From the NCBI RefSeq assembly GCF_027359575.1, contig NZ_CP114784.1, positions 929,819 through 993,818 on the forward strand: DNA of 64,000 nt, read 5' to 3'. Source of the DNA: Prochlorococcus marinus str. MIT 0917 (GTDB lineage Bacteria; Cyanobacteriota; Cyanobacteriia; PCC-6307; Cyanobiaceae). This document shows, one piece after another, positions 1 to 64,000 of this stretch (positions within the stretch are counted from its first letter, which is position 1; every line of letters begins with the position of its first letter). The position numbers and the translations under genes are program-made. The notes beneath the pieces are model-generated. The model had not been told where the DNA came from. It made no database searches and was given only the letters and a program-made list of their open reading frames with translations.

Positions 1-1
1 C

Positions 2-436
2 ACTCTCGCTCCAATACATGTACAAAAACGTCGTCAAACTGAAGCGGAAGAATATGGCATGTATCTCTTGAGTCAAATGGGAGTAGATTCACATGCCAAA
101 AAATACCCAAGTCAACTTAGCGGAGGAGAACAACAGCGAGTAGCCATAGCCAGAGCTTTAGCCTTAAAGCCTGAGTTACTTTTATTCGATGAGCCCACTA
201 GTGCTCTAGACCCAGAGCGAATCAATGAAGTACTCGATGCAATGAGAAGACTTGCTGAGCAAGGAATGACAATGGTTGTCGTAACACATGAAATTGGTTT
301 TGCAAAAGACGTAAGCGATCAAGTTTTATTTATGGATTCAGGTAAAGTCATAGAAACATCTCCTCCAAATATTTTCTTCTCTCATGCTAGGCATGAGAGA
401 AGTAGAAAATTTCTTAATCAACTTGATAAGTACTAG
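2..436 (+). CDS. Amino-acid ABC transporter ATP-binding protein (5' truncated by window edge)
   Basis: This is the C-terminal part of a polar amino-acid ABC transporter ATPase (GlnQ/HisP type), which energises import at the inner membrane. The frame is open from base 2 and reads TLAPIHVQKRRQ before the first internal Met, so the gene begins outside the window. The ABC signature LSGGEQQRVAIARAL, Walker B LLLFDEPTSALDP and the switch histidine in VVVTHEIGF are all visible; Walker A is off the edge. The conserved THEIGFA stretch favours the amino-acid importer subfamily. Substrate cannot be told from the ATPase, and no permease or binding protein follows it. Confidence 0.93.
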   Translation, partial: TLAPIHVQKRRQTEAEEYGMYLLSQMGVDSHAKKYPSQLSGGEQQRVAIARALALKPELLLFDEPTSALDPERINEVLDAMRRLAEQGMTMVVVTHEIGFAKDVSDQVLFMDSGKVIETSPPNIFFSHARHERSRKFLNQLDKY

Positions 437-448
437 TTAACAACAACT

Positions 449-604
449 ATACGTCGATATCCATTTATCAGTTTTATTAGTTTCAAAAACAATTAAATTA
501 GATGAGTAATAGCTAATAAGATATAAAGTATTCAAATCCGCATTTTCACGCTATCCATGTCAAGCATAGATATCTCGTATTGGCTGATAAAAAGTGAGCC
601 TTAA
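449..604 (+). pseudogene. Remnant A: truncated 5' end of an EVE-domain gene
   Basis: Codons 557-604 read MSSIDISYWLIKSEP and then stop. The intact EVE gene at 5502 begins MSTKDISYWLMKSEP. The DNA upstream also matches that gene's leader: a shared TTTTATTARTTTCAAAA stretch and a shared CATTTTC...TATCC just before ATG. I read this as a partial, decayed paralogous copy of leader plus first 15 codons. It sits between the ABC transporter gene and the sdhA-like gene. A functional micro-peptide is possible but less likely. Confidence 0.6.
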
Positions 605-682
605 TGAAGACATAAGGTTAAGAACACTCAACAATTCCTATCCCAACCAAATTAAAACTTTGAATTATTTTAAGGAAAATCA

Positions 683-2440
683 ATGACAAATTATAACCAC
701 ACAACACAAATTTCAAATATTTTGGTAATTGGCTGTGGAGGTGCAGGGTTAAGAGCTGCTATTGAAGTCAAGCTCGCTGGACTTCAAGTATCAGTACTAG
801 GGAAGCGAGCAAAGACAGATTCGCATACTGTTTTAGCTGCAGGAGGAATTAATGCCGCATTTGGAAATGTCGATCAAGAAGATTCTTGGGAACAACATTT
901 TGCAGATACTTATATAGAGGGATATGGAATTGGAGACGTATCACAAATTGAGATAATGGCTAAAGAGTCTCCAATACTTGTTCAAGAAATAGATCAATGG
1001 GGGGCAAATTTTGCAAAATTAAAAAATGGGCTTCTTGATCAAAGATTTTTTGGAGCTCATTCGTATAGAAGAACTTGTTACTCAGGAGATTTCACAGGTT
1101 TATCAATTTTAAAAACACTTCTTAAGAAAGCAAAGTCTTTAAATATTCCAATTTATGACAACCAATACGTCACTGAGATTCTTATAAGAGATGACATTTG
1201 CTTTGGAGCCATGTCATTCGATACAAGTACAGCTGAAAGGACAGTGCATTTAGCTGATGCTGTTATTCTTTGCACAGGAGGGCATACAAAAATATGGAAA
1301 AGAAGTTCCTCTAGAAAAAAAGAAAATACAGGAGACGGCTTGTACTTAAGTCTCAAAGCAGGTTGCCAATTAAGAGATATGGAAATGGTTCAATTTCACC
1401 CCTCAGGAATGCTTCTCCCAGAGGAGATTGCAGGAACATTAGTCACAGAAGCAGTTCGAGGGGAAGGAGGAAAACTTATAAATAACCAAGGAGAACGATT
1501 CATGGTTAATTATGATAAAGAGAGAATGGAGCTTTCAACTAGAGATAGAGTTGCCATAGCGAATTACACAGAAATAGCCGAAGGGCGAGGCACCCCTAAT
1601 GGAGGTGTGTATCTGGATATAAGTCATATGAGTAAAGATTTTATAATGCAAAAAATACCAAGTATTTACAGGCAATTTTTAGATACACAAATGCTAGACA
1701 TCTCAAAAGAGCCAATGGAAGTAGCTCCAACAGCACACTATTCAATGGGAGGAATTGTAATAAGTCCTGAAGAGCATTGCACATCAGTCAGAGGTTTGTA
1801 TGCCGCAGGAGAAGTGGCTGGTGGATTACATGGTGCAAATCGTCTAGGAGGCAATTCTCTTGCAGAAATTTTAATTTTCGGGAAGAGGGCTGGAATGGCT
1901 AGTATTAATTATTCAAACCAATTAAATTCACAAGTAAGATCTGATATTTCCATACAAAATGCTCATGACCATATCAATAAATTCATAAATAAAGGTACAG
2001 AATTAGCAAAGCCATTACAACATGAATTAAGTAGCGTCATGTGGAAGCATTGTGGAGTGATTAAAGATAAAAACTTATTAGAGTCAGGACTAAAAAAAAT
2101 TATAGACATCAAAAATATTATTAAAGACGTTGATGTTAGAATTGACTATCATAGTTGTGATGATCTTGTTCAGGTATTTGATTTAGAAGCATCAGTAATT
2201 TCTGCTGAAGCCACAATCCTATCTGCGTTAACCAGACAAGAAAGTAGAGGTTCGCATCAAAGGAGTGACTATAAGGAATTAAACACTAGTGATAATTGCA
2301 ATTATCACGTCAAGTTGAACAAACAGACTTTTGAGTTAGAAATATCAAAACAACATATTCCTACATTAAGAAAGGATCTCCAAAATATTGTCAAAAAAAC
2401 AAGCAAAGTTATTAATCTCAAAAATAAATTACTTGAATAG
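683..2440 (+). CDS. sdhA: Succinate dehydrogenase/fumarate reductase flavoprotein-like protein
   Basis: FAD-dependent dehydrogenase of the SdhA/FrdA/L-aspartate oxidase superfamily, 585 residues, close to SdhA length. The N-terminal dinucleotide fold has GCGGAG (residues 17-22). His48 in DSHTVLAAGG occupies the place of the covalent FAD histidine of SdhA/FrdA, which argues against L-aspartate oxidase. Active-site motifs QFHPSGM, STRDRVA, HYSMGG and GANRLGGNS are all kept. The ATG follows an AGGA ribosome site. It would oxidise succinate or reduce fumarate at the membrane with an iron-sulfur partner, but no sdhB is next to it here. Fumarase lies 35 kb away. The exact in vivo direction is unknown. 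Confidence 0.85.
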   Translation: MTNYNHTTQISNILVIGCGGAGLRAAIEVKLAGLQVSVLGKRAKTDSHTVLAAGGINAAFGNVDQEDSWEQHFADTYIEGYGIGDVSQIEIMAKESPILVQEIDQWGANFAKLKNGLLDQRFFGAHSYRRTCYSGDFTGLSILKTLLKKAKSLNIPIYDNQYVTEILIRDDICFGAMSFDTSTAERTVHLADAVILCTGGHTKIWKRSSSRKKENTGDGLYLSLKAGCQLRDMEMVQFHPSGMLLPEEIAGTLVTEAVRGEGGKLINNQGERFMVNYDKERMELSTRDRVAIANYTEIAEGRGTPNGGVYLDISHMSKDFIMQKIPSIYRQFLDTQMLDISKEPMEVAPTAHYSMGGIVISPEEHCTSVRGLYAAGEVAGGLHGANRLGGNSLAEILIFGKRAGMASINYSNQLNSQVRSDISIQNAHDHINKFINKGTELAKPLQHELSSVMWKHCGVIKDKNLLESGLKKIIDIKNIIKDVDVRIDYHSCDDLVQVFDLEASVISAEATILSALTRQESRGSHQRSDYKELNTSDNCNYHVKLNKQTFELEISKQHIPTLRKDLQNIVKKTSKVINLKNKLLE

Positions 2441-2477
2441 TCATATTTAATTGATTGGTGACTACTAGGAAAACCTT

Positions 2478-2618
2478 TTTGAAATAGAACAAAAAATGAG
2501 GGTGAGAATGTCAAGCAATCCACACAACAGCCACACATCGCAATGACGCTGATATCCCTTGCTAGCAATGGGAATCAACTACTGGCTAATGAAAAGCAAG
2601 CCTTCATTGACTGCCTGA
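2478..2618 (+). pseudogene. Remnant C: leader plus first codons of an EVE-like gene
   Basis: From 2568 the sequence reads MGINYWLMKSKPSLTA and stops at 2616-2618; YWLMKS matches the start of the EVE gene at 5502. The preceding 90 bases, beginning TTGAAATAGA and containing GGTGAGAATGT and CACATCGCAATGACGCT, resemble the sequence at 3256-3335. This is therefore a second truncated copy carrying its own leader type, directly downstream of the sdhA-like gene. No function is evident. Confidence 0.55.
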
Positions 2619-2668
2619 GATCTCAAGGAATCGTTATTTCTTGTTCGAACTTTATTCGAACTTTTTCC

Positions 2669-2881
2669 ATGACAAGCAGACCAGAAATATTAGATGAGAT
2701 CATGTTTTACATCCTTGAATGAGCTAATTGCGCAGAAAACACAGACAAATACTTTGAGCATGTTCTCGACTACTGCAAAAAGGATTATCAACAAGCTTTT
2801 TTAAAAAGAAAAATTAGATCAAATTCTATTCACTACAGGAATCAATTCCAGCGAAAAACTAATAATAAATATTCGATTTAA
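2669..2881 (+). pseudogene. Possible broken 70-codon gene with an in-frame TGA
   Basis: The frame from ATG 2669 reads MTSRPEILDEIMFYILE, meets TGA at 2720-2722, then continues in the same frame as ANCAENTDKYFEHVLDYC and on to TAA at 2879-2881. Both halves have ordinary charged, helical protein composition, so a single nonsense change in a small acidic/basic protein is a natural reading. I do not recognise the family. It could also be two chance reading frames. Confidence 0.35.
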
Positions 2882-2905
2882 TTCACTCAAGAAATATCTA
2901 TAATT

Positions 2906-3094
2906 TTATGCTGCGATATTTTCTCTCAAACCTCTATCCCTACTCCCTTTAAACCATACAGGCCTTGGGAGAAGTTCATTCACTGGATACAAATGACCGG
3001 TCACTGAATAAGGCTTCTCAAGGGTTGAAGCTTCTGCAAGAACTGCTTTATATTCCTCCATTGAACGAACATTTCGAGAAGATTTAGAAGTCAT
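2906..3094 (-). CDS. Small hypothetical protein (62 aa)
   Basis: Family not recognised. The 62-residue product has an ATG start, a charged N-terminal half (MEEYKAVLAEASTLEKP) and a C-terminal half rich in Pro, Arg and Gly (LLPRPVWFKGSRDRG). No signal peptide or membrane segment is seen. It is isolated among gene fragments, with a small ORF starting on the other strand at 3118. Its composition is protein-like and unlike a chance frame, so I call it a probable lineage-specific gene. Confidence 0.5.
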   Translation of the reverse strand: MTSKSSRNVRSMEEYKAVLAEASTLEKPYSVTGHLYPVNELLPRPVWFKGSRDRGLRENIAA

Positions 3095-3117
3095 AGTTCT
3101 TGGCTGTTTTATAGATT

Positions 3118-3255
3118 ATGAGCCAACAATCAGATGATGACGTTCAGAGCGAGCTTTTCCCAAAGAATATGTGGAAGATCAGTTTTTCTACGATGCTTAA
3201 ATTTGGAGATTTTCTATCAATTGCGATCTGTGCATTATTAGTAATAGAAGCCTGA
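3118..3255 (+). CDS. Possible 45-residue membrane micro-protein
   Basis: An open frame of 45 codons starts at ATG 3118 with an acidic start (MSQQSDDDVQSELFPKN) and ends in a hydrophobic stretch, FLSIAICALLVIEA. That layout suits a single-span small protein. There is no clear ribosome site before the ATG, and I do not recognise the family. It ends exactly where the EVE-like leader repeat (3256) begins. It could be a real lineage-specific peptide or chance. Confidence 0.3.
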   Translation: MSQQSDDDVQSELFPKNMWKISFSTMLKFGDFLSIAICALLVIEA

Positions 3256-3362
3256 TTGAAATAGAGTAAAGGAATAGTGGTGAGAATGTTAAACCATCCC
3301 ACACCATCCAAACATTGCAATATCGCTAAGATCCCATGGCAACAAAGGATATTAACTATTGT
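3256..3362 (+). repeat. Remnant D: EVE-like leader repeat and start codons
   Basis: The leader TTGAAATAGAGTAAAGG...GGTGAGAATGTTAAACCATCC aligns with 2478-2560. It is followed by ATG at 3336 reading MATKDINY, against MSTKDISY of the intact EVE gene. Similarity ends at about 3362, inside the 3' end of the oxygenase gene on the other strand, whose stop codon is at 3356-3358. The repeat thus abuts and slightly overlaps a gene terminus. Confidence 0.6.
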
Positions 3363-5035
3363 CTACGTCCAAATAACATAGTGACATTGATTCGGCGATT
3401 CTCATATCCTTCTTTGAATTCATAACTATCAGTTTCATGAAATAAATTTGAATTAAAGATAACAGCACGGTTTTCGCTATAAGGAATCACTTTTGTATTA
3501 CCTTTACTTTTTTTGAGTTCTTCGAGAATTTTTGTTTTATCGTTGGTGTTATTGTAAATTTGAAAATCCCATTCCTTTGGAGCTTCTACGTCGTAGACGA
3601 TTAATCCACCAGACTTTTTGTTTAAGTTAGCTTCTTTAGGTGTAATCCAAAAGTTAACATTTACTGCTGCAAAATCTGCGTGAACATTGATACCTTTAAT
3701 AGATGACTTGTAATCTTTTGAGCGACTATCGTATTTGAAAGCCCATATGTGGTTTATAGGATAATCTTTAAATATTTGTGGGAATTTCTTTCTAAGCTCA
3801 TCTGCTATTTGAAAAATCAAAGGATTAGCAAAACCATCTCTGAGGAATGTGCCAAGGTATCCATTATTTTTGACATTAAACCAAATTGTACTTTCCAGTA
3901 AGAATTTTCGAAGGGATTCTAATGCTTGAGGACTTAAGAAATTATCAATGTAAGTCAACCCAAACTCATGATCACAATAAGCATTTGTAATTTTTTCAAT
4001 ATTTAAGGAATCATTTATTGCTTCTTTTTCTAATCTAGGTGCTGCCACTCTATGAATTAAACAATTATAGCTACCTTCTAGAATGCTTTGATGTTTGTTA
4101 TTTAAAGGAATTAGTTTGGTTTTAGATGGCCAATCAATCTCAGAGGCAACGTTTTTATATAGAATAGCAAGATCAGTAAATTTTTTAGTCTCATAACCTT
4201 GCGATGCTAAATATTCAAATTGTTCAATATCATGTTGAATTTTCGCCTCACTAATTATTTTAAATCTTGTGTAACCTGATTTTTTGTTCTTTTGTTCATT
4301 AAGTAACCGTGCACTTTCTGCCAAATATTCTAGAGATAAGTCTGGATTTCCTTTTTGAAGATGCATTAAGCCTAAAAGTTCATTTGCTTTTGCAAAATCA
4401 GGTTTAATTTCAATTGCTTTTTGAATTGATCTTTCTGCTTCTTTTGATTTATCAAGATCTCTCAATATGTTTCCCAGATTGTAATGAGCTTGAGCGAAAT
4501 TAGGATTAATTTGAATTGCTTTACGAGTAGATAATTCTGCTTCTTGTAATTTGCCAAGTTCTTTTAAGACGATTCCCAGATTATAATGAGCATCAGCGCA
4601 ATCAGGATTGATTTTAATTGCTTTTCGGTATGACAATACTGCTTCTTGTAATTTGCCAAGTTCTTTTAATATGATTCCAAGATTGTAATGAGCATCAACG
4701 TAATCAGGATTAATTTTAATTGCTTTTCGGTATAACAATTCTGCTTCTTGTAAGTTGCCAATATCATATAAAATTCCTGCATAATTAGAAAAAGCCATGG
4801 GATCTTTAAACCCTTGATTTATAAAATATTGATAAAACTTTGCTGCCTCTGAAGCATTTCCTTGTGAATGGAACTTCAATGCTTGGTTGATTATTTGATC
4901 TTTAGAAGGCTTAGAAGTAACATTAGTAGTAATAGTAATATTTTCTTTAATTTTTTCTAAAGAGAATGGAATAGTAAATATTTTTATATCATTGAATTTA
5001 TTTTTTCTTTGTTCTTGTTTATCTGATTTTTCCAT
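3356..5035 (-). CDS. TPR-repeat protein with C-terminal 2OG-Fe(II) oxygenase-like domain
   Basis: A 559-residue fusion. Residues from about 45 to 250 form tandem TPR units with the repeated YNLGIILKELGKLQEAVLSY pattern, near-identical between copies. After a linker, the C-terminal 200 residues look like a double-stranded beta-helix oxygenase: His452 and Asp454 in NVHADFAAVN, distal His533 in LFHETDSY and Arg547/548 in NRRINVTM fit the HxD...H...R pattern of iron- and 2-oxoglutarate-dependent hydroxylases. No signal peptide is seen. The TPR part probably binds a protein target that the oxygenase modifies; the substrate is unknown. It lies among EVE-like gene fragments, which suggests an accessory origin. 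Confidence 0.78.
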   Translation of the reverse strand: MEKSDKQEQRKNKFNDIKIFTIPFSLEKIKENITITTNVTSKPSKDQIINQALKFHSQGNASEAAKFYQYFINQGFKDPMAFSNYAGILYDIGNLQEAELLYRKAIKINPDYVDAHYNLGIILKELGKLQEAVLSYRKAIKINPDCADAHYNLGIVLKELGKLQEAELSTRKAIQINPNFAQAHYNLGNILRDLDKSKEAERSIQKAIEIKPDFAKANELLGLMHLQKGNPDLSLEYLAESARLLNEQKNKKSGYTRFKIISEAKIQHDIEQFEYLASQGYETKKFTDLAILYKNVASEIDWPSKTKLIPLNNKHQSILEGSYNCLIHRVAAPRLEKEAINDSLNIEKITNAYCDHEFGLTYIDNFLSPQALESLRKFLLESTIWFNVKNNGYLGTFLRDGFANPLIFQIADELRKKFPQIFKDYPINHIWAFKYDSRSKDYKSSIKGINVHADFAAVNVNFWITPKEANLNKKSGGLIVYDVEAPKEWDFQIYNNTNDKTKILEELKKSKGNTKVIPYSENRAVIFNSNLFHETDSYEFKEGYENRRINVTMLFGRRQ

Positions 5036-5501
5036 ATATTTTATTACTTCTAAAGAAACAATAGAAAAGTACAGAGATATATCATATCTACAGGATCAAG
5101 ATCCATTGAAGATTTCTTCTTAAAGTTTTGAGACTATAACGCCTCAAATGCTGACTTTATCTATTGAGCCATAACTCGCCATGATTATAGAGAAAGAAGC
5201 ATTTACACAACGCCACAAAAAACAAGTCATAGATACAACTTACCTTGAGTTATCCATACGAATGGGTCTTAGAACACGTTTCTGTACACGGATTGGACAG
5301 GAGTTGGGATGCAAAACAGGTGTTTTCTTCATCATCTTCGGCTCGATAAGAATCGGATTCAAGCCATCTAAATATTTATAAATCGATGTCTAGCGATCGG
5401 TTTTATTAATTTCAAAAGTTAGGTAATCTTGGAAGAGGTTTGGATCCCTAATCCAAGAGTTATCCAAACTTTATCCAAACCAGACATTTTCGACAATATC
5501 C
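5036..5501. other. Intergenic region between the oxygenase gene and the EVE gene
   Basis: About 465 bases lie between two divergent genes. The only sizeable frame is 5181-5381 on the plus strand (66 codons, start MIIEKEAFTQRHKKQ). It has no family resemblance and no clear ribosome site, so I do not call it a gene. The last 75 bases hold nested inverted repeats just before the EVE start. Bases 5380-5415 resemble the leader of remnant A at 449-490. Confidence 0.4.
5427..5481. repeat. Nested inverted repeats upstream of the EVE gene
   Basis: GGTTTGGAT (5437-5445) is a perfect inverted match to ATCCAAACC (5473-5481). TCTTGGA (5427-5433) is inverted at TCCAAGA (5452-5458). TATCCAAAC also occurs twice in direct orientation (5461-5469 and 5472-5480). 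The cluster ends 20 bases before the ATG, a position suited to an operator or an mRNA leader structure. No regulator is identified. Confidence 0.5.
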
Positions 5502-5975
5502 ATGTCAACCAAAGATATCTCTTATTGGCTAATGAAAAGTGAGCCAGATGCTTACAGTATTAAAGATTTACAAACAGAAGAAGAGACTCTCTGGGATGGA
5601 ATTCGAAATTATCAAGCTAGAAACTTTATGAGGTCAATGAAAATTGGTGATCAGGCTTTTTTTTATCATTCCAATACTAAGCCCCCTGGAATAGTTGGTC
5701 TAATGGAAATTATTGAGACCAACTTAATCGACCCATTTCAGTTTGATGAAAGTTCAAAGTACTTTGATAAAAAAGCAAAAAGAGAAAACCCTCGTTGGGA
5801 TTGTGTGAAGACTAAATACATCTGTGAATTTAAAAATATGATTACGTTAAAGGAGCTATCTGAAACTTATACGTCTGAAGAGCTAACTCTAGTTCGGAAA
5901 GGGAACAGGCTGTCAATCATGCCAATTAATAAAAATATCGCTTTAGAACTTCTTAAAAAGCTCAAGAAAAATTAA
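5502..5975 (+). CDS. EVE-domain protein (thymocyte nuclear protein 1-like)
   Basis: A single EVE domain fills the 157-residue product: ISYWLMKSEPDAYSI at the N-terminus, LWDGIRNYQARNFMR at about 30-44, and the GDQAFFYHSNTKPPGIVGLM core strand at about 49-68. EVE folds are PUA-like and bind modified bases or RNA. In bacteria they occur alone, as here, or fused to restriction or other nucleic-acid enzymes. It converges on the DUF2811 gene, with stop codons touching. Three truncated copies of its 5' end lie upstream in the window. Function in the cell is not established. Confidence 0.88.
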   Translation: MSTKDISYWLMKSEPDAYSIKDLQTEEETLWDGIRNYQARNFMRSMKIGDQAFFYHSNTKPPGIVGLMEIIETNLIDPFQFDESSKYFDKKAKRENPRWDCVKTKYICEFKNMITLKELSETYTSEELTLVRKGNRLSIMPINKNIALELLKKLKKN

Positions 5976-6239
5976 TTAAAAAGAGTGAGATCCAAACATA
6001 TTCCCAATATAAAGACGTGTTATCAATCTGGAACTGTTACCGTTTTGGATCAAAAAACCTGCAAGCGCTGCTTGTAAAAGCCTATATTGATCCCAATTTG
6101 GATGTTTCTCAATATAAACTTGCATAGCTTGTTGAATTTGTTTTGGTATTTCTGTTTGAAAACTAATTGTGTCCTCAAGTTCCAAAACTTCCGAATCTTG
6201 GATCGAGCTTTTTTCTTCCGTAAAATCAATATTTTTCAT
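5976..6239 (-). CDS. DUF2811 family protein
   Basis: Small cyanobacterial protein of 87 residues. After a variable acidic N-terminus, the conserved core reads ISFQTEIPKQIQQAMQVYIE then HPNWDQYRLLQAALAGFLIQ and ends SRLYIGNMF, as in the DUF2811 family. No catalytic residues are apparent and it is probably soluble. ATG start. Its stop codon abuts that of the EVE gene. Function is unknown in the family. Confidence 0.82.
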   Translation of the reverse strand: MKNIDFTEEKSSIQDSEVLELEDTISFQTEIPKQIQQAMQVYIEKHPNWDQYRLLQAALAGFLIQNGNSSRLITRLYIGNMFGSHSF

Positions 6240-6543
6240 TTAATAGGCCTTTAGAAGATTTAATCCATCCGCAAAATACTCTCAAAATTAAATCTATAAA
6301 AACCACTTTCTCGGGCCGTCTCATTCCCAGATCAAGTCCTCAACGGCTTTCAGAGAAAAATAATAGGTATTACTTATCTTGAGAATGAATATTATTTAAA
6401 AATCAAATGTGAGCTATCAAGCTCCGCCTTTTTCCACAGTGAATAGAAGGAGTCTAATTGCTTAAATATATACTGTGGAAAACATGTGAGTTAAGCCCAC
6501 TTGGATTTGGGGAAAAATTTGAAAAACTTTTAGTTAAGTTCTC
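6240..6543. other. Intergenic region holding a DnaA-box-like inverted pair
   Basis: About 300 bases lie between two minus-strand genes. It probably contains the promoter of the DUF2811 gene and the 3' end of the rpoZ transcript. The one clear structure is the inverted pair at 6430-6482. No open frame or RNA gene was recognised. Confidence 0.5.
6430..6482. repeat. Perfect 11-bp inverted repeat of DnaA-box-like sequence
   Basis: TTTTCCACAGT (6430-6440) and ACTGTGGAAAA (6472-6482) are exact reverse complements, 31 bases apart. The outer nine bases, TTTTCCACA, equal the DnaA-box form described for cyanobacterial origins. The pair could bind DnaA, or simply form a hairpin in the transcript downstream of the rpoZ-DUF1818 genes. 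dnaA and dnaN are not in the window. Confidence 0.55.
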
Positions 6544-6924
6544 TCACAAATAGCCTGAATCCCACATAGTTCTCATTGCATTAGCAACATAGTTAGTCAC
6601 ATTTTTAGGCCAATAAACCTCTGCTCCTCGATTGAATAAACCACTAGAGCTCAAGATCAATCTAAGGTTCCATCCATATTGATCACCTTTCAAAATCGCC
6701 AACCAAGGACTACGTTCTAATTCCAAAGTTATATCCTCATCGCCCATTAATTGTTCTTTCACTGATTGGTATTGGTCAGACAAATCTATTACTACCATAA
6801 CTAGATTTTCCCACTCAGATTCATTTAACTCAATTGCCCAATTTTCTCCTCCTATAAGAATAGAAAAGTTATCTCTTGATGAATCTCTAAATATTCTCCA
6901 ACCCGGACCTTCTCTTTTGATCAC
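6544..6924 (-). CDS. DUF1818 family protein
   Basis: Cyanobacterial protein of 126 residues, typical of the DUF1818 family: GPGWRIFRDSSR at the start, then a central beta-rich region (ILIGGENWAIELNESEW), ERSPWLAILKGDQYGWNLRL and the ending AMRTMWDSGYL. The family is structurally characterised as a compact alpha/beta fold but has no assigned function. The GTG start follows immediately after the rpoZ stop codon, so the two are surely co-transcribed and probably translationally coupled. Linkage to an RNA polymerase subunit hints at a transcription-related role, which is inference. Confidence 0.82.
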   Translation of the reverse strand: MIKREGPGWRIFRDSSRDNFSILIGGENWAIELNESEWENLVMVVIDLSDQYQSVKEQLMGDEDITLELERSPWLAILKGDQYGWNLRLILSSSGLFNRGAEVYWPKNVTNYVANAMRTMWDSGYL

Positions 6925-7158
6925 CTATCCAGGTAGAAGATCAGGCTGATCTTGTTCATCACTTAGTTCAATTATGGCTCTTTGTACTGGCTTGACTGTT
7001 GATTCTTCTAAGAGTCCGTCAAAATCATCAAATCTTCTTTGCTTTGCTCTAAAAGCAATACGCACAGTAGTGAGATAGCGATTAGTGGAATGTCTTATGA
7101 GACTCTCACCTCTTTTAGCTAAATCCTTGGAATTAACTCCTGAACCTGACTTGATCAC
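6925..7158 (-). CDS. rpoZ: RNA polymerase omega subunit
   Basis: Cyanobacterial omega subunit, 77 residues, which helps assemble the split beta-prime RNA polymerase. The conserved core [20 protein letters not shown] followed by [11 protein letters not shown] matches cyanobacterial RpoZ, and the C-terminal [14 protein letters not shown] is also typical. It uses a GTG start and reads directly into the DUF1818 gene. The divergent Hsp70-like gene starts about 150 bases away, so the spacer holds both promoters. The other core subunits rpoB, rpoC1 and rpoC2 lie at the opposite end of the window. Confidence 0.9.
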
Positions 7159-7304
7159 ACTTAAAACTTTTTTGTTGCTTTATTGTAGGAGAGAATAGTG
7201 CATTTATATATTTTTAACCAAAAGAGAACAATGGTGTTAGTTTTTCTAGACTAACTTTCTATTAATTGATTCTTGCTACTCCAATTAAAAATTCACTAAG
7301 AAAG

Positions 7305-8930
7305 ATGGAAAAAAATAAAATCGATCAATTCGAAAATATCCATCTACCTAAAATAAATACAAATGATTGTGGAACATTAGCCATTGATTTAGGGAGTTCA
7401 ACAACAGTAGTTGTTTTTCAAAAAGAAAATGGTCAACCTCCTGAACTTTTAGATCTACCTCCGATCAGCAGAGCTCCTGGAGAGATACCAAGTTTAATTT
7501 GTAAATCATCAGAAAAAGAAGCATTGTATTTAATTGGCCAAGAAATTATAGATTTAGATCTCATTAATAAAAAAGAATACAACTTAAGTCAAGATTTTAA
7601 AAGATGGATAGGATCTACCGAAAACGAACCTATATATGACTCGATAATCTCCCCAGAAAAAGCAGGAGAGATTTTAATTCACAATATTTGGGAAAAAGTG
7701 TCGGAGAAGTTTAACATCAAAAGACTAGTATTAACTGCCCCAGTAGATACATATAGAGAATATAGAAATTGGTTAATCAATGTATGTAATTCCTTAGAAG
7801 TAAAAGAAATTGCATTGGTTGATGAACCTACTGCTGCTGCAATGGGAGCTGGACTAGAACCTGGATCAACATTACTTGTTTTAGATTTTGGAGGAAGCAC
7901 AATTGATATGTCAATTGTTGCTTTAGAGGGAGGAGAAGGGCAAGCTTCACCAATTGCTCAACTTGTCAGATTTGATGGCAATAATTTAGAAGGAAAAAGT
8001 AAACAAGTTCTTCGCACAGCAAAAGTTCTAGGGAAGTCAGGGATTAGGTTAGGTGGAAAAGATATAGACAGATGGATATCTCATCATTTATTACCAGAAG
8101 AGAAACCAACCAATTCAATCTTGAGAAAGGCAGAGGAACTAAAATGTGAATTAAGCAACATAAATATAAAAGATACATTGGTTATTACAAAACAAGTACA
8201 AAATAATAAAAATGAAGAAAAGTCTTTAAGACTATCTAAAAAAGGACTTGAAGAATTACTTATAGAGAAAGGACTCCTTAAAAGTATTGAAAAGCTTTTC
8301 AAACAAACAATTAATGTAGCCAAACGAAATTCATTTGAAATAAAAGATCTTGATAGTGTTGTCTTAGTTGGAGGAGGATCTCGAATACCTTTAATTAAAA
8401 ATTATTTATGTGAGATCTGTAATTCTATTCCTTTTTTGACCCCTCCCCCTATTGAAGCAATTGCATTGGGAGCATTAAATCTTACACCAGGTGTGCAAGT
8501 AAAAGATGTTCTTAATAAAGGGGTAAGTCTTAGATGCTGGAATAAAAAAAATGAAAAGTACATATGGCACCCGCTTTTTCTGCCAGGTCAAACATGGCCA
8601 ACAAATAAACCGTTAGAAATAATTTTAGCTGCAAGTATAAATAATCAATTAAGCATAGATTTAATTATTGGAGAACCTCAGGAAGAAGGCTCAAATGAAG
8701 TTATTTATATTGATGGATTACCCACTTTAAAAGAAATAGAATCTAAAGATAAAATAAACAAGATAAATAATACTATTATTTCAATTCCTCTGGAGCCTCC
8801 TGGTGAAATTGGTCAAGATTGTATGAGATTAATTTTCAATATTAATGAAAATTGTCAACTTGAAGTTGAAGGTATCGATTTAAGAAATCATAATGCAGTG
8901 CAAAGTGAAATTCTTGGTGAAATCAGATAA
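7305..8930 (+). CDS. Divergent Hsp70 (DnaK-like) chaperone
   Basis: Hsp70-family ATPase of about 541 residues, shorter than DnaK (about 630). The actin-type nucleotide fold is intact: phosphate-1 loop LAIDLGSSTTVVVF, connect-1 DEPTAAAMGAGL, phosphate-2 VLDFGGSTIDMSIV and adenosine motif VLVGGGSRIPLI. The C-terminal 150 residues are much less conserved and there is no EEVD-like or long lid tail, so substrate handling may differ from DnaK. I chose ATG 7305 over a TTG 39 bases upstream because the family begins shortly before the first strand. It converges on pyrR. Probably a cyanobacterial Hsp70 paralogue of unknown clients. Confidence 0.82.
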   Translation: MEKNKIDQFENIHLPKINTNDCGTLAIDLGSSTTVVVFQKENGQPPELLDLPPISRAPGEIPSLICKSSEKEALYLIGQEIIDLDLINKKEYNLSQDFKRWIGSTENEPIYDSIISPEKAGEILIHNIWEKVSEKFNIKRLVLTAPVDTYREYRNWLINVCNSLEVKEIALVDEPTAAAMGAGLEPGSTLLVLDFGGSTIDMSIVALEGGEGQASPIAQLVRFDGNNLEGKSKQVLRTAKVLGKSGIRLGGKDIDRWISHHLLPEEKPTNSILRKAEELKCELSNINIKDTLVITKQVQNNKNEEKSLRLSKKGLEELLIEKGLLKSIEKLFKQTINVAKRNSFEIKDLDSVVLVGGGSRIPLIKNYLCEICNSIPFLTPPPIEAIALGALNLTPGVQVKDVLNKGVSLRCWNKKNEKYIWHPLFLPGQTWPTNKPLEIILAASINNQLSIDLIIGEPQEEGSNEVIYIDGLPTLKEIESKDKINKINNTIISIPLEPPGEIGQDCMRLIFNINENCQLEVEGIDLRNHNAVQSEILGEIR

Positions 8931-8958
8931 CTATTTGCTAGTTTTTAATATTAATAGA

Positions 8959-9510
8959 TTATAGTTTTTTACATAAAAAGATACCCTCTTCTCCATCAAC
9001 TTCCCACAATCTAAGATCAATAGTCTCATCTTTGCTCGTTGGGACTACACGCCCACAAAAGTCTGGTTGAATTGGAACTTCTCTATTGCCCCTATCTACC
9101 ATCGCAAGAAGCGTAACTCTTTTTGCTCTGCCCCATGAATGTAAGGCTTCTAATGCTGCTTTGATTGTTCTCCCTGTATATATAACATCATCAATTAAAA
9201 CAACCTCTCTATCATCAACAGAAGAAGGTAAATCAGTTGCTTGAGCAATGCGAGTACCAACCCTCGCAAGATCATCTCTATGAAAAGTAGGATCTAAGCA
9301 ACCATTCTCGACTGGCTGACCAGATAATTCCTCTAAATATTTTGCTAATATTTTACATAAATAAACGCCCCTAGTTGGTATCCCAACAAGCAATAATGAA
9401 CTAATATTTGGAATCTTTTCCAAAATTTGAGAAGCCAATCTTTTTATAGTTCTATCAAGTTCTTTTTTTGAGAGGATTTCTATCTCTTTTTTCACGGTTT
9501 CATCTGGCAT
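8959..9510 (-). CDS. pyrR: Bifunctional PyrR: uracil phosphoribosyltransferase / pyr regulator
   Basis: Type I phosphoribosyltransferase of 183 residues, the usual PyrR length. The PRPP-binding loop VVLIDDVIYTGRT sits at residues 103-115, and VGIPTRGVYLCKILA (42-56) and TFHRDDLARVGTR (75-87) are PyrR hallmarks. In Firmicutes PyrR attenuates pyrimidine operons and has weak UPRT activity; in cyanobacteria the regulatory role is less certain. ATG start. It is divergent from gpmI and convergent with the Hsp70-like gene. No pyr gene or attenuator is adjacent here. Confidence 0.92.
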   Translation of the reverse strand: MPDETVKKEIEILSKKELDRTIKRLASQILEKIPNISSLLLVGIPTRGVYLCKILAKYLEELSGQPVENGCLDPTFHRDDLARVGTRIAQATDLPSSVDDREVVLIDDVIYTGRTIKAALEALHSWGRAKRVTLLAMVDRGNREVPIQPDFCGRVVPTSKDETIDLRLWEVDGEEGIFLCKKL

Positions 9511-9671
9511 ATTTTAAAGTCCTAAAAATTTTATTTTTTCTTAGGAATAGCTGAAATACTTTTTTAATCTAATAGGGAAAAGCTAACCAAACATCAAAGT
9601 ATTAGCCTGTTTACCTATTAGGAAGTAATTTAATACGAAAGAGAAACATTATTAGCAACCAATTTCTTTGA

Positions 9672-11297
9672 ATGTCAAGCAGTAACTCCGCTGTTTCAAT
9701 AAGCAAAGGGAAAGTATCTCCAGTGGTATTGGCGATACTTGATGGTTGGGGGCACTCTGAAGAAACTAATCACAATTCTATTAAACAAGCATCTACTCCG
9801 GTAATGGATGCTTTATGGCATGCCTATCCTCACACTCTTATTGAAGCGAGCGGTGCATATGTTGGACTACCAGATAATCAAATGGGTAACTCCGAAGTTG
9901 GTCATCTAACTATTGGGGCAGGGAGAATAATTCAACAAGAATTAGTCCGAATATCTAATACAGTCAAAGAAAACAAATTAATTGATAATAGTGCTCTTAA
10001 TGAATTTTCTAAAGCTTTAAAAAAGAGAGAAGGGACTCTTCACATAATGGGACTTTGTTCCGATGGAGGGGTTCATAGCCATATCAATCATTTGTGCGGA
10101 TTAATGCAATGGGCTGCTGAAAAAGACTTAACAAATGTCTCATTGCACCTTTTCACTGATGGAAGAGACACCTCAGCAAAGAGTGCTTCAAAATATATAA
10201 AGAAAATAGAAACCACAATCAAATCAACTGGAGTAGGTGAGATTTCTTCAATTTGCGGAAGATATTGGGCTATGGATCGAGATAATCGATGGGAAAGGAC
10301 TTCAAAAGCTTATGAATTGCTAACTGATCCAAACTTTTTGATTAGCGATCTTTCAGCAGAAGAAAGTTTAAATAAAAGCTATGCTGAGGGAATAACTGAT
10401 GAATTTTTCGAACCCGTTAGGTTTTCCTCCTCCTTCTTAAAGGATGAAGATGGAGTAATTTTTTTTAATTTTCGCCCCGACAGAGCTAGGCAATTAGTTA
10501 AGGCTCTTAAATTAAAAGATTTTGATGGCTTTGAGAGAAAAAATAAAATTGATATTGACTTACTGACTTTTACACAATACGAATCAGGTCTCCCTGTTTC
10601 AGTAGCTTTTCCACCTGAACCACTAAATGATTTATTAGGTCAAGTAGTCGCTAGTCATGGACTAAATCAATATCGGACAGCTGAAACCGAAAAATATCCA
10701 CATGTAACATATTTTTTGAATGGAGGTATTGAAAAGCCATTAAAAGGAGAGGTAAGACACCTTGTTCCATCGCCAAGAGTTGCAACTTATGATCTACAGC
10801 CTGAGATGTCAGCAGACGAACTAACTGAAAGTTGCATCAAAGCAATTGAAACTGGGATTTACTCATTGGTGGTAATTAATTTTGCCAATCCAGATATGGT
10901 TGGACATTCTGGAATAATGAAAGCAGCTATTAAAGCTAATGAAAAGGTCGATAGCTGCGTTGGAAAATTATTAAATTCAATAGGTAAGTTAGGCGGATCA
11001 CTACTAATAACAGCTGATCATGGCAATTCCGAAATGATGTTAGGACCCGATGGCCAACCATGGACAGCTCATACAACAAATCCTGTTCCAGTTATACTTG
11101 TAGAAGGTGAAAAACGTAAATTAAAGGGATATGGCAATGACATAAAACTCAGAGAGTGCGGAGGTGGATTATCTGATTTAGCTCCAACTCTTCTACACCT
11201 ATTAAATTTACCAAAACCAAAAGCAATGACTGGTTCAACACTTATTGAACCAATTAACATGCCTAAAAAGCCAAATCTTATTCCTCAACCCGCATAA
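9672..11297 (+). CDS. gpmI: 2,3-bisphosphoglycerate-independent phosphoglycerate mutase
   Basis: Interconverts 3- and 2-phosphoglycerate in lower glycolysis using two metal ions and a phosphoserine. At 541 residues it is full length for iPGM. Metal-binding [10 protein letters not shown] (about 18-27) and the catalytic Ser74 in [12 protein letters not shown] are present, as are GGVHSHINH, the C-terminal [11 protein letters not shown] and [16 protein letters not shown] start 9672. secG follows after 11 bases on the same strand, an arrangement suggesting co-transcription. Confidence 0.96.
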
Positions 11298-11308
11298 TAG
11301 ATAAAAAA

Positions 11309-11539
11309 ATGATCATTCCACTTTTATCCTGGGCATGGGCAATTTCAGGGGTTTTTCTAATACTATTAGTTCTTCTTCATAGCCCAAAAGGTGATGGAAT
11401 GGGTGGCCTAGCATCTAGCGGAAGCTCAATGTTCACAAGTGCAAGTAGTGCTGAATCCACCTTAAATAGAGCCACCTGGGCATGTCTTATATTGTTTTTA
11501 ACCCTGGCTATTATTCTTAGCGCAGGATGGTTAAAGTAA
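11309..11539 (+). CDS. secG: Preprotein translocase subunit SecG
   Basis: Small inner/thylakoid-membrane subunit of the Sec translocon, 76 residues. It has two hydrophobic segments (about 7-24 and 54-74) joined by a loop with the SecG hallmark LLHSPKGDGMGGLASSG and a Ser-rich stretch. ATG start 11 bases after gpmI. A weak AGAC/GTCT stem followed by a T-run lies just downstream (from about 11548) and may be its terminator. Confidence 0.92.
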   Translation: MIIPLLSWAWAISGVFLILLVLLHSPKGDGMGGLASSGSSMFTSASSAESTLNRATWACLILFLTLAIILSAGWLK

Positions 11540-11598
11540 ATTTTCAGACTTTTTTGTCTTTTTTATTTAATTGAGAGAAAACAAGTATATTAATGGAC

Positions 11599-11627
11599 AA
11601 AAAAATTGAACTGGGCCTAAACCCAGT
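11599..11627 (-). terminator. Rho-independent terminator of groES-groEL
   Basis: On the minus strand, downstream of groEL, ACTGGG and CCCAGT (plus-strand 11610-11615 and 11622-11627) form a 6-bp GC-rich stem with a 6-base loop. A run of seven T residues follows (A-run at 11599-11605 on the plus strand). The position between convergent secG and groEL fits. Confidence 0.75.
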
Positions 11628-11667
11628 CCATTATTGAAATCAAAGCTAGATTTAAAACTGAAACTTA

Positions 11668-13314
<1,647 letters not shown>

Positions 13315-13363
13315 TTAATTTCGAAAAGTTTTTTTGGTTTGAACTACAGCAAAAAGCTGAGTT

Positions 13364-13675
13364 TTAATTGACGACAGCCAGAATATCTTTCTCAGAGAGA
13401 AGAACGTATTCATCGCTGCCAAGTTTGATATCAGTACCTGCGTACTTACTGTAGAGAACTTTGTCTCCAACACTTACTTCAGGAGATTGACGTGAACCAT
13501 CCTCGTTACGTTTTCCAGGACCAACCTGAGCAACTTCACCGACTTGGGGTTTCTCTTTAGCAGTGTCGGGAAGGAGAATGCCTCCCGCCGTCTTCTCTTC
13601 TGATTCAGAAACTTTTACAAATACGCGATCTCCAAGTGGCTTGACAGTGGAGACGCTGAGAGATACAGCTGCCAT
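13364..13675 (-). CDS. groS: Co-chaperonin GroES
   Basis: 10-kDa co-chaperonin forming the heptameric lid of GroEL, 103 residues. [21 protein letters not shown] holds the mobile loop region, and [18 protein letters not shown] and [14 protein letters not shown] are family hallmarks. ATG start. It is transcribed with groEL and is divergent from atpD. I see no canonical CIRCE element in the leader; a small palindromic hairpin is present instead. Confidence 0.97.
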
Positions 13676-13704
13676 AAATTAGTGCAGTAGCAAAAAAAAC
13701 AAAA

Positions 13705-13717
13705 AGCGCTTAGCGCT
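13705..13717 (-). repeat. Small palindrome in the groES leader
   Basis: AGCGC-TTA-GCGCT forms a perfect 5-bp stem 30-42 bases upstream of the groES start codon. It may be an mRNA leader hairpin or part of an operator. It does not match the TTAGCACTC-N9-GAGTGCTAA consensus of CIRCE. Significance is uncertain because such short palindromes occur by chance. Confidence 0.3.
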
Positions 13718-13839
13718 GACTCGATAAAGAGTATTACTCATTACCAACGGTATTAATTTATGCATCTAAGTAGTCTCTAGACCACATATATTCTGTGCGG
13801 TTGACCGAACACTGAAAAAAAATGCCTGTGGAGTGGTAG

Positions 13840-15366
<1,527 letters not shown>

Positions 15367-15424
15367 AATCTTTTTTTCTACTTATAACCTCCTTCGGCCA
15401 ACGTTTTTCTAAAATCCTCAAGAA

Positions 15425-15832
15425 ATGACTTTAACTCTAAGAGTGCTTGCTCCTGATCAGAGCGTATTTGACGCTACAGCTGATGAAATAATACTTCCAA
15501 GCACTACAGGACTATTGGGAATTTTACCTGGACATATTTCAATGGTTACTGCTATTGATTTCGGTGTCCTGAGGGTTTTTAAAAACGGTAATTGGGATTC
15601 AATCGCCCTAACTGGGGGCTTCGCAGAAGTTGAATCCAATGAAGTGACAGTTTTAGTAAATAAAGCTGAGTTGGGCAAAAATATAGATTCTGTTCAAGCG
15701 GAGGCTGAATTAGAAAAAGCTAAAAACAAACTAAGCCAAACTCAAGATAAAGAAGCTTCCCCTGAAAAAATCAAGGCGCAAGAAGAACTGAACAAAGCGA
15801 AAGCTTGGTTTCAAGCATCAAAATCAAACTAA
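15425..15832 (+). CDS. atpC: ATP synthase F1 subunit epsilon
   Basis: Epsilon subunit, 135 residues, of the central stalk; it couples rotation to catalysis and inhibits ATP hydrolysis. The N-terminal beta-sandwich is recognisable (LTLRVLAPDQSVFDATADEI, STTGLLGILPGHISMV). A C-terminal helical hairpin rich in Lys, Glu and Ala (about 95-133) is the regulatory part. Second gene of atpDC, followed at once by a strong hairpin terminator. Confidence 0.96.
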   Translation: MTLTLRVLAPDQSVFDATADEIILPSTTGLLGILPGHISMVTAIDFGVLRVFKNGNWDSIALTGGFAEVESNEVTVLVNKAELGKNIDSVQAEAELEKAKNKLSQTQDKEASPEKIKAQEELNKAKAWFQASKSN

Positions 15833-15848
15833 AAGTAAAAAACATTTT

Positions 15849-15880
15849 TTCCTTAAACAAATTTTTTGTTTAAGGAATTT

Positions 15881-15882
<2 letters not shown>
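15849..15882 (+). terminator. Strong bidirectional terminator between atpC and PSRP-3 gene
   Basis: A perfect 13-bp stem (arms 15849-15861 and 15865-15877, TTCCTTAAACAAA and its complement) with a 3-base loop is followed by TTTTT at 15878-15882. A-rich sequence lies on the opposite side, so it can work in both directions. It sits exactly between the convergent atpC and PSRP-3 genes. Confidence 0.88.
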
Positions 15883-16399
<517 letters not shown>

Positions 16400-16525
16400 C
16401 TAACAAATTACTAACTTAACAGGCACTAGGACCTATTTGAATTACTAGAGTAGGAATTCAAAAGGTTTTCTACTATTCGAAAATGATCGGATAATAAAAG
16501 AAGAAAAATATTTGGGGAGATTCAA

Positions 16526-17845
16526 TTAATTTTCCAAATCCATCAAATTCTTAGCAGCACTACTACTCAGTACTTCTAAAGAATCTTTTGTTACTAAAAC
16601 ATCATCCTCAATGCGAATCCCGATACCTTTCCACCTTTCATCTATCTCAGGCTGACCATTTGGTACTGCTAACCGGTCACTGATGTAGATACCAGGTTCA
16701 ACTGTTAAAACCATTCCCGGTTCAAGCTTCAGATGATAATCACCAAGTCTATATGCCCCCACATCATGAACATCTAGACCCAACCAATGACCGGTTCGAT
16801 GCATATATAAGTGAGAGTAAGCTTCTTGTTCAATTATTGAATCCACTTCACCGACTAGCAATCCAATATCAACCAAGCCCTCAACAAGATGCTTCAAGGC
16901 AGTCATATGTACATTCTCTGCGTTATTACCAGGGCGAACGCATTGAATCGCGGCTTCTTGAGCTATGAGAGTAATTTCATATAAAACTTTTTGCTCTCCA
17001 GAAAATTTTCCATTAGCAGGAAAGGTCCTTGTTATATCGCCATTGTAATAGTCATCCAAAGAGCAACCAGCATCTACCAAAACAAGATCCCCATCTTTTA
17101 TGAGTGAATTATTGGCCGTGTAATGAAGTACACATGCATTGTCTCCTGAAGCAATTATTGAGCCATAAGCAGGACCTCTAGTCCCTTTTTCAAGAAAGTA
17201 TTTTTCGATTTGAGCTTGTAATTCCCTCTCATTCATTCCAGGGCGAGCAATTTCTCTAACTATTTCATGGCCCTCTCCAGAAATTTTTGATGCAATACGC
17301 ATCCTTTCTATTTCAAAATCATCCTTACGAAGTCTCAGATCATGAAGTATCGGGCAAGGTGCAATCATGGACAACGGTGCAGAGCCACTTCTAGGTAGTT
17401 TTTGTAAATGATCAGACCAAGTTTTCAAAACCAAAGGCTCCAAATGTGGATGTTTTCCAACTCGAAAAGCAATCCCTTCGGCTCCATTTAAATAATGAGG
17501 CAAAAGGTTTGGTAATTCATTCAAAGGATGAGATATATCAACATCGAAATTATCTAAAACTCCTTTTGTTCCCCACCTAAAGCCTGTCCAAACTTCTGCA
17601 CTAGATTCTTTGGGTAAAACGAATAGTACATATTGTTCTCCCTTAGGTTTATGAGGTAAAAACAAAGCCACTGCATTTGGCTCATCAAAACCAGTTAAGT
17701 ACCAAAAATCACTATTTTGACGAAATGGGTACTCACAGTCTGCATGATGAGTAACTAATTCTGCTGCTGGGATGACAGCCGCATGAGAACCTAAATGTGA
17801 CAAAAATATGTCTCTACGGCGACGAAAAATACTTGAATCAGCCAC
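16526..17845 (-). CDS. pepP: Xaa-Pro aminopeptidase (aminopeptidase P)
   Basis: Metallo-aminopeptidase that removes N-terminal residues preceding proline. Pita-bread fold with the full metal set: VLVDAGCSLDDYYNGDITRT (two Asp), HRTGHWLGLDVHD (His), LTVEPGIYI and IRIEDDVLV (two Glu). The N-terminal domain includes HHADCEYPFRQNSDFWYLTG. I chose the GTG at 17843-17845 because GGGAG lies seven bases before it, it yields 439 residues (E. coli PepP has 441), and the longer frame to 17950 would run into the divergent gene at 17942. Confidence 0.93.
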   Translation of the reverse strand: MADSSIFRRRRDIFLSHLGSHAAVIPAAELVTHHADCEYPFRQNSDFWYLTGFDEPNAVALFLPHKPKGEQYVLFVLPKESSAEVWTGFRWGTKGVLDNFDVDISHPLNELPNLLPHYLNGAEGIAFRVGKHPHLEPLVLKTWSDHLQKLPRSGSAPLSMIAPCPILHDLRLRKDDFEIERMRIASKISGEGHEIVREIARPGMNERELQAQIEKYFLEKGTRGPAYGSIIASGDNACVLHYTANNSLIKDGDLVLVDAGCSLDDYYNGDITRTFPANGKFSGEQKVLYEITLIAQEAAIQCVRPGNNAENVHMTALKHLVEGLVDIGLLVGEVDSIIEQEAYSHLYMHRTGHWLGLDVHDVGAYRLGDYHLKLEPGMVLTVEPGIYISDRLAVPNGQPEIDERWKGIGIRIEDDVLVTKDSLEVLSSSAAKNLMDLEN

Positions 17846-17941
17846 AAAAATACTCCCATTTACTCTTAAGGATGGCAAGAGAACTAACTTAGTGGAAAAA
17901 TAAAAGCAAAAGATCCTTACTCTTTTAAAAATCTCTAGGGG

Positions 17942-18934
17942 ATGACCCAAGACATTCTGCTCTTAACTGCTCTTATTGCGGTTGTTTTAATTGGTTCGGC
18001 AATGTGCTCAGGGATAGAGGCAGCGCTATTGGCTGTTAATCCATTACACGTTCATGAGCTAGCAAGAAGAAGTCCAAAAGTATTAGGGGCTAGAAGATTA
18101 GAAAAATTACGTCACAGGCTTGGAAGAACTTTAACTGTCGTAACAATTGCTAATAACAGTTTTAATATTTTTGGCAGTCTGATGGTTGGTAGCTACGCAA
18201 GCTTCATATTCCAAAATAGAATCGGATACCTCATGCCAATATTTTCAATTGGCCTGACCATTCTTGTTTTACTTCTTGGAGAAATTGTACCCAAAGCTCT
18301 TGGTACAAGACTTGCATTGCAAATCAGTTTAACTAGTGCTCCTATTCTAGATTTCTTAAGTATAATAATGAGACCATTGCTAATATTTCTAGAACGTCTA
18401 TTGCCAATCATCACTGCCAAGAGTGAGCTAACAACAGACGAAGAAGAAATCAGACAAATGGCTAAACTTGGCTCGCAAATTGGTCAAATTGAAGCAGACG
18501 AAGCCGCAATGATATCCAAAGTTTTTCAGCTTAATGATCTTACTGCTAAAGATCTTATGACTCCAAGAGTTGCTGCCCCTACGCTCCTAGGAAGAGTTTC
18601 TCTACAATCTGTCAAATCAAATTTATTAGAGAATAATTCAACATGGTGGGTAGTATTAGGTGAAGAAGTAGACAAGGTCGTTGGTGTTGCTAACCGTGAA
18701 AAGCTATTAACCTCTTTACTTCGGGGAGACTCCCACCTAACTCCCTACGAGCTAAGCGAAAACGTAGAGTTTGTACCCGAAATGATTCGAGTAGACAGAT
18801 TGCTTATTGGATTTAATGACGACAAAAAAGGAGTCCGAGTCGTGGTAGATGAGTTTGGAGGATTTGTTGGGTTAATTGGGGCCGAAGCGGTTTTAGCAGT
18901 ACTAGCTGGTTGGTGGCGGAAATCGAAAACATGA
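17942..18934 (+). CDS. CNNM/CBS-domain transporter-like membrane protein (CorC/HlyC family)
   Basis: Membrane protein of 330 residues with an N-terminal DUF21/CNNM transmembrane domain and a cytoplasmic CBS-pair region. Hydrophobic segments lie near 5-25, 60-85, 95-118 and 125-150; GEIVPKALGTRLAL is the conserved CNNM motif. The soluble part begins with TTDEEEIRQMAKLG and EADEAAMISKVFQLNDLTAKDLMTPR, as in CorC-type proteins linked to magnesium or cobalt efflux. The C-terminal CorC/HlyC domain is missing, so it is a shorter variant. It overlaps the next gene by four bases. Confidence 0.87.
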   Translation: MTQDILLLTALIAVVLIGSAMCSGIEAALLAVNPLHVHELARRSPKVLGARRLEKLRHRLGRTLTVVTIANNSFNIFGSLMVGSYASFIFQNRIGYLMPIFSIGLTILVLLLGEIVPKALGTRLALQISLTSAPILDFLSIIMRPLLIFLERLLPIITAKSELTTDEEEIRQMAKLGSQIGQIEADEAAMISKVFQLNDLTAKDLMTPRVAAPTLLGRVSLQSVKSNLLENNSTWWVVLGEEVDKVVGVANREKLLTSLLRGDSHLTPYELSENVEFVPEMIRVDRLLIGFNDDKKGVRVVVDEFGGFVGLIGAEAVLAVLAGWWRKSKT

Positions 18935-20253
18935 TTAAAGAAAAAGATATATCGACAAAATGCACCTTTTTACTTAATCAATGGGAGAAAAATTTAAATC
19001 TCACTAAATATGAGAGAACTAAATTTGAAAGCTTTTTAAATCAACTAGATTTTCAAATAAAAAAATTAGAAAAGAAAGAACTACAGATATCAGTTTTTGG
19101 ACGTGTTGGGGTAGGAAAATCAAGCTTATTAAACGCATTGATTGAAAAACAAATATTTCCAGCCGATGTACTAAACGGGAATACAAAGACTACTAAATCT
19201 TATACATGGGACAAAAGATTTAAAAGCTTAAACAAGGTTGAGCTTATAGACTCTCCTGGTATAGATGAAATCAATAATGCTCATAAACAAGCAATAAATT
19301 TTAATAATGTATTAGATACAGACTTAATTATCTTTGTAATTGATAGTGACATAAATCGAATTGACTTGAATTCCATTGAAGAGCTATTAACGCATAACAA
19401 ACCAATACTAATAGTCTTAAATCGTTGTGATCAATGGAACACACGAGAGACAAAACTAATACTCTCCAGTATTCACAGAAAATTATCATTTTGCAAACAA
19501 AAAATTAAGATTTCTTTAGTATCCTCATCTCCAAGGGAAGCAAAAATAAAACCGAATGGCACTATAAGAAGTGAACAAAAAACTCCTAAAGTTGATATTT
19601 TCAAGAACGAACTTAAAGATATTATCGATCAAAGTGGTGAATTACTTCTTTGCATCAATAGTCTAAGAATTGCAGAACAATTCTACAAATTACTTAAGGA
19701 GAATCGACTACTAAAAAAGAAAGAAAAAGCACAAAGTTTAATCGGCAAATATGCAACTTTAAAGGCCTCAGGAATAGCAATTAATCCCTTTTTAATGATT
19801 GATCTTATTACTGGTCTTGCTTTAGATAGTGCTCTTGTTATCCAATTAAGTCAATTATACGGTTTAGAAGTAGGTGGTCCATCTGCCAGACAAATAGTTA
19901 AAAAGCTTAGTTTTCAAAATTCTTTACTTGGAGGTGCACAAATAGGGATACAAATTACTTTAAATATTTTCAAGCAAATACTGATTCTTGTTGCTCCCCT
20001 TACCGGAGGATTAAGTCTTGCACCTACTGCTCCCATAGCCATTGCACAAGTGGCTCTTGCTATTCATGCAACAAAACTCATAGGTCGTCTCGCAGCTTAC
20101 AAATTTCTTAATGATACAAATAAAAAAGATGGACGACCTCGTTTAATGTTGAACTATCTTCTCAAAAAAAATTCAGACTTAAGAATAATGCTCGGTGACT
20201 TTAAATTTCTTACATCAAATACGGCAAAAAATAAAAATCATTTATTACCATGA
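18931..20253 (+). CDS. Era/YcjX-type dynamin-like small GTPase with C-terminal membrane domain
   Basis: GTP-binding protein of 440 residues. G1 VFGRVGVGKSSLLNAL (about 56-71), G3 VELIDSPGIDE and G4 VLNRCDQW are clear. The C-terminal third has hydrophobic helices (INPFLMIDLITGLALDSAL; LILVAPLTGGLSLAPTAPIA), resembling DUF697-containing GTPases of cyanobacteria. The ATG at 18931 overlaps the previous stop as ATGA, preferred to the upstream TTG because it couples translation. It overlaps nadD at its end by another ATGA. Likely membrane-associated; role unknown. Confidence 0.82.
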   Translation: MIKEKDISTKCTFLLNQWEKNLNLTKYERTKFESFLNQLDFQIKKLEKKELQISVFGRVGVGKSSLLNALIEKQIFPADVLNGNTKTTKSYTWDKRFKSLNKVELIDSPGIDEINNAHKQAINFNNVLDTDLIIFVIDSDINRIDLNSIEELLTHNKPILIVLNRCDQWNTRETKLILSSIHRKLSFCKQKIKISLVSSSPREAKIKPNGTIRSEQKTPKVDIFKNELKDIIDQSGELLLCINSLRIAEQFYKLLKENRLLKKKEKAQSLIGKYATLKASGIAINPFLMIDLITGLALDSALVIQLSQLYGLEVGGPSARQIVKKLSFQNSLLGGAQIGIQITLNIFKQILILVAPLTGGLSLAPTAPIAIAQVALAIHATKLIGRLAAYKFLNDTNKKDGRPRLMLNYLLKKNSDLRIMLGDFKFLTSNTAKNKNHLLP

Positions 20254-20834
20254 AAGCCAAAATAAATTCAATAGCCTTATTTGGGACCAGTGCTGATCCA
20301 CCCACTTTGGGTCACGAGGCCTTGTTGATTGAATTAACAAAAATCTTCCCAAAAGTTATAACGTGGGCAAGTGATAACCCTGATAAAAAACATCAAATTC
20401 CACTTCTAAAAAGAACTCAGCTTTTAAGAATTCTGGTGCAAAAAATCTCACATCCAAAATTGGAGCTAGTTCAAGAATTGAGTAGTCCTAGGACAATTCA
20501 TACTCTAAAGAAAGCTTTCCAACTATGGCCTGAGGCGAGTTTTAGCTTTGTCATTGGTAGTGATTTAGCTGTTCAAATTCCAAAGTGGCTTAATGCTAAG
20601 TCTATTCTCAATAAAGCAACAATAGCTATCGCGATGAGAGATGGATGGCCAATTAGTGATCAACAATTAGTGGAGATCAAAAAACTTGGTGGTGAAGTTG
20701 ATCTATTACCTTTTCATATACCTGAATCATCAAGTTCGGAATTCAGAGAAAGACCTCAAGAACTTCTTGTTCCTCAAGAGCTGGTCCCATTACTACTTGA
20801 AGAGAATCTATACGGTCTAGCAGATAAAAGATAA
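20250..20834 (+). CDS. nadD: Nicotinate-nucleotide adenylyltransferase
   Basis: Adds AMP to nicotinate mononucleotide in NAD synthesis; 194 residues. The nucleotidyltransferase motif appears as ALFGTSADPPTLGHEALL (9-26), with Thr-Ser in place of the usual Gly-Phe of GGxFDPxHxGH but His-rich end GH kept. FVIGSDLAVQIPKWLN and the final SSSSEFRERP correspond to conserved NadD segments. It overlaps both neighbours (ATGA with the GTPase gene, 1 bp with nadE), indicating tight coupling with the next step of the pathway. Confidence 0.9.
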   Translation: MKAKINSIALFGTSADPPTLGHEALLIELTKIFPKVITWASDNPDKKHQIPLLKRTQLLRILVQKISHPKLELVQELSSPRTIHTLKKAFQLWPEASFSFVIGSDLAVQIPKWLNAKSILNKATIAIAMRDGWPISDQQLVEIKKLGGEVDLLPFHIPESSSSEFRERPQELLVPQELVPLLLEENLYGLADKR

Positions 20835-22534
20835 TGAAATTAGCATTGAGCCAACTAAATCCAGTTATTGGAGATCTCGATGGTAATGCCGAGAAAATAT
20901 TTAATGTGTGTAAAGAGATCAAAAACAAGAATGTCGCTCTACTCATAACACCTGAGCTTTCTTTGATCGGCTACCCTCCAAAAGACTTATTATTTAATCC
21001 AAGACTTTTCGAAGAACAAAAAGATGTTCTAAACAAATTAAGCAAAAGATTAAGTAAGCTTAGTCAAAAATTTTCTGTACTCATTGGTATCGCAGAAGCA
21101 ACACCAGATATAGAGATTCCTAAACTATATAATTCAGTTGTTATTTTAGAAAAAGGTAGTTGGCGAATAGTAGCAAGGAAGCAACTCCTGCCCACTTACG
21201 ATGTTTTTGATGAAAAACGATATTTTCGCTCTGCAGAGAATACTAGTGTTTTAAACTTTAATTACCAAGATAAACTTTGGAAGATTGGAATAACTATTTG
21301 TGAAGATATATGGGTTGAGCAAAACCTGCAAAATGAAAAGGTCCTAGGGAAAGATCCTATAAAATCCTTAGAAAAAGAAAAATTAGACTTGCTTATCAAT
21401 CTGTCAGCTTCTCCATTTATTGAATCGAAAAGTTTATTACGCCAACAAATAGCAGCCAAAGCAGCTATTCGTCTTTCATGCCCGGTAATCTACGTCAATC
21501 AAGTAGGAGGGAATGATGAATTGATTTTTGACGGTTCTAGTTTTGCGCTTAATAAACAAGGCAAATTACAACAAGAACTTCCTGCCTTTAAAGAGTCAGT
21601 TGGTCTTTGTGACATATCGTCCCTCAATCAACCACTTTCGATCTCAAGTAAACATCCAACATCACAAGAAGTTCTTTTCAGAGCTTTAGTTCTTGGAGTT
21701 AAAGATTATGCAAGAAAGTGTAATTTCAAAAGTGCCATTATTGGCTTAAGTGGGGGTATAGACTCAGCTCTAGTAGCAACTATTGCAGTAGCTGCTTTAG
21801 GCATCTCTAAAGTTCATGCGATTTTAATGCCATCTCCTTGGAGTTCAGCAGGGTCTGTAAATGATGCAACGAAATTAGCTAATCGACTTGGAATACATCA
21901 TCAAAAGATTCCGATCTCAGATGTAATGAATAGTTTTAACGATGTTTTATCTAACTCAGTATGGGGCACACCAACCGGTATTACAGCTGAAAATCTACAA
22001 TCTCGTATTAGAGGAACAATCTTGATGGCTCTTGCAAATCAAAAAAAGCATTTGCTTCTATCTACAGGAAATAAATCAGAACTGGCCGTAGGATATTGCA
22101 CCCTTTACGGAGACATGAACGGAGGATTATCTGTAATTGGAGATCTTTATAAGACAAGTGTATTTGACCTATGTAATTGGATAGATAGTGAGTCGTCATC
22201 CATTTGTAGGAATGATTTATTTCTCCCTAAAATGGGAGAAATAATTGGCTCTGAAATAAGAAACAAGCCTCCCAGTGCTGAATTACGACCAGAACAATTA
22301 GATAGCGACTCTTTACCGGATTATTTCATTCTTGATCCAATACTAAAAGGATTGATTGAACAGCACTTACCAACTGAAGTTTTAATAGAAAAAGGATTTG
22401 ATCAAACAATTGTTGATAAAGTAGCCAACCTATTAAAGAACGCCGAATTCAAACGTTATCAAGCACCTCCTTTATTGAAAATTAGTAATCAAGCTTTTGG
22501 AAGTGGGTGGAAAAAGCCAATAGCCTCAAGATAA
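20834..22534 (+). CDS. nadE: Glutamine-dependent NAD+ synthetase
   Basis: Two-domain enzyme of 566 residues making NAD+ from deamido-NAD+, ATP and glutamine. The N-terminal nitrilase-like glutaminase has Glu in TPELSLIGYPP, Lys in RKQLLPTYDVFDE and Cys in GITICEDIW (about 156). The C-terminal synthetase has the ATP pyrophosphatase loop GLSGGIDSALVATI (about 305-318) and STGNKSELAVGYCTLYGDM. It is directly downstream of nadD in the same operon. Convergent with the DUF3326 gene. Confidence 0.96.
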   Translation: MKLALSQLNPVIGDLDGNAEKIFNVCKEIKNKNVALLITPELSLIGYPPKDLLFNPRLFEEQKDVLNKLSKRLSKLSQKFSVLIGIAEATPDIEIPKLYNSVVILEKGSWRIVARKQLLPTYDVFDEKRYFRSAENTSVLNFNYQDKLWKIGITICEDIWVEQNLQNEKVLGKDPIKSLEKEKLDLLINLSASPFIESKSLLRQQIAAKAAIRLSCPVIYVNQVGGNDELIFDGSSFALNKQGKLQQELPAFKESVGLCDISSLNQPLSISSKHPTSQEVLFRALVLGVKDYARKCNFKSAIIGLSGGIDSALVATIAVAALGISKVHAILMPSPWSSAGSVNDATKLANRLGIHHQKIPISDVMNSFNDVLSNSVWGTPTGITAENLQSRIRGTILMALANQKKHLLLSTGNKSELAVGYCTLYGDMNGGLSVIGDLYKTSVFDLCNWIDSESSSICRNDLFLPKMGEIIGSEIRNKPPSAELRPEQLDSDSLPDYFILDPILKGLIEQHLPTEVLIEKGFDQTIVDKVANLLKNAEFKRYQAPPLLKISNQAFGSGWKKPIASR

Positions 22535-22556
22535 ATTTTTGAATTTACTTTTATTA

Positions 22557-23657
22557 CTAACTCAATTCCTTTAAGCAATTAATTGGTCTTCGCAAAGACT
22601 TAATATTAATCCCATGACGTAAAGCTGTAATTAATCCTGCAGCCTCTAAATAATTTTCAGCATGCAAAATATTATTATATTCGCTACTTAAGCAATCTAG
22701 TCTCATCTTTTTAGAGCTAACATTTAATACTCCTTGATTAGAAACTACTATCAAAGGGATAAATCTTTCGATACAAGATAAAACTGCTTCGCCACCTAAT
22801 GCGCCCTGTGGCACAACAATAGCTCCTAAATCCGTATTCTTTAAAATTTTCACCTGTAAAAAAGCATTTTCTATATTTTTTATAGCTGACTTACAGATGA
22901 GATCGGGTGCACGACTAAGACCAACTAAAACACTTTGCAAAAATGTATATCCGATCTCCTCTCCCGAGGTTCGAGGATCTAGATCATAATCAATTGGTAA
23001 TGGCGCCAACCCCGGTGCATGTGCACATGGAATCAATAAATGTTTTACAAGAAAATGACTTATTACAGCTTCGACCCCCGCAATAATGTCGACACCATTA
23101 CCTTTCCGATAAAGACTTGTTTCTAATTCATCACTATCATCAGGGAAACGAGTTACCACAGCAATTGCGGTTGCACCAGCTTTCTTAAGTTTTTCAGCAG
23201 CTCTTAAAAGGACATCTGGTTCTTCGATATTCCCCCAGCTTGAGCCACTTAAACCTTTTTTCAAAGTAACTCCTATGGCTCTTTCAGTTGTAATTACAGG
23301 GCCAATATCTAGCCCCAAGCTTGCGACACAGCCATCAGCAACTTGTAAATGTCTTTTTTTTAAATCAGACTCTAAGCCAGCATCTAATAGTATACCTACT
23401 TTTTGTTGTCTTACGGGTTTAAGAAACACTTCTCCAGCCGCAAAAAGATTTAAACTATACCCTTCTACGTATTGGACATCAGAATCTGGCCAATATAAAG
23501 ATCCACCATTCATAACATTGGGATGAGTTATTAAACATTCACTAGCAGCAGCCAGTAATCTTGCGGAAGGGATTGCATCCCCTGCATATCCACCGACACT
23601 ACACCCTATGCCAGTAGGAATAATCAATAATGTTGGCAAAGGATCAGTGTTAGTCAT
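22557..23657 (-). CDS. DUF3326 family protein
   Basis: Protein of 366 residues found mainly in cyanobacteria and plants. Conserved stretches include LLIIPTGIGCSVGGYAGDAI at the N-terminus, HPNVMNGGSLYWPDSDVQYV (about 45-64), VVTRFPDDSD and IPCAHAPGLAPLPIDYDLDP (about 208-227), RTSGEEIGYTFLQ. Several Gly-rich turns suggest a nucleotide-handling fold, but no catalytic assignment is known to me. ATG start. It is followed on the same strand by a small hypothetical gene only upstream, not in a clear operon. Confidence 0.82.
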   Translation of the reverse strand: MTNTDPLPTLLIIPTGIGCSVGGYAGDAIPSARLLAAASECLITHPNVMNGGSLYWPDSDVQYVEGYSLNLFAAGEVFLKPVRQQKVGILLDAGLESDLKKRHLQVADGCVASLGLDIGPVITTERAIGVTLKKGLSGSSWGNIEEPDVLLRAAEKLKKAGATAIAVVTRFPDDSDELETSLYRKGNGVDIIAGVEAVISHFLVKHLLIPCAHAPGLAPLPIDYDLDPRTSGEEIGYTFLQSVLVGLSRAPDLICKSAIKNIENAFLQVKILKNTDLGAIVVPQGALGGEAVLSCIERFIPLIVVSNQGVLNVSSKKMRLDCLSSEYNNILHAENYLEAAGLITALRHGINIKSLRRPINCLKELS

Positions 23658-23678
23658 AAAGGAATCAATTCAATTCAA

Positions 23679-23897
23679 TTAAGGATTAATACCTTTCCCC
23701 TTTTCTTGATTAATAATTACCAAAAATTCGACCGATATTATCTGGATTTTTTTTTCAGAATGAGAAGTCACTGAAGTAATGGCCCACCTAAGTGGTTCAC
23801 CATATTCGATTAACTTAGATAAAATATAATTTTTCAAGTCAAATAAGCTTATTTCAGAAGGCCAATCTATGTCTAATTCTTTAAATTCAAGATTCAC
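23679..23897 (-). CDS. Small hypothetical protein (72 aa)
   Basis: Family not recognised. The 72-residue product has the look of a soluble alpha/beta protein (ELDIDWPSEISLFDLKNYIL, GEPLRWAITSV, EKKIQIISVEFLVII). ATG start, 53 bases downstream of the atpG stop, same strand, so it may be the last gene of the ATP synthase transcript or the first of a unit with the DUF3326 gene 21 bases further on. Composition is convincing for a real gene; function unknown. Confidence 0.65.
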   Translation of the reverse strand: MNLEFKELDIDWPSEISLFDLKNYILSKLIEYGEPLRWAITSVTSHSEKKIQIISVEFLVIINQEKGKGINP

Positions 23898-23950
23898 TTT
23901 ATTAATTACTGATACGTTGATAATTCGCCAAGTTAGAGAAAGATAAGAAA

Positions 23951-24901
23951 CTATGCTGCAGCGCCACCTACAACTTCTAAAATTTCTTGCGTAATTGCAG
24001 CTTGTCTGGCCTTGTTATAGTCGATAGTAAGGTTTTTAGCTAGTTCCTTCGCATTATCACTAGCATTATTCATTGCAGTCATTCTACTCGCCAACTCTGA
24101 GGCGGCAGACTCCTGTAATGCGCGTAGTAATTGATTCTGCAAATAAAGAGGTAAAAGAGCATTCAAAAGTTGATCAGGACTTTGTTCAAAAACGATATCG
24201 GATGGTAATTTCGGCTCTGCATTTGAAGGAGCAGAATCTTTCTCAATAATTAGTTGGCTATCTTTTGTAGTTAATCTAAAAATTTCATCTTCTGAATCTG
24301 CTATTCCTTGAGGATCCAAAGGTAAAAGAGTTTGTATTGTTGGATTACAACTAACCAAGCTTACAAACTTGGTAAAAATGACCTCTATTCGGTCAGTACT
24401 TTCGGAGAGAAATTCTGCTAATACTTCACTAGTAATAGATACGGCATCTTCTGAGGTAGGAACTTGTTCTAATTCTTTAAAAGTAGCTCTTATGTTATAG
24501 AGACTAGATCTATTCTCGAAATATCCTATGGCTTTCTTACCAATTAAAACTAGATCGGGACTAAATCCTTGATCTTTTAGTTCGGCATAGCGTTTCTCTG
24601 TTCGTTTAATAATATTTGCATTGTAGCCACCACATAATCCTCTATCTCCAGTAACAGCTAAGAGAGTAATTTTCTTAACTTCACGCCTATTGAGAAGAGG
24701 AGAGTCTGCAGCTTCAAACTGCATTCTTGATTGAATATTTTCTAAAACCCTTGCCAATCGATCAGCAAAAGGTCTACTCCGTAAGACCTGATCCTGTGCT
24801 CTCCTAACTTTCGCAGCAGCAACGAGTCTCATCGCTTCTGTGATTTTCCTAGTGTTTTTGACAGATACAATTCTGTCTCTTATGTCCTTGAGGTTAGCCA
24901 T
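23951..24901 (-). CDS. atpG: ATP synthase F1 subunit gamma
   Basis: Central rotor shaft, 316 residues. N-terminal [20 protein letters not shown] and C-terminal [20 protein letters not shown] and [19 protein letters not shown] are family signatures. A segment between about 195 and 240 ([20 protein letters not shown]) corresponds to the insertion that cyanobacterial and chloroplast gamma carry. The two regulatory cysteines of the chloroplast form are not seen in it. Last subunit gene of the large operon, 32 bases after atpA. Confidence 0.97.
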
Positions 24902-24933
24902 AGGTGATTGTCTCTCTTAGATAGCCTTTGTAT

Positions 24934-26457
<1,524 letters not shown>

Positions 26458-26473
26458 TTAAGTTGGGGAAGAT

Positions 26474-26502
26474 AAAAGGAAGGAAGAAAAGAAAGAAGAA
26501 AG
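26474..26502 (-). promoter_or_regulatory. Uninterrupted pyrimidine tract in the atpH-atpA spacer
   Basis: The plus strand is all purine from 26474 to 26502, so the mRNA carries a 29-base C/U tract ending 26 bases before the atpA ATG. No AGGA-like site is present between tract and start. Cyanobacteria often lack Shine-Dalgarno sites, and ribosomal protein S1 binds pyrimidine-rich leaders. That this tract serves atpA translation is inference. Confidence 0.4.
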
Positions 26503-26517
26503 TCAGTAGAGAGAGAA

Positions 26518-27066
26518 TTAGCTGACCTTGGCCAAAGCAAGTCCAAGTCGTCTAACTTGCCCTGCGATGCTGGCATCAATGACCTTTGATCCAACATTGA
26601 CCACAAAGCCACCTAGCAATTCAGAGTCGACTTTGAGATCGATTTCTAAATTATCTGTGCCAGCTATAGATTGTACTTTCTTGAGTAGCTCAGATTGTTG
26701 ATCTTCATTCAAAGCTGAAGCTGAAGTAATTGTTGCTAAAGCAATATTTCTTTGTTCTCGATAGATTTCTAATAATCTTTCAAGAACAGAATTCAACAAT
26801 CCAATTCTCTGTCGATCTGCTAAAAGTTTTAGAAGATTTAAGAAAGAGGGGTTTACCTGACTAGAGAAAAGCTTTTCTAAAGCTAATTTCTTCTGATTAA
26901 CCTCTAAAACTGGCGATGACATTGCATCACTAAATTCAGGGCAATTATTCCAAAGTTCTAAAATAGATTTAGCTTGATTTACTACTTCATCAACTTCGTT
27001 TCGGCTCTCAGCGACTTGGAGAAAAGCTTCAGCATATGGAGTAGTAATAGTATTAAGTAGTGGCAT
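26518..27066 (-). CDS. atpH: ATP synthase F1 subunit delta
   Basis: Peripheral-stalk subunit of 182 residues linking F1 alpha to the b/b-prime dimer. It begins TITTPYAEAFLQVAESRNEV, carries FLNLLKLLADRQRIGLLNSV in the middle and ends with LKVDSELLGGFVVNVGSKVIDASI, all typical of OSCP/delta. ATG start; its first base overlaps the atpF stop by one base. Confidence 0.96.
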   Translation of the reverse strand: MPLLNTITTPYAEAFLQVAESRNEVDEVVNQAKSILELWNNCPEFSDAMSSPVLEVNQKKLALEKLFSSQVNPSFLNLLKLLADRQRIGLLNSVLERLLEIYREQRNIALATITSASALNEDQQSELLKKVQSIAGTDNLEIDLKVDSELLGGFVVNVGSKVIDASIAGQVRRLGLALAKVS

Positions 27067-27578
27067 TAGTTGTCTCCAATATTTTTAATTGACTGTTTAA
27101 GAAAATTATCTTGAGTATTTGAATCTAACTTTTTAGGAAGCATTGCTAATGCTTTTTCGATAGCAAGTTCTGCAGCCTCTTTTCTTAATTGAGATGTTAC
27201 TCTTGCAGCTTCAGCATTTAAGTCAGAAGCTGCACCTTGTTTAATTCTTGCCATTTCCTCAACAGTTCTTTTTTCACTCTCTAGACGAATTGCTTCTGCT
27301 CTCGCTTTGCAATCATTTCGGATTTTGTCTGCTTTTTGCTTGGCCGAGGCAAGTTCGCCTTTTGCTTGTGAAAGAGAAACTTGTGCTTGAGCTAAACGCT
27401 CTTCTGCTTCTTTCAAGTCAGAAAGGATTGTAGTTCTTCGTCTTTCAAGAATTTTTCCTAAAAAGCCTGGCAAGAACTTATAGAGCCCAAAAACAACAAC
27501 AGCTAAGTTAATGATGTTGGTCTCAAAAATATTTAAATTTAGGCCAAAGCCTGCGGAAGAGAACATTAAAGAAGTCAT
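27066..27578 (-). CDS. atpF: ATP synthase Fo subunit b
   Basis: Membrane-anchored stator subunit, 170 residues. One hydrophobic helix (about 20-40, [19 protein letters not shown]) is followed by a long charged helix with repeated Ala/Glu/Lys heptads to about residue 150. It dimerises with b-prime. ATG start overlapping the end of atpF2 by four bases (ATGA). Confidence 0.95.
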
Positions 27579-28036
27579 TTTTTTGCCAAGAGTCTTTCAA
27601 TAATCAAAGCACCAAGATTGTCAGCCTCGGTTTTGAGTTGATTAAGAGCTTCATCTCTTTGTGAATCAATCTCACGCCTAGCTTTCTCTCTCGATGAATT
27701 TGCCTCTGAAGTAGCAAGAGCAAGAGCTTCTTTGTAAAGATTCTCAGAATCTTGCTCTGCCTCAAGAATGACCTTCTGAGCTTCAAGACGAGCTTCTTTT
27801 AGCTGATCTTTCAGTTCAGTCTCTAGTCGTTCAACCTCAGCGATTTTTTTCTTTGCTTCTGCCCGACTTGTATTTACATAATCCTCTCTTTCTTCAACTA
27901 CCCGTCCTACAGGTTTAAAGAAAAGCGCATTAAGTATGAAAGTAAGCAATACAACTTGGACCGCCATAAGCGGAAGAGTTGCATCGAAATCAAACAGACC
28001 TCCCTCAGAGGCACCAAACAAAAACAAAGTTGGCAT
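27575..28036 (-). CDS. atpF2: ATP synthase Fo subunit b' (second b subunit)
   Basis: The photosynthetic-type b-prime stator subunit, 153 residues, a diverged duplicate of AtpF. Its N-terminal anchor [20 protein letters not shown] (about 22-41) leads into [15 protein letters not shown] and a long coiled coil. Presence of both b and b-prime is characteristic of cyanobacteria and chloroplasts. ATG start; separated from atpE by a structured 128-base spacer. Confidence 0.95.
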
Positions 28037-28108
28037 TAGCTAGGGGTGCAAGAATTTAAGCGAGCCGCATAACGGCAATTGAAATTTGCTAAAGAATTTT
28101 CAAATATT

Positions 28109-28151
28109 GGGCTGAAAGTCAATCAATTTGATTGATTTATTCAATCAGCCC
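28109..28151 (-). repeat. Hairpin downstream of atpE
   Basis: An outer stem GGGCTGA (28109-28115) with TCAGCCC (28145-28151) encloses an inner palindrome, TCAATCAA (28119-28126) and TTGATTGA (28128-28135). In the direction of transcription there is no T-run after it, so it is more like a stabilising or processing hairpin than a terminator; the T-run lies on the plus-strand side. Confidence 0.7.
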
Positions 28152-28164
28152 TTTTTTGAAATAT

Positions 28165-28446
<282 letters not shown>

Positions 28447-28509
28447 TTATAGAGTTGTGACCGGGAGTTTATACCTGCGAGGGGTGCATCTCATAGTCCT
28501 TGAGATGAT

Positions 28510-28572
28510 ACTGAAAGAATTTCAGTCCTTAAAGCAGGAAATTTGCTATTGAAAAGTTAATTCGATAGCAAA
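28510..28572 (-). repeat. Two hairpins in the atpB-atpE spacer
   Basis: ACTGAAA (28510-28516) pairs with TTTCAGT (28520-28526) around a 3-base loop. TTTGCTAT (28542-28549) pairs with ATAGCAAA (28565-28572), extended inward by a wobble and three more pairs to a 12-bp stem with a 7-base loop. Both lie just after atpB and before atpE in the transcript. Confidence 0.7.
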
Positions 28573-28581
28573 AAATCATGA

Positions 28582-29307
28582 TTAATGATGCTCTTCAACT
28601 GCTTCCCCGATGTAATAGGCAGCAAGAGTTGCAAAAATCAGAGCTTGAATAGCACTAGTAAACAAGCCTAGAAACATAACAGGAACTGGAAGAACAAGAG
28701 GCACAAGAAAAACAAGTACCGCTACAACAAGTTCATCCGCCAGAATGTTTCCAAATAAACGGAATGACAGAGAGAGAGGCTTTGTAAAGTCTTCAACAAT
28801 TTTGAATGGGAGCATTATTGGCGTTGGGTGAACGTAATACTCGAAGTACCGCAAACCTTTATTGCTCAACCCCGCATAGAAATATGAGAGAGATACCAGT
28901 AGTGCTAAAGCAACAGTCGTATTTATGTCAGCCGTAGGTGCCCCAAGTTCACCACTTGGTAGTTCAATTAGCTTCCATGGAACTAATGCTCCGCCCCAGT
29001 TGCTCACGAAGATGAACAAAAAGAGGGTTCCGATGAAAGGCATCCAATCTCTATAAACCTTTTCACCAATTTGTGTTCTTGCGAGATCACGTATGTAATC
29101 CCATAGAAATTCCAAAAGATTTTGAACACCTTTTGGATCACGTTCCATTTTTTTTGTTCCAATGACCACTAAGGCAAGCAAAGCGCCTATGAGCAGCCAT
29201 GAAGTCATAAAAACTTGGCCGTGAATTCTAAAATTTCCGATTTGCCAATAGAGATGTTGACCCACCTCTAATTCAGCTAAAGGAAAAACAAATGGTAAAA
29301 AACCCAT
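28582..29307 (-). CDS. atpB: ATP synthase Fo subunit a
   Basis: Proton-channel subunit, 241 residues, five or more membrane helices. The conserved region [20 protein letters not shown] contains the essential Arg that faces the c-ring, and [21 protein letters not shown] and the C-terminal [19 protein letters not shown] are typical of photosynthetic a subunits. ATG start, 75 bases after atpI. Confidence 0.97.
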
Positions 29308-29382
29308 TTATCTGGAAGTTAGGTTAAGAAGAAAATAAACGCCAAACAAACAAAACTTAAAAATTTAATTTCTAAAAAGCAC

Positions 29383-29802
29383 CTATGGCATTGATAGAAA
29401 CTGAATAATTAACGCTGGTTTATAAAGCAAAAATCCTAATAAAGCCGGAATTAAATCAAGTTGAGGGAATCTAGAAGATACCAAAAACAAAAGGACCGGA
29501 ACTAACAACTGGACTTTACCGACCATTTTTGATGAAGTACCTAGTTTTCCAACTCCGCGAGCAAGCAAGCGAAAATAAAAAATTCCCGATAAAGCACCAA
29601 TGAATAGGCTTGAACTAGCTTGGATTCCCCAAAAGAAACCTGCTATGCCAACAGAAAAAATAGTCAATAAAAATGTCAGACGGAATACTCGAAATTGAAG
29701 TTCAAGATATTCGTCTGATTTGACTTCGGACGATGAGTCCGATGAATCAATATCCAGAAGAGGATTATGACTTGAGCAATTTTCAACAGTCTCAGATGCC
29801 AC
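29383..29802 (-). CDS. atpI: ATP synthase assembly protein I (Atp1-like)
   Basis: First gene of the large ATP synthase operon, 139 residues. An acidic Ser-rich N-terminus (about 1-30) is followed by four hydrophobic helices (FLLTIFSVGIAGFFWGIQA, SSLFIGALSGIFYFRLLA, LLVPVLLFLVSSRF, LIPALLGFLLYK). AtpI proteins assist c-ring assembly and are poorly conserved. The GTG start is fixed by AGGAGG seven bases upstream. Confidence 0.85.
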   Translation of the reverse strand: MASETVENCSSHNPLLDIDSSDSSSEVKSDEYLELQFRVFRLTFLLTIFSVGIAGFFWGIQASSSLFIGALSGIFYFRLLARGVGKLGTSSKMVGKVQLLVPVLLFLVSSRFPQLDLIPALLGFLLYKPALIIQFLSMP

Positions 29803-30232
29803 GAAAATTCCTCCTACTGGAGTTCATTAGTGATAGCGAGAAGTTGTTTCGCAAACAAGACACCTAAGCTCTCTGCAAAGGCCCGGGGAATCTATCACGA
29901 GACTTGCATCAAAACAAAAAAATTTTTACCAATAAAATGAAAATTTGGTTAATCTAAGAACTTATGCAAAAATTTTAAACAAAGTTTTAGTTATCTAAGT
30001 CTAAATCAATATGCAGTCTCTTTAAAAATTTAATCATGATGATATAAATTTAAATAATTAGAGATTGTTCTATCTTGTTCTTCATTTTGTTTCTAAAAAC
30101 TAACAATTAACTTTGAACTTATAAAAATCTTCTTGATTTTTCTGCAATTCCATAAAAAAGTAAATTAAATACATTTAAATACTTGGCAAGATAGTAATTA
30201 AACGGCTCAATGGTTTATAAGCAAAACATCCT
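29803..30232. other. Divergent promoter region between atpI and ftsW
   Basis: About 430 very AT-rich bases separate the ATP synthase operon from ftsW. The side nearest atpI contains a GC-rich patch (AAAGGCCCGGGG near 29877-29888). No open frame, RNA gene or strong inverted repeat was found. It must hold promoters for both operons, but I cannot place them confidently. Confidence 0.5.
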
Positions 30233-31465
30233 TTGAGTAATATTTCTAAGAAGAAAATTCATTCAGAACACAGAAGGGAAAATACTCACGAATCAAAAGA
30301 TTATCTCCGTATTTTAATAAACAACAAGATTCTTCCACTGCCTTGGTCTCTCTGGCCAAAGGAGGGGCGTTTGATCATGGGATTAATTGCCTTTTGGAGC
30401 ATATCTGGAATCTTTATTCTTGGATCAGCTAGTTGGTGGGTAGCAACTAGAGAAATGGGTGAAGGCGCCTACTACATAAAAAGACAACTAATCTGGCTGA
30501 TCACCAGTTGGAGCATTTTCTACATAGCTATAAATATTAATCTAAAAAGTTGGCTTAGACTGTCAGGACCATGCCTTTTTATAGGTATGATCCTAATTGC
30601 ATCAACAAGCTTTTTCGGTAGTACTGTTAATGGGTCCACTCGATGGTTGATTATCGGCCCAATACAAATTCAACCATCAGAGTTAATCAAACCTTTCATC
30701 ATTCTTCAAAGTGCAAAGCTTTTTGGTCAATGGGAAAGAATAAATTCAGAAAAAAAAATTTTTTGGTTAACTATTTTTGCATCTATAATTGTATTAATTA
30801 TAAAACAGCCAAATTTAAGCACCGCTGCATTAATAGGAATATTGCTTTGGATGATTGCATTAGCATCTGGTATTAAATTCCGATATCTTTTTAACACTGC
30901 AATATCCGGCTTTTTTATTGGTTCAATAAGCATTTTTTTCAATGCCTATCAGCAAAGTCGCATCATGTCATTTATCAACCCATGGAAAGATCCACAAGGA
31001 AGTGGATATCAATTAATTCAGAGCCTTTATGCTATTGGTTCGGGTGGTCTGTTCGGAGAGGGTTATGGTCTTTCAATGCAAAAATTACAATATTTGCCCT
31101 ACAGGAGTACTGATTTTATATTTGCTGTTTTTGCTGAAGAATTTGGATTCTTTGGATCTATTTTACTTTTATCATTTCTACTTGTAGTTGCATATTTAAC
31201 CCTTAAGATATCTATTAATTGTAGAAATAATTATTCTAAACTAATCTCTATTGGATCAGGAACTATTCTTGTTGGCCAATCAATTATGCATATAGCAGTT
31301 TCTTCAGGTGCAATGCCTACAACTGGTCTACCCTTCCCTTTGATTAGTTATGGGGGCAACTCATTGATTTCCAGCTTACTTATAGCTGCCTTATTGGTCA
31401 GGACCTCAGTTGAATCTTCAGATTTATTAATTAAAAATTCCTCAAAGAGACTTTTAACTAGATAA
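30233..31465 (+). CDS. ftsW: Septal peptidoglycan polymerase FtsW
   Basis: SEDS-family membrane protein of 410 residues that polymerises septal glycan with a class B PBP. About ten membrane helices; family motifs QPSELIKPFIILQ, FINPWKDPQGSGYQLIQS, GLFGEGYGLSMQK, STDFIFAVFAEEFG and the final GLPFPLISYGGNSL are present. The start is TTG at 30233: an upstream ATG (30211) runs into a stop after eight codons. ccdA follows after 19 bases. Confidence 0.92.
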   Translation: MSNISKKKIHSEHRRENTHESKDYLRILINNKILPLPWSLWPKEGRLIMGLIAFWSISGIFILGSASWWVATREMGEGAYYIKRQLIWLITSWSIFYIAININLKSWLRLSGPCLFIGMILIASTSFFGSTVNGSTRWLIIGPIQIQPSELIKPFIILQSAKLFGQWERINSEKKIFWLTIFASIIVLIIKQPNLSTAALIGILLWMIALASGIKFRYLFNTAISGFFIGSISIFFNAYQQSRIMSFINPWKDPQGSGYQLIQSLYAIGSGGLFGEGYGLSMQKLQYLPYRSTDFIFAVFAEEFGFFGSILLLSFLLVVAYLTLKISINCRNNYSKLISIGSGTILVGQSIMHIAVSSGAMPTTGLPFPLISYGGNSLISSLLIAALLVRTSVESSDLLIKNSSKRLLTR

Positions 31466-31484
31466 TCTATAGAGAGAATTTAGA

Positions 31485-32225
31485 GTGGCAAATCTCTTTT
31501 TGAACATTTCTTCTATAAGTTTAATTTTCTCTGATTTGACTCGTCATGGCGAGCAGTTAATTAATAATGGGCTCAATAATCCAACCCCCCTAACAATTCT
31601 GATAGTCTTTGTTGGAGGACTTTTGACTAGTTTGGGGCCCTGTTCATTGTCACTTTTGCCAATAACAGTTGCATATTTAGCTGGATTTAAAAATAATCAA
31701 AACCCTTTACAAAAAACTATTAGTTTCTGCAGCGGTATAGTTCTTTCGCTAGTGCTCTTAGGCAGTCTAAGCGGTTTTTTAGGTAAAATTTACGGTCAAT
31801 TACCAGGTTTCTTTTCAATATTCATAAGTTTTTTAGCAATAATTATGGGTCTTAATTTACTGGGGATTTTTAAATTCAAACTTCCATCTGGTCCTGACCC
31901 TGGAACTTGGACAAATCAAGTTCCTCCGGCATTCGCACCAGTTTCAGCAGGTTTTGCTTTTGGATTAGCCTCCTCGCCATGTACTACACCTGTTCTAGCA
32001 GTTCTTCTCGCCTGGGTGGCTAAACAAGGAAATCCTCTTAGTGGCACAATTTTTCTTGGAAGTTTTGCTATTGGACAAATTGTTCCTTTATTTGTAGCAG
32101 GTACTTTTGCAGCAAGTATTCCAAAATTATTATCGTTAAGACCTATTGGGAAATGGGTTCCACCAATTAGTGGAGTGATTTTGTTAACAATAGGGCTTAT
32201 GAGCCTTATTTCTGTTTGGACATAA
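31485..32225 (+). CDS. ccdA: Cytochrome c biogenesis protein CcdA
   Basis: Thiol-reducing membrane protein of 246 residues; it moves electrons across the membrane to keep apocytochrome c cysteines reduced. Six helices are predicted, with one conserved Cys in SLGPCSLSLLP (Cys53) and its partner in LASSPCTTPV (Cys166). GTG start. ccs1 starts five bases after its stop, so the pair forms the system II maturation unit used for cytochromes f, c550 and c6. Confidence 0.93.
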   Translation: MANLFLNISSISLIFSDLTRHGEQLINNGLNNPTPLTILIVFVGGLLTSLGPCSLSLLPITVAYLAGFKNNQNPLQKTISFCSGIVLSLVLLGSLSGFLGKIYGQLPGFFSIFISFLAIIMGLNLLGIFKFKLPSGPDPGTWTNQVPPAFAPVSAGFAFGLASSPCTTPVLAVLLAWVAKQGNPLSGTIFLGSFAIGQIVPLFVAGTFAASIPKLLSLRPIGKWVPPISGVILLTIGLMSLISVWT

Positions 32226-32230
32226 AATAG

Positions 32231-33511
32231 ATGAAAAAAATTAGCCAAGTTTTAAACTGGCTCTCTAGCTTAAAGATTGCGATATTACTATTATTATTAA
32301 TAGCTGTTTCATGTGCAGCTGGAACTTTCATACCACAACAAGAATCAGATCAATTCTATTACGATAATTTCAATAAAAATCCTCTTCTTGGAATAATTAA
32401 TGGAAATATATTGCTACTTCTTGAATTCAATCATGTCTATACAAGTTTTTGGTTTTTATTCTTACTCATTTGGCTTGGCTTAGCCCTTGCAGTTTGCAGT
32501 TTTAGAAGACAATTGCCTATACTTAAATCAGCACTAAACTGGATAGATTATAAATCACCTCGCCAAATAGCAAAACTTGCTATTGCTAAAACAATCGTTA
32601 CTAATAATTACTCGGTAAGCTTAGAAAAAGTTAAAATTAATTTAAAAAAGCAAGGTTGGGATATCAAAGAAACCAATGGAAGGATAGCTGCTCGCAAAGG
32701 AGTTATAGGAAGATTAGGGCCCATATTAATTCATCTAGGCATGATCCTTTTAATGATTGGAGCAACATATGGATCATTAAATGGAAAAACCATAGAGAAG
32801 TTTTTAGCCCCTGGCAGATCAATAGATTTATTAAACAATAATGAAGAGAAAGGGTTAACTATCGAATTGCAAAGTTTTCAAATAGAAAGAGATCCTCAAG
32901 GAAGAGCAGAGCAGTATAGATCAATAGTCAATGTTATTGATCCAAATGGAATTAATCAATCAAAAGAAATTAGTGTCAACTATCCATTAAGATACAAAGG
33001 GATAACATTATATCAAGCCGACTGGTCTTTAGCGGCAATAACTATTAAAATTGAAAATAGTCCTCAATTACAAATCCCAATAGAACCTATTCCTGCTCTG
33101 GGTGAACAAGTTTGGGGGACAATTATACCTACGAAAAAAGATGGTAAAGAGCCAATTTTATTAACAGTAGAGAGTGAACTAGGCCCAGTAAATATTTATG
33201 ATAGTGATGGTACTTTACTTAGGCAATTAAATACAAATAAGGCAGAAAAAGTCAAAGAGACTTTAATAAAAATAACAAGCATAATCCCGAGTAGTGGTTT
33301 ACTCTTAAAGCGTGACCCTGGAGTACCTCTTGTATATACCAGTTTTGCAATAGTACTTATTGGAGGTTCACTTAGTATTATTTCCACTAAGAAAATCTGG
33401 ATCTTACATGAAAAAGAAAAATCTATTATTTATATAGGTGGCTTAAGTAATAGAAATCTATCTGGTCTCTCAAAAGAACTTCCAGAATTTATTAGTTTTT
33501 TAGAGAATTAG
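32231..33511 (+). CDS. ccs1: Cytochrome c biogenesis protein Ccs1 (ResB)
   Basis: Haem-handling component of system II, 426 residues. Three N-terminal helices ([59 protein letters not shown]) precede a long lumenal ResB domain ([17 protein letters not shown]) and a last helix near 355-372. The His in ILIHLGM is a candidate haem ligand. It partners with CcsA, which is not in the window. Its 3' end overlaps queF by 12 bases on the opposite strand. Confidence 0.93.
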
Positions 33512-33922
33512 CTCTAAATTATTTCTTTTCCCATGGCAGACACTAATGATTGTATGAACATTACCTCTAGGATTAAAATCAGCTTCTAATTGAATCCACT
33601 TAGGATCGGAAACTCGAACAAAATCATCGATTATTTTATTTGTAACTTCTTCATGAGATATTTTCTTTTCTCGAAAGCTATTTAAGTAAAGTTTAAATGC
33701 TTTTAATTCTATAACCTTAGTATTTGGTTGATATTTAATTCTCAAAGTTGCAAAATCAGGATAACCTGAGAAAGGACACTTACATGTGAATTCAGGGAAA
33801 TCTATTGAAATTTCATAATCTCTATTAATATTTGGATTTGGGAAACAAATTAATTTCCCAGCCTCTATTTCCCTCTCCCCATAGATAATTTCTTCTTTGA
33901 TGTCTTTATCTTGTCTAATCAC
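33500..33922 (-). CDS. queF: NADPH-dependent 7-cyano-7-deazaguanine reductase QueF
   Basis: Reduces preQ0 to preQ1 in queuosine tRNA modification. Short (unimodular) type, 140 residues. The nucleophilic Cys49 and Asp56 sit in [16 protein letters not shown], and the substrate/NADPH region [13 protein letters not shown] follows. ATG start. It is the only queuosine gene visible in the window. Its overlap with ccs1 is convergent. Confidence 0.95.
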
Positions 33923-34032
33923 ATTTTAATTGCGTTGAAAGCTCAGACTACATAGAAGCTTGATTAAAAATTGAAACTTTAAATAAATTTTTCTAATCAA
34001 AAATCGCCGAAATAATGCCAAAAAGCTGATTT

Positions 34033-34046
34033 GTATCATTAAGTAC
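34033..34046 (+). promoter_or_regulatory. NtcA-type box upstream of the small gene and glnB
   Basis: GTATCATTAAGTAC is an exact GTA-N8-TAC, the consensus of the nitrogen regulator NtcA. It ends 49 bases before the ATG of the 75-residue gene, and an AT-rich TAATAGAGAT lies 25 bases downstream where a -10 element would be expected. glnB follows in the same direction, so the box may serve both. Confidence 0.7.
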
Positions 34047-34095
34047 AAAATGAATCCTCGCTATCCCCCCTAATAGAGATAACTAAAAAATTTAT

Positions 34096-34323
34096 ATGGA
34101 CATTAGTCTTTTTGAAAAACGTAATGGAACTCAAATAGAACCAACAAGTGTTCATGGAATCCTTTGGCTACAAACTCATTTCGAATCAGACCATTGGGAA
34201 ACAATCAGTAATGGTCTAGTAATAATTCCTACCAAAGATGCAGAAATGCTTTGTGAAGATGCTCTTACGGGTGGTTTAAATATAAATTTCATCAAATCTC
34301 TAAGTCAAATAGACAAAATTTAA
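34096..34323 (+). CDS. Small conserved-looking protein upstream of glnB
   Basis: Soluble 75-residue protein, family not recognised by name. HGILWLQTHFESDHWETISN and IIPTKDAEMLCEDALTGGLN look like a compact alpha/beta domain. ATG start, 39 bases before glnB and directly behind an NtcA-type box, so nitrogen-dependent expression and a link to PII are plausible. This is context inference only. Confidence 0.72.
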   Translation: MDISLFEKRNGTQIEPTSVHGILWLQTHFESDHWETISNGLVIIPTKDAEMLCEDALTGGLNINFIKSLSQIDKI

Positions 34324-34326
34324 TAA

Positions 34327-35498
<1,172 letters not shown>

Positions 35499-35593
35499 TT
35501 GTTTACAAAAACAAACAGGAAACGGAACAAAAACCGCAGAACACGAGCTTATCCTCTTTTTCAATAGAGAATCTATACAACTGACCAAAGGTT

Positions 35594-35854
35594 TTGTCTA
35601 AAAAGCTCAGGCATCCAACTAATGAAAATGAGCTATCTAGCCATGGTCATTTTCATCTAACCTCAAAAAAACAAACTGGAGAAGTGCTTGAATTGCTACC
35701 TCCAGGAAGTTTTGCAATATTTGCAAATCAACCAAATGATTTGCCCCCCTTTCAAGTAATTAATTGCAAAGGAGGAAGATGCAGGGTAAGGCAGCAAGCT
35801 TGGGGAAGATATGTCCATTGGGAAGTTGAACACAATAGACTCAAGTCAGCTTGA
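35594..35854 (+). CDS. Hypothetical protein, 86 aa
   Basis: Soluble protein of 86 residues with a conserved-looking core (GEVLELLPPGSFAIFANQPN; GGRCRVRQQAWGRYVHWEVE) suggesting a small beta-barrel. It starts with TTG, preceded by AAAGG. It is divergent from tlyA and 43 bases before purB on the same strand. I recognise it only as a type of small picocyanobacterial protein; function unknown. Confidence 0.72.
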   Translation: MSKKLRHPTNENELSSHGHFHLTSKKQTGEVLELLPPGSFAIFANQPNDLPPFQVINCKGGRCRVRQQAWGRYVHWEVEHNRLKSA

Positions 35855-35897
35855 CCTTGAGGATATAAATTAAAGCAACCTTTAACTTTGTAGCACT

Positions 35898-37193
35898 TTG
35901 ATTGAGCGTTACACAAACCCAGAGATGGGAAATATTTGGTCTGATCAAGCCAAGTACCAAACATGGCTTGATGTTGAAATTGCCGCATGTGAGGCTAATT
36001 GCAAATTAGGGAAAATCCCTCACAATGCAATGGAATCCATTAGAACAAAGGCAAGATTTAAACCCGAACGCATCCTCGAAATAGAAGAGGAAGTTCGCCA
36101 TGACGTAATTGCTTTTCTAACAAATGTAAATGAATATGTTGGGGATGCCGGTCGTTACATACACGTTGGAATGACAAGTAGCGATGTCCTTGATACTGGT
36201 CTGGCACTTCAATTAAAGTCATCAGTCAAGCTTTTAAGAAAAGAGCTTTTGTTACTTGAAGAAGCTATTAGAAATTTAGCAAAGCAGCATAAGGAAACCG
36301 TAATGATTGGACGTTCTCATGCAATCCATGGAGAACCTATTACCTTTGGATTCAAGTTGGCGGGATGGCTAGCTGAAACTCTCAGAAACAAAGAAAGGCT
36401 AAACAGTCTTGAGAAAGACATCTCGGTTGGGCAAATTAGCGGTGCCATGGGTACTTATGCCAATACTGATCCAGAAATAGAAAGAATGACTTGCGAACTG
36501 TTGGAGCTTGAGATTGATACTGCTAGCACTCAAGTCATCTCAAGAGATAGGCATGCTAATTATGTGCAGGTTCTTGCTTTGATTGGATCTTCATTAGATC
36601 GTTTTTCTACAGAAATTAGAAACCTTCAAAGAACGGATGTTCTTGAAGTAGAGGAAAACTTTGCTAAAGGCCAAAAAGGAAGCTCTGCAATGCCTCATAA
36701 GAGAAATCCTATACGAAGTGAACGAGTAAGTGGTCTTTCCAGAGTTTTAAGAAGTTATGTAGTTGCAGCTCTTGAAAATGTAGCTCTATGGCATGAAAGA
36801 GACATAAGCCACAGCTCCAATGAAAGATTAATGCTGCCAGACACATCTATTACTCTTCATTTCATGATCACAGAAATGACCGCAATAATTAAAGGTCTTG
36901 GGGTTTATCCAAATAATATGCTGAAAAATTTGAACATTTATGGAGGAGTAGTTTTTAGTCAAAGAGTTCTTTTAGCTTTAGTTGAGAATGGAATGAGTCG
37001 GGAAGATTCTTATCGACTAGTACAAAAGAATGCTCATTTAGCCTGGAATCAAAACGAAGGTAATTTCAAAAAAAACCTTGAGAATGATCCAGAAGTAATG
37101 AATAGTCTCTCAACAGAAAAACTTTCTGACTGTTTTTCAACCGAATTACATCAGTCCAATTTGAGAGTTATTTGGGAAAGACTTGGTATTTAA
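35898..37193 (+). CDS. purB: Adenylosuccinate lyase
   Basis: Purine enzyme cleaving SAICAR and adenylosuccinate, 431 residues. The N-terminus IERYTNPEMGNIWSDQAKYQ is typical. Catalytic elements HVGMTSSDVLDTGLALQ, GRSHAIHGEPITFG and the signature loop GSSAMPHKRNPIRSE are intact. TTG start, since no ATG precedes the conserved first residues. The next gene, fumC, belongs to the same fumarase/aspartase superfamily. Confidence 0.97.
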   Translation: MIERYTNPEMGNIWSDQAKYQTWLDVEIAACEANCKLGKIPHNAMESIRTKARFKPERILEIEEEVRHDVIAFLTNVNEYVGDAGRYIHVGMTSSDVLDTGLALQLKSSVKLLRKELLLLEEAIRNLAKQHKETVMIGRSHAIHGEPITFGFKLAGWLAETLRNKERLNSLEKDISVGQISGAMGTYANTDPEIERMTCELLELEIDTASTQVISRDRHANYVQVLALIGSSLDRFSTEIRNLQRTDVLEVEENFAKGQKGSSAMPHKRNPIRSERVSGLSRVLRSYVVAALENVALWHERDISHSSNERLMLPDTSITLHFMITEMTAIIKGLGVYPNNMLKNLNIYGGVVFSQRVLLALVENGMSREDSYRLVQKNAHLAWNQNEGNFKKNLENDPEVMNSLSTEKLSDCFSTELHQSNLRVIWERLGI

Positions 37194-37274
37194 CTATCAA
37201 AACTGAATCAATTAATATCAGCGAATAAACTCTAAAAAGGTAATAGAACTAGATTCAACTAAAATCTATAGTTA

Positions 37275-37300
37275 TAAGTTTCTCTTCCCTAGGAAACTTA
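37275..37300 (+). repeat. Inverted repeat upstream of fumC
   Basis: TAAGTTTC (37275-37282) and GAAACTTA (37293-37300) are perfect inverted 8-mers with a 10-base loop, ending 21 bases before the fumC ATG. It may be an operator or a leader hairpin. Such repeats arise by chance in AT-rich DNA, so confidence is low. Confidence 0.35.
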
Positions 37301-37321
37301 AAAGTCCTCAACACAAGATCA

Positions 37322-38716
37322 ATGTCCAATATGAAACGACTTGAAAAAGATAGCCTAGGTTCGATTGATGTTCCAAAGGATGCGCTATGGGGAGCTCAGA
37401 CGCAAAGATCAATATTAAATTTCGATATTGGTGATGAGGTTATACCACTCGAAATAATTCATGCAATTGCTCACATAAAAGCCTCTGCTGCTCAAGTTAA
37501 TAATCATCTAGGCCTAATAAATACAGAAACCACACAATTTATTACCGAAGCAAGTTTAGAAATTATTGAAGGGAAACATAATGATCAATTCCCTGTGAAG
37601 GTTTGGCAAACAGGAAGTGGGACTCAAACCAATATGAACGTCAATGAGGTGATTTGTAATATAGCTTCAAAACGTTTAAATAATCCATTAGGTAGTCATG
37701 ATCCAATACATCCCAATGATCATGTCAATTGCTCTCAATCAACAAACGATGTTTTTCCAGCTGCAATCCAAATAGCCACAATAGTATCATTAAAAGACAC
37801 CCTAATACCTGAATTAAAAAAACTCATTGATGTACTCCATCAAAAAAGTAAAGAATGGAAAGATATTATAAAGATAGGGCGTACTCATCTTCAAGATGCA
37901 GTACCTCTAACTCTTGGACAAGAAGTCTCTGCTTGGGCTACTCAATTAGAAACTGCTTTAGCACGTATTGAAATCAACCTCGTGGAACTTTATCCACTTC
38001 CTCTTGGAGGAACCGCAATTGGGACTGGCCTTAATACTCCTAAGAATTTCGATAGTTTAATTGCTCTTGATATTGCTAAAAAAACAAATTTACCTTTTGA
38101 GACTGCAGCTAATAAATTTGCAATTATGGCTAGTCATGATGGTCTTGTAAATATAATGTCTCAACTAAAATTATTAGCCATAACTTTTCTCAAAATTGTT
38201 AATGATCTTCGACTTTTATCTTGTGGCCCTAGAGCTGGATTATCAGAGCTACAGCTACCAGCTAATGAACCTGGCAGCTCAATAATGCCAGGGAAGATAA
38301 ATCCTACTCAATGCGAAGCGATGGCAATGGTGTGTACGCAAATAATTGGTATGGACACTTCAGTATCAATTGCAGGTAGTGGAGGACATCTACAAATGAA
38401 CGTTTATAAACCACTTATTGGCTACAACATTTTAAAAAGCATCAACCTTATTCAAAATGCATGTAAGAGTTGCAGAGAAAATATGATTGAAGGTATTCAA
38501 CCCAATAAAGAGAAAATCCAAGAATATCTAGATAATTCTCTGATGTTGGTAACTGCATTCGCGCCATCAATCGGATATGAAAAAGCTAGTAAAATTGCCC
38601 AATTAGCCCATGAAAAAAATCTAAGTCTAAGAGAAGCCTCCAGTCAACTAAATTATATTGATCAAGAAGAATTTGATAATCTCACTAATCCGAAATCTAT
38701 GATTGGAGATGATTAA
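37322..38716 (+). CDS. fumC: Fumarate hydratase class II
   Basis: Iron-independent fumarase, 464 residues, homotetramer of the TCA cycle. WQTGSGTQTNMNVNEVI, SQSTNDVFPAAIQIA, KIGRTHLQDAVPLTLGQE and the signature loop GSSIMPGKINPTQCEA are complete. ATG start. It interconverts malate and fumarate; with the sdhA-like protein this would give the succinate-fumarate-malate segment, but the two genes are far apart. Confidence 0.97.
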   Translation: MSNMKRLEKDSLGSIDVPKDALWGAQTQRSILNFDIGDEVIPLEIIHAIAHIKASAAQVNNHLGLINTETTQFITEASLEIIEGKHNDQFPVKVWQTGSGTQTNMNVNEVICNIASKRLNNPLGSHDPIHPNDHVNCSQSTNDVFPAAIQIATIVSLKDTLIPELKKLIDVLHQKSKEWKDIIKIGRTHLQDAVPLTLGQEVSAWATQLETALARIEINLVELYPLPLGGTAIGTGLNTPKNFDSLIALDIAKKTNLPFETAANKFAIMASHDGLVNIMSQLKLLAITFLKIVNDLRLLSCGPRAGLSELQLPANEPGSSIMPGKINPTQCEAMAMVCTQIIGMDTSVSIAGSGGHLQMNVYKPLIGYNILKSINLIQNACKSCRENMIEGIQPNKEKIQEYLDNSLMLVTAFAPSIGYEKASKIAQLAHEKNLSLREASSQLNYIDQEEFDNLTNPKSMIGDD

Positions 38717-38729
38717 AAAATAAGGTTTT

Positions 38730-41513
38730 TCAATCTAAATTATGTCTTTCAGTAGCTGGGTTAATAAGTTCATGATTTTTCTCTTTTGCTTGATTAATAT
38801 CTTCAGCTTCACAAACTGGAAATCTATCCATTAGTTTCATCGCTGCCTTGGCATTATTTTTGAGTTGCCTACTCACACACTCGCAATAGGGAATCTGTGA
38901 AAGAAAATCATTTGTTCTTCTTAAAATCCTTACGACATCCCCCTCATCTAAGGAAGTATTTGAAATTAAATCCGTCCAAGTACTTCCTCGAGCCCAGGCT
39001 GCTACTAAACCCATTAATTCTGAACTCCATAGGATCGGGACTTCAATACCAAATCTTTCTTGAACTCTAAACAACTCTCTTCGAATATTTGATAAATAAT
39101 TAAACGCTTCATCTGCAACTGAACTAGGATTAAATCCAGACCATAAATCAGGACGATTTACTTCAGTAACAATTGACTGAATAACACCAGCTAATTCTAC
39201 GGGTGTTAGTTCATCAAGATGTCCACTCATCAAAACCAATCCTAACCATAACTCATTTTCACCTCTTAAAGATCCAATACTTCTGCCGATTTCAGTTGGA
39301 TTTAAATCGTCCAGGCATCCGAAATGGTTTAGTACTTTAATTAGTGATAAGAAAGTTTCCCAGTGACGATTAGACCTGTCGTAGAGCATCTGTTCACGTT
39401 CATGTATTTCAATACCTAGTTCATCCATTCTTCGTCTATGCTTCTTTAATTTTTTCTTATCACCCCATCGATGAGCTGGCTGAATCAATAATTCATCATC
39501 CAGAGATTTAACTAATTTAGCTTGAGATAAAACTTCACTAGCAAGGTCATATTGAGCCGTTCTCATATTATTTTTCTTAGCCAAATTTGAAATTATTGAA
39601 GCTGTTTCATTACTTAGTAAATCACCATGATGTATTTCACCTAATCTACTAATATCAGGAGTTATAAGATGTGAAACGTCTAAGCAAGTTAATTCAGCAT
39701 AAAGACTAACAACTTCCTTACAAGCAATAAGTATCCAAATATTGTCATCTGTTAAGCATAACAATTGAGATTGTCTATCACCTTTTTGTATTTTTTGAAC
39801 AATGACTGCAGGTGTAACTTTTCCTCGTAACTGTGATGTCTTCAGACTTATGAGGGTTCCATTATTTGCAAATTCTAAGGCTAAGATCAATTCATTAGAT
39901 AAGGTTTCTGCTGATTGTTTTTGGAGGATTTTTAATAGTCTTCTTTCTTCCTTTAGATGACTTTTGATTTTCTCATATCTTTCAAAATCTGACCATGGTA
40001 TGTCTTCTGAAAAAGTTTTATACTCTTTAAATTCCTCTTTTAATCTGGATAACTCTTCTTCTTCTTCAACCAAATCCAAGCTCGCCAAGTATCTACTAAA
40101 GCTTCTCTCTATCAATTCTTTTGATTTGTTTAAATCATAACGCTGTAATAGATTCAATACCATGCCATAGCTGGGCGTGAATTGACTAATCAATGGATCG
40201 GCTGGGCTGGTAGCTAATTGACCAGCTTCTCGAACCCCTTCAAATCGAGTTTGTACAGTAACCACATAGCCTCTAGAGTCAAGACCTCTTCTTCCAGCTC
40301 TACCAGCCATTTGTAAGAATTCACTACCCATTAATTGACGATGTCCATTATCGGATCTCTTCGACAAAGTAGATATAATTGTGCTTCTCGCCGGCATATT
40401 AATTCCTGCAGCTAAGGTTTCAGTTGCGAAAACAACCTTTATCAATCCCTCTTGAAATAATTCCTCAATTAACTCCTTCCAGGCAGGAAGAACTCCTGCA
40501 TGATGAGATACGATTCCATTAAATAAAGCTTTGATATGTAAATCATCTCTCAAACCTTCTGAATTCAAAATTGTATATTTTTGAAATCGATCTTGAATTG
40601 ATTTTCTTTCTTCTTGGTTCACTAAACAAGTGCTAGCTATCGTTTTCACAGCCTTATCACAACCACGACGACTAAATATGAAATAAATAGCGGGTAACAT
40701 ATTTCTTTCTGCCAACTTCGATATCACAAATCCCAGTGAAGGAGAATCAGGCTGAGTAGGCTTGGATAAGTTTCCTCTCTTCTTATGTGATTTTGTTGGG
40801 CGCCAAATCTTACAGTTTGGATGTAATCCAGTTCCTTTTTCATTGAGTAATGGATGAAGACCTTTCGCACTACAAAAATTGAATTCTAGGGGAACTGGTC
40901 TTAAATCACTAGATATCAAATCTGTGGGTCCATGAACTTGCTCAATCCAGTCAGTTAATTGACCTGCATTGGCAACGGTTGCCGATAGAGCAACGAACTG
41001 AACGGATTTAGGACAATGAATAATTGATTCCTCCCACACTGTCCCTCTATGAGCATCATTCATGTAATGACATTCATCAAGGACAACAGTTTCTATCTCA
41101 AGTAGAGGGTCATCATTTCTATCTGCTGCTGCATAAAGCATATTTCTAAAAATTTCAGTAGTCATAACAAGAATCGAAGCCTCTCTATTCAGGCTTAAAT
41201 CACCAGTTAAAAGACCCACATTGCTTGAACCAAATTGATTCCTAAAGTCTCTGAGTTTTTGGTTAGATAAAGCTTTTAAGGGGGTTGTATAAAACACCTT
41301 ATTTCCATGAGAAATCGCTCTATAAATTGCATACTCCCCTATTAAGGTTTTTCCTGATCCTGTAGGAGCACTAACAACTACAGAATGCCCTTGATTGAGT
41401 GAGTCAATTGCTTTAAGTTGAAACTCATCTAATGCAAAAGGAAAGATTTCCTTTGGATTTAAATTGTTTTGGAGGATTTCGTTCTCAGACGTATCTCTTT
41501 CTGATGAAGTCAT
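38730..41513 (-). CDS. Ski2/Mtr4-like DExH RNA helicase with DSHCT domain
   Basis: Large superfamily 2 helicase, 927 residues. The Q-like lead FALDEFQLKAIDSL is followed by Walker A VVSAPTGSGKTLIGEYA, DECH box TVVLDECHYMND, motif III ALSATVANA and motif VI MAGRAGRRGLDSRG. The C-terminal 180 residues form the DSHCT region seen in Ski2/Mtr4. Cyanobacteria encode such proteins, with a presumed role in RNA turnover. ATG start. Convergent with fumC, 13 bases away. Confidence 0.92.
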   Translation of the reverse strand: MTSSERDTSENEILQNNLNPKEIFPFALDEFQLKAIDSLNQGHSVVVSAPTGSGKTLIGEYAIYRAISHGNKVFYTTPLKALSNQKLRDFRNQFGSSNVGLLTGDLSLNREASILVMTTEIFRNMLYAAADRNDDPLLEIETVVLDECHYMNDAHRGTVWEESIIHCPKSVQFVALSATVANAGQLTDWIEQVHGPTDLISSDLRPVPLEFNFCSAKGLHPLLNEKGTGLHPNCKIWRPTKSHKKRGNLSKPTQPDSPSLGFVISKLAERNMLPAIYFIFSRRGCDKAVKTIASTCLVNQEERKSIQDRFQKYTILNSEGLRDDLHIKALFNGIVSHHAGVLPAWKELIEELFQEGLIKVVFATETLAAGINMPARSTIISTLSKRSDNGHRQLMGSEFLQMAGRAGRRGLDSRGYVVTVQTRFEGVREAGQLATSPADPLISQFTPSYGMVLNLLQRYDLNKSKELIERSFSRYLASLDLVEEEEELSRLKEEFKEYKTFSEDIPWSDFERYEKIKSHLKEERRLLKILQKQSAETLSNELILALEFANNGTLISLKTSQLRGKVTPAVIVQKIQKGDRQSQLLCLTDDNIWILIACKEVVSLYAELTCLDVSHLITPDISRLGEIHHGDLLSNETASIISNLAKKNNMRTAQYDLASEVLSQAKLVKSLDDELLIQPAHRWGDKKKLKKHRRRMDELGIEIHEREQMLYDRSNRHWETFLSLIKVLNHFGCLDDLNPTEIGRSIGSLRGENELWLGLVLMSGHLDELTPVELAGVIQSIVTEVNRPDLWSGFNPSSVADEAFNYLSNIRRELFRVQERFGIEVPILWSSELMGLVAAWARGSTWTDLISNTSLDEGDVVRILRRTNDFLSQIPYCECVSRQLKNNAKAAMKLMDRFPVCEAEDINQAKEKNHELINPATERHNLD

Positions 41514-41642
41514 TGCTAAATCCTAGGGGAATATTCTATGACCACATGATTTTTGATGTGGATACATAATACAATCAAGAAACCAAAGAAAAAATGTTAA
41601 GCCAACACCCAAATCTTTAAATATAGAAAGCAAAATAACAAT

Positions 41643-42785
41643 ATGCCTGCAATCCCTAACTCTAGAATTCGTAAATTGAGGACTTGGGTTCCAGGAAAAA
41701 GATCATCAGAATTGATTGGTGTAGATGAAAATCAAAATCAAATAACGTTAATTGACCTAGCGAGTAATGACTATCTAGATCTGGCAAGACATCCATTATT
41801 AATTGAGGCAGCTAGACAATCCTTAGAAACTGATGGGGTTGGTTCTGGAGGATCAAGATTTATTACTGGTAGTAGAAATATTCATCAAAGACTTGAAACG
41901 AAGCTTGCCCAATGGCTTGATCGTGAGATTGTCCTAATTTACCCGAGTGGCTTTCAGGCTAATCTGGCTGCGGTTTTAGCACTCACTGATCGTCACACTC
42001 ATGTCATTTGTGATCGCCTGATACATCATTCTCTGCTCGTTGGAGTAAAAGCGAGTGGAGCAAAGCTTACTAGATTCAAGCACAACAATTTATCTGACCT
42101 AGAAAGACTTTTAAAAAAATCCAGACAAAGCAATCCTAAAAAACAGCCTTTAGTAATTACTGAAAGCCTTTTTAGTATGGAGGGTACAACAGCACCCATA
42201 AAAGAAATTTCAAAGCTTTGCATTAAGTATGATTCAAAGTTATTGATAGACGAAGCTCATGCTTTTGGCGTTATGGGCCCAGAAGGAAGAGGAGAATCTT
42301 TTGGACTCAAAGAACCTATATCAATTATCAGTGGGACCTTTGGTAAAGCATTTGGAAGTGGGGGAGCATTTCTAGCAACAGACAAGATAACAGGAGAAAA
42401 TTTAATACAAAACTCTGGGGCATTTCGCTATACAACTGCTTTAGCTCCTCCACTTTGTGCAAGTGCTTTAGCGGCGTTAAATTTAATTGAAAGCAACCCT
42501 AACTGGGGTAGCGAACTGAAAGAGAAATCAATAGCCTTAAGAGAAAGATTGTCTCAAATTGGGTGGCAACGTCCTGTTGGGGGAGGTCCAATAATCTCCA
42601 TAATTCTAGGTTCAGACGAATTAGCCATGGATTATCAAAAGAGACTTGAGGTACAACGCCTTCTAACTGTTGCGATCCGTCCACCAACTGTTCCTGAAGG
42701 TAAATCTAGACTCAGGATAGTGATCAGACGAAATACTCCCGTACAGGCCTTCGAAAGACTTATCGACGTTCTTAAAAACAAATGA
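41643..42785 (+). CDS. bioF: 8-amino-7-oxononanoate synthase
   Basis: PLP enzyme condensing pimeloyl-ACP with alanine, first step of biotin ring assembly; 380 residues. GSGGSRFITGSRNIHQRLE, TESLFSMEGTTAP, LIDEAHAFGVMGPEG and the PLP lysine in SGTFGKAFGSGGAF (about 235) are intact. ATG start. It heads the bioF-K-C-D-A operon and overlaps bioK by four bases (ATGA). Confidence 0.96.
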   Translation: MPAIPNSRIRKLRTWVPGKRSSELIGVDENQNQITLIDLASNDYLDLARHPLLIEAARQSLETDGVGSGGSRFITGSRNIHQRLETKLAQWLDREIVLIYPSGFQANLAAVLALTDRHTHVICDRLIHHSLLVGVKASGAKLTRFKHNNLSDLERLLKKSRQSNPKKQPLVITESLFSMEGTTAPIKEISKLCIKYDSKLLIDEAHAFGVMGPEGRGESFGLKEPISIISGTFGKAFGSGGAFLATDKITGENLIQNSGAFRYTTALAPPLCASALAALNLIESNPNWGSELKEKSIALRERLSQIGWQRPVGGGPIISIILGSDELAMDYQKRLEVQRLLTVAIRPPTVPEGKSRLRIVIRRNTPVQAFERLIDVLKNK

Positions 42786-43510
42786 AAGAAATAATTGCCA
42801 TGCATGGCTGGGCTGGTGATAGTCATCAATGGTCAAATTGGGAAAAGGTATTTAAAAGTTGTGATTGGGAATGGCAAACTTCTGAACGCGGATATAAAGA
42901 GATACGTCCTCATAACCCCAAATGGAATCACAACTCAAATCAATTCGAACTTAAAAGAGTTGCTATATGTCACTCTCTTGGTTCACATTTGATAGATAAA
43001 GAAGTTTTATACTCAGCTACTCATGTTGTATTAATCAATAGTTTTAGTCGTTTTATTCCAATTAACAAAGAGAACCGCCATATAGAGCTGGCACTCAACA
43101 GGATGATGAATGCAATTAATACACCTAACGAAGCAGCTATGTTAAGGAAATTTCATATAAAAGCTTATAAACCTAATTACATAGATGTTAAGTCATCCGA
43201 ATCAAACCTCCTTCAGATTTCAGATTCAGGAAGGTTAAGACTAAAAAATGATTTAAAACTTCTTATGAATTCTGATTCTCTTCCAATTGGCTTAAAGAGT
43301 TCCACTAAAGTACTTATTGTTAACAGTGAACAAGACTATATTTTAACTAATCAAACTAAAGAAAAGCTAGCTGAAGATTTAATAAAGCACCTTGAGACCG
43401 TACCCAAAACAATTAACCTTCAAGACGACGGGCATTCCATCACAAAAATTAAAAATATCAAAAAAGTCAAACACTGGCTAGAATTGGATCATGCACAAAA
43501 CATGGTCTAG
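42782..43510 (+). CDS. bioK: BioK-type pimeloyl-ACP methyl ester esterase
   Basis: Alpha/beta hydrolase of 242 residues. HGWAGDSHQW near the start suits an oxyanion loop; the triad is Ser65 in AICHSLGSH, Asp185 in NSEQDYI and His218 in DDGHSI. Position between bioF and bioC matches BioK, the esterase that replaces BioH in marine picocyanobacteria and releases pimeloyl-ACP from its methyl ester. The sequence is far from E. coli BioH, so the call leans on context. It overlaps bioC by 20 bases. Confidence 0.82.
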   Translation: MKEIIAMHGWAGDSHQWSNWEKVFKSCDWEWQTSERGYKEIRPHNPKWNHNSNQFELKRVAICHSLGSHLIDKEVLYSATHVVLINSFSRFIPINKENRHIELALNRMMNAINTPNEAAMLRKFHIKAYKPNYIDVKSSESNLLQISDSGRLRLKNDLKLLMNSDSLPIGLKSSTKVLIVNSEQDYILTNQTKEKLAEDLIKHLETVPKTINLQDDGHSITKIKNIKKVKHWLELDHAQNMV

Positions 43511-44246
43511 CCAAGTTAATAAAAACTTCAACGAAGCTGCATTAAGTTATAACGATTCAGCATCAATTCAAAAAAGTACTGCTTTAAAACTTGCAAAAAT
43601 ATGTTCTCATCATTCAATTAAACATGGACTATGGATTGATCTTGGCACTGGCACTGGACTACTCGCTCAATCATTAGAAGATCTACATCCAAACCAATAT
43701 GTAGTGAGATTGGATAATTCTAAAAAGATGCTTGATCAACATTCAGACAAGAGTGTTAAAAAACTTTGGGATTTAAATAATGGGTTACCTAAGTGGTCTG
43801 AAAAACCGAATTTATTAGCTTCAAGTTTTGTTTTACATTGGCTTAATCATCCACAAAAAAAACTTAAGGAATGGTTGAATTCTCTAAGTTTAGATGGATG
43901 GATTGCTTTAGCGATCCCAATAAAGGGAAGTTTTCCAGAATGGTCTGAAGCCGCAGAAAAGGCAAATTTAACATGTACGGCTCTTGATTTACCATCATAC
44001 GACTCACTAATTAGAGTCGTACCGAAACAAAGTATTTTATATAATAAAATTGAAGTTATCAAACAAACAGCGAAGAAGGCTACCTCTTTATTAAAACCGA
44101 TGATCAAGGTCGGAGCACAAAGTAGTCAGAAGGATCAATTAAGTGTTTCAGATTGGCGACATCTATTGTCTTTTTGGCCAATCTCCAACAAGGATAAACA
44201 AGTAAGCCTTAGTTGGTCAATTCAGTTTTTATTAATAAAGCGATGA
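43491..44246 (+). CDS. bioC: Malonyl-ACP O-methyltransferase BioC
   Basis: SAM-dependent methyltransferase, 251 residues, that masks malonyl-ACP as a methyl ester so fatty acid synthesis can build pimelate. VNKNFNEAALSYNDSASIQK is the BioC-type start, WIDLGTGTGLLAQSLE binds SAM, and SSFVLHWLNHPQKKLKEWL is motif III. ATG start inside the end of bioK. It couples to bioD through ATGA. Confidence 0.9.
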   Translation: MHKTWSSQVNKNFNEAALSYNDSASIQKSTALKLAKICSHHSIKHGLWIDLGTGTGLLAQSLEDLHPNQYVVRLDNSKKMLDQHSDKSVKKLWDLNNGLPKWSEKPNLLASSFVLHWLNHPQKKLKEWLNSLSLDGWIALAIPIKGSFPEWSEAAEKANLTCTALDLPSYDSLIRVVPKQSILYNKIEVIKQTAKKATSLLKPMIKVGAQSSQKDQLSVSDWRHLLSFWPISNKDKQVSLSWSIQFLLIKR

Positions 44247-44893
44247 GTGCTTTCAAAAAAAGAATTATTATCTGTGGTACAGATACAGATGTAGGTAAAA
44301 CGATAGTTAGTAGTTTTTTCGTTCAAGGTCTTAAAGGTATCTACTGGAAACCCATTCAAAGTGGAACAGAGGAAGGTACAGACACCCAAACTGTTTGCAA
44401 TCTCTTAAATCTTGAACCCAACCGCTATCTTTCTGAAAGATATAAATTCAAGGCTCCTGTCTCTCCTCATTGGGCTGCAGAGCAAGAGTCTGGTTTTATT
44501 GAACCAAGCAATTTAAAATTACCTGACTTAGATGAATTAATAATCATCGAGACTGCAGGTGGTTTAATGGTTCCTTTAAATCGGGATTGGTTACAAATAG
44601 ACCAATTAAAGGATTGGGGAGCACCAATAATTCTTGTAGCCAGGACCGGTCTTGGCACTCTCAATCACACCTTATTAAGTCTAGAAGCCTTGAAACATAG
44701 AAATTTAGATGTATTGGGAATAGTATTAAACGGCCCTTCACACAAAGACAATCCGAAGACTCTAGAGCAATTTGGAGATACTAAAATTCTTGCAAGTCTT
44801 CCTATCTTTGACGAAGTCAACGCAAAAGTACTTTCAGAAGAGTGGAATAAACAGCAATTAGATCAAAAGCTTAAAAAATACATTCGAAATTAA
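44243..44893 (+). CDS. bioD: Dethiobiotin synthetase
   Basis: ATP-dependent carboxylase closing the ureido ring, 217 residues. P-loop IICGTDTDVGKTIVSSFF (residues 8-25), KPIQSGTEEGTDT and IIETAGGLMVPL are typical. The ATG at 44243 overlaps the bioC stop as ATGA; a longer frame upstream lies within bioC and is discarded. bioA starts 78 bases downstream. Confidence 0.94.
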   Translation: MSAFKKRIIICGTDTDVGKTIVSSFFVQGLKGIYWKPIQSGTEEGTDTQTVCNLLNLEPNRYLSERYKFKAPVSPHWAAEQESGFIEPSNLKLPDLDELIIIETAGGLMVPLNRDWLQIDQLKDWGAPIILVARTGLGTLNHTLLSLEALKHRNLDVLGIVLNGPSHKDNPKTLEQFGDTKILASLPIFDEVNAKVLSEEWNKQQLDQKLKKYIRN

Positions 44894-44971
44894 AATTTTA
44901 TTTTTTTCTTAATCAAAAGATTATTTTGACTTCAATCAAGTTAAATGAATTAAGAGGGAAAACTAAATTTG

Positions 44972-46270
44972 ATGAATGAGAAAGAAAATTCAAATCAAAC
45001 TATTCAGAATCCTCATATATGGCCACCATTCACACAACTTACATCCTCTAAGCCTCAATTATTGGTTGAAAAAGCCAAAGGAGCCCTCTTATTTCCTAAA
45101 GGCAGAGCTCCAATAATCGATGGTATAAGTAGCTGGTGGGTCACTCTTCATGGTCATGCAAATGAATATATTGCTAAGGCTATCGCAACTCAAGCAGAGC
45201 AATTAGAACAAATTATCTTTGCAGATTTTACTCATCCTCAAGCTGAGCTATTAGCTAATCGACTAAGTAAATTAACAGGTCTAGAAAAGTTATTCTTTTC
45301 AGATAATGGCTCTACAGCAGTAGAAGTAGCTTTAAAAATGGCTCGTCAATGGTGGAAAAATAAAGGTGACAATAGATCTCAAATCATTGCATTCGAAGGT
45401 GCCTACCATGGAGATACATTTGGAGCAATGGCAGTAGGCGAACGAAATATATTTAGCGAGCCTTTTGATCAAATGCTATTTCCTGTTAGTAGAGTCCCTT
45501 GGCCTGAGACATGGTGGGGCGATGAAAATTTTGAAAGACGAGAAAAGGAGGTTTTAGAAACCCTTGATCAGCTCTTGAAGACACCAACTATTGCAGTAAT
45601 TCTTGAGCCATTAGTGCAAGGGGCTGGAGGGATGCGAATGGTTCGTTCAGAATTTTTAGTTGAAGTGGAAAAAAGAATTCGTCAGGCTAATTCTTTACTA
45701 ATTACAGATGAAGTATTAACTGGCTTTGGAAGGTGTGGAGAACTATTCGCTTTTCAAAGAGCAGGATTAAAACCAGACCTTATATCACTCTCAAAAGGGT
45801 TAACTGGTGGATTCCTACCGATGGGAGTGACTATGTCAAGCAAAAGGATTTCTGAAGGTTTCCTGGGAGAAGATCCTAAGCAAACTTTCTGGCATGGTCA
45901 TAGTTTCACAGCTAACCCCTTAGGCTGTGCAGCTGCAAATGCAAGCTTAGATCTTTTAGAAAACTCCCCTCAAAAATATTTGGATTTTGAGTCACGTCAT
46001 CTACCTCATCTCCAAACAATAGTTAAAGATCCAAGAATTGAATGTCCAAGAATTACAGGAACCATTGCTGCTTTTAATATTAAAGTGAAAGGTAAAAAAG
46101 GGTATTTAAGTTACGTTGGGAAAATCATGAAAGCAAGTGCATTGAGTGTTGGTGTTTTCATTAGGCCATTAGGAGATGTAGTTTATCTAATGCCACCACT
46201 CTGTATCACCGATGAAGAACTAGAAAAATGCTATTTTGGAATCCAAGAGGGGTTAAATTCCCTATTCTAG
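44972..46270 (+). CDS. bioA: Adenosylmethionine-8-amino-7-oxononanoate aminotransferase
   Basis: PLP aminotransferase converting KAPA to DAPA, 432 residues. IWPPFTQL at the N-terminus and ISSWWVTLHGHANEYI are BioA-specific; FEGAYHGDTFGAMAVG and the PLP lysine in SLSKGLTGGFLPMG are present. ATG 44972 is preferred to the adjacent upstream TTG; GAGGG lies about 14 bases before it. bioB, needed for the final step, is not in the window. Confidence 0.95.
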   Translation: MNEKENSNQTIQNPHIWPPFTQLTSSKPQLLVEKAKGALLFPKGRAPIIDGISSWWVTLHGHANEYIAKAIATQAEQLEQIIFADFTHPQAELLANRLSKLTGLEKLFFSDNGSTAVEVALKMARQWWKNKGDNRSQIIAFEGAYHGDTFGAMAVGERNIFSEPFDQMLFPVSRVPWPETWWGDENFERREKEVLETLDQLLKTPTIAVILEPLVQGAGGMRMVRSEFLVEVEKRIRQANSLLITDEVLTGFGRCGELFAFQRAGLKPDLISLSKGLTGGFLPMGVTMSSKRISEGFLGEDPKQTFWHGHSFTANPLGCAAANASLDLLENSPQKYLDFESRHLPHLQTIVKDPRIECPRITGTIAAFNIKVKGKKGYLSYVGKIMKASALSVGVFIRPLGDVVYLMPPLCITDEELEKCYFGIQEGLNSLF

Positions 46271-46322
46271 AATTTTTCTTATCAAGTTTCTAAGCGCTTA
46301 GCTATATAATTATTGCCTTAAA

Positions 46323-46769
46323 TTAAGATTGCATCAGCCAACTTGGAACAAAATTCAAGTTTCCGCCTCTTAAAAAAGCAATAAGCACACCTAATGCAAG
46401 GCTCAAGAAAATGGAGGTAATTAAAAGAAGAAGCGAAAACAGTTCTCCTCCTGATAATGGTCTCCTAACTCCTATCGATTTTGAAAATTGTACAGGTTGT
46501 ATCTTCTCTAAATAAGTTTCATTTTTCTGCCTTATAAGATTATTCTCTTTTTCAATAAATAAGTCATAGTTTGCCCTTAAGACAGGATCACTTAATAAAT
46601 CATAAGCCTCACAAACATTTTGGAATTGCCTTGTCGCTTCATCACTTGGCAAAGATGTCGTATCCGGATGAAGTTGCTTACTTAATTGATGGAAAGCTTT
46701 TCTAAGCTCTGCGTTATTAGCAGAGGTAGCAACACCAAGCAGTTCGTAACAATTAGAGGAAGGGGTCAA
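46323..46769 (-). CDS. Membrane-anchored J-domain protein
   Basis: DnaJ-like protein, 148 residues. The N-terminal J domain (about 7-70) has the Hsp70-stimulating HPD at 34-36. No Gly/Phe or zinc-finger region follows; instead a hydrophobic helix (LFSLLLLITSIFLSLALGVL, about 110-130) near the C-terminus anchors it to a membrane. TTG start without a clear ribosome site. Probably recruits an Hsp70 to the membrane; which one is unknown. It converges on bioA. Confidence 0.85.
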   Translation of the reverse strand: MTPSSNCYELLGVATSANNAELRKAFHQLSKQLHPDTTSLPSDEATRQFQNVCEAYDLLSDPVLRANYDLFIEKENNLIRQKNETYLEKIQPVQFSKSIGVRRPLSGGELFSLLLLITSIFLSLALGVLIAFLRGGNLNFVPSWLMQS

Positions 46770-46847
46770 CTAAAGAAAATATGATCTAATAATGTATAGA
46801 TTTTATATAAATATCTCAGGACTGACTATTTCAAAAAACAATTTAAA

Positions 46848-47594
46848 ATGTCTGCTGATAAAAACAACAAAAAAGCAAATCATCTCACGATATGGAATGA
46901 GCTTAAATGGGTGCCGAGTGAAAAACAATTAGCTCAATTTATCCATTTACAAGAGTTACTTAAAGAATGGAATAAGAAGACCAACCTTACTCGCTTAGTT
47001 GATGGAGATGATTTCTGGACTGCACAAGTATGTGACAGTTTGTTGCCACTGCATAAAGAACTTCAGCACCCTGAACTTTCTCATAAATACATAGATATTG
47101 GTTCTGGCTGTGGATTTCCTGGTATAGCCATAGCTATAGCAATGCCAAATTCAAATATTACTCTTTTAGATTCTTCAAGTAAAAAAACGACTTTTCTGAA
47201 AGAAGTTTCTAAAGAAATTGGATTGAATTCTCGTATAACAGTCGTAACTGAACGAGCTGAGACAGCAGGAAGGGATCCAATCCTTCGAAGTAATTTTGAC
47301 TATGCCATTGCAAGAGCAGTTGCTTCTGCAAATGTAGTAGCAGAATATCTGGTGCCTTTTTTAAATTCGACAGGTCAAGCACTCATATTTAAAGGAGGGT
47401 GGAGCGAAGCAGAGCAACAAATACTAAAAAAAGCTTTAACTGAACTAAATGCAAAGATCCAACGAACACATGAATTCGTACTCCCTAATAATCGCGGTAT
47501 TAGGAATATTATTAGGATTAGTTCTCTTAATAAATGTCCCAATCAATATCCAAGATCTATCGGCAAACCCAAAAAACAGCCTTTAGGTTACTAA
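46848..47594 (+). CDS. rsmG: 16S rRNA (guanine-527-N7) methyltransferase RsmG
   Basis: SAM-dependent 16S rRNA methyltransferase, 248 residues. WNKKTNLTRLVDGDDFW, YIDIGSGCGFPGIAIAIAMP (SAM site) and TLLDSSSKKTTFL are family motifs, and the region FDYAIARAVASANVVAEYL is conserved. ATG start. Its 3' end overlaps the convergent aldo/keto reductase gene by four bases. Confidence 0.94.
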   Translation: MSADKNNKKANHLTIWNELKWVPSEKQLAQFIHLQELLKEWNKKTNLTRLVDGDDFWTAQVCDSLLPLHKELQHPELSHKYIDIGSGCGFPGIAIAIAMPNSNITLLDSSSKKTTFLKEVSKEIGLNSRITVVTERAETAGRDPILRSNFDYAIARAVASANVVAEYLVPFLNSTGQALIFKGGWSEAEQQILKKALTELNAKIQRTHEFVLPNNRGIRNIIRISSLNKCPNQYPRSIGKPKKQPLGY

Positions 47595-48817
47595 ACCCCC
47601 CATAATCTATCTCTTCTTTCTCCCCCCAATCTGTTTTTCAATTTTCTAAGTATGAAAGGTATTTCAGATCTCCACGGGCTATTAATCAAAACTTTTTTCA
47701 AGTCATCCTCGCTCACTTCACAATCCAAACAATCTGCGTTTGAGCCTGGGAACCAATGTCCTCCTCTGCCTAAAAGACCATAACGATCTTTAGCAAAGCT
47801 TTCCATATCCCAAGCCTCTAATAAATTATTTAGCCATAGCAGAACAGGAATATTAATCTCTCCTGGAGTTTGGTCCCAACAAGGTAAACCTATTTTCCAG
47901 GTAGTCAACCATGACTCTCCAAGCGACTTGCATGAGGCATCAAATAATCTTTTATCTATAGTATTAATCAAATCATGCATTATATCCAGTTTAGAGATTG
48001 CACCTAAATGAATATCTAGATCTTCAGGCTTTGAAGCTCCAACACTTAATGTATGAATTCTTTTGTCACTCAAACAGAATAGATCATTAAATTCTATTGG
48101 ATGCAAAGGGCTACATAAATCCAAAAGTTTCAACGACGGTGTATGTAAGTGACCTCCCTTATCAGTAGGACTTATAATAAAAACCCCCATATCATTAGCA
48201 TCCGCAGCTTGTAAAGCTCTTTCGTTTTCCTGACGAATGAAATACCAATGCAAATTAACATAATCAAAAAATCCTGTTTCAATTGTTTTAATTATCAATT
48301 CAACGTTTGCATGAGTTGAGAAACCAACATGACCAACAAGACCATCTTTTTGCCAACGACGAACAACCTCTAGACATCCATTAGGACGAATAGTCATATC
48401 TAAGTGCTCAGGAAGATTAATACCATGAATAGCTAATAAATCTATTTTCTTGGAACCTAATCTACTCATACTTAACTCAAGTTCTTGCTCAAATATAGAA
48501 GGATCAATATTTGGTGGTATTTTCGTTTGTAATATTCTTTTTGGGTCATCGATTTGGCCGAAGGCCCAGCCTATCTGACGTTCTGATGTTCCATAATGAC
48601 GAGCAGTTTCTATATGATGCATACCTTTTTGAGACGCATGCTTAATGGTTTTTTGCAAGATCTCTTGTTCTTGATTATTAATCTCTCTAGGATCTAAATC
48701 CTTCCAGCTTTGTTGAAAGCGCATCCCTCCAAGAGATAAAACTGGCATCTGAATTTCTGTACGCCCAAATCTTCTTCTAGGTATTGAATTGTTTTTACTA
48801 TCTTTAATTCTTGCCAC
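47591..48817 (-). CDS. Aldo/keto reductase family oxidoreductase
   Basis: 408-residue member of the aldo/keto reductase superfamily. RRRFGRTEIQMPVLSLGGMR starts the barrel; HIETARHYGTSERQIG carries the catalytic Tyr, and DLLAIHGINLPE and GHVGFSTHANVELI fit strands 4-6. The extension after about 330 ends GSNADCLDCEVSEDDL, with a single C-x2-C where related proteins have a ferredoxin-like iron-sulfur motif. A ferredoxin gene lies 15 bases upstream on the same strand, so the pair may work together. Substrate unknown. Confidence 0.85.
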   Translation of the reverse strand: MARIKDSKNNSIPRRRFGRTEIQMPVLSLGGMRFQQSWKDLDPREINNQEQEILQKTIKHASQKGMHHIETARHYGTSERQIGWAFGQIDDPKRILQTKIPPNIDPSIFEQELELSMSRLGSKKIDLLAIHGINLPEHLDMTIRPNGCLEVVRRWQKDGLVGHVGFSTHANVELIIKTIETGFFDYVNLHWYFIRQENERALQAADANDMGVFIISPTDKGGHLHTPSLKLLDLCSPLHPIEFNDLFCLSDKRIHTLSVGASKPEDLDIHLGAISKLDIMHDLINTIDKRLFDASCKSLGESWLTTWKIGLPCWDQTPGEINIPVLLWLNNLLEAWDMESFAKDRYGLLGRGGHWFPGSNADCLDCEVSEDDLKKVLINSPWRSEIPFILRKLKNRLGGERRDRLWGV

Positions 48818-48832
48818 TTCTATATTTCAAAA

Positions 48833-49252
48833 TCAAGTAACCGGTGGTAAACCTAAATTCCTAAAATGATGATTTTTTATAACTTCTTCCAGTTTAATTA
48901 AGTCTTCAAAAGAAACCCAATCTATGCAATCGACAGGGCAGGTATCAATTGCTTCTTGTATTAATTCATCACTATCTCCATCTTGCCTAAAAGCTCTTGC
49001 TCGCCCTTGTTCTGGCTCCATTGCAAAAGTGTTAGTAGCAACTGAACTGCAGTATGTACAGCCGATGCATTTCCTCTCATCAACCCAAACTGCTTTTTCC
49101 CTTAACTTCCCTCCAAGGACTGGATCTCTACCACTAAGCTCAAAATCTTCATTATTAGGTGCTTCGTATGCAACATTTGGATCATAAATATCATTTGAAG
49201 GCTGATATTCAATAGACCTAGTTTCAAAAGCAGCTCTAGGATCAAAAGTCAA
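48833..49252 (-). CDS. [4Fe-4S] ferredoxin
   Basis: Soluble electron carrier of 139 residues. The cluster ligands lie in DERKCIGCTYCSSVA (C-x2-C-x2-C) and DTCPVDCIDWVSFEDL, near residues 61-67 and 109-113. About 50 residues precede the cluster region and have no recognisable domain (YDPNVAYEAPNNEDFELSGR). ATG start. It is flanked by ycf35 upstream and the aldo/keto reductase downstream, all on one strand, consistent with a shared redox function. A plant-type [2Fe-2S] protein is excluded by the ligand spacing. Confidence 0.9.
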   Translation of the reverse strand: MTFDPRAAFETRSIEYQPSNDIYDPNVAYEAPNNEDFELSGRDPVLGGKLREKAVWVDERKCIGCTYCSSVATNTFAMEPEQGRARAFRQDGDSDELIQEAIDTCPVDCIDWVSFEDLIKLEEVIKNHHFRNLGLPPVT

Positions 49253-49266
49253 TTTTCAAAACAGTC

Positions 49267-49659
49267 TTAGGAATCCCAACGAGTAACTACCAATTCAATT
49301 GATCCATCTAAATTTTGCTTTTGCTCAGACACTTGAAATCCTTCTTGAGAAGTTGAATCAAGAACAGTGTTTAGAGCATAACGTTGAGTGACCTGAGCTA
49401 AAAATCTCTCAATTGGTATTGATTGTTTCCAGAGATCAAGGTCAGTTACAAGTTCATATGATTTTGAGCCTTCATTCCAACGAAATCCAATGTCTGCTCC
49501 TTTACTCATCTGAACAGTCATTTGAGCTTTTACCGTTTGACCTCTATAACCTCTAACTAGATTTTCACCTTCGTTGGGGACATAACCTAAGTCTATTAGA
49601 GCCTGTTTAAGGAACTCTTTCTTACGAAGTTGAGTTTTGACTGTGCTGAAATGTGACAT
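49267..49659 (-). CDS. ycf35: Ycf35 family protein (DUF1257)
   Basis: Conserved in cyanobacteria and red-algal plastids, 130 residues, function unassigned. MSHFSTVKTQLRKKEFLKQA, ADIGFRWNEGSKSYELVTD and ERFLAQVTQRYALNTVL are hallmark segments. ATG start, overlapping the DUF2997 stop by one base; the ferredoxin gene follows after 14 bases. The three-gene order is a recurring cyanobacterial cluster as far as I know. Confidence 0.92.
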   Translation of the reverse strand: MSHFSTVKTQLRKKEFLKQALIDLGYVPNEGENLVRGYRGQTVKAQMTVQMSKGADIGFRWNEGSKSYELVTDLDLWKQSIPIERFLAQVTQRYALNTVLDSTSQEGFQVSEQKQNLDGSIELVVTRWDS

Positions 49660-49862
49660 CAGTGGATTTCTGCAGTAATTGTCTGTTTTTGAACGTTTTC
49701 ACGAAGAAAGGTATCAGAGGTTGGCTCTCTCCTTTCAACGGTGCCTAAGGCTTCCTCAAGCTTCTCAGTTAAATCAATACATGCCTCACCAATAAGACCT
49801 TCAACGGTTTCTTCAACACGTCCATCTTGTCGGATTTTAAAGCGCAATGTGCGTTGTGGCAT
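49659..49862 (-). CDS. DUF2997 family protein
   Basis: Small protein of 67 residues, RTLRFKIRQDGRVEETVEGL followed by GEACIDLTEKLEEALGTVE, the DUF2997 pattern. Its partner ycf35 starts one base into its stop codon, so the two are translationally coupled. ATG start. No catalytic residues are evident; function unknown, probably shared with Ycf35. Confidence 0.88.
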   Translation of the reverse strand: MPQRTLRFKIRQDGRVEETVEGLIGEACIDLTEKLEEALGTVERREPTSDTFLRENVQKQTITAEIH

Positions 49863-49951
49863 AAAATTGAAGCCCTAAGTCACGCATGATATAGAAAAAA
49901 ACTCTAGAAACGCGAATTATTAATTACAACGAATTGTTTTTGTACCAAAAA

Positions 49952-50761
49952 TTAAACCAATTGACCATCATCAATCAGTGATTTTAATTTTTTTTGTACC
50001 TCTGGATTATCCAATTGCTCCAAAGCTGTCCTGGCCTCATACCTGACAGAAGGCTCTCTATCATTTAATAAAACAGAAATAAAAGTTTCTACTATTTGAA
50101 TTTGGATTCCCGGACTCAAAAGTTCATAAAGGCGGCCTAAAGACCAAATACAGTTACTTCTAACTATTGGTTCACCATCTACTTGCAAACTTTCAAGTAA
50201 TTGATTCGCTGCTGGGGAAGAGCTCTCTGCTGAATTTAGTCCAACCTCTGCCAAAGAGCTGGATGCCCATAATCTCACGGCAGCGACATCTTGTTTTAAT
50301 GCATTAATCAGAGGTTCTAGTACTGGAGCGTCAGTGTAATTGCCGAGACTCCATGCAGTAGCTTTACGCACATAAGCGTTACTATCAAATCTCAATAAAT
50401 GCAACAGAAGATCTATAGCTTGTGGACAAGGATTTCTCCCTAAAGCATAAACAGCACTCATCCTGACGACAGGAGATGGCTCGTCAAGTAAAGGCAATAA
50501 GAATGGCAGAGCTCTCGGGTCTCTATGTTCGCAAAAGACTCTTAAGCCCTGGAGTCTCTCATTATTTCCGGATTGCAGCCATTTCAACGCAACATCACAT
50601 TCTTTTGATGAATTCCATTGCTCTCCATCAATTTTATCTAATTCAATTTCATCTAAAGGATCTCCTGCCAATTGAGCAGCTAATTCTCTAGCCAAAAGAT
50701 CAGGGTCTATGGCCAAATTAGCCAACCCTTTTTCACTTAATTTTTGATTTTCATCATTCAT
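49952..50761 (-). CDS. HEAT-repeat protein (PBS lyase-like repeats)
   Basis: 269-residue protein built from five or so HEAT-like helical repeats between about 70 and 265: PSPVVRMSAVYALGRNPCPQ, NAYVRKATAWSLGNY, AAVRLWASSSLAEVGL, PIVRSNCIWSLGRLY, PSVRYEARTALEQLD. Such repeats occur in CpcE/NblB-type phycobilin lyases and in unrelated scaffolds. Prochlorococcus lacks phycobilisomes, so a lyase role is not implied. ATG start. A protein-protein interaction role is the safe call. Confidence 0.85.
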   Translation of the reverse strand: MNDENQKLSEKGLANLAIDPDLLARELAAQLAGDPLDEIELDKIDGEQWNSSKECDVALKWLQSGNNERLQGLRVFCEHRDPRALPFLLPLLDEPSPVVRMSAVYALGRNPCPQAIDLLLHLLRFDSNAYVRKATAWSLGNYTDAPVLEPLINALKQDVAAVRLWASSSLAEVGLNSAESSSPAANQLLESLQVDGEPIVRSNCIWSLGRLYELLSPGIQIQIVETFISVLLNDREPSVRYEARTALEQLDNPEVQKKLKSLIDDGQLV

Positions 50762-50784
50762 AGCTCTGACAGAGGAAGAGCAAA

Positions 50785-50910
50785 CTAATTAATTGGTGCT
50801 GGAGCAAGCATATCCCCGGGGAGCCATATACGAGCGCTAACAGCGAACAAAGCAACAGCAAAAAGAGCAACAATCAAAATAGGGAAAAGAGTTGTTCGTA
50901 AAAAACCCAA
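50785..50910 (-). CDS. 41-residue single-span membrane protein
   Basis: A short frame beginning with TTG encodes a hydrophobic helix (LFPILIVALFAVALFAVSAR) and the ending IWLPGDMLAPAPIN. The layout, one membrane span then a Pro-rich tail, looks like a genuine small photosynthesis- or membrane-associated peptide. It lies 23 bases upstream of the HEAT-repeat gene on the same strand, so they could be co-expressed. There is no obvious ribosome site. Name and partner unknown. Confidence 0.55.
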   Translation of the reverse strand: MGFLRTTLFPILIVALFAVALFAVSARIWLPGDMLAPAPIN

Positions 50911-50960
50911 AGTTACAAATTAATTAGAATTCTATTCTGCTCTAAATTTTGACCATTTGG

Positions 50961-52727
50961 CTATCGAGGGTCAACTTTTTGAGTCATTAGTTTTGTTTTC
51001 TTAATTAAAAACACACAGCTCACAAAAATTAAAAGCGCAATCCAAGCGCTCCTTTCTTGATGCAATAAGAAAGCCCCAATGCTAATTAATCCACCATAGA
51101 GAATTCCTGAGGCTAAAACGAATCGAGATCCAATCAAAGAAAAATTGTCAACCGGATTGATATTCAGACTTTTCCTTATTGTTTTCCAACCAGGACCTGG
51201 GGGGTTTACCTGCATCACAAATTGATTGAGTGTCTCCTCAGACTCTGGCTCAGTAAAAAATAAAGTAAGCAACCAAATTACAGCAGTAAATGAAGTGGTA
51301 AATAAGAGTCTTTTTCCAAAATCTTCAATTATAAAATAGGGCGAGACTGAGGTAATTAAGCCTATAAAAAAACCACTCAACATTGCGGAAAGCTCCGCTA
51401 GAGCATTAACTCGCCACCAAAACCACCGAAGAACAAGGACAGCACCTGGTCCTGTACCTATTGCAATAACAAGTCTAAACATTGAACCAATACTGTTACT
51501 AAATAGAGCCGTGACGACTCCAATTAGCAGCAATAAAATACTTGCAACCTGGCCTATAAGAATCATTTCTTTAGGGCCAGCCGATGGCCTCACAAATCTT
51601 TTATATAAATCATGAGCAAGATAACTTGCTCCCCAATTAATTGAAGTACTTACGGTACTCATAAATGCAGCAACCAATGAAACCACGACTAATCCAAGTC
51701 CAACAGGTGGCAAATATGTAATAGCGAGGTTTGGATAACTTAATTCCCAGTCAGCTTGTTGAGGCAAGAGAACTAAACCAGCCAAGCCAACTAAAATCCA
51801 AAGCCAACTACGAATAAGATAATTAACAATTAAAAAAACTATTCCTGCCAAAGTTGCTTGTTTTTCATCTTTAGTAGCCAATAAACGCTGAATAAATTCC
51901 CCACCACCATCACTACGTCTAAAACTCCACCACTGTAAAGAAATAAAAGCGAAAAAAGTAGTAATACTTATTCCTGAACTATCCAACCACTTGAAACCAT
52001 CTTTATTAAATGTCCATGGAAATAAAGAAAGGAGCTCAGGTCGATCTAATGCCTCTAACTTTGTTAATAATTCGGTCATACCACCTGAAGCATCAAGCGC
52101 TACAAAGCAAACAGCAAACGCGCCTAAAAGAGCTAATACAAGTTGTATAAAATCATTTACCACTACTGCCCAAAGGCCACCTACAACAGTGTAAACAAGC
52201 AAAAACAAAGCAACTAAAAACATTAGAAGTATCGTGTCAGTAAAGGGGCCAAACACAATATGTCCATCCACGACACCTAATGATTCAGCCACTTTACGCA
52301 TTGCCAGAAATGCATAACCAATCCCAATACAATTAATCGGAACAGAAAGCAAGAAAGCTTTTATACCTCTTAAATAAGCAGCTGATTTGCCCCCATAACG
52401 TAATTCAGTGAAGGCAGCATCAGTTAATACTCCACTACGCCTCCAAAGTGGAGCGAATACAACTGTCATAGCCACATGTGCAAGTCCAAAACTCCACCAC
52501 TCCCAGTTTCCGGCCAAGCCTCTAGTTCCAATAATGCCTGCCACATAAAGAGGAGTATCAATCGAGAACGTTGTTGCAGCCATAGACATACCTGCAAGCA
52601 AACCATTCAGACGACGGCCCGCAACAAAATAGTCTGCCTCATTATGATTTTTTAGAGATATATAAATCCCCAATACCAAAGAAAATATTAAATAAAGAAA
52701 TAAAATAAACCAATCAATAACACTCAT
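50961..52727 (-). CDS. Sodium:solute symporter family protein
   Basis: Membrane transporter of 588 residues, about 13 hydrophobic helices, SSS family. VIDWFILFLYLIFSLVLGIY is the first helix; EADYFVAGRRLNGLLAGMSM and ATTFSIDTPLYVAGI match the family N-terminus, and FMSTVSTSINWGASYLAHDL is the conserved sodium-site region near 360. The C-terminus is long and hydrophobic. ATG start. Substrate cannot be told from sequence; choices in this family include sugars, amino acids and organic acids. Confidence 0.9.
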   Translation of the reverse strand: MSVIDWFILFLYLIFSLVLGIYISLKNHNEADYFVAGRRLNGLLAGMSMAATTFSIDTPLYVAGIIGTRGLAGNWEWWSFGLAHVAMTVVFAPLWRRSGVLTDAAFTELRYGGKSAAYLRGIKAFLLSVPINCIGIGYAFLAMRKVAESLGVVDGHIVFGPFTDTILLMFLVALFLLVYTVVGGLWAVVVNDFIQLVLALLGAFAVCFVALDASGGMTELLTKLEALDRPELLSLFPWTFNKDGFKWLDSSGISITTFFAFISLQWWSFRRSDGGGEFIQRLLATKDEKQATLAGIVFLIVNYLIRSWLWILVGLAGLVLLPQQADWELSYPNLAITYLPPVGLGLVVVSLVAAFMSTVSTSINWGASYLAHDLYKRFVRPSAGPKEMILIGQVASILLLLIGVVTALFSNSIGSMFRLVIAIGTGPGAVLVLRWFWWRVNALAELSAMLSGFFIGLITSVSPYFIIEDFGKRLLFTTSFTAVIWLLTLFFTEPESEETLNQFVMQVNPPGPGWKTIRKSLNINPVDNFSLIGSRFVLASGILYGGLISIGAFLLHQERSAWIALLIFVSCVFLIKKTKLMTQKVDPR

Positions 52728-52757
52728 AAGATCTCACAAATCATATTTTTTTCTTGC

Positions 52758-53995
<1,238 letters not shown>

Positions 53996-54050
53996 TTAAA
54001 GTAGAAGAACTAAATATTAGAAAGTTTATAAGAACATTGTAGAGATTCAT

Positions 54051-58202
<4,152 letters not shown>

Positions 58203-58205
58203 TTA

Positions 58206-60110
58206 TCAGGTGGCTGCTACAGCATCAATAATTGTATGGTTCATGACAACCCGGCCAACTGTAGTCAATATGTAACGGCTAATTAAACTTCCATCTTCAT
58301 CCAATCGGTCACGTCGATATGTCCATTCCTCGATACGAGTACCATCTTTCAAAGTCTCTGTCTTACGAGGTTTCTGAAGCTCATCGTCATCCTCAATTTC
58401 ACCAGAAAATCGAACCCAAACCCAATCATGTAAATATATCCTTTTATCTTCAAGTGCTTGTAAAACGTCTTCAAGTGATGCATAGGTATGGGCATGATCT
58501 CCAAACTTTGGTTGGTCTGCTTGAGGATGAATTGCGGTCAGGTAATAAGAGCCTAAAACCATATCTTGAGATGGGGTAACAATTGGATCACCAGTTGCAG
58601 GGGAAAGAATATTGTTACTAGCTAGCATTAACATCCTTGCCTCAGTTTGCGCCTCAATTGCTAAAGGCACATGAACAGCCATTTGATCTCCATCAAAATC
58701 AGCGTTAAAAGCTGGACATACCAATGGATGTAGCTGTATAGCACGTCCAGCAACTAATTTAGGCTCAAAAGCCTGAATTCCTAGTCGGTGCAAGGTAGGT
58801 GCCCGGTTAAGCAGGATAGGATGACCGTCTATAACTTCCTGTAATACCTGCATAACTTCATCGTCGGCTTTCTGTATTAATTTCTTTGCTGCTTTGATGT
58901 TATTGACAATATTCTGGCGAATCAATCTGTGAATTACAAAAGGCTGAAAAAGCTCTATAGCCATTTCCTTTGGCAATCCACATTGATGCATTTTCAACTT
59001 CGGACCAACTACTATTACCGAGCGACCTGAATAATCAACTCTTTTTCCAAGCAAATTCTGTCTAAATCTACCTTGTTTACCTTCGATAATATCGCTCAAT
59101 GATTTCAAGGGACGATTATTTGCGCCAACAACAGTTCTTCCCCTTCTACCATTATCAATAAGTGCATCTACAGCCTCTTGGAGCATCCTTTTTTCATTTC
59201 TAACTATTATCTCTGGGGCTAATATTTCCTGAAGCCGAGCAAGACGATTGTTCCTATTAATTACTCTTCTGTATAAGTCATTTAAATCTGAGGTAGCGAA
59301 TCGCCCCCCATCTAATTGCACCATAGGCCTCAAATCAGGAGGTATCACAGGTATCGCATCTAAAACCATCCACTCTGGACTTGCACTAGTCGCAATAAAA
59401 TTATCTATTACCCTTAGTCTTTTGATAAGCTTAGCCCTTTTTTGACCTTTGCTTGTTGCAATTTCTTCTCTCAATTGCTCAGCAACTTCCTTTAGATTTA
59501 AATCTTCAAGTAATTGTTTTAAAGCCTCTGCACCTATCCCAACAATAGGTTCATTCTCTATAGTTGAATCCTCAGCGTAAATCTCGTCTTCAATCTCAAG
59601 CCATTCATCTTCAGTTAGTAGCTGCTTATATTTTAAATCTTTACTATCCCCGATATCTAAAACAACATAACAATTAAAGTAAACAATTTGCTCAACATCT
59701 CTGAGAGGCATGTCTAACAAAATAGCGACATAGCTAGGAATACCTTTTAAATACCAAACATGCGATACGGGAGCAGCCAATTTAATAAAACCCATTCTAT
59801 GCCTCCTCACCCGACTTTCTGTTACTTCAACACCGCATCTTTCACAAACAATTCCACGATGTCTAACTCTCTTATATTTTCCACAATGACATTCCCAGTC
59901 CTTAGATGGACCAAAAATCTTTTCACAAAACAACCCATCCATTTCAGGTTTAAGTGTTCGATAGTTTATTGTTTCTGGTTTAGTTACTTCCCCTACTACC
60001 TGACCATTGGGCAAAGTTCTTTGCCCCCATTCCATTACTCGTTCAGGAGAGGCTAGTTTTATTTTGACATAATCAAAATGATTTTCCGTACGTAGATTGC
60101 TATTAGTCAT
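58206..60110 (-). CDS. rpoC1: RNA polymerase beta' subunit (N-terminal part, gamma)
   Basis: 634 residues carrying the active-site half of beta-prime. The zinc-binding region [23 protein letters not shown] lies near 73-98, and the magnesium-binding active-site loop [12 protein letters not shown] is intact. RNAP split at this point is diagnostic of cyanobacteria and plastids. ATG start, 43 bases after rpoB and 45 before rpoC2. Confidence 0.98.
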
Positions 60111-60153
60111 GAGAGATTAGTGGTGTTTAGATGATTTGTTTCGTTTTAGTCGA

Positions 60154-63100
60154 TTACTCCTCGTATTCTTTACCTAATGATTCATAGGTTGGTCTACTTG
60201 GCGTGCTCCTCCGTGGATTGACATCTTGCATTAGATCAACTTCTTTTCCATCATCTGTATAAACTCCAATATCTAATCCCAATGACTGAAGTTCTCTCAT
60301 TAAAACTTTGAAAGATTCTGGAGTTCCAGGTCTTGGGATTGGTTTTCCTTTGACAATCGAATTAAGCGCTTCATTGCGGCCTTGCATGTCATCAGACTTT
60401 ACAGTTAACAGTTCTTGCAAAGTGTATGCTGCTCCATAAGCCTCAAGTGCCCATACTTCCATTTCACCCAGTCTCTGTCCTCCTTGCTGGGCCTTTCCAC
60501 CTAGAGGTTGTTGCGTAACTAAAGAATATGGACCTGTAGATCGAGCATGTATTTTATCGTCTACTAGATGTACAAGTTTTAAGAAATGAGCGTAGCCGAC
60601 AGCAACTGGTTGATCAAAAGGCTCACCGGTTCGACCATCCTTAAGGAGTAACTTCCCAGGGTCCTCAGGGTTATATACCCATGATTTACCTGGCTGCTTT
60701 GCAGCCTCTTTCAAATACGCTTGAACAGTCTTATTAGACATTTCTGGTCCATACATCTCATCAAATGGGACAATTTTAACTCTACAATCCAAGTTTGAGG
60801 CGGCCCAACCCATAAGGAGCTCAAATACTTGCCCTACATTCATTCTACTTGGAACCCCAAGTGGATTAAGGCATATATCTACAGGAGTGCCATCAGGAAG
60901 ATAAGGCATATCCTCTCTAGGAAGTATTCTGCTTATGATTCCTTTATTACCATGCCTTCCTGCCATTTTATCGCCAACTTGAATTTTCCTTCGTTGCGCC
61001 ACGTAAACTCTTACGACCATATTTGCTCCGGGTGGCAGCTCATCACCTTGTTCTCTTGTATAGATCCTGACATCGACTACTCGCCCTCTCTCAGTTGAGG
61101 GAACTCGAAGAGAGTTATCTCTTACATCTCTAGCTTTTTCTCCAAATATAGCTCTAAGAAGTTTTTCCTCAGGCGGTTGATCTGATTCTCCTTTAGGGGT
61201 TACTTTCCCAACAAGTATGTCTCCACTTTCAACGAAAGCTCCTATTCGGATAATACCCATTTCATCCAAATTCCCAAGGCTTTCTTCTGATACATTTGGG
61301 ATTTCTCTTGTTATTTCTTCAGGACCTAGCTTTGTTTGACGAGCTTCTATTTCATATTTTTCTATATGGACAGAAGTATATAAATCATCTTTAACTAACC
61401 TTTCGCTAACAAGAATTGCATCTTCATAGTTGTAGCCTTCCCATGGCATGTATGCAATTAATACATTCTGACCAAGAGCTATTTCTCCGCCCTCACAGGC
61501 AGAGCCATCAGCTAAGACTTGCCCCACAATTACTGGGTCACCATTAAAAACTATAGGCCTATGGTTTAAACAAGTATCTTGATTAGATCTCTGATATTTT
61601 TGCAAGTAATGAGTGTGATCATTGCCTTCCTCATCAGTAACGACAATTGCATTGGCATCAACATAAGTCACTGTTCCATTTACTTTTGAAATTGGAACCA
61701 TGCCGGAGTCTCTCGCAACCTGAGTCTCTAAACCAGTTCCAACTAAAGGTCTTTCTGGACGCAAAAGAGGAACTGCTTGTCTTTGCATATTGGAACCCAT
61801 CAAAGCTCTATTAGCATCGTCGTGTTCCAAAAACGGAATTAAGGATGCGGCTACAGAAATAACTTGAACAGGTGATAGTTGGACATAATCAACTTGCTCA
61901 GGAGAAACAGTTTCAAAATCTTGTCTATATCTAACTGGGACAAGGTCTGCCAATATTTTTCCTTCTTCATCTGTAGCAACATCGCCTGGAGCAACCCTAC
62001 ATTCATCTTCTAAATCTGCAGACAGATATATAGGATCGCCTTCCTTAATTAATCTCCCATTTTCCACCTTCCAAAATGGTGTCTCAATAAAACCGTATTC
62101 ATTTACTCGTGCGTGAGTTGCTAAAGAATTAATCAAACCGGCATTTGGTCCTTCAGGGGTTTCAATTGGACAAAGTCTTCCATAATGAGATGGATGAATA
62201 TCTCTAACTGCGAAACCAGCTCTTTCACGAGTTAAACCACCTGGTCCCAAAGCAGAGATGCGTCTTTTATGAGTCAATTCAGCTAATGGATTGGTTTGAT
62301 CCATAAATTGACTTAGTTGACTTGAACCAAAAAATTCTTTTATTGCTGCAACTAAAGGTTTTGGGTTTACCAATTGCGCTGGGGTAAGTGAATCTGTTTC
62401 CCCAACGGTCATCCTCTCTTTAATTATCCTTTCAAGTCTATTTAAACCAACTCGAACTTGATTTTGTAAAAGTTCACCGACTGACCTAACTCGTCTATTG
62501 CCCAAATGATCAATATCATCCAAAGTTGCACCACCAACATCTAATTCTAAATTGATTAAATAATCTAAAGTAGATAGAACATCTTCGTTTGTAAGTGTCC
62601 TTATATTGTCAGGAATAGTTAAGCGTAATTTCTTATTTATTTTATATCTACCAACTCTTCCTAAGTCATAACGTTTTGGATCGAAAAATCTTGTTTGAAG
62701 TAGTTGTTGACCTCCACTTACTGAAGGAGGCTCGCCTGGCCTTAACTTTTTATAAAGCTCTAACAAAGCCTGGTCCTCTGAACTTATTCCTTCTTCATTT
62801 GCCGCATCAATTGACTTTTGATAAAACTCGGGATGTCGTAATTTATCTATCACATCATTATCTGACAAACCCATTGCCCTCATTAAGACATGAGCATTGA
62901 TTTTTCGTGTTTTATCTACACGAACATGCAGCAAATCATTTTTATCAGTTTCAAATTTTAACCATGCTCCGCGATTAGGAATAACGCTTGCATTGTAAGT
63001 TCTTCTACCATTTTTATCTTGCTCATCTTTAAAATAAACTCCTGGACTTCGAACGATTTGATTAACTATTACTCTCTCAGCCCCATTAATTATAAAAGTT

Positions 63101-63441
63101 CCACGTTCAGTCATTAAAGGTAGTTCACCTATAAAGACTTCTTGCTCTTTAATCTCTCCAGTTTCTTTATTAACTAAACGACAAGTGACATACATTTGAG
63201 AAGCAAAGGTTGCATCTCTTCTTTTTGCTTCTTCTACATCATGCCTTGGACGCTTAAGCCTATATTCTGCTCCTATGAAATGAAGTTCAAGCTTACCGGT
63301 ATAGTCAGTAATGGGCGAAAAATTGTCTAATTCTTCTATCAAGCCTTTATCCAAAAACCACTTAAAACTTGATCTTTGCACCTCAACCAAATCAGGCAGA
63401 TATGTAGCTGCTTTGGCTACCTGAATCGCGCTTCTGCTCAT
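60154..63441 (-). CDS. rpoB: RNA polymerase beta subunit
   Basis: Catalytic core subunit of 1095 residues. Conserved regions include [20 protein letters not shown] (rifampicin region), [37 protein letters not shown] and the C-terminal [21 protein letters not shown] start. It heads the rpoB-rpoC1-rpoC2 operon, 255 bases after tatD on the same strand. Confidence 0.98.
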
Positions 63442-63696
63442 TCGAGAACCTGCGTTTATATGTAGAGGACGGGGTTAATGTCTTGTCCTATATGTCGAAA
63501 AATGATCTTTACTTAAGAAAAAAACAAAAAACAATCTCCTAAAAGACTGAAATTTGAAATTGAATTTACTTAATCAACGAACAAACTGACTCAAAAGGGT
63601 AGAACCTTAAAGATTAAGCGCAGATAAAACGCCTAGGCAAGACAATAAATAACTCTACACTCAAATCAGTTAATTAACTATGGTAAATGATGATAT

Positions 63697-64000
63697 TTAA
63701 GGCAACGCAAACAATTCCCTTGCATTTTGAGTTGTTTTTTCAGCAATTTCAGAAAAGTTTTCACCTCTAAGCTCTGAAATTTTATCTACCACATGCTTTA
63801 CGAAAGAAGGTTCATTCCTTTTCCCTCTATGAGGAACGGGTGATAAGAAAGGACTATCGGTTTCTACTAGAAATCTACTTTTAGGAACTTCTTTGGCACA
63901 TTCATGAATATCAATAGCATTCTTGAAAGTTACATTTCCACTGAAGCTTATATAAAAGCCAAGATCAAGGAACTCTCTCATCTCTTTGACATTGCCGCTC
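63697..64000 (-). CDS. tatD: TatD-family metal-dependent hydrolase (5' end outside window)
   Basis: C-terminal part of a TatD-type nuclease. The frame is open to the window edge (SGNVKE before the first internal Met), so the gene starts beyond 64000. Metal-site segment RFLVETDSPFLSPVPHRGKR is intact, along with FYISFSGNVTF and the end TQNARELFALP. TatD proteins are 3'-5' DNA/RNA exonucleases. It precedes rpoB in the same direction. Confidence 0.9.
   Translation of the reverse strand, partial: SGNVKEMREFLDLGFYISFSGNVTFKNAIDIHECAKEVPKSRFLVETDSPFLSPVPHRGKRNEPSFVKHVVDKISELRGENFSEIAEKTTQNARELFALP

Follow-up and report, generated by a model that had tools for sequence, protein, structure and literature searches.

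The nearest precedent for the locus described here is the family of dusA-specific genomic islands. In the account of Farrugia et al. (2015; PMC4482086), these islands and prophages occur in proteobacterial lineages only; a tyrosine recombinase acts at the 5' end of a conserved protein gene, and the island supplies the replacement 5' end. The elements considered below resemble this description in their 5'-end target, replacement 5' end, direct-repeat attachment sites and variable cargo, and, as far as sequence can tell, they would likewise insert into a gene 5' end with an element-supplied start. They differ from it in host and in target, which is an EVE gene instead of dusA, dusB or dusC; moreover, EVE scars form arrays, an integrase is missing from many segments, and element sequence can be told from host sequence by the arm pairs. 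Prochlorococcus itself harbors tycheposons (Hackl et al., 2023), which, as described in PMC10872708 and PMC10187409, have one of seven tRNA genes at their border. Like these, the EVE-associated elements are integrative elements of Prochlorococcus that encode a tyrosine recombinase and carry cargo, including nitrogen-related genes, but going by the available descriptions they are set apart by the use of the EVE 5' end as site and by junctions within EVE codons. A tRNA attachment site was ruled out, as no tRNA gene was present in the nine loci scanned, among them parts of the G004 and G030 arrays. For a further element, tRNA-Phe and tRNA-Cys are the sites proposed by Flamholz et al. (2023; PMC10187409), and its integrase keeps Arg212. 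According to that description it is alike in having a divergent tyrosine recombinase, often near a small serine recombinase, within variable islands of Prochlorococcus/Synechococcus; it is distinguished by the fact that the EVE clade reads Ser at the presumed place of Arg212. One serine recombinase gene lies in the G030 array. A search of the Prochlorococcus literature for the EVE domain (DUF55), which did not extend to Hackl et al. (2023), the paper likeliest to mention the site, gave only papers whose titles point to unrelated subjects.

The window, a stretch of 64,000 nucleotides from Prochlorococcus marinus str. MIT 0917, contains at 5502 the start of an EVE gene (PF01878, E 3e-53) that is the sole EVE match in the genome. 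The features upstream of and within this gene are as follows.

1..436, forward strand: ATPase gene of an amino-acid-type ABC transporter (PF00005), 3' part
449..600, forward strand: c1, displaced EVE leader and start (ATG 557), an attL-type scar with leader type C
581-591, forward strand: core of c1, TGGCTGATAAA
683..2440, forward strand: cargo 1, SdhA/FrdA/NadB-like flavoprotein of 585 aa (PF00890, E 4e-83)
2447..2622, forward strand: c2, leader and EVE start (ATG 2568), right end of the flavoprotein cassette
2583-2593, forward strand: core of c2, TGGCTAATGAA
2641..2661, forward strand: left arm-repeat pair TTGTTCGAACT-TTATTCGAAC behind the c2 core
2906..3094, reverse strand: small ORF of 62 aa, in the stretches of 12 strains (the window's strain counted)
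3118..3255, forward strand: small ORF of 45 aa, adjoining the 62-aa ORF in several strains
3208..3362, forward strand: c3, leader and EVE start (ATG 3336), right end of the small-ORF cassette
3356..5035, reverse strand: cargo 3, TPR-repeat protein of 559 aa (PF00515)
5370..5501, forward strand: live EVE leader, type C, matched by an internal scar of G004 (91% identity over 170 bp)
5460..5480, forward strand: right arm-repeat pair TTATCCAAACT-TTATCCAAAC
5502..5975, forward strand: intact EVE gene, 157 aa
5526..5536, forward strand: core TGGCTAATGAA, i.e., W9, L10, M11 and two bases of K12, the presumed crossover region

As the first-pass annotation had claimed, three truncated EVE starts (c1, c2 and c3) with homologous leaders lie near the intact gene; all are upstream of it and in its orientation. 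From its ATG, c1 reads MSSIDISYWLIKSEP and then TAA, c2 translates as MGINYWLMKSKP, and c3 reads MATKDINYC, with unrelated sequence thereafter. The scars at this locus have indeed decayed: c3 breaks off within its core (behind TATTG, at about 3361), and the core of c1 is mutated. When the whole 1.92-Mb genome was searched, the intact EVE start retrieved c1 (E 2.9e-14) and the c3 segment retrieved c2 (E 1.3e-11), and the best place beyond the EVE locus reached E 0.049 only. These genome-wide E-values rule out chance similarity, and a dispersed repeat family is likewise ruled out, as the genome holds no more copies of comparable score. By itself c2 matches the intact start weakly (E 0.6). The leaders of c2 and c3 are each other's best match, as proposed, within their own genome; among 33 other strains, the best match of each is an intact EVE start, for c2 that with the live leader of G022 (80% over 158 bp, E 5e-36) and for c3 that with the live leader of G013 (88% over 155 bp, E 8e-52). 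The nearest relative of c1 is the EVE start of its own strain (84% over 74 bp), and its sequence to the right of the core is common to G005 and G022, whose leaders differ.

A fourth, decayed EVE start (L272:9084-9270) precedes the left edge of the window by about 3.6 kb. Weak matches of 40-43 bits, some 3.6 kb before the transporter ATPase, are read as one shared decayed start, because six strains and the window's genome all have them at this place. The ATPase gene closes a four-gene operon, which this start bounds upstream, and the operon is probably an old cassette; no close match to the ATPase was found in the 15 kb upstream of EVE of G001, G002, G004, G008 and G015. Within the window neither an integrase nor a matched arm pair is left, the left arms behind c2 differing from the c3 leader. 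We read this pair as what is left of the left end of an element that has lost its integrase, and the window as an integrase-less relic with three scars whose cargo comprises the flavoprotein, the small ORFs and the TPR protein. The live leader would stem from the last-inserted element, and the first codons of the intact EVE gene would be element-derived and its body vertical.

Upstream copies reaching the start codons are present in 18 of the 34 genomes of the genus. The 34 genomes together contain 29 upstream copies of at least 50 bits and eight leader pieces, none of them inverted or downstream; 15 of the genomes have no copy of 50 bits, ten of these having been searched over about 15 kb. 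Homology to EVE ends after TGGCTAATGAA, and one common end point is found in 25 of 34 anchored rows of core-reaching copies. A scar survey covered 49 of 80 EVE loci. In other clades, one inverted scar occurs 3 kb upstream of EVE (G071) and one 2.2 kb downstream (L059), which we read as putative later rearrangements. Five scars are arrayed in G008, and nine start-like matches lie between integrase and EVE in G104. The interval is not conserved unchanged among unrelated strains, its length, leaders and cargo all varying.

In 14/14 genomes, that is, in all those with a relative of at least 49% identity and EVE on one contig (five are single-contig), a divergent tyrosine recombinase is encoded on the EVE strand at a distance of 5.5-28.6 kb upstream of the gene; integrase fragments of several other genomes (e.g., G083, G124, G131, G240, G264) are outside this count. 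A truncated EVE start, cut at the core TGGCTAATGAA or a near variant and followed by an arm pair, precedes the integrase by 83-156 bp. Start and arm pair stand immediately before the integrase in all 17 relatives of at least 55% identity that have upstream sequence; the G069 relative (49%, broken 5' part) had no EVE core detectable upstream, and a 39%-identical relative is situated behind ychF without an EVE start. The G004 integrase matches PF00589 (E 9.6e-7) and phrog_1 (E 1.1e-17), and the Pfam model misses four full-length integrases (the first of G030, and those of G117, G396 and G363). Tyr497 and Arg465 are invariant in 12/12 integrases of the EVE clade; as the nucleophile and box-II arginine, roles assigned by eye, they join the profile matches in placing the protein in the tyrosine recombinase superfamily. 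At the putative box-I position, also set by eye, all 12 have Ser307 (GMSPEE) and lack the usual Arg. In two relatives located at 3' ends, this position is Arg (GARPNE). A sequence search yielded no relevant relative of solved structure. Free circles or attP were not found in IMG/VR (two integrase scans and one core-plus-left-end pattern), nor were free or packaged forms in phage records.

In phage lambda, the attP recognized by Int has its core between direct arm-type repeats, which are owned by the element and present on both sides. The EVE elements differ in carrying two 11-12-bp repeats per side and in a putative attP that includes a mimic of a gene start. Such a pair follows each integrase-proximal core, and these left arms match the pair of the next downstream EVE leader at 18 or more of 21 positions in 15 of 17 cases, and that of their own leader in none (0/17); the summed match was reached by 0 of 20,000 permutations. 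This is the pattern expected of element-borne arms in a lambda-type attP. The exceptions are G054, which fails (12/21), and G217, which is marginal (17/21). Three of the 17 comparisons span different contigs. The core was defined as the match nearest the integrase (for the first G030 element it was set by hand), and G118 was left out because its integrase is not at EVE. The automatic arm finder is blind to pairs with indels or extra mismatches; in G399 the left pair is plain by eye.

Leaders and EVE bodies have different histories. Leaders are up to 95% identical between genera with EVE bodies about 70% identical, and are at background level between strains with 98% identical bodies. In 12 pairs (two groups of four), the integrases are 92-98% identical and the EVE bodies 58-72%; G396 and G346 show the reverse (integrase 69%, body 80%). 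Two cassettes share 85-100% identity to the right of the core, their left sides being at background level (53-64%; shuffled mean 57, maximum 64). Array integrases and leaders have moved between distant Prochlorococcus lineages.

Very probably, therefore, the truncated starts are attachment-site scars of integrative elements that stack at the EVE 5' end, a reading that draws on the scars and their common breakpoint, the arm pairs and their matching, the position of the integrase and the swapping of leaders. The 5' end of EVE would be the attB of a family of such elements. In a putative circle, the attP would run from the right arm pair through a leader, the EVE ATG with the initial codons and the core TGGCTAATGAA to a left arm pair some tens of bases beyond the core, with the integrase gene coming next. 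Crossover at the core, presumably by the candidate integrase, would split the host gene: the old leader and first ~12 codons would remain on the upstream side and form the truncated start (attL), and the EVE body would be fused to the leader and start of the element (attR). Joined in this way, EVE would stay intact under the newcomer's leader, which may serve as its promoter. The regenerated site could take further insertions, stacking elements upstream of EVE, after which integrases and ends would decay or be deleted and the cargo between truncated starts would remain.

Integrons form mostly one-directional cassette arrays at one site, with remnants of recombination sites between the cassettes, which are bounded by folded attC sites. 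The EVE arrays are alike in the former respects, but their repeats are truncated housekeeping-gene starts and not folded attC, and the integrase resides inside the elements. An extension of the preferred explanation, and no alternative to it, is that integrase-less cassettes with a one-sided site (right arms, leader, start, core) are moved in trans by a neighbor's integrase. This is possible because many inter-scar segments have neither an integrase nor a detected left arm pair, and we entertain it tentatively. In two cassette families, one integrase-less sequence occurs behind three distinct left sides, each junction lying at the core. The leader of the flavoprotein cassette, whose segment (683..2440) lacks an integrase, is live in G022 and internal in G000, G031, G005 and G004. 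However, deletion between core copies, or integrase loss with vertical inheritance, would produce the same pictures, and no cassette without integrase was seen freshly inserted in an array that is the same in all other respects. It is equally conjectural that Prochlorococcus possesses an integron-like system in which a lambda-type integrase inserts self-coding elements and, in trans, integrase-less cassettes at the start codons of a housekeeping gene, the newcomer's promoter taking control of the gene and the type of arm repeat setting recombination specificity.

It is improbable that interstrain homologous recombination at EVE and its flanks swaps the islands and leaves truncated starts as one-sided by-products, with no site-specific recombinase. 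Flanking recombination probably also shuffles islands, and some integrase-less junctions could come from recombination or deletion between core copies, but such a process predicts no fixed 11-bp core, no integrase beside 17/17 tested left ends and no arm pairs that match the next leader but never their own. Of the two origins proposed in the first-pass annotation, a 5' end serving as recombination anchor with accessory genes between copies is supported, its probable mechanism being site-specific integration at a core in EVE codons 9-12, whereas duplication and decay, here taken as local duplication of the EVE start (by slippage or unequal crossing-over) with later decay and chance gene insertions, is hardly credible: the window copies are all direct, local and truncated, and c1, undecisive alone because it is closest to its own gene, is nearest its own strain's start, but c2 and c3 are nearer to live starts of other strains, one breakpoint is common to the copies, better-preserved arrays have integrase and arm pairs at it, and leaders move between genera, at odds with duplication as are arm matching and leader-body discordance.

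Attachment-site stacking would give a hypervariable island of a very abundant ocean phototroph a definite site, a core and a candidate integrase, with scars as a readable record of successive insertions. EVE is a protein of a modified-base-reading family, and its expression may change with each new element, because insertion replaces leader and first codons. Defense genes occur as cargo in sister elements: the cargo at EVE-start arrays includes nitrite reductase, restriction-modification, Hma defense, transporter and metal-related genes. The flavoprotein, found in the stretches of eight strains (the window's strain counted), scores below the displayed NCBIfam cut-offs of the sdhA, frdA and nadB models. 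A PHROG scan of 147 extracted ORFs gave 133 matching 83 families, and capsid, portal, terminase and tail genes are not named among the 25 families listed of these 83. The TPR protein, with relatives in the stretches of ten strains (the window's strain counted), weakly matches the 'minor coat protein' family phrog_1644 (E 2.8e-7). The arrays also contain genes for DnaB-like helicases and pieces of RNA polymerase.

The 1.92-Mb genome that hosts the window carries an intact EVE-domain gene (EVE). Among the loci found, the nearest relatives of its protein come from uncultured or single-cell Prochlorococcus genomes, with the top three at 84–92% identity. The three truncated relatives of its start described in the first-pass annotation are present upstream:

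5502-5975: intact EVE gene
ATG at 557, same strand as EVE, upstream: truncated EVE start c1
ATG at 2568, same strand as EVE, upstream: truncated EVE start c2
ATG at 3336, same strand as EVE, upstream: truncated EVE start c3

When the whole genome was searched with the intact start and with c3, c1, c2 and the queries themselves were recovered, and no place outside the locus did better than E 0.049. The EVE starts are separated by genes for a flavoprotein and a TPR protein and by two small ORFs. Within the TPR gene, three 172-nt DNA repeats (4396-4771) with 102-nt spacing, 78–81% identical to the first, are a repeat expansion.

EVE was matched in 35 of the 41 genomes of the genus, and upstream sequence was fetched for 33 of the 34 others with the gene (in G026 it begins at the contig end), so that with the window 34 could be compared. 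The first-pass annotation had proposed comparing this interval across strains; in a comparison of this kind, a close relative of the transporter ATPase lies within the stretch examined in 19 of the 34 genomes, and the interval from it to EVE varies in length, with extremes of 318 bp in G039 and 7.4 kb in G003, and in the order of its modules. Upstream partial EVE starts of at least 50 bits that reach the start codons number 29 in 18 of the 34 genomes; eight more copies are pieces of leader, and counting them raises the genomes with copies to 19. None of these 29 and eight copies in the 34 genomes is inverted or downstream of EVE. Less than 8 kb was examined in five of the 15 genomes without such a copy, and about 15 kb in the other ten. 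G008 has five partial copies ahead of its intact gene, spaced 1.9–3.1 kb.

Anchoring on Trp9 was possible for 34 of the 37 copies. In 25 of these, EVE sequence is retained through TGGCTAATGAA and diverges afterwards; this 11-bp core, the proposed crossover within the YWLMKSEP motif, is exact in about 15 of the 25 and has one to three changes in the rest. The remaining nine comprise pieces of leader, copies that are cut (c3 among them) and mis-anchored cases. Distinct leader types can be told apart upstream of the core, and many leaders carry two tandem, co-varying 11-bp repeats, or arms (for example TTATCCAAACT-TTATCCAAAC and CCATCCACACA-CCATCCACACA). In a survey of other clades, 49 of 80 EVE loci were examined (22 from Prochlorococcus, 27 from other taxa), and additional start-like matches occurred in 10 of the 22 Prochlorococcus loci, those in L040 and L064 being short and weak only. 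Single weak reverse-strand matches in two of the 27 other-taxon loci (L056, L080) were taken as chance. Two clear scars are inverted, and both retain leader, arms, EVE start and core: that of G071 (in L247) is about 3 kb upstream of EVE, that of L059 about 2.2 kb downstream; they may stem from rearrangement or inverted insertion.

Leaders and EVE bodies have separate histories. In the best 15 cross-genus pairs, leaders are 91–95% identical and body DNA 69–76%, and leader identity exceeds body identity in 141 of the 169 pairs with leaders at least 80% identical. Conversely, G363 and G386 have bodies 98% identical and leaders 62% identical, inside the shuffled range (mean 57, maximum 64). The two are concordant between G002 and G009 (93% for the leader, 96% for the body). 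Two chosen groups of four give 12 pairs with integrases 92–98% and EVE bodies 58–72% identical; for G363 and G346 the values are 87% and 75%, and for G396 and G346 the order is reversed (69% and 80%).

In the G004 array, a 529-aa protein lies directly behind a truncated EVE start and arm pair and matches PF00589 (E 9.6e-7) and the phrog_1 integrases (E 1.1e-17). Relatives at E ≤1e-10 occur in 59 of 400 family genomes, a count that takes in fragments and distant members at other sites. In all 14 genomes where a relative of at least 49% identity shares the EVE contig (G004, G054, G056, G071, G080, G104, G112, G117, G248, G256, G346, G363, G396, G399; five of them single-contig), the integrase, whether whole or broken, precedes EVE on its strand, at 5.5–28.6 kb from start to start in the 13 with both starts covered; the two genes are on separate contigs in G030, G060, G061, G069, G217 and for the second G256 copy. 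A truncated EVE start and arm pair immediately precede the integrase in all 17 relatives of at least 55% identity with upstream sequence covered, with core variants in G056, G061, G399 and the first G030 element; no EVE core was found upstream of the G069 relative (49%, 5′ part broken). In the integrase tree, the 15 sequences labelled EVE-site (one of them, L228, without upstream sequence) cluster together among the 24 (support 92/91). Although the family is apparently active, serine stands at the place read by eye as that of the usual box-I arginine in 12 of 12 aligned members (L145:5694-7280, around residue 307).

In 15 of these 17 relatives, at least 18 of the 21 positions of the left arm pair, ahead of the integrase, agree with the next downstream EVE leader (G054 reaches 12/21, G217 17/21); in none does the pair match its own attL leader. 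In three comparisons (G217, G061, second G030 element) the two sides lie on separate contigs. None of 20,000 permutations reached the summed score of 331 (mean 232, sd 12.4). Related elements have arm types in common, which leaves the 17 cases not fully independent, although they comprise about ten arm sequences. Such matching to the next leader is a prediction of circle integration with element-borne arms on both sides, and is predicted neither by plain homologous recombination nor by duplication.

Core-specific exchange includes copies without an integrase, since the same right-of-core sequence stands behind different left sides: a flavoprotein cassette is 85–87% alike right of the core in G000 (the window's genome), G005 and G022 with left sides at 59–64%, and a second cassette is 100% identical in G020, G023 and G001 with left sides at 53–60%. 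In G022 the live EVE leader is the one from the right end of the flavoprotein cassette; in G000, G005, G031 and G004 that leader is internal. At these junctions cassettes may have moved, or segments between cores may have been deleted. In the window, c1 would be a type-C EVE start pushed aside by the flavoprotein cassette, and c2 that cassette's own start, later displaced by an element with left arms at 2641-2661 whose integrase was lost; c3 would have been supplied by the small-ORF cassette and subsequently cut in the core next to the TPR gene. Like c1, the live leader belongs to type C, and the left arms of c2 do not match the c3 leader. An older decayed EVE start beyond the window bounds the transporter operon at its left edge. 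The mechanism could not have been shown from the window alone.

Distant integrase relatives with similar repeat pairs lie behind the 3′ ends of other genes:

L208:6777-8902 (genome about 1,782,800-1,784,900): integrase relative beside rpsD in G000
L207:4835-6897: relative directly past the Fe-S assembly gene (PF01521) in G030, repeat pair ahead of the integrase start
L266:173-2929: relative directly past ychF (PF06071) in G118, repeat pair ahead of the integrase start

The first (475 aa, about 30% identity) begins 90 bp past rpsD with an imperfect arm-like pair; its arrangement recurs in G014 and G026 and looks like a sister family aimed at a gene 3′ end. The ychF and Fe-S relatives have arginine at the presumed box-I place. 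Given these relatives at protein-gene 3′ ends, the EVE clade looks like one branch, specific for a 5′ end, of a broader set of elements that target protein genes. Replacement of a gene 5′ end is already known from dusA islands (PMC4482086), and Prochlorococcus elements at tRNAs from tycheposons (PMC10872708; PMC10187409). The EVE site was not met as a target in the literature searched, which did not include the main tycheposon paper.

The integrase-bearing arrays hold 147 ORFs of at least 110 aa, of which 133 were scanned. Cargo among the matches listed includes DnaB-like helicases (4), PD-(D/E)XK nucleases (3), T7-like RNA polymerase pieces (2) and TPR proteins (14), and no virion protein is named among the families listed (25 of 126 for Pfam, 25 of 83 for PHROG). 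Type I methyltransferase, specificity and restriction genes adjoin the integrase in G363, and HmaABC is cargo in the G071 array. Between EVE scars, G104 carries nitrite assimilation, namely ferredoxin-nitrite reductase and a formate/nitrite-like transporter under the curated cut-off (L251:11222-13951). ArsJ is also cargo in G104; G056 carries ArsJ and a CobW-type protein, and G004 a photolyase. The T7-like single-subunit RNA polymerase genes (PF00940, phrog_414) are broken (L145:145-1395 in the G004 array, L205:9658-11644 in that of G030), and G002 has a related piece. In G030, a small serine recombinase (PF00239; L168:2590-3138) 440-988 bp before EVE recalls the one reported near other picocyanobacterial integrases (PMC10187409).
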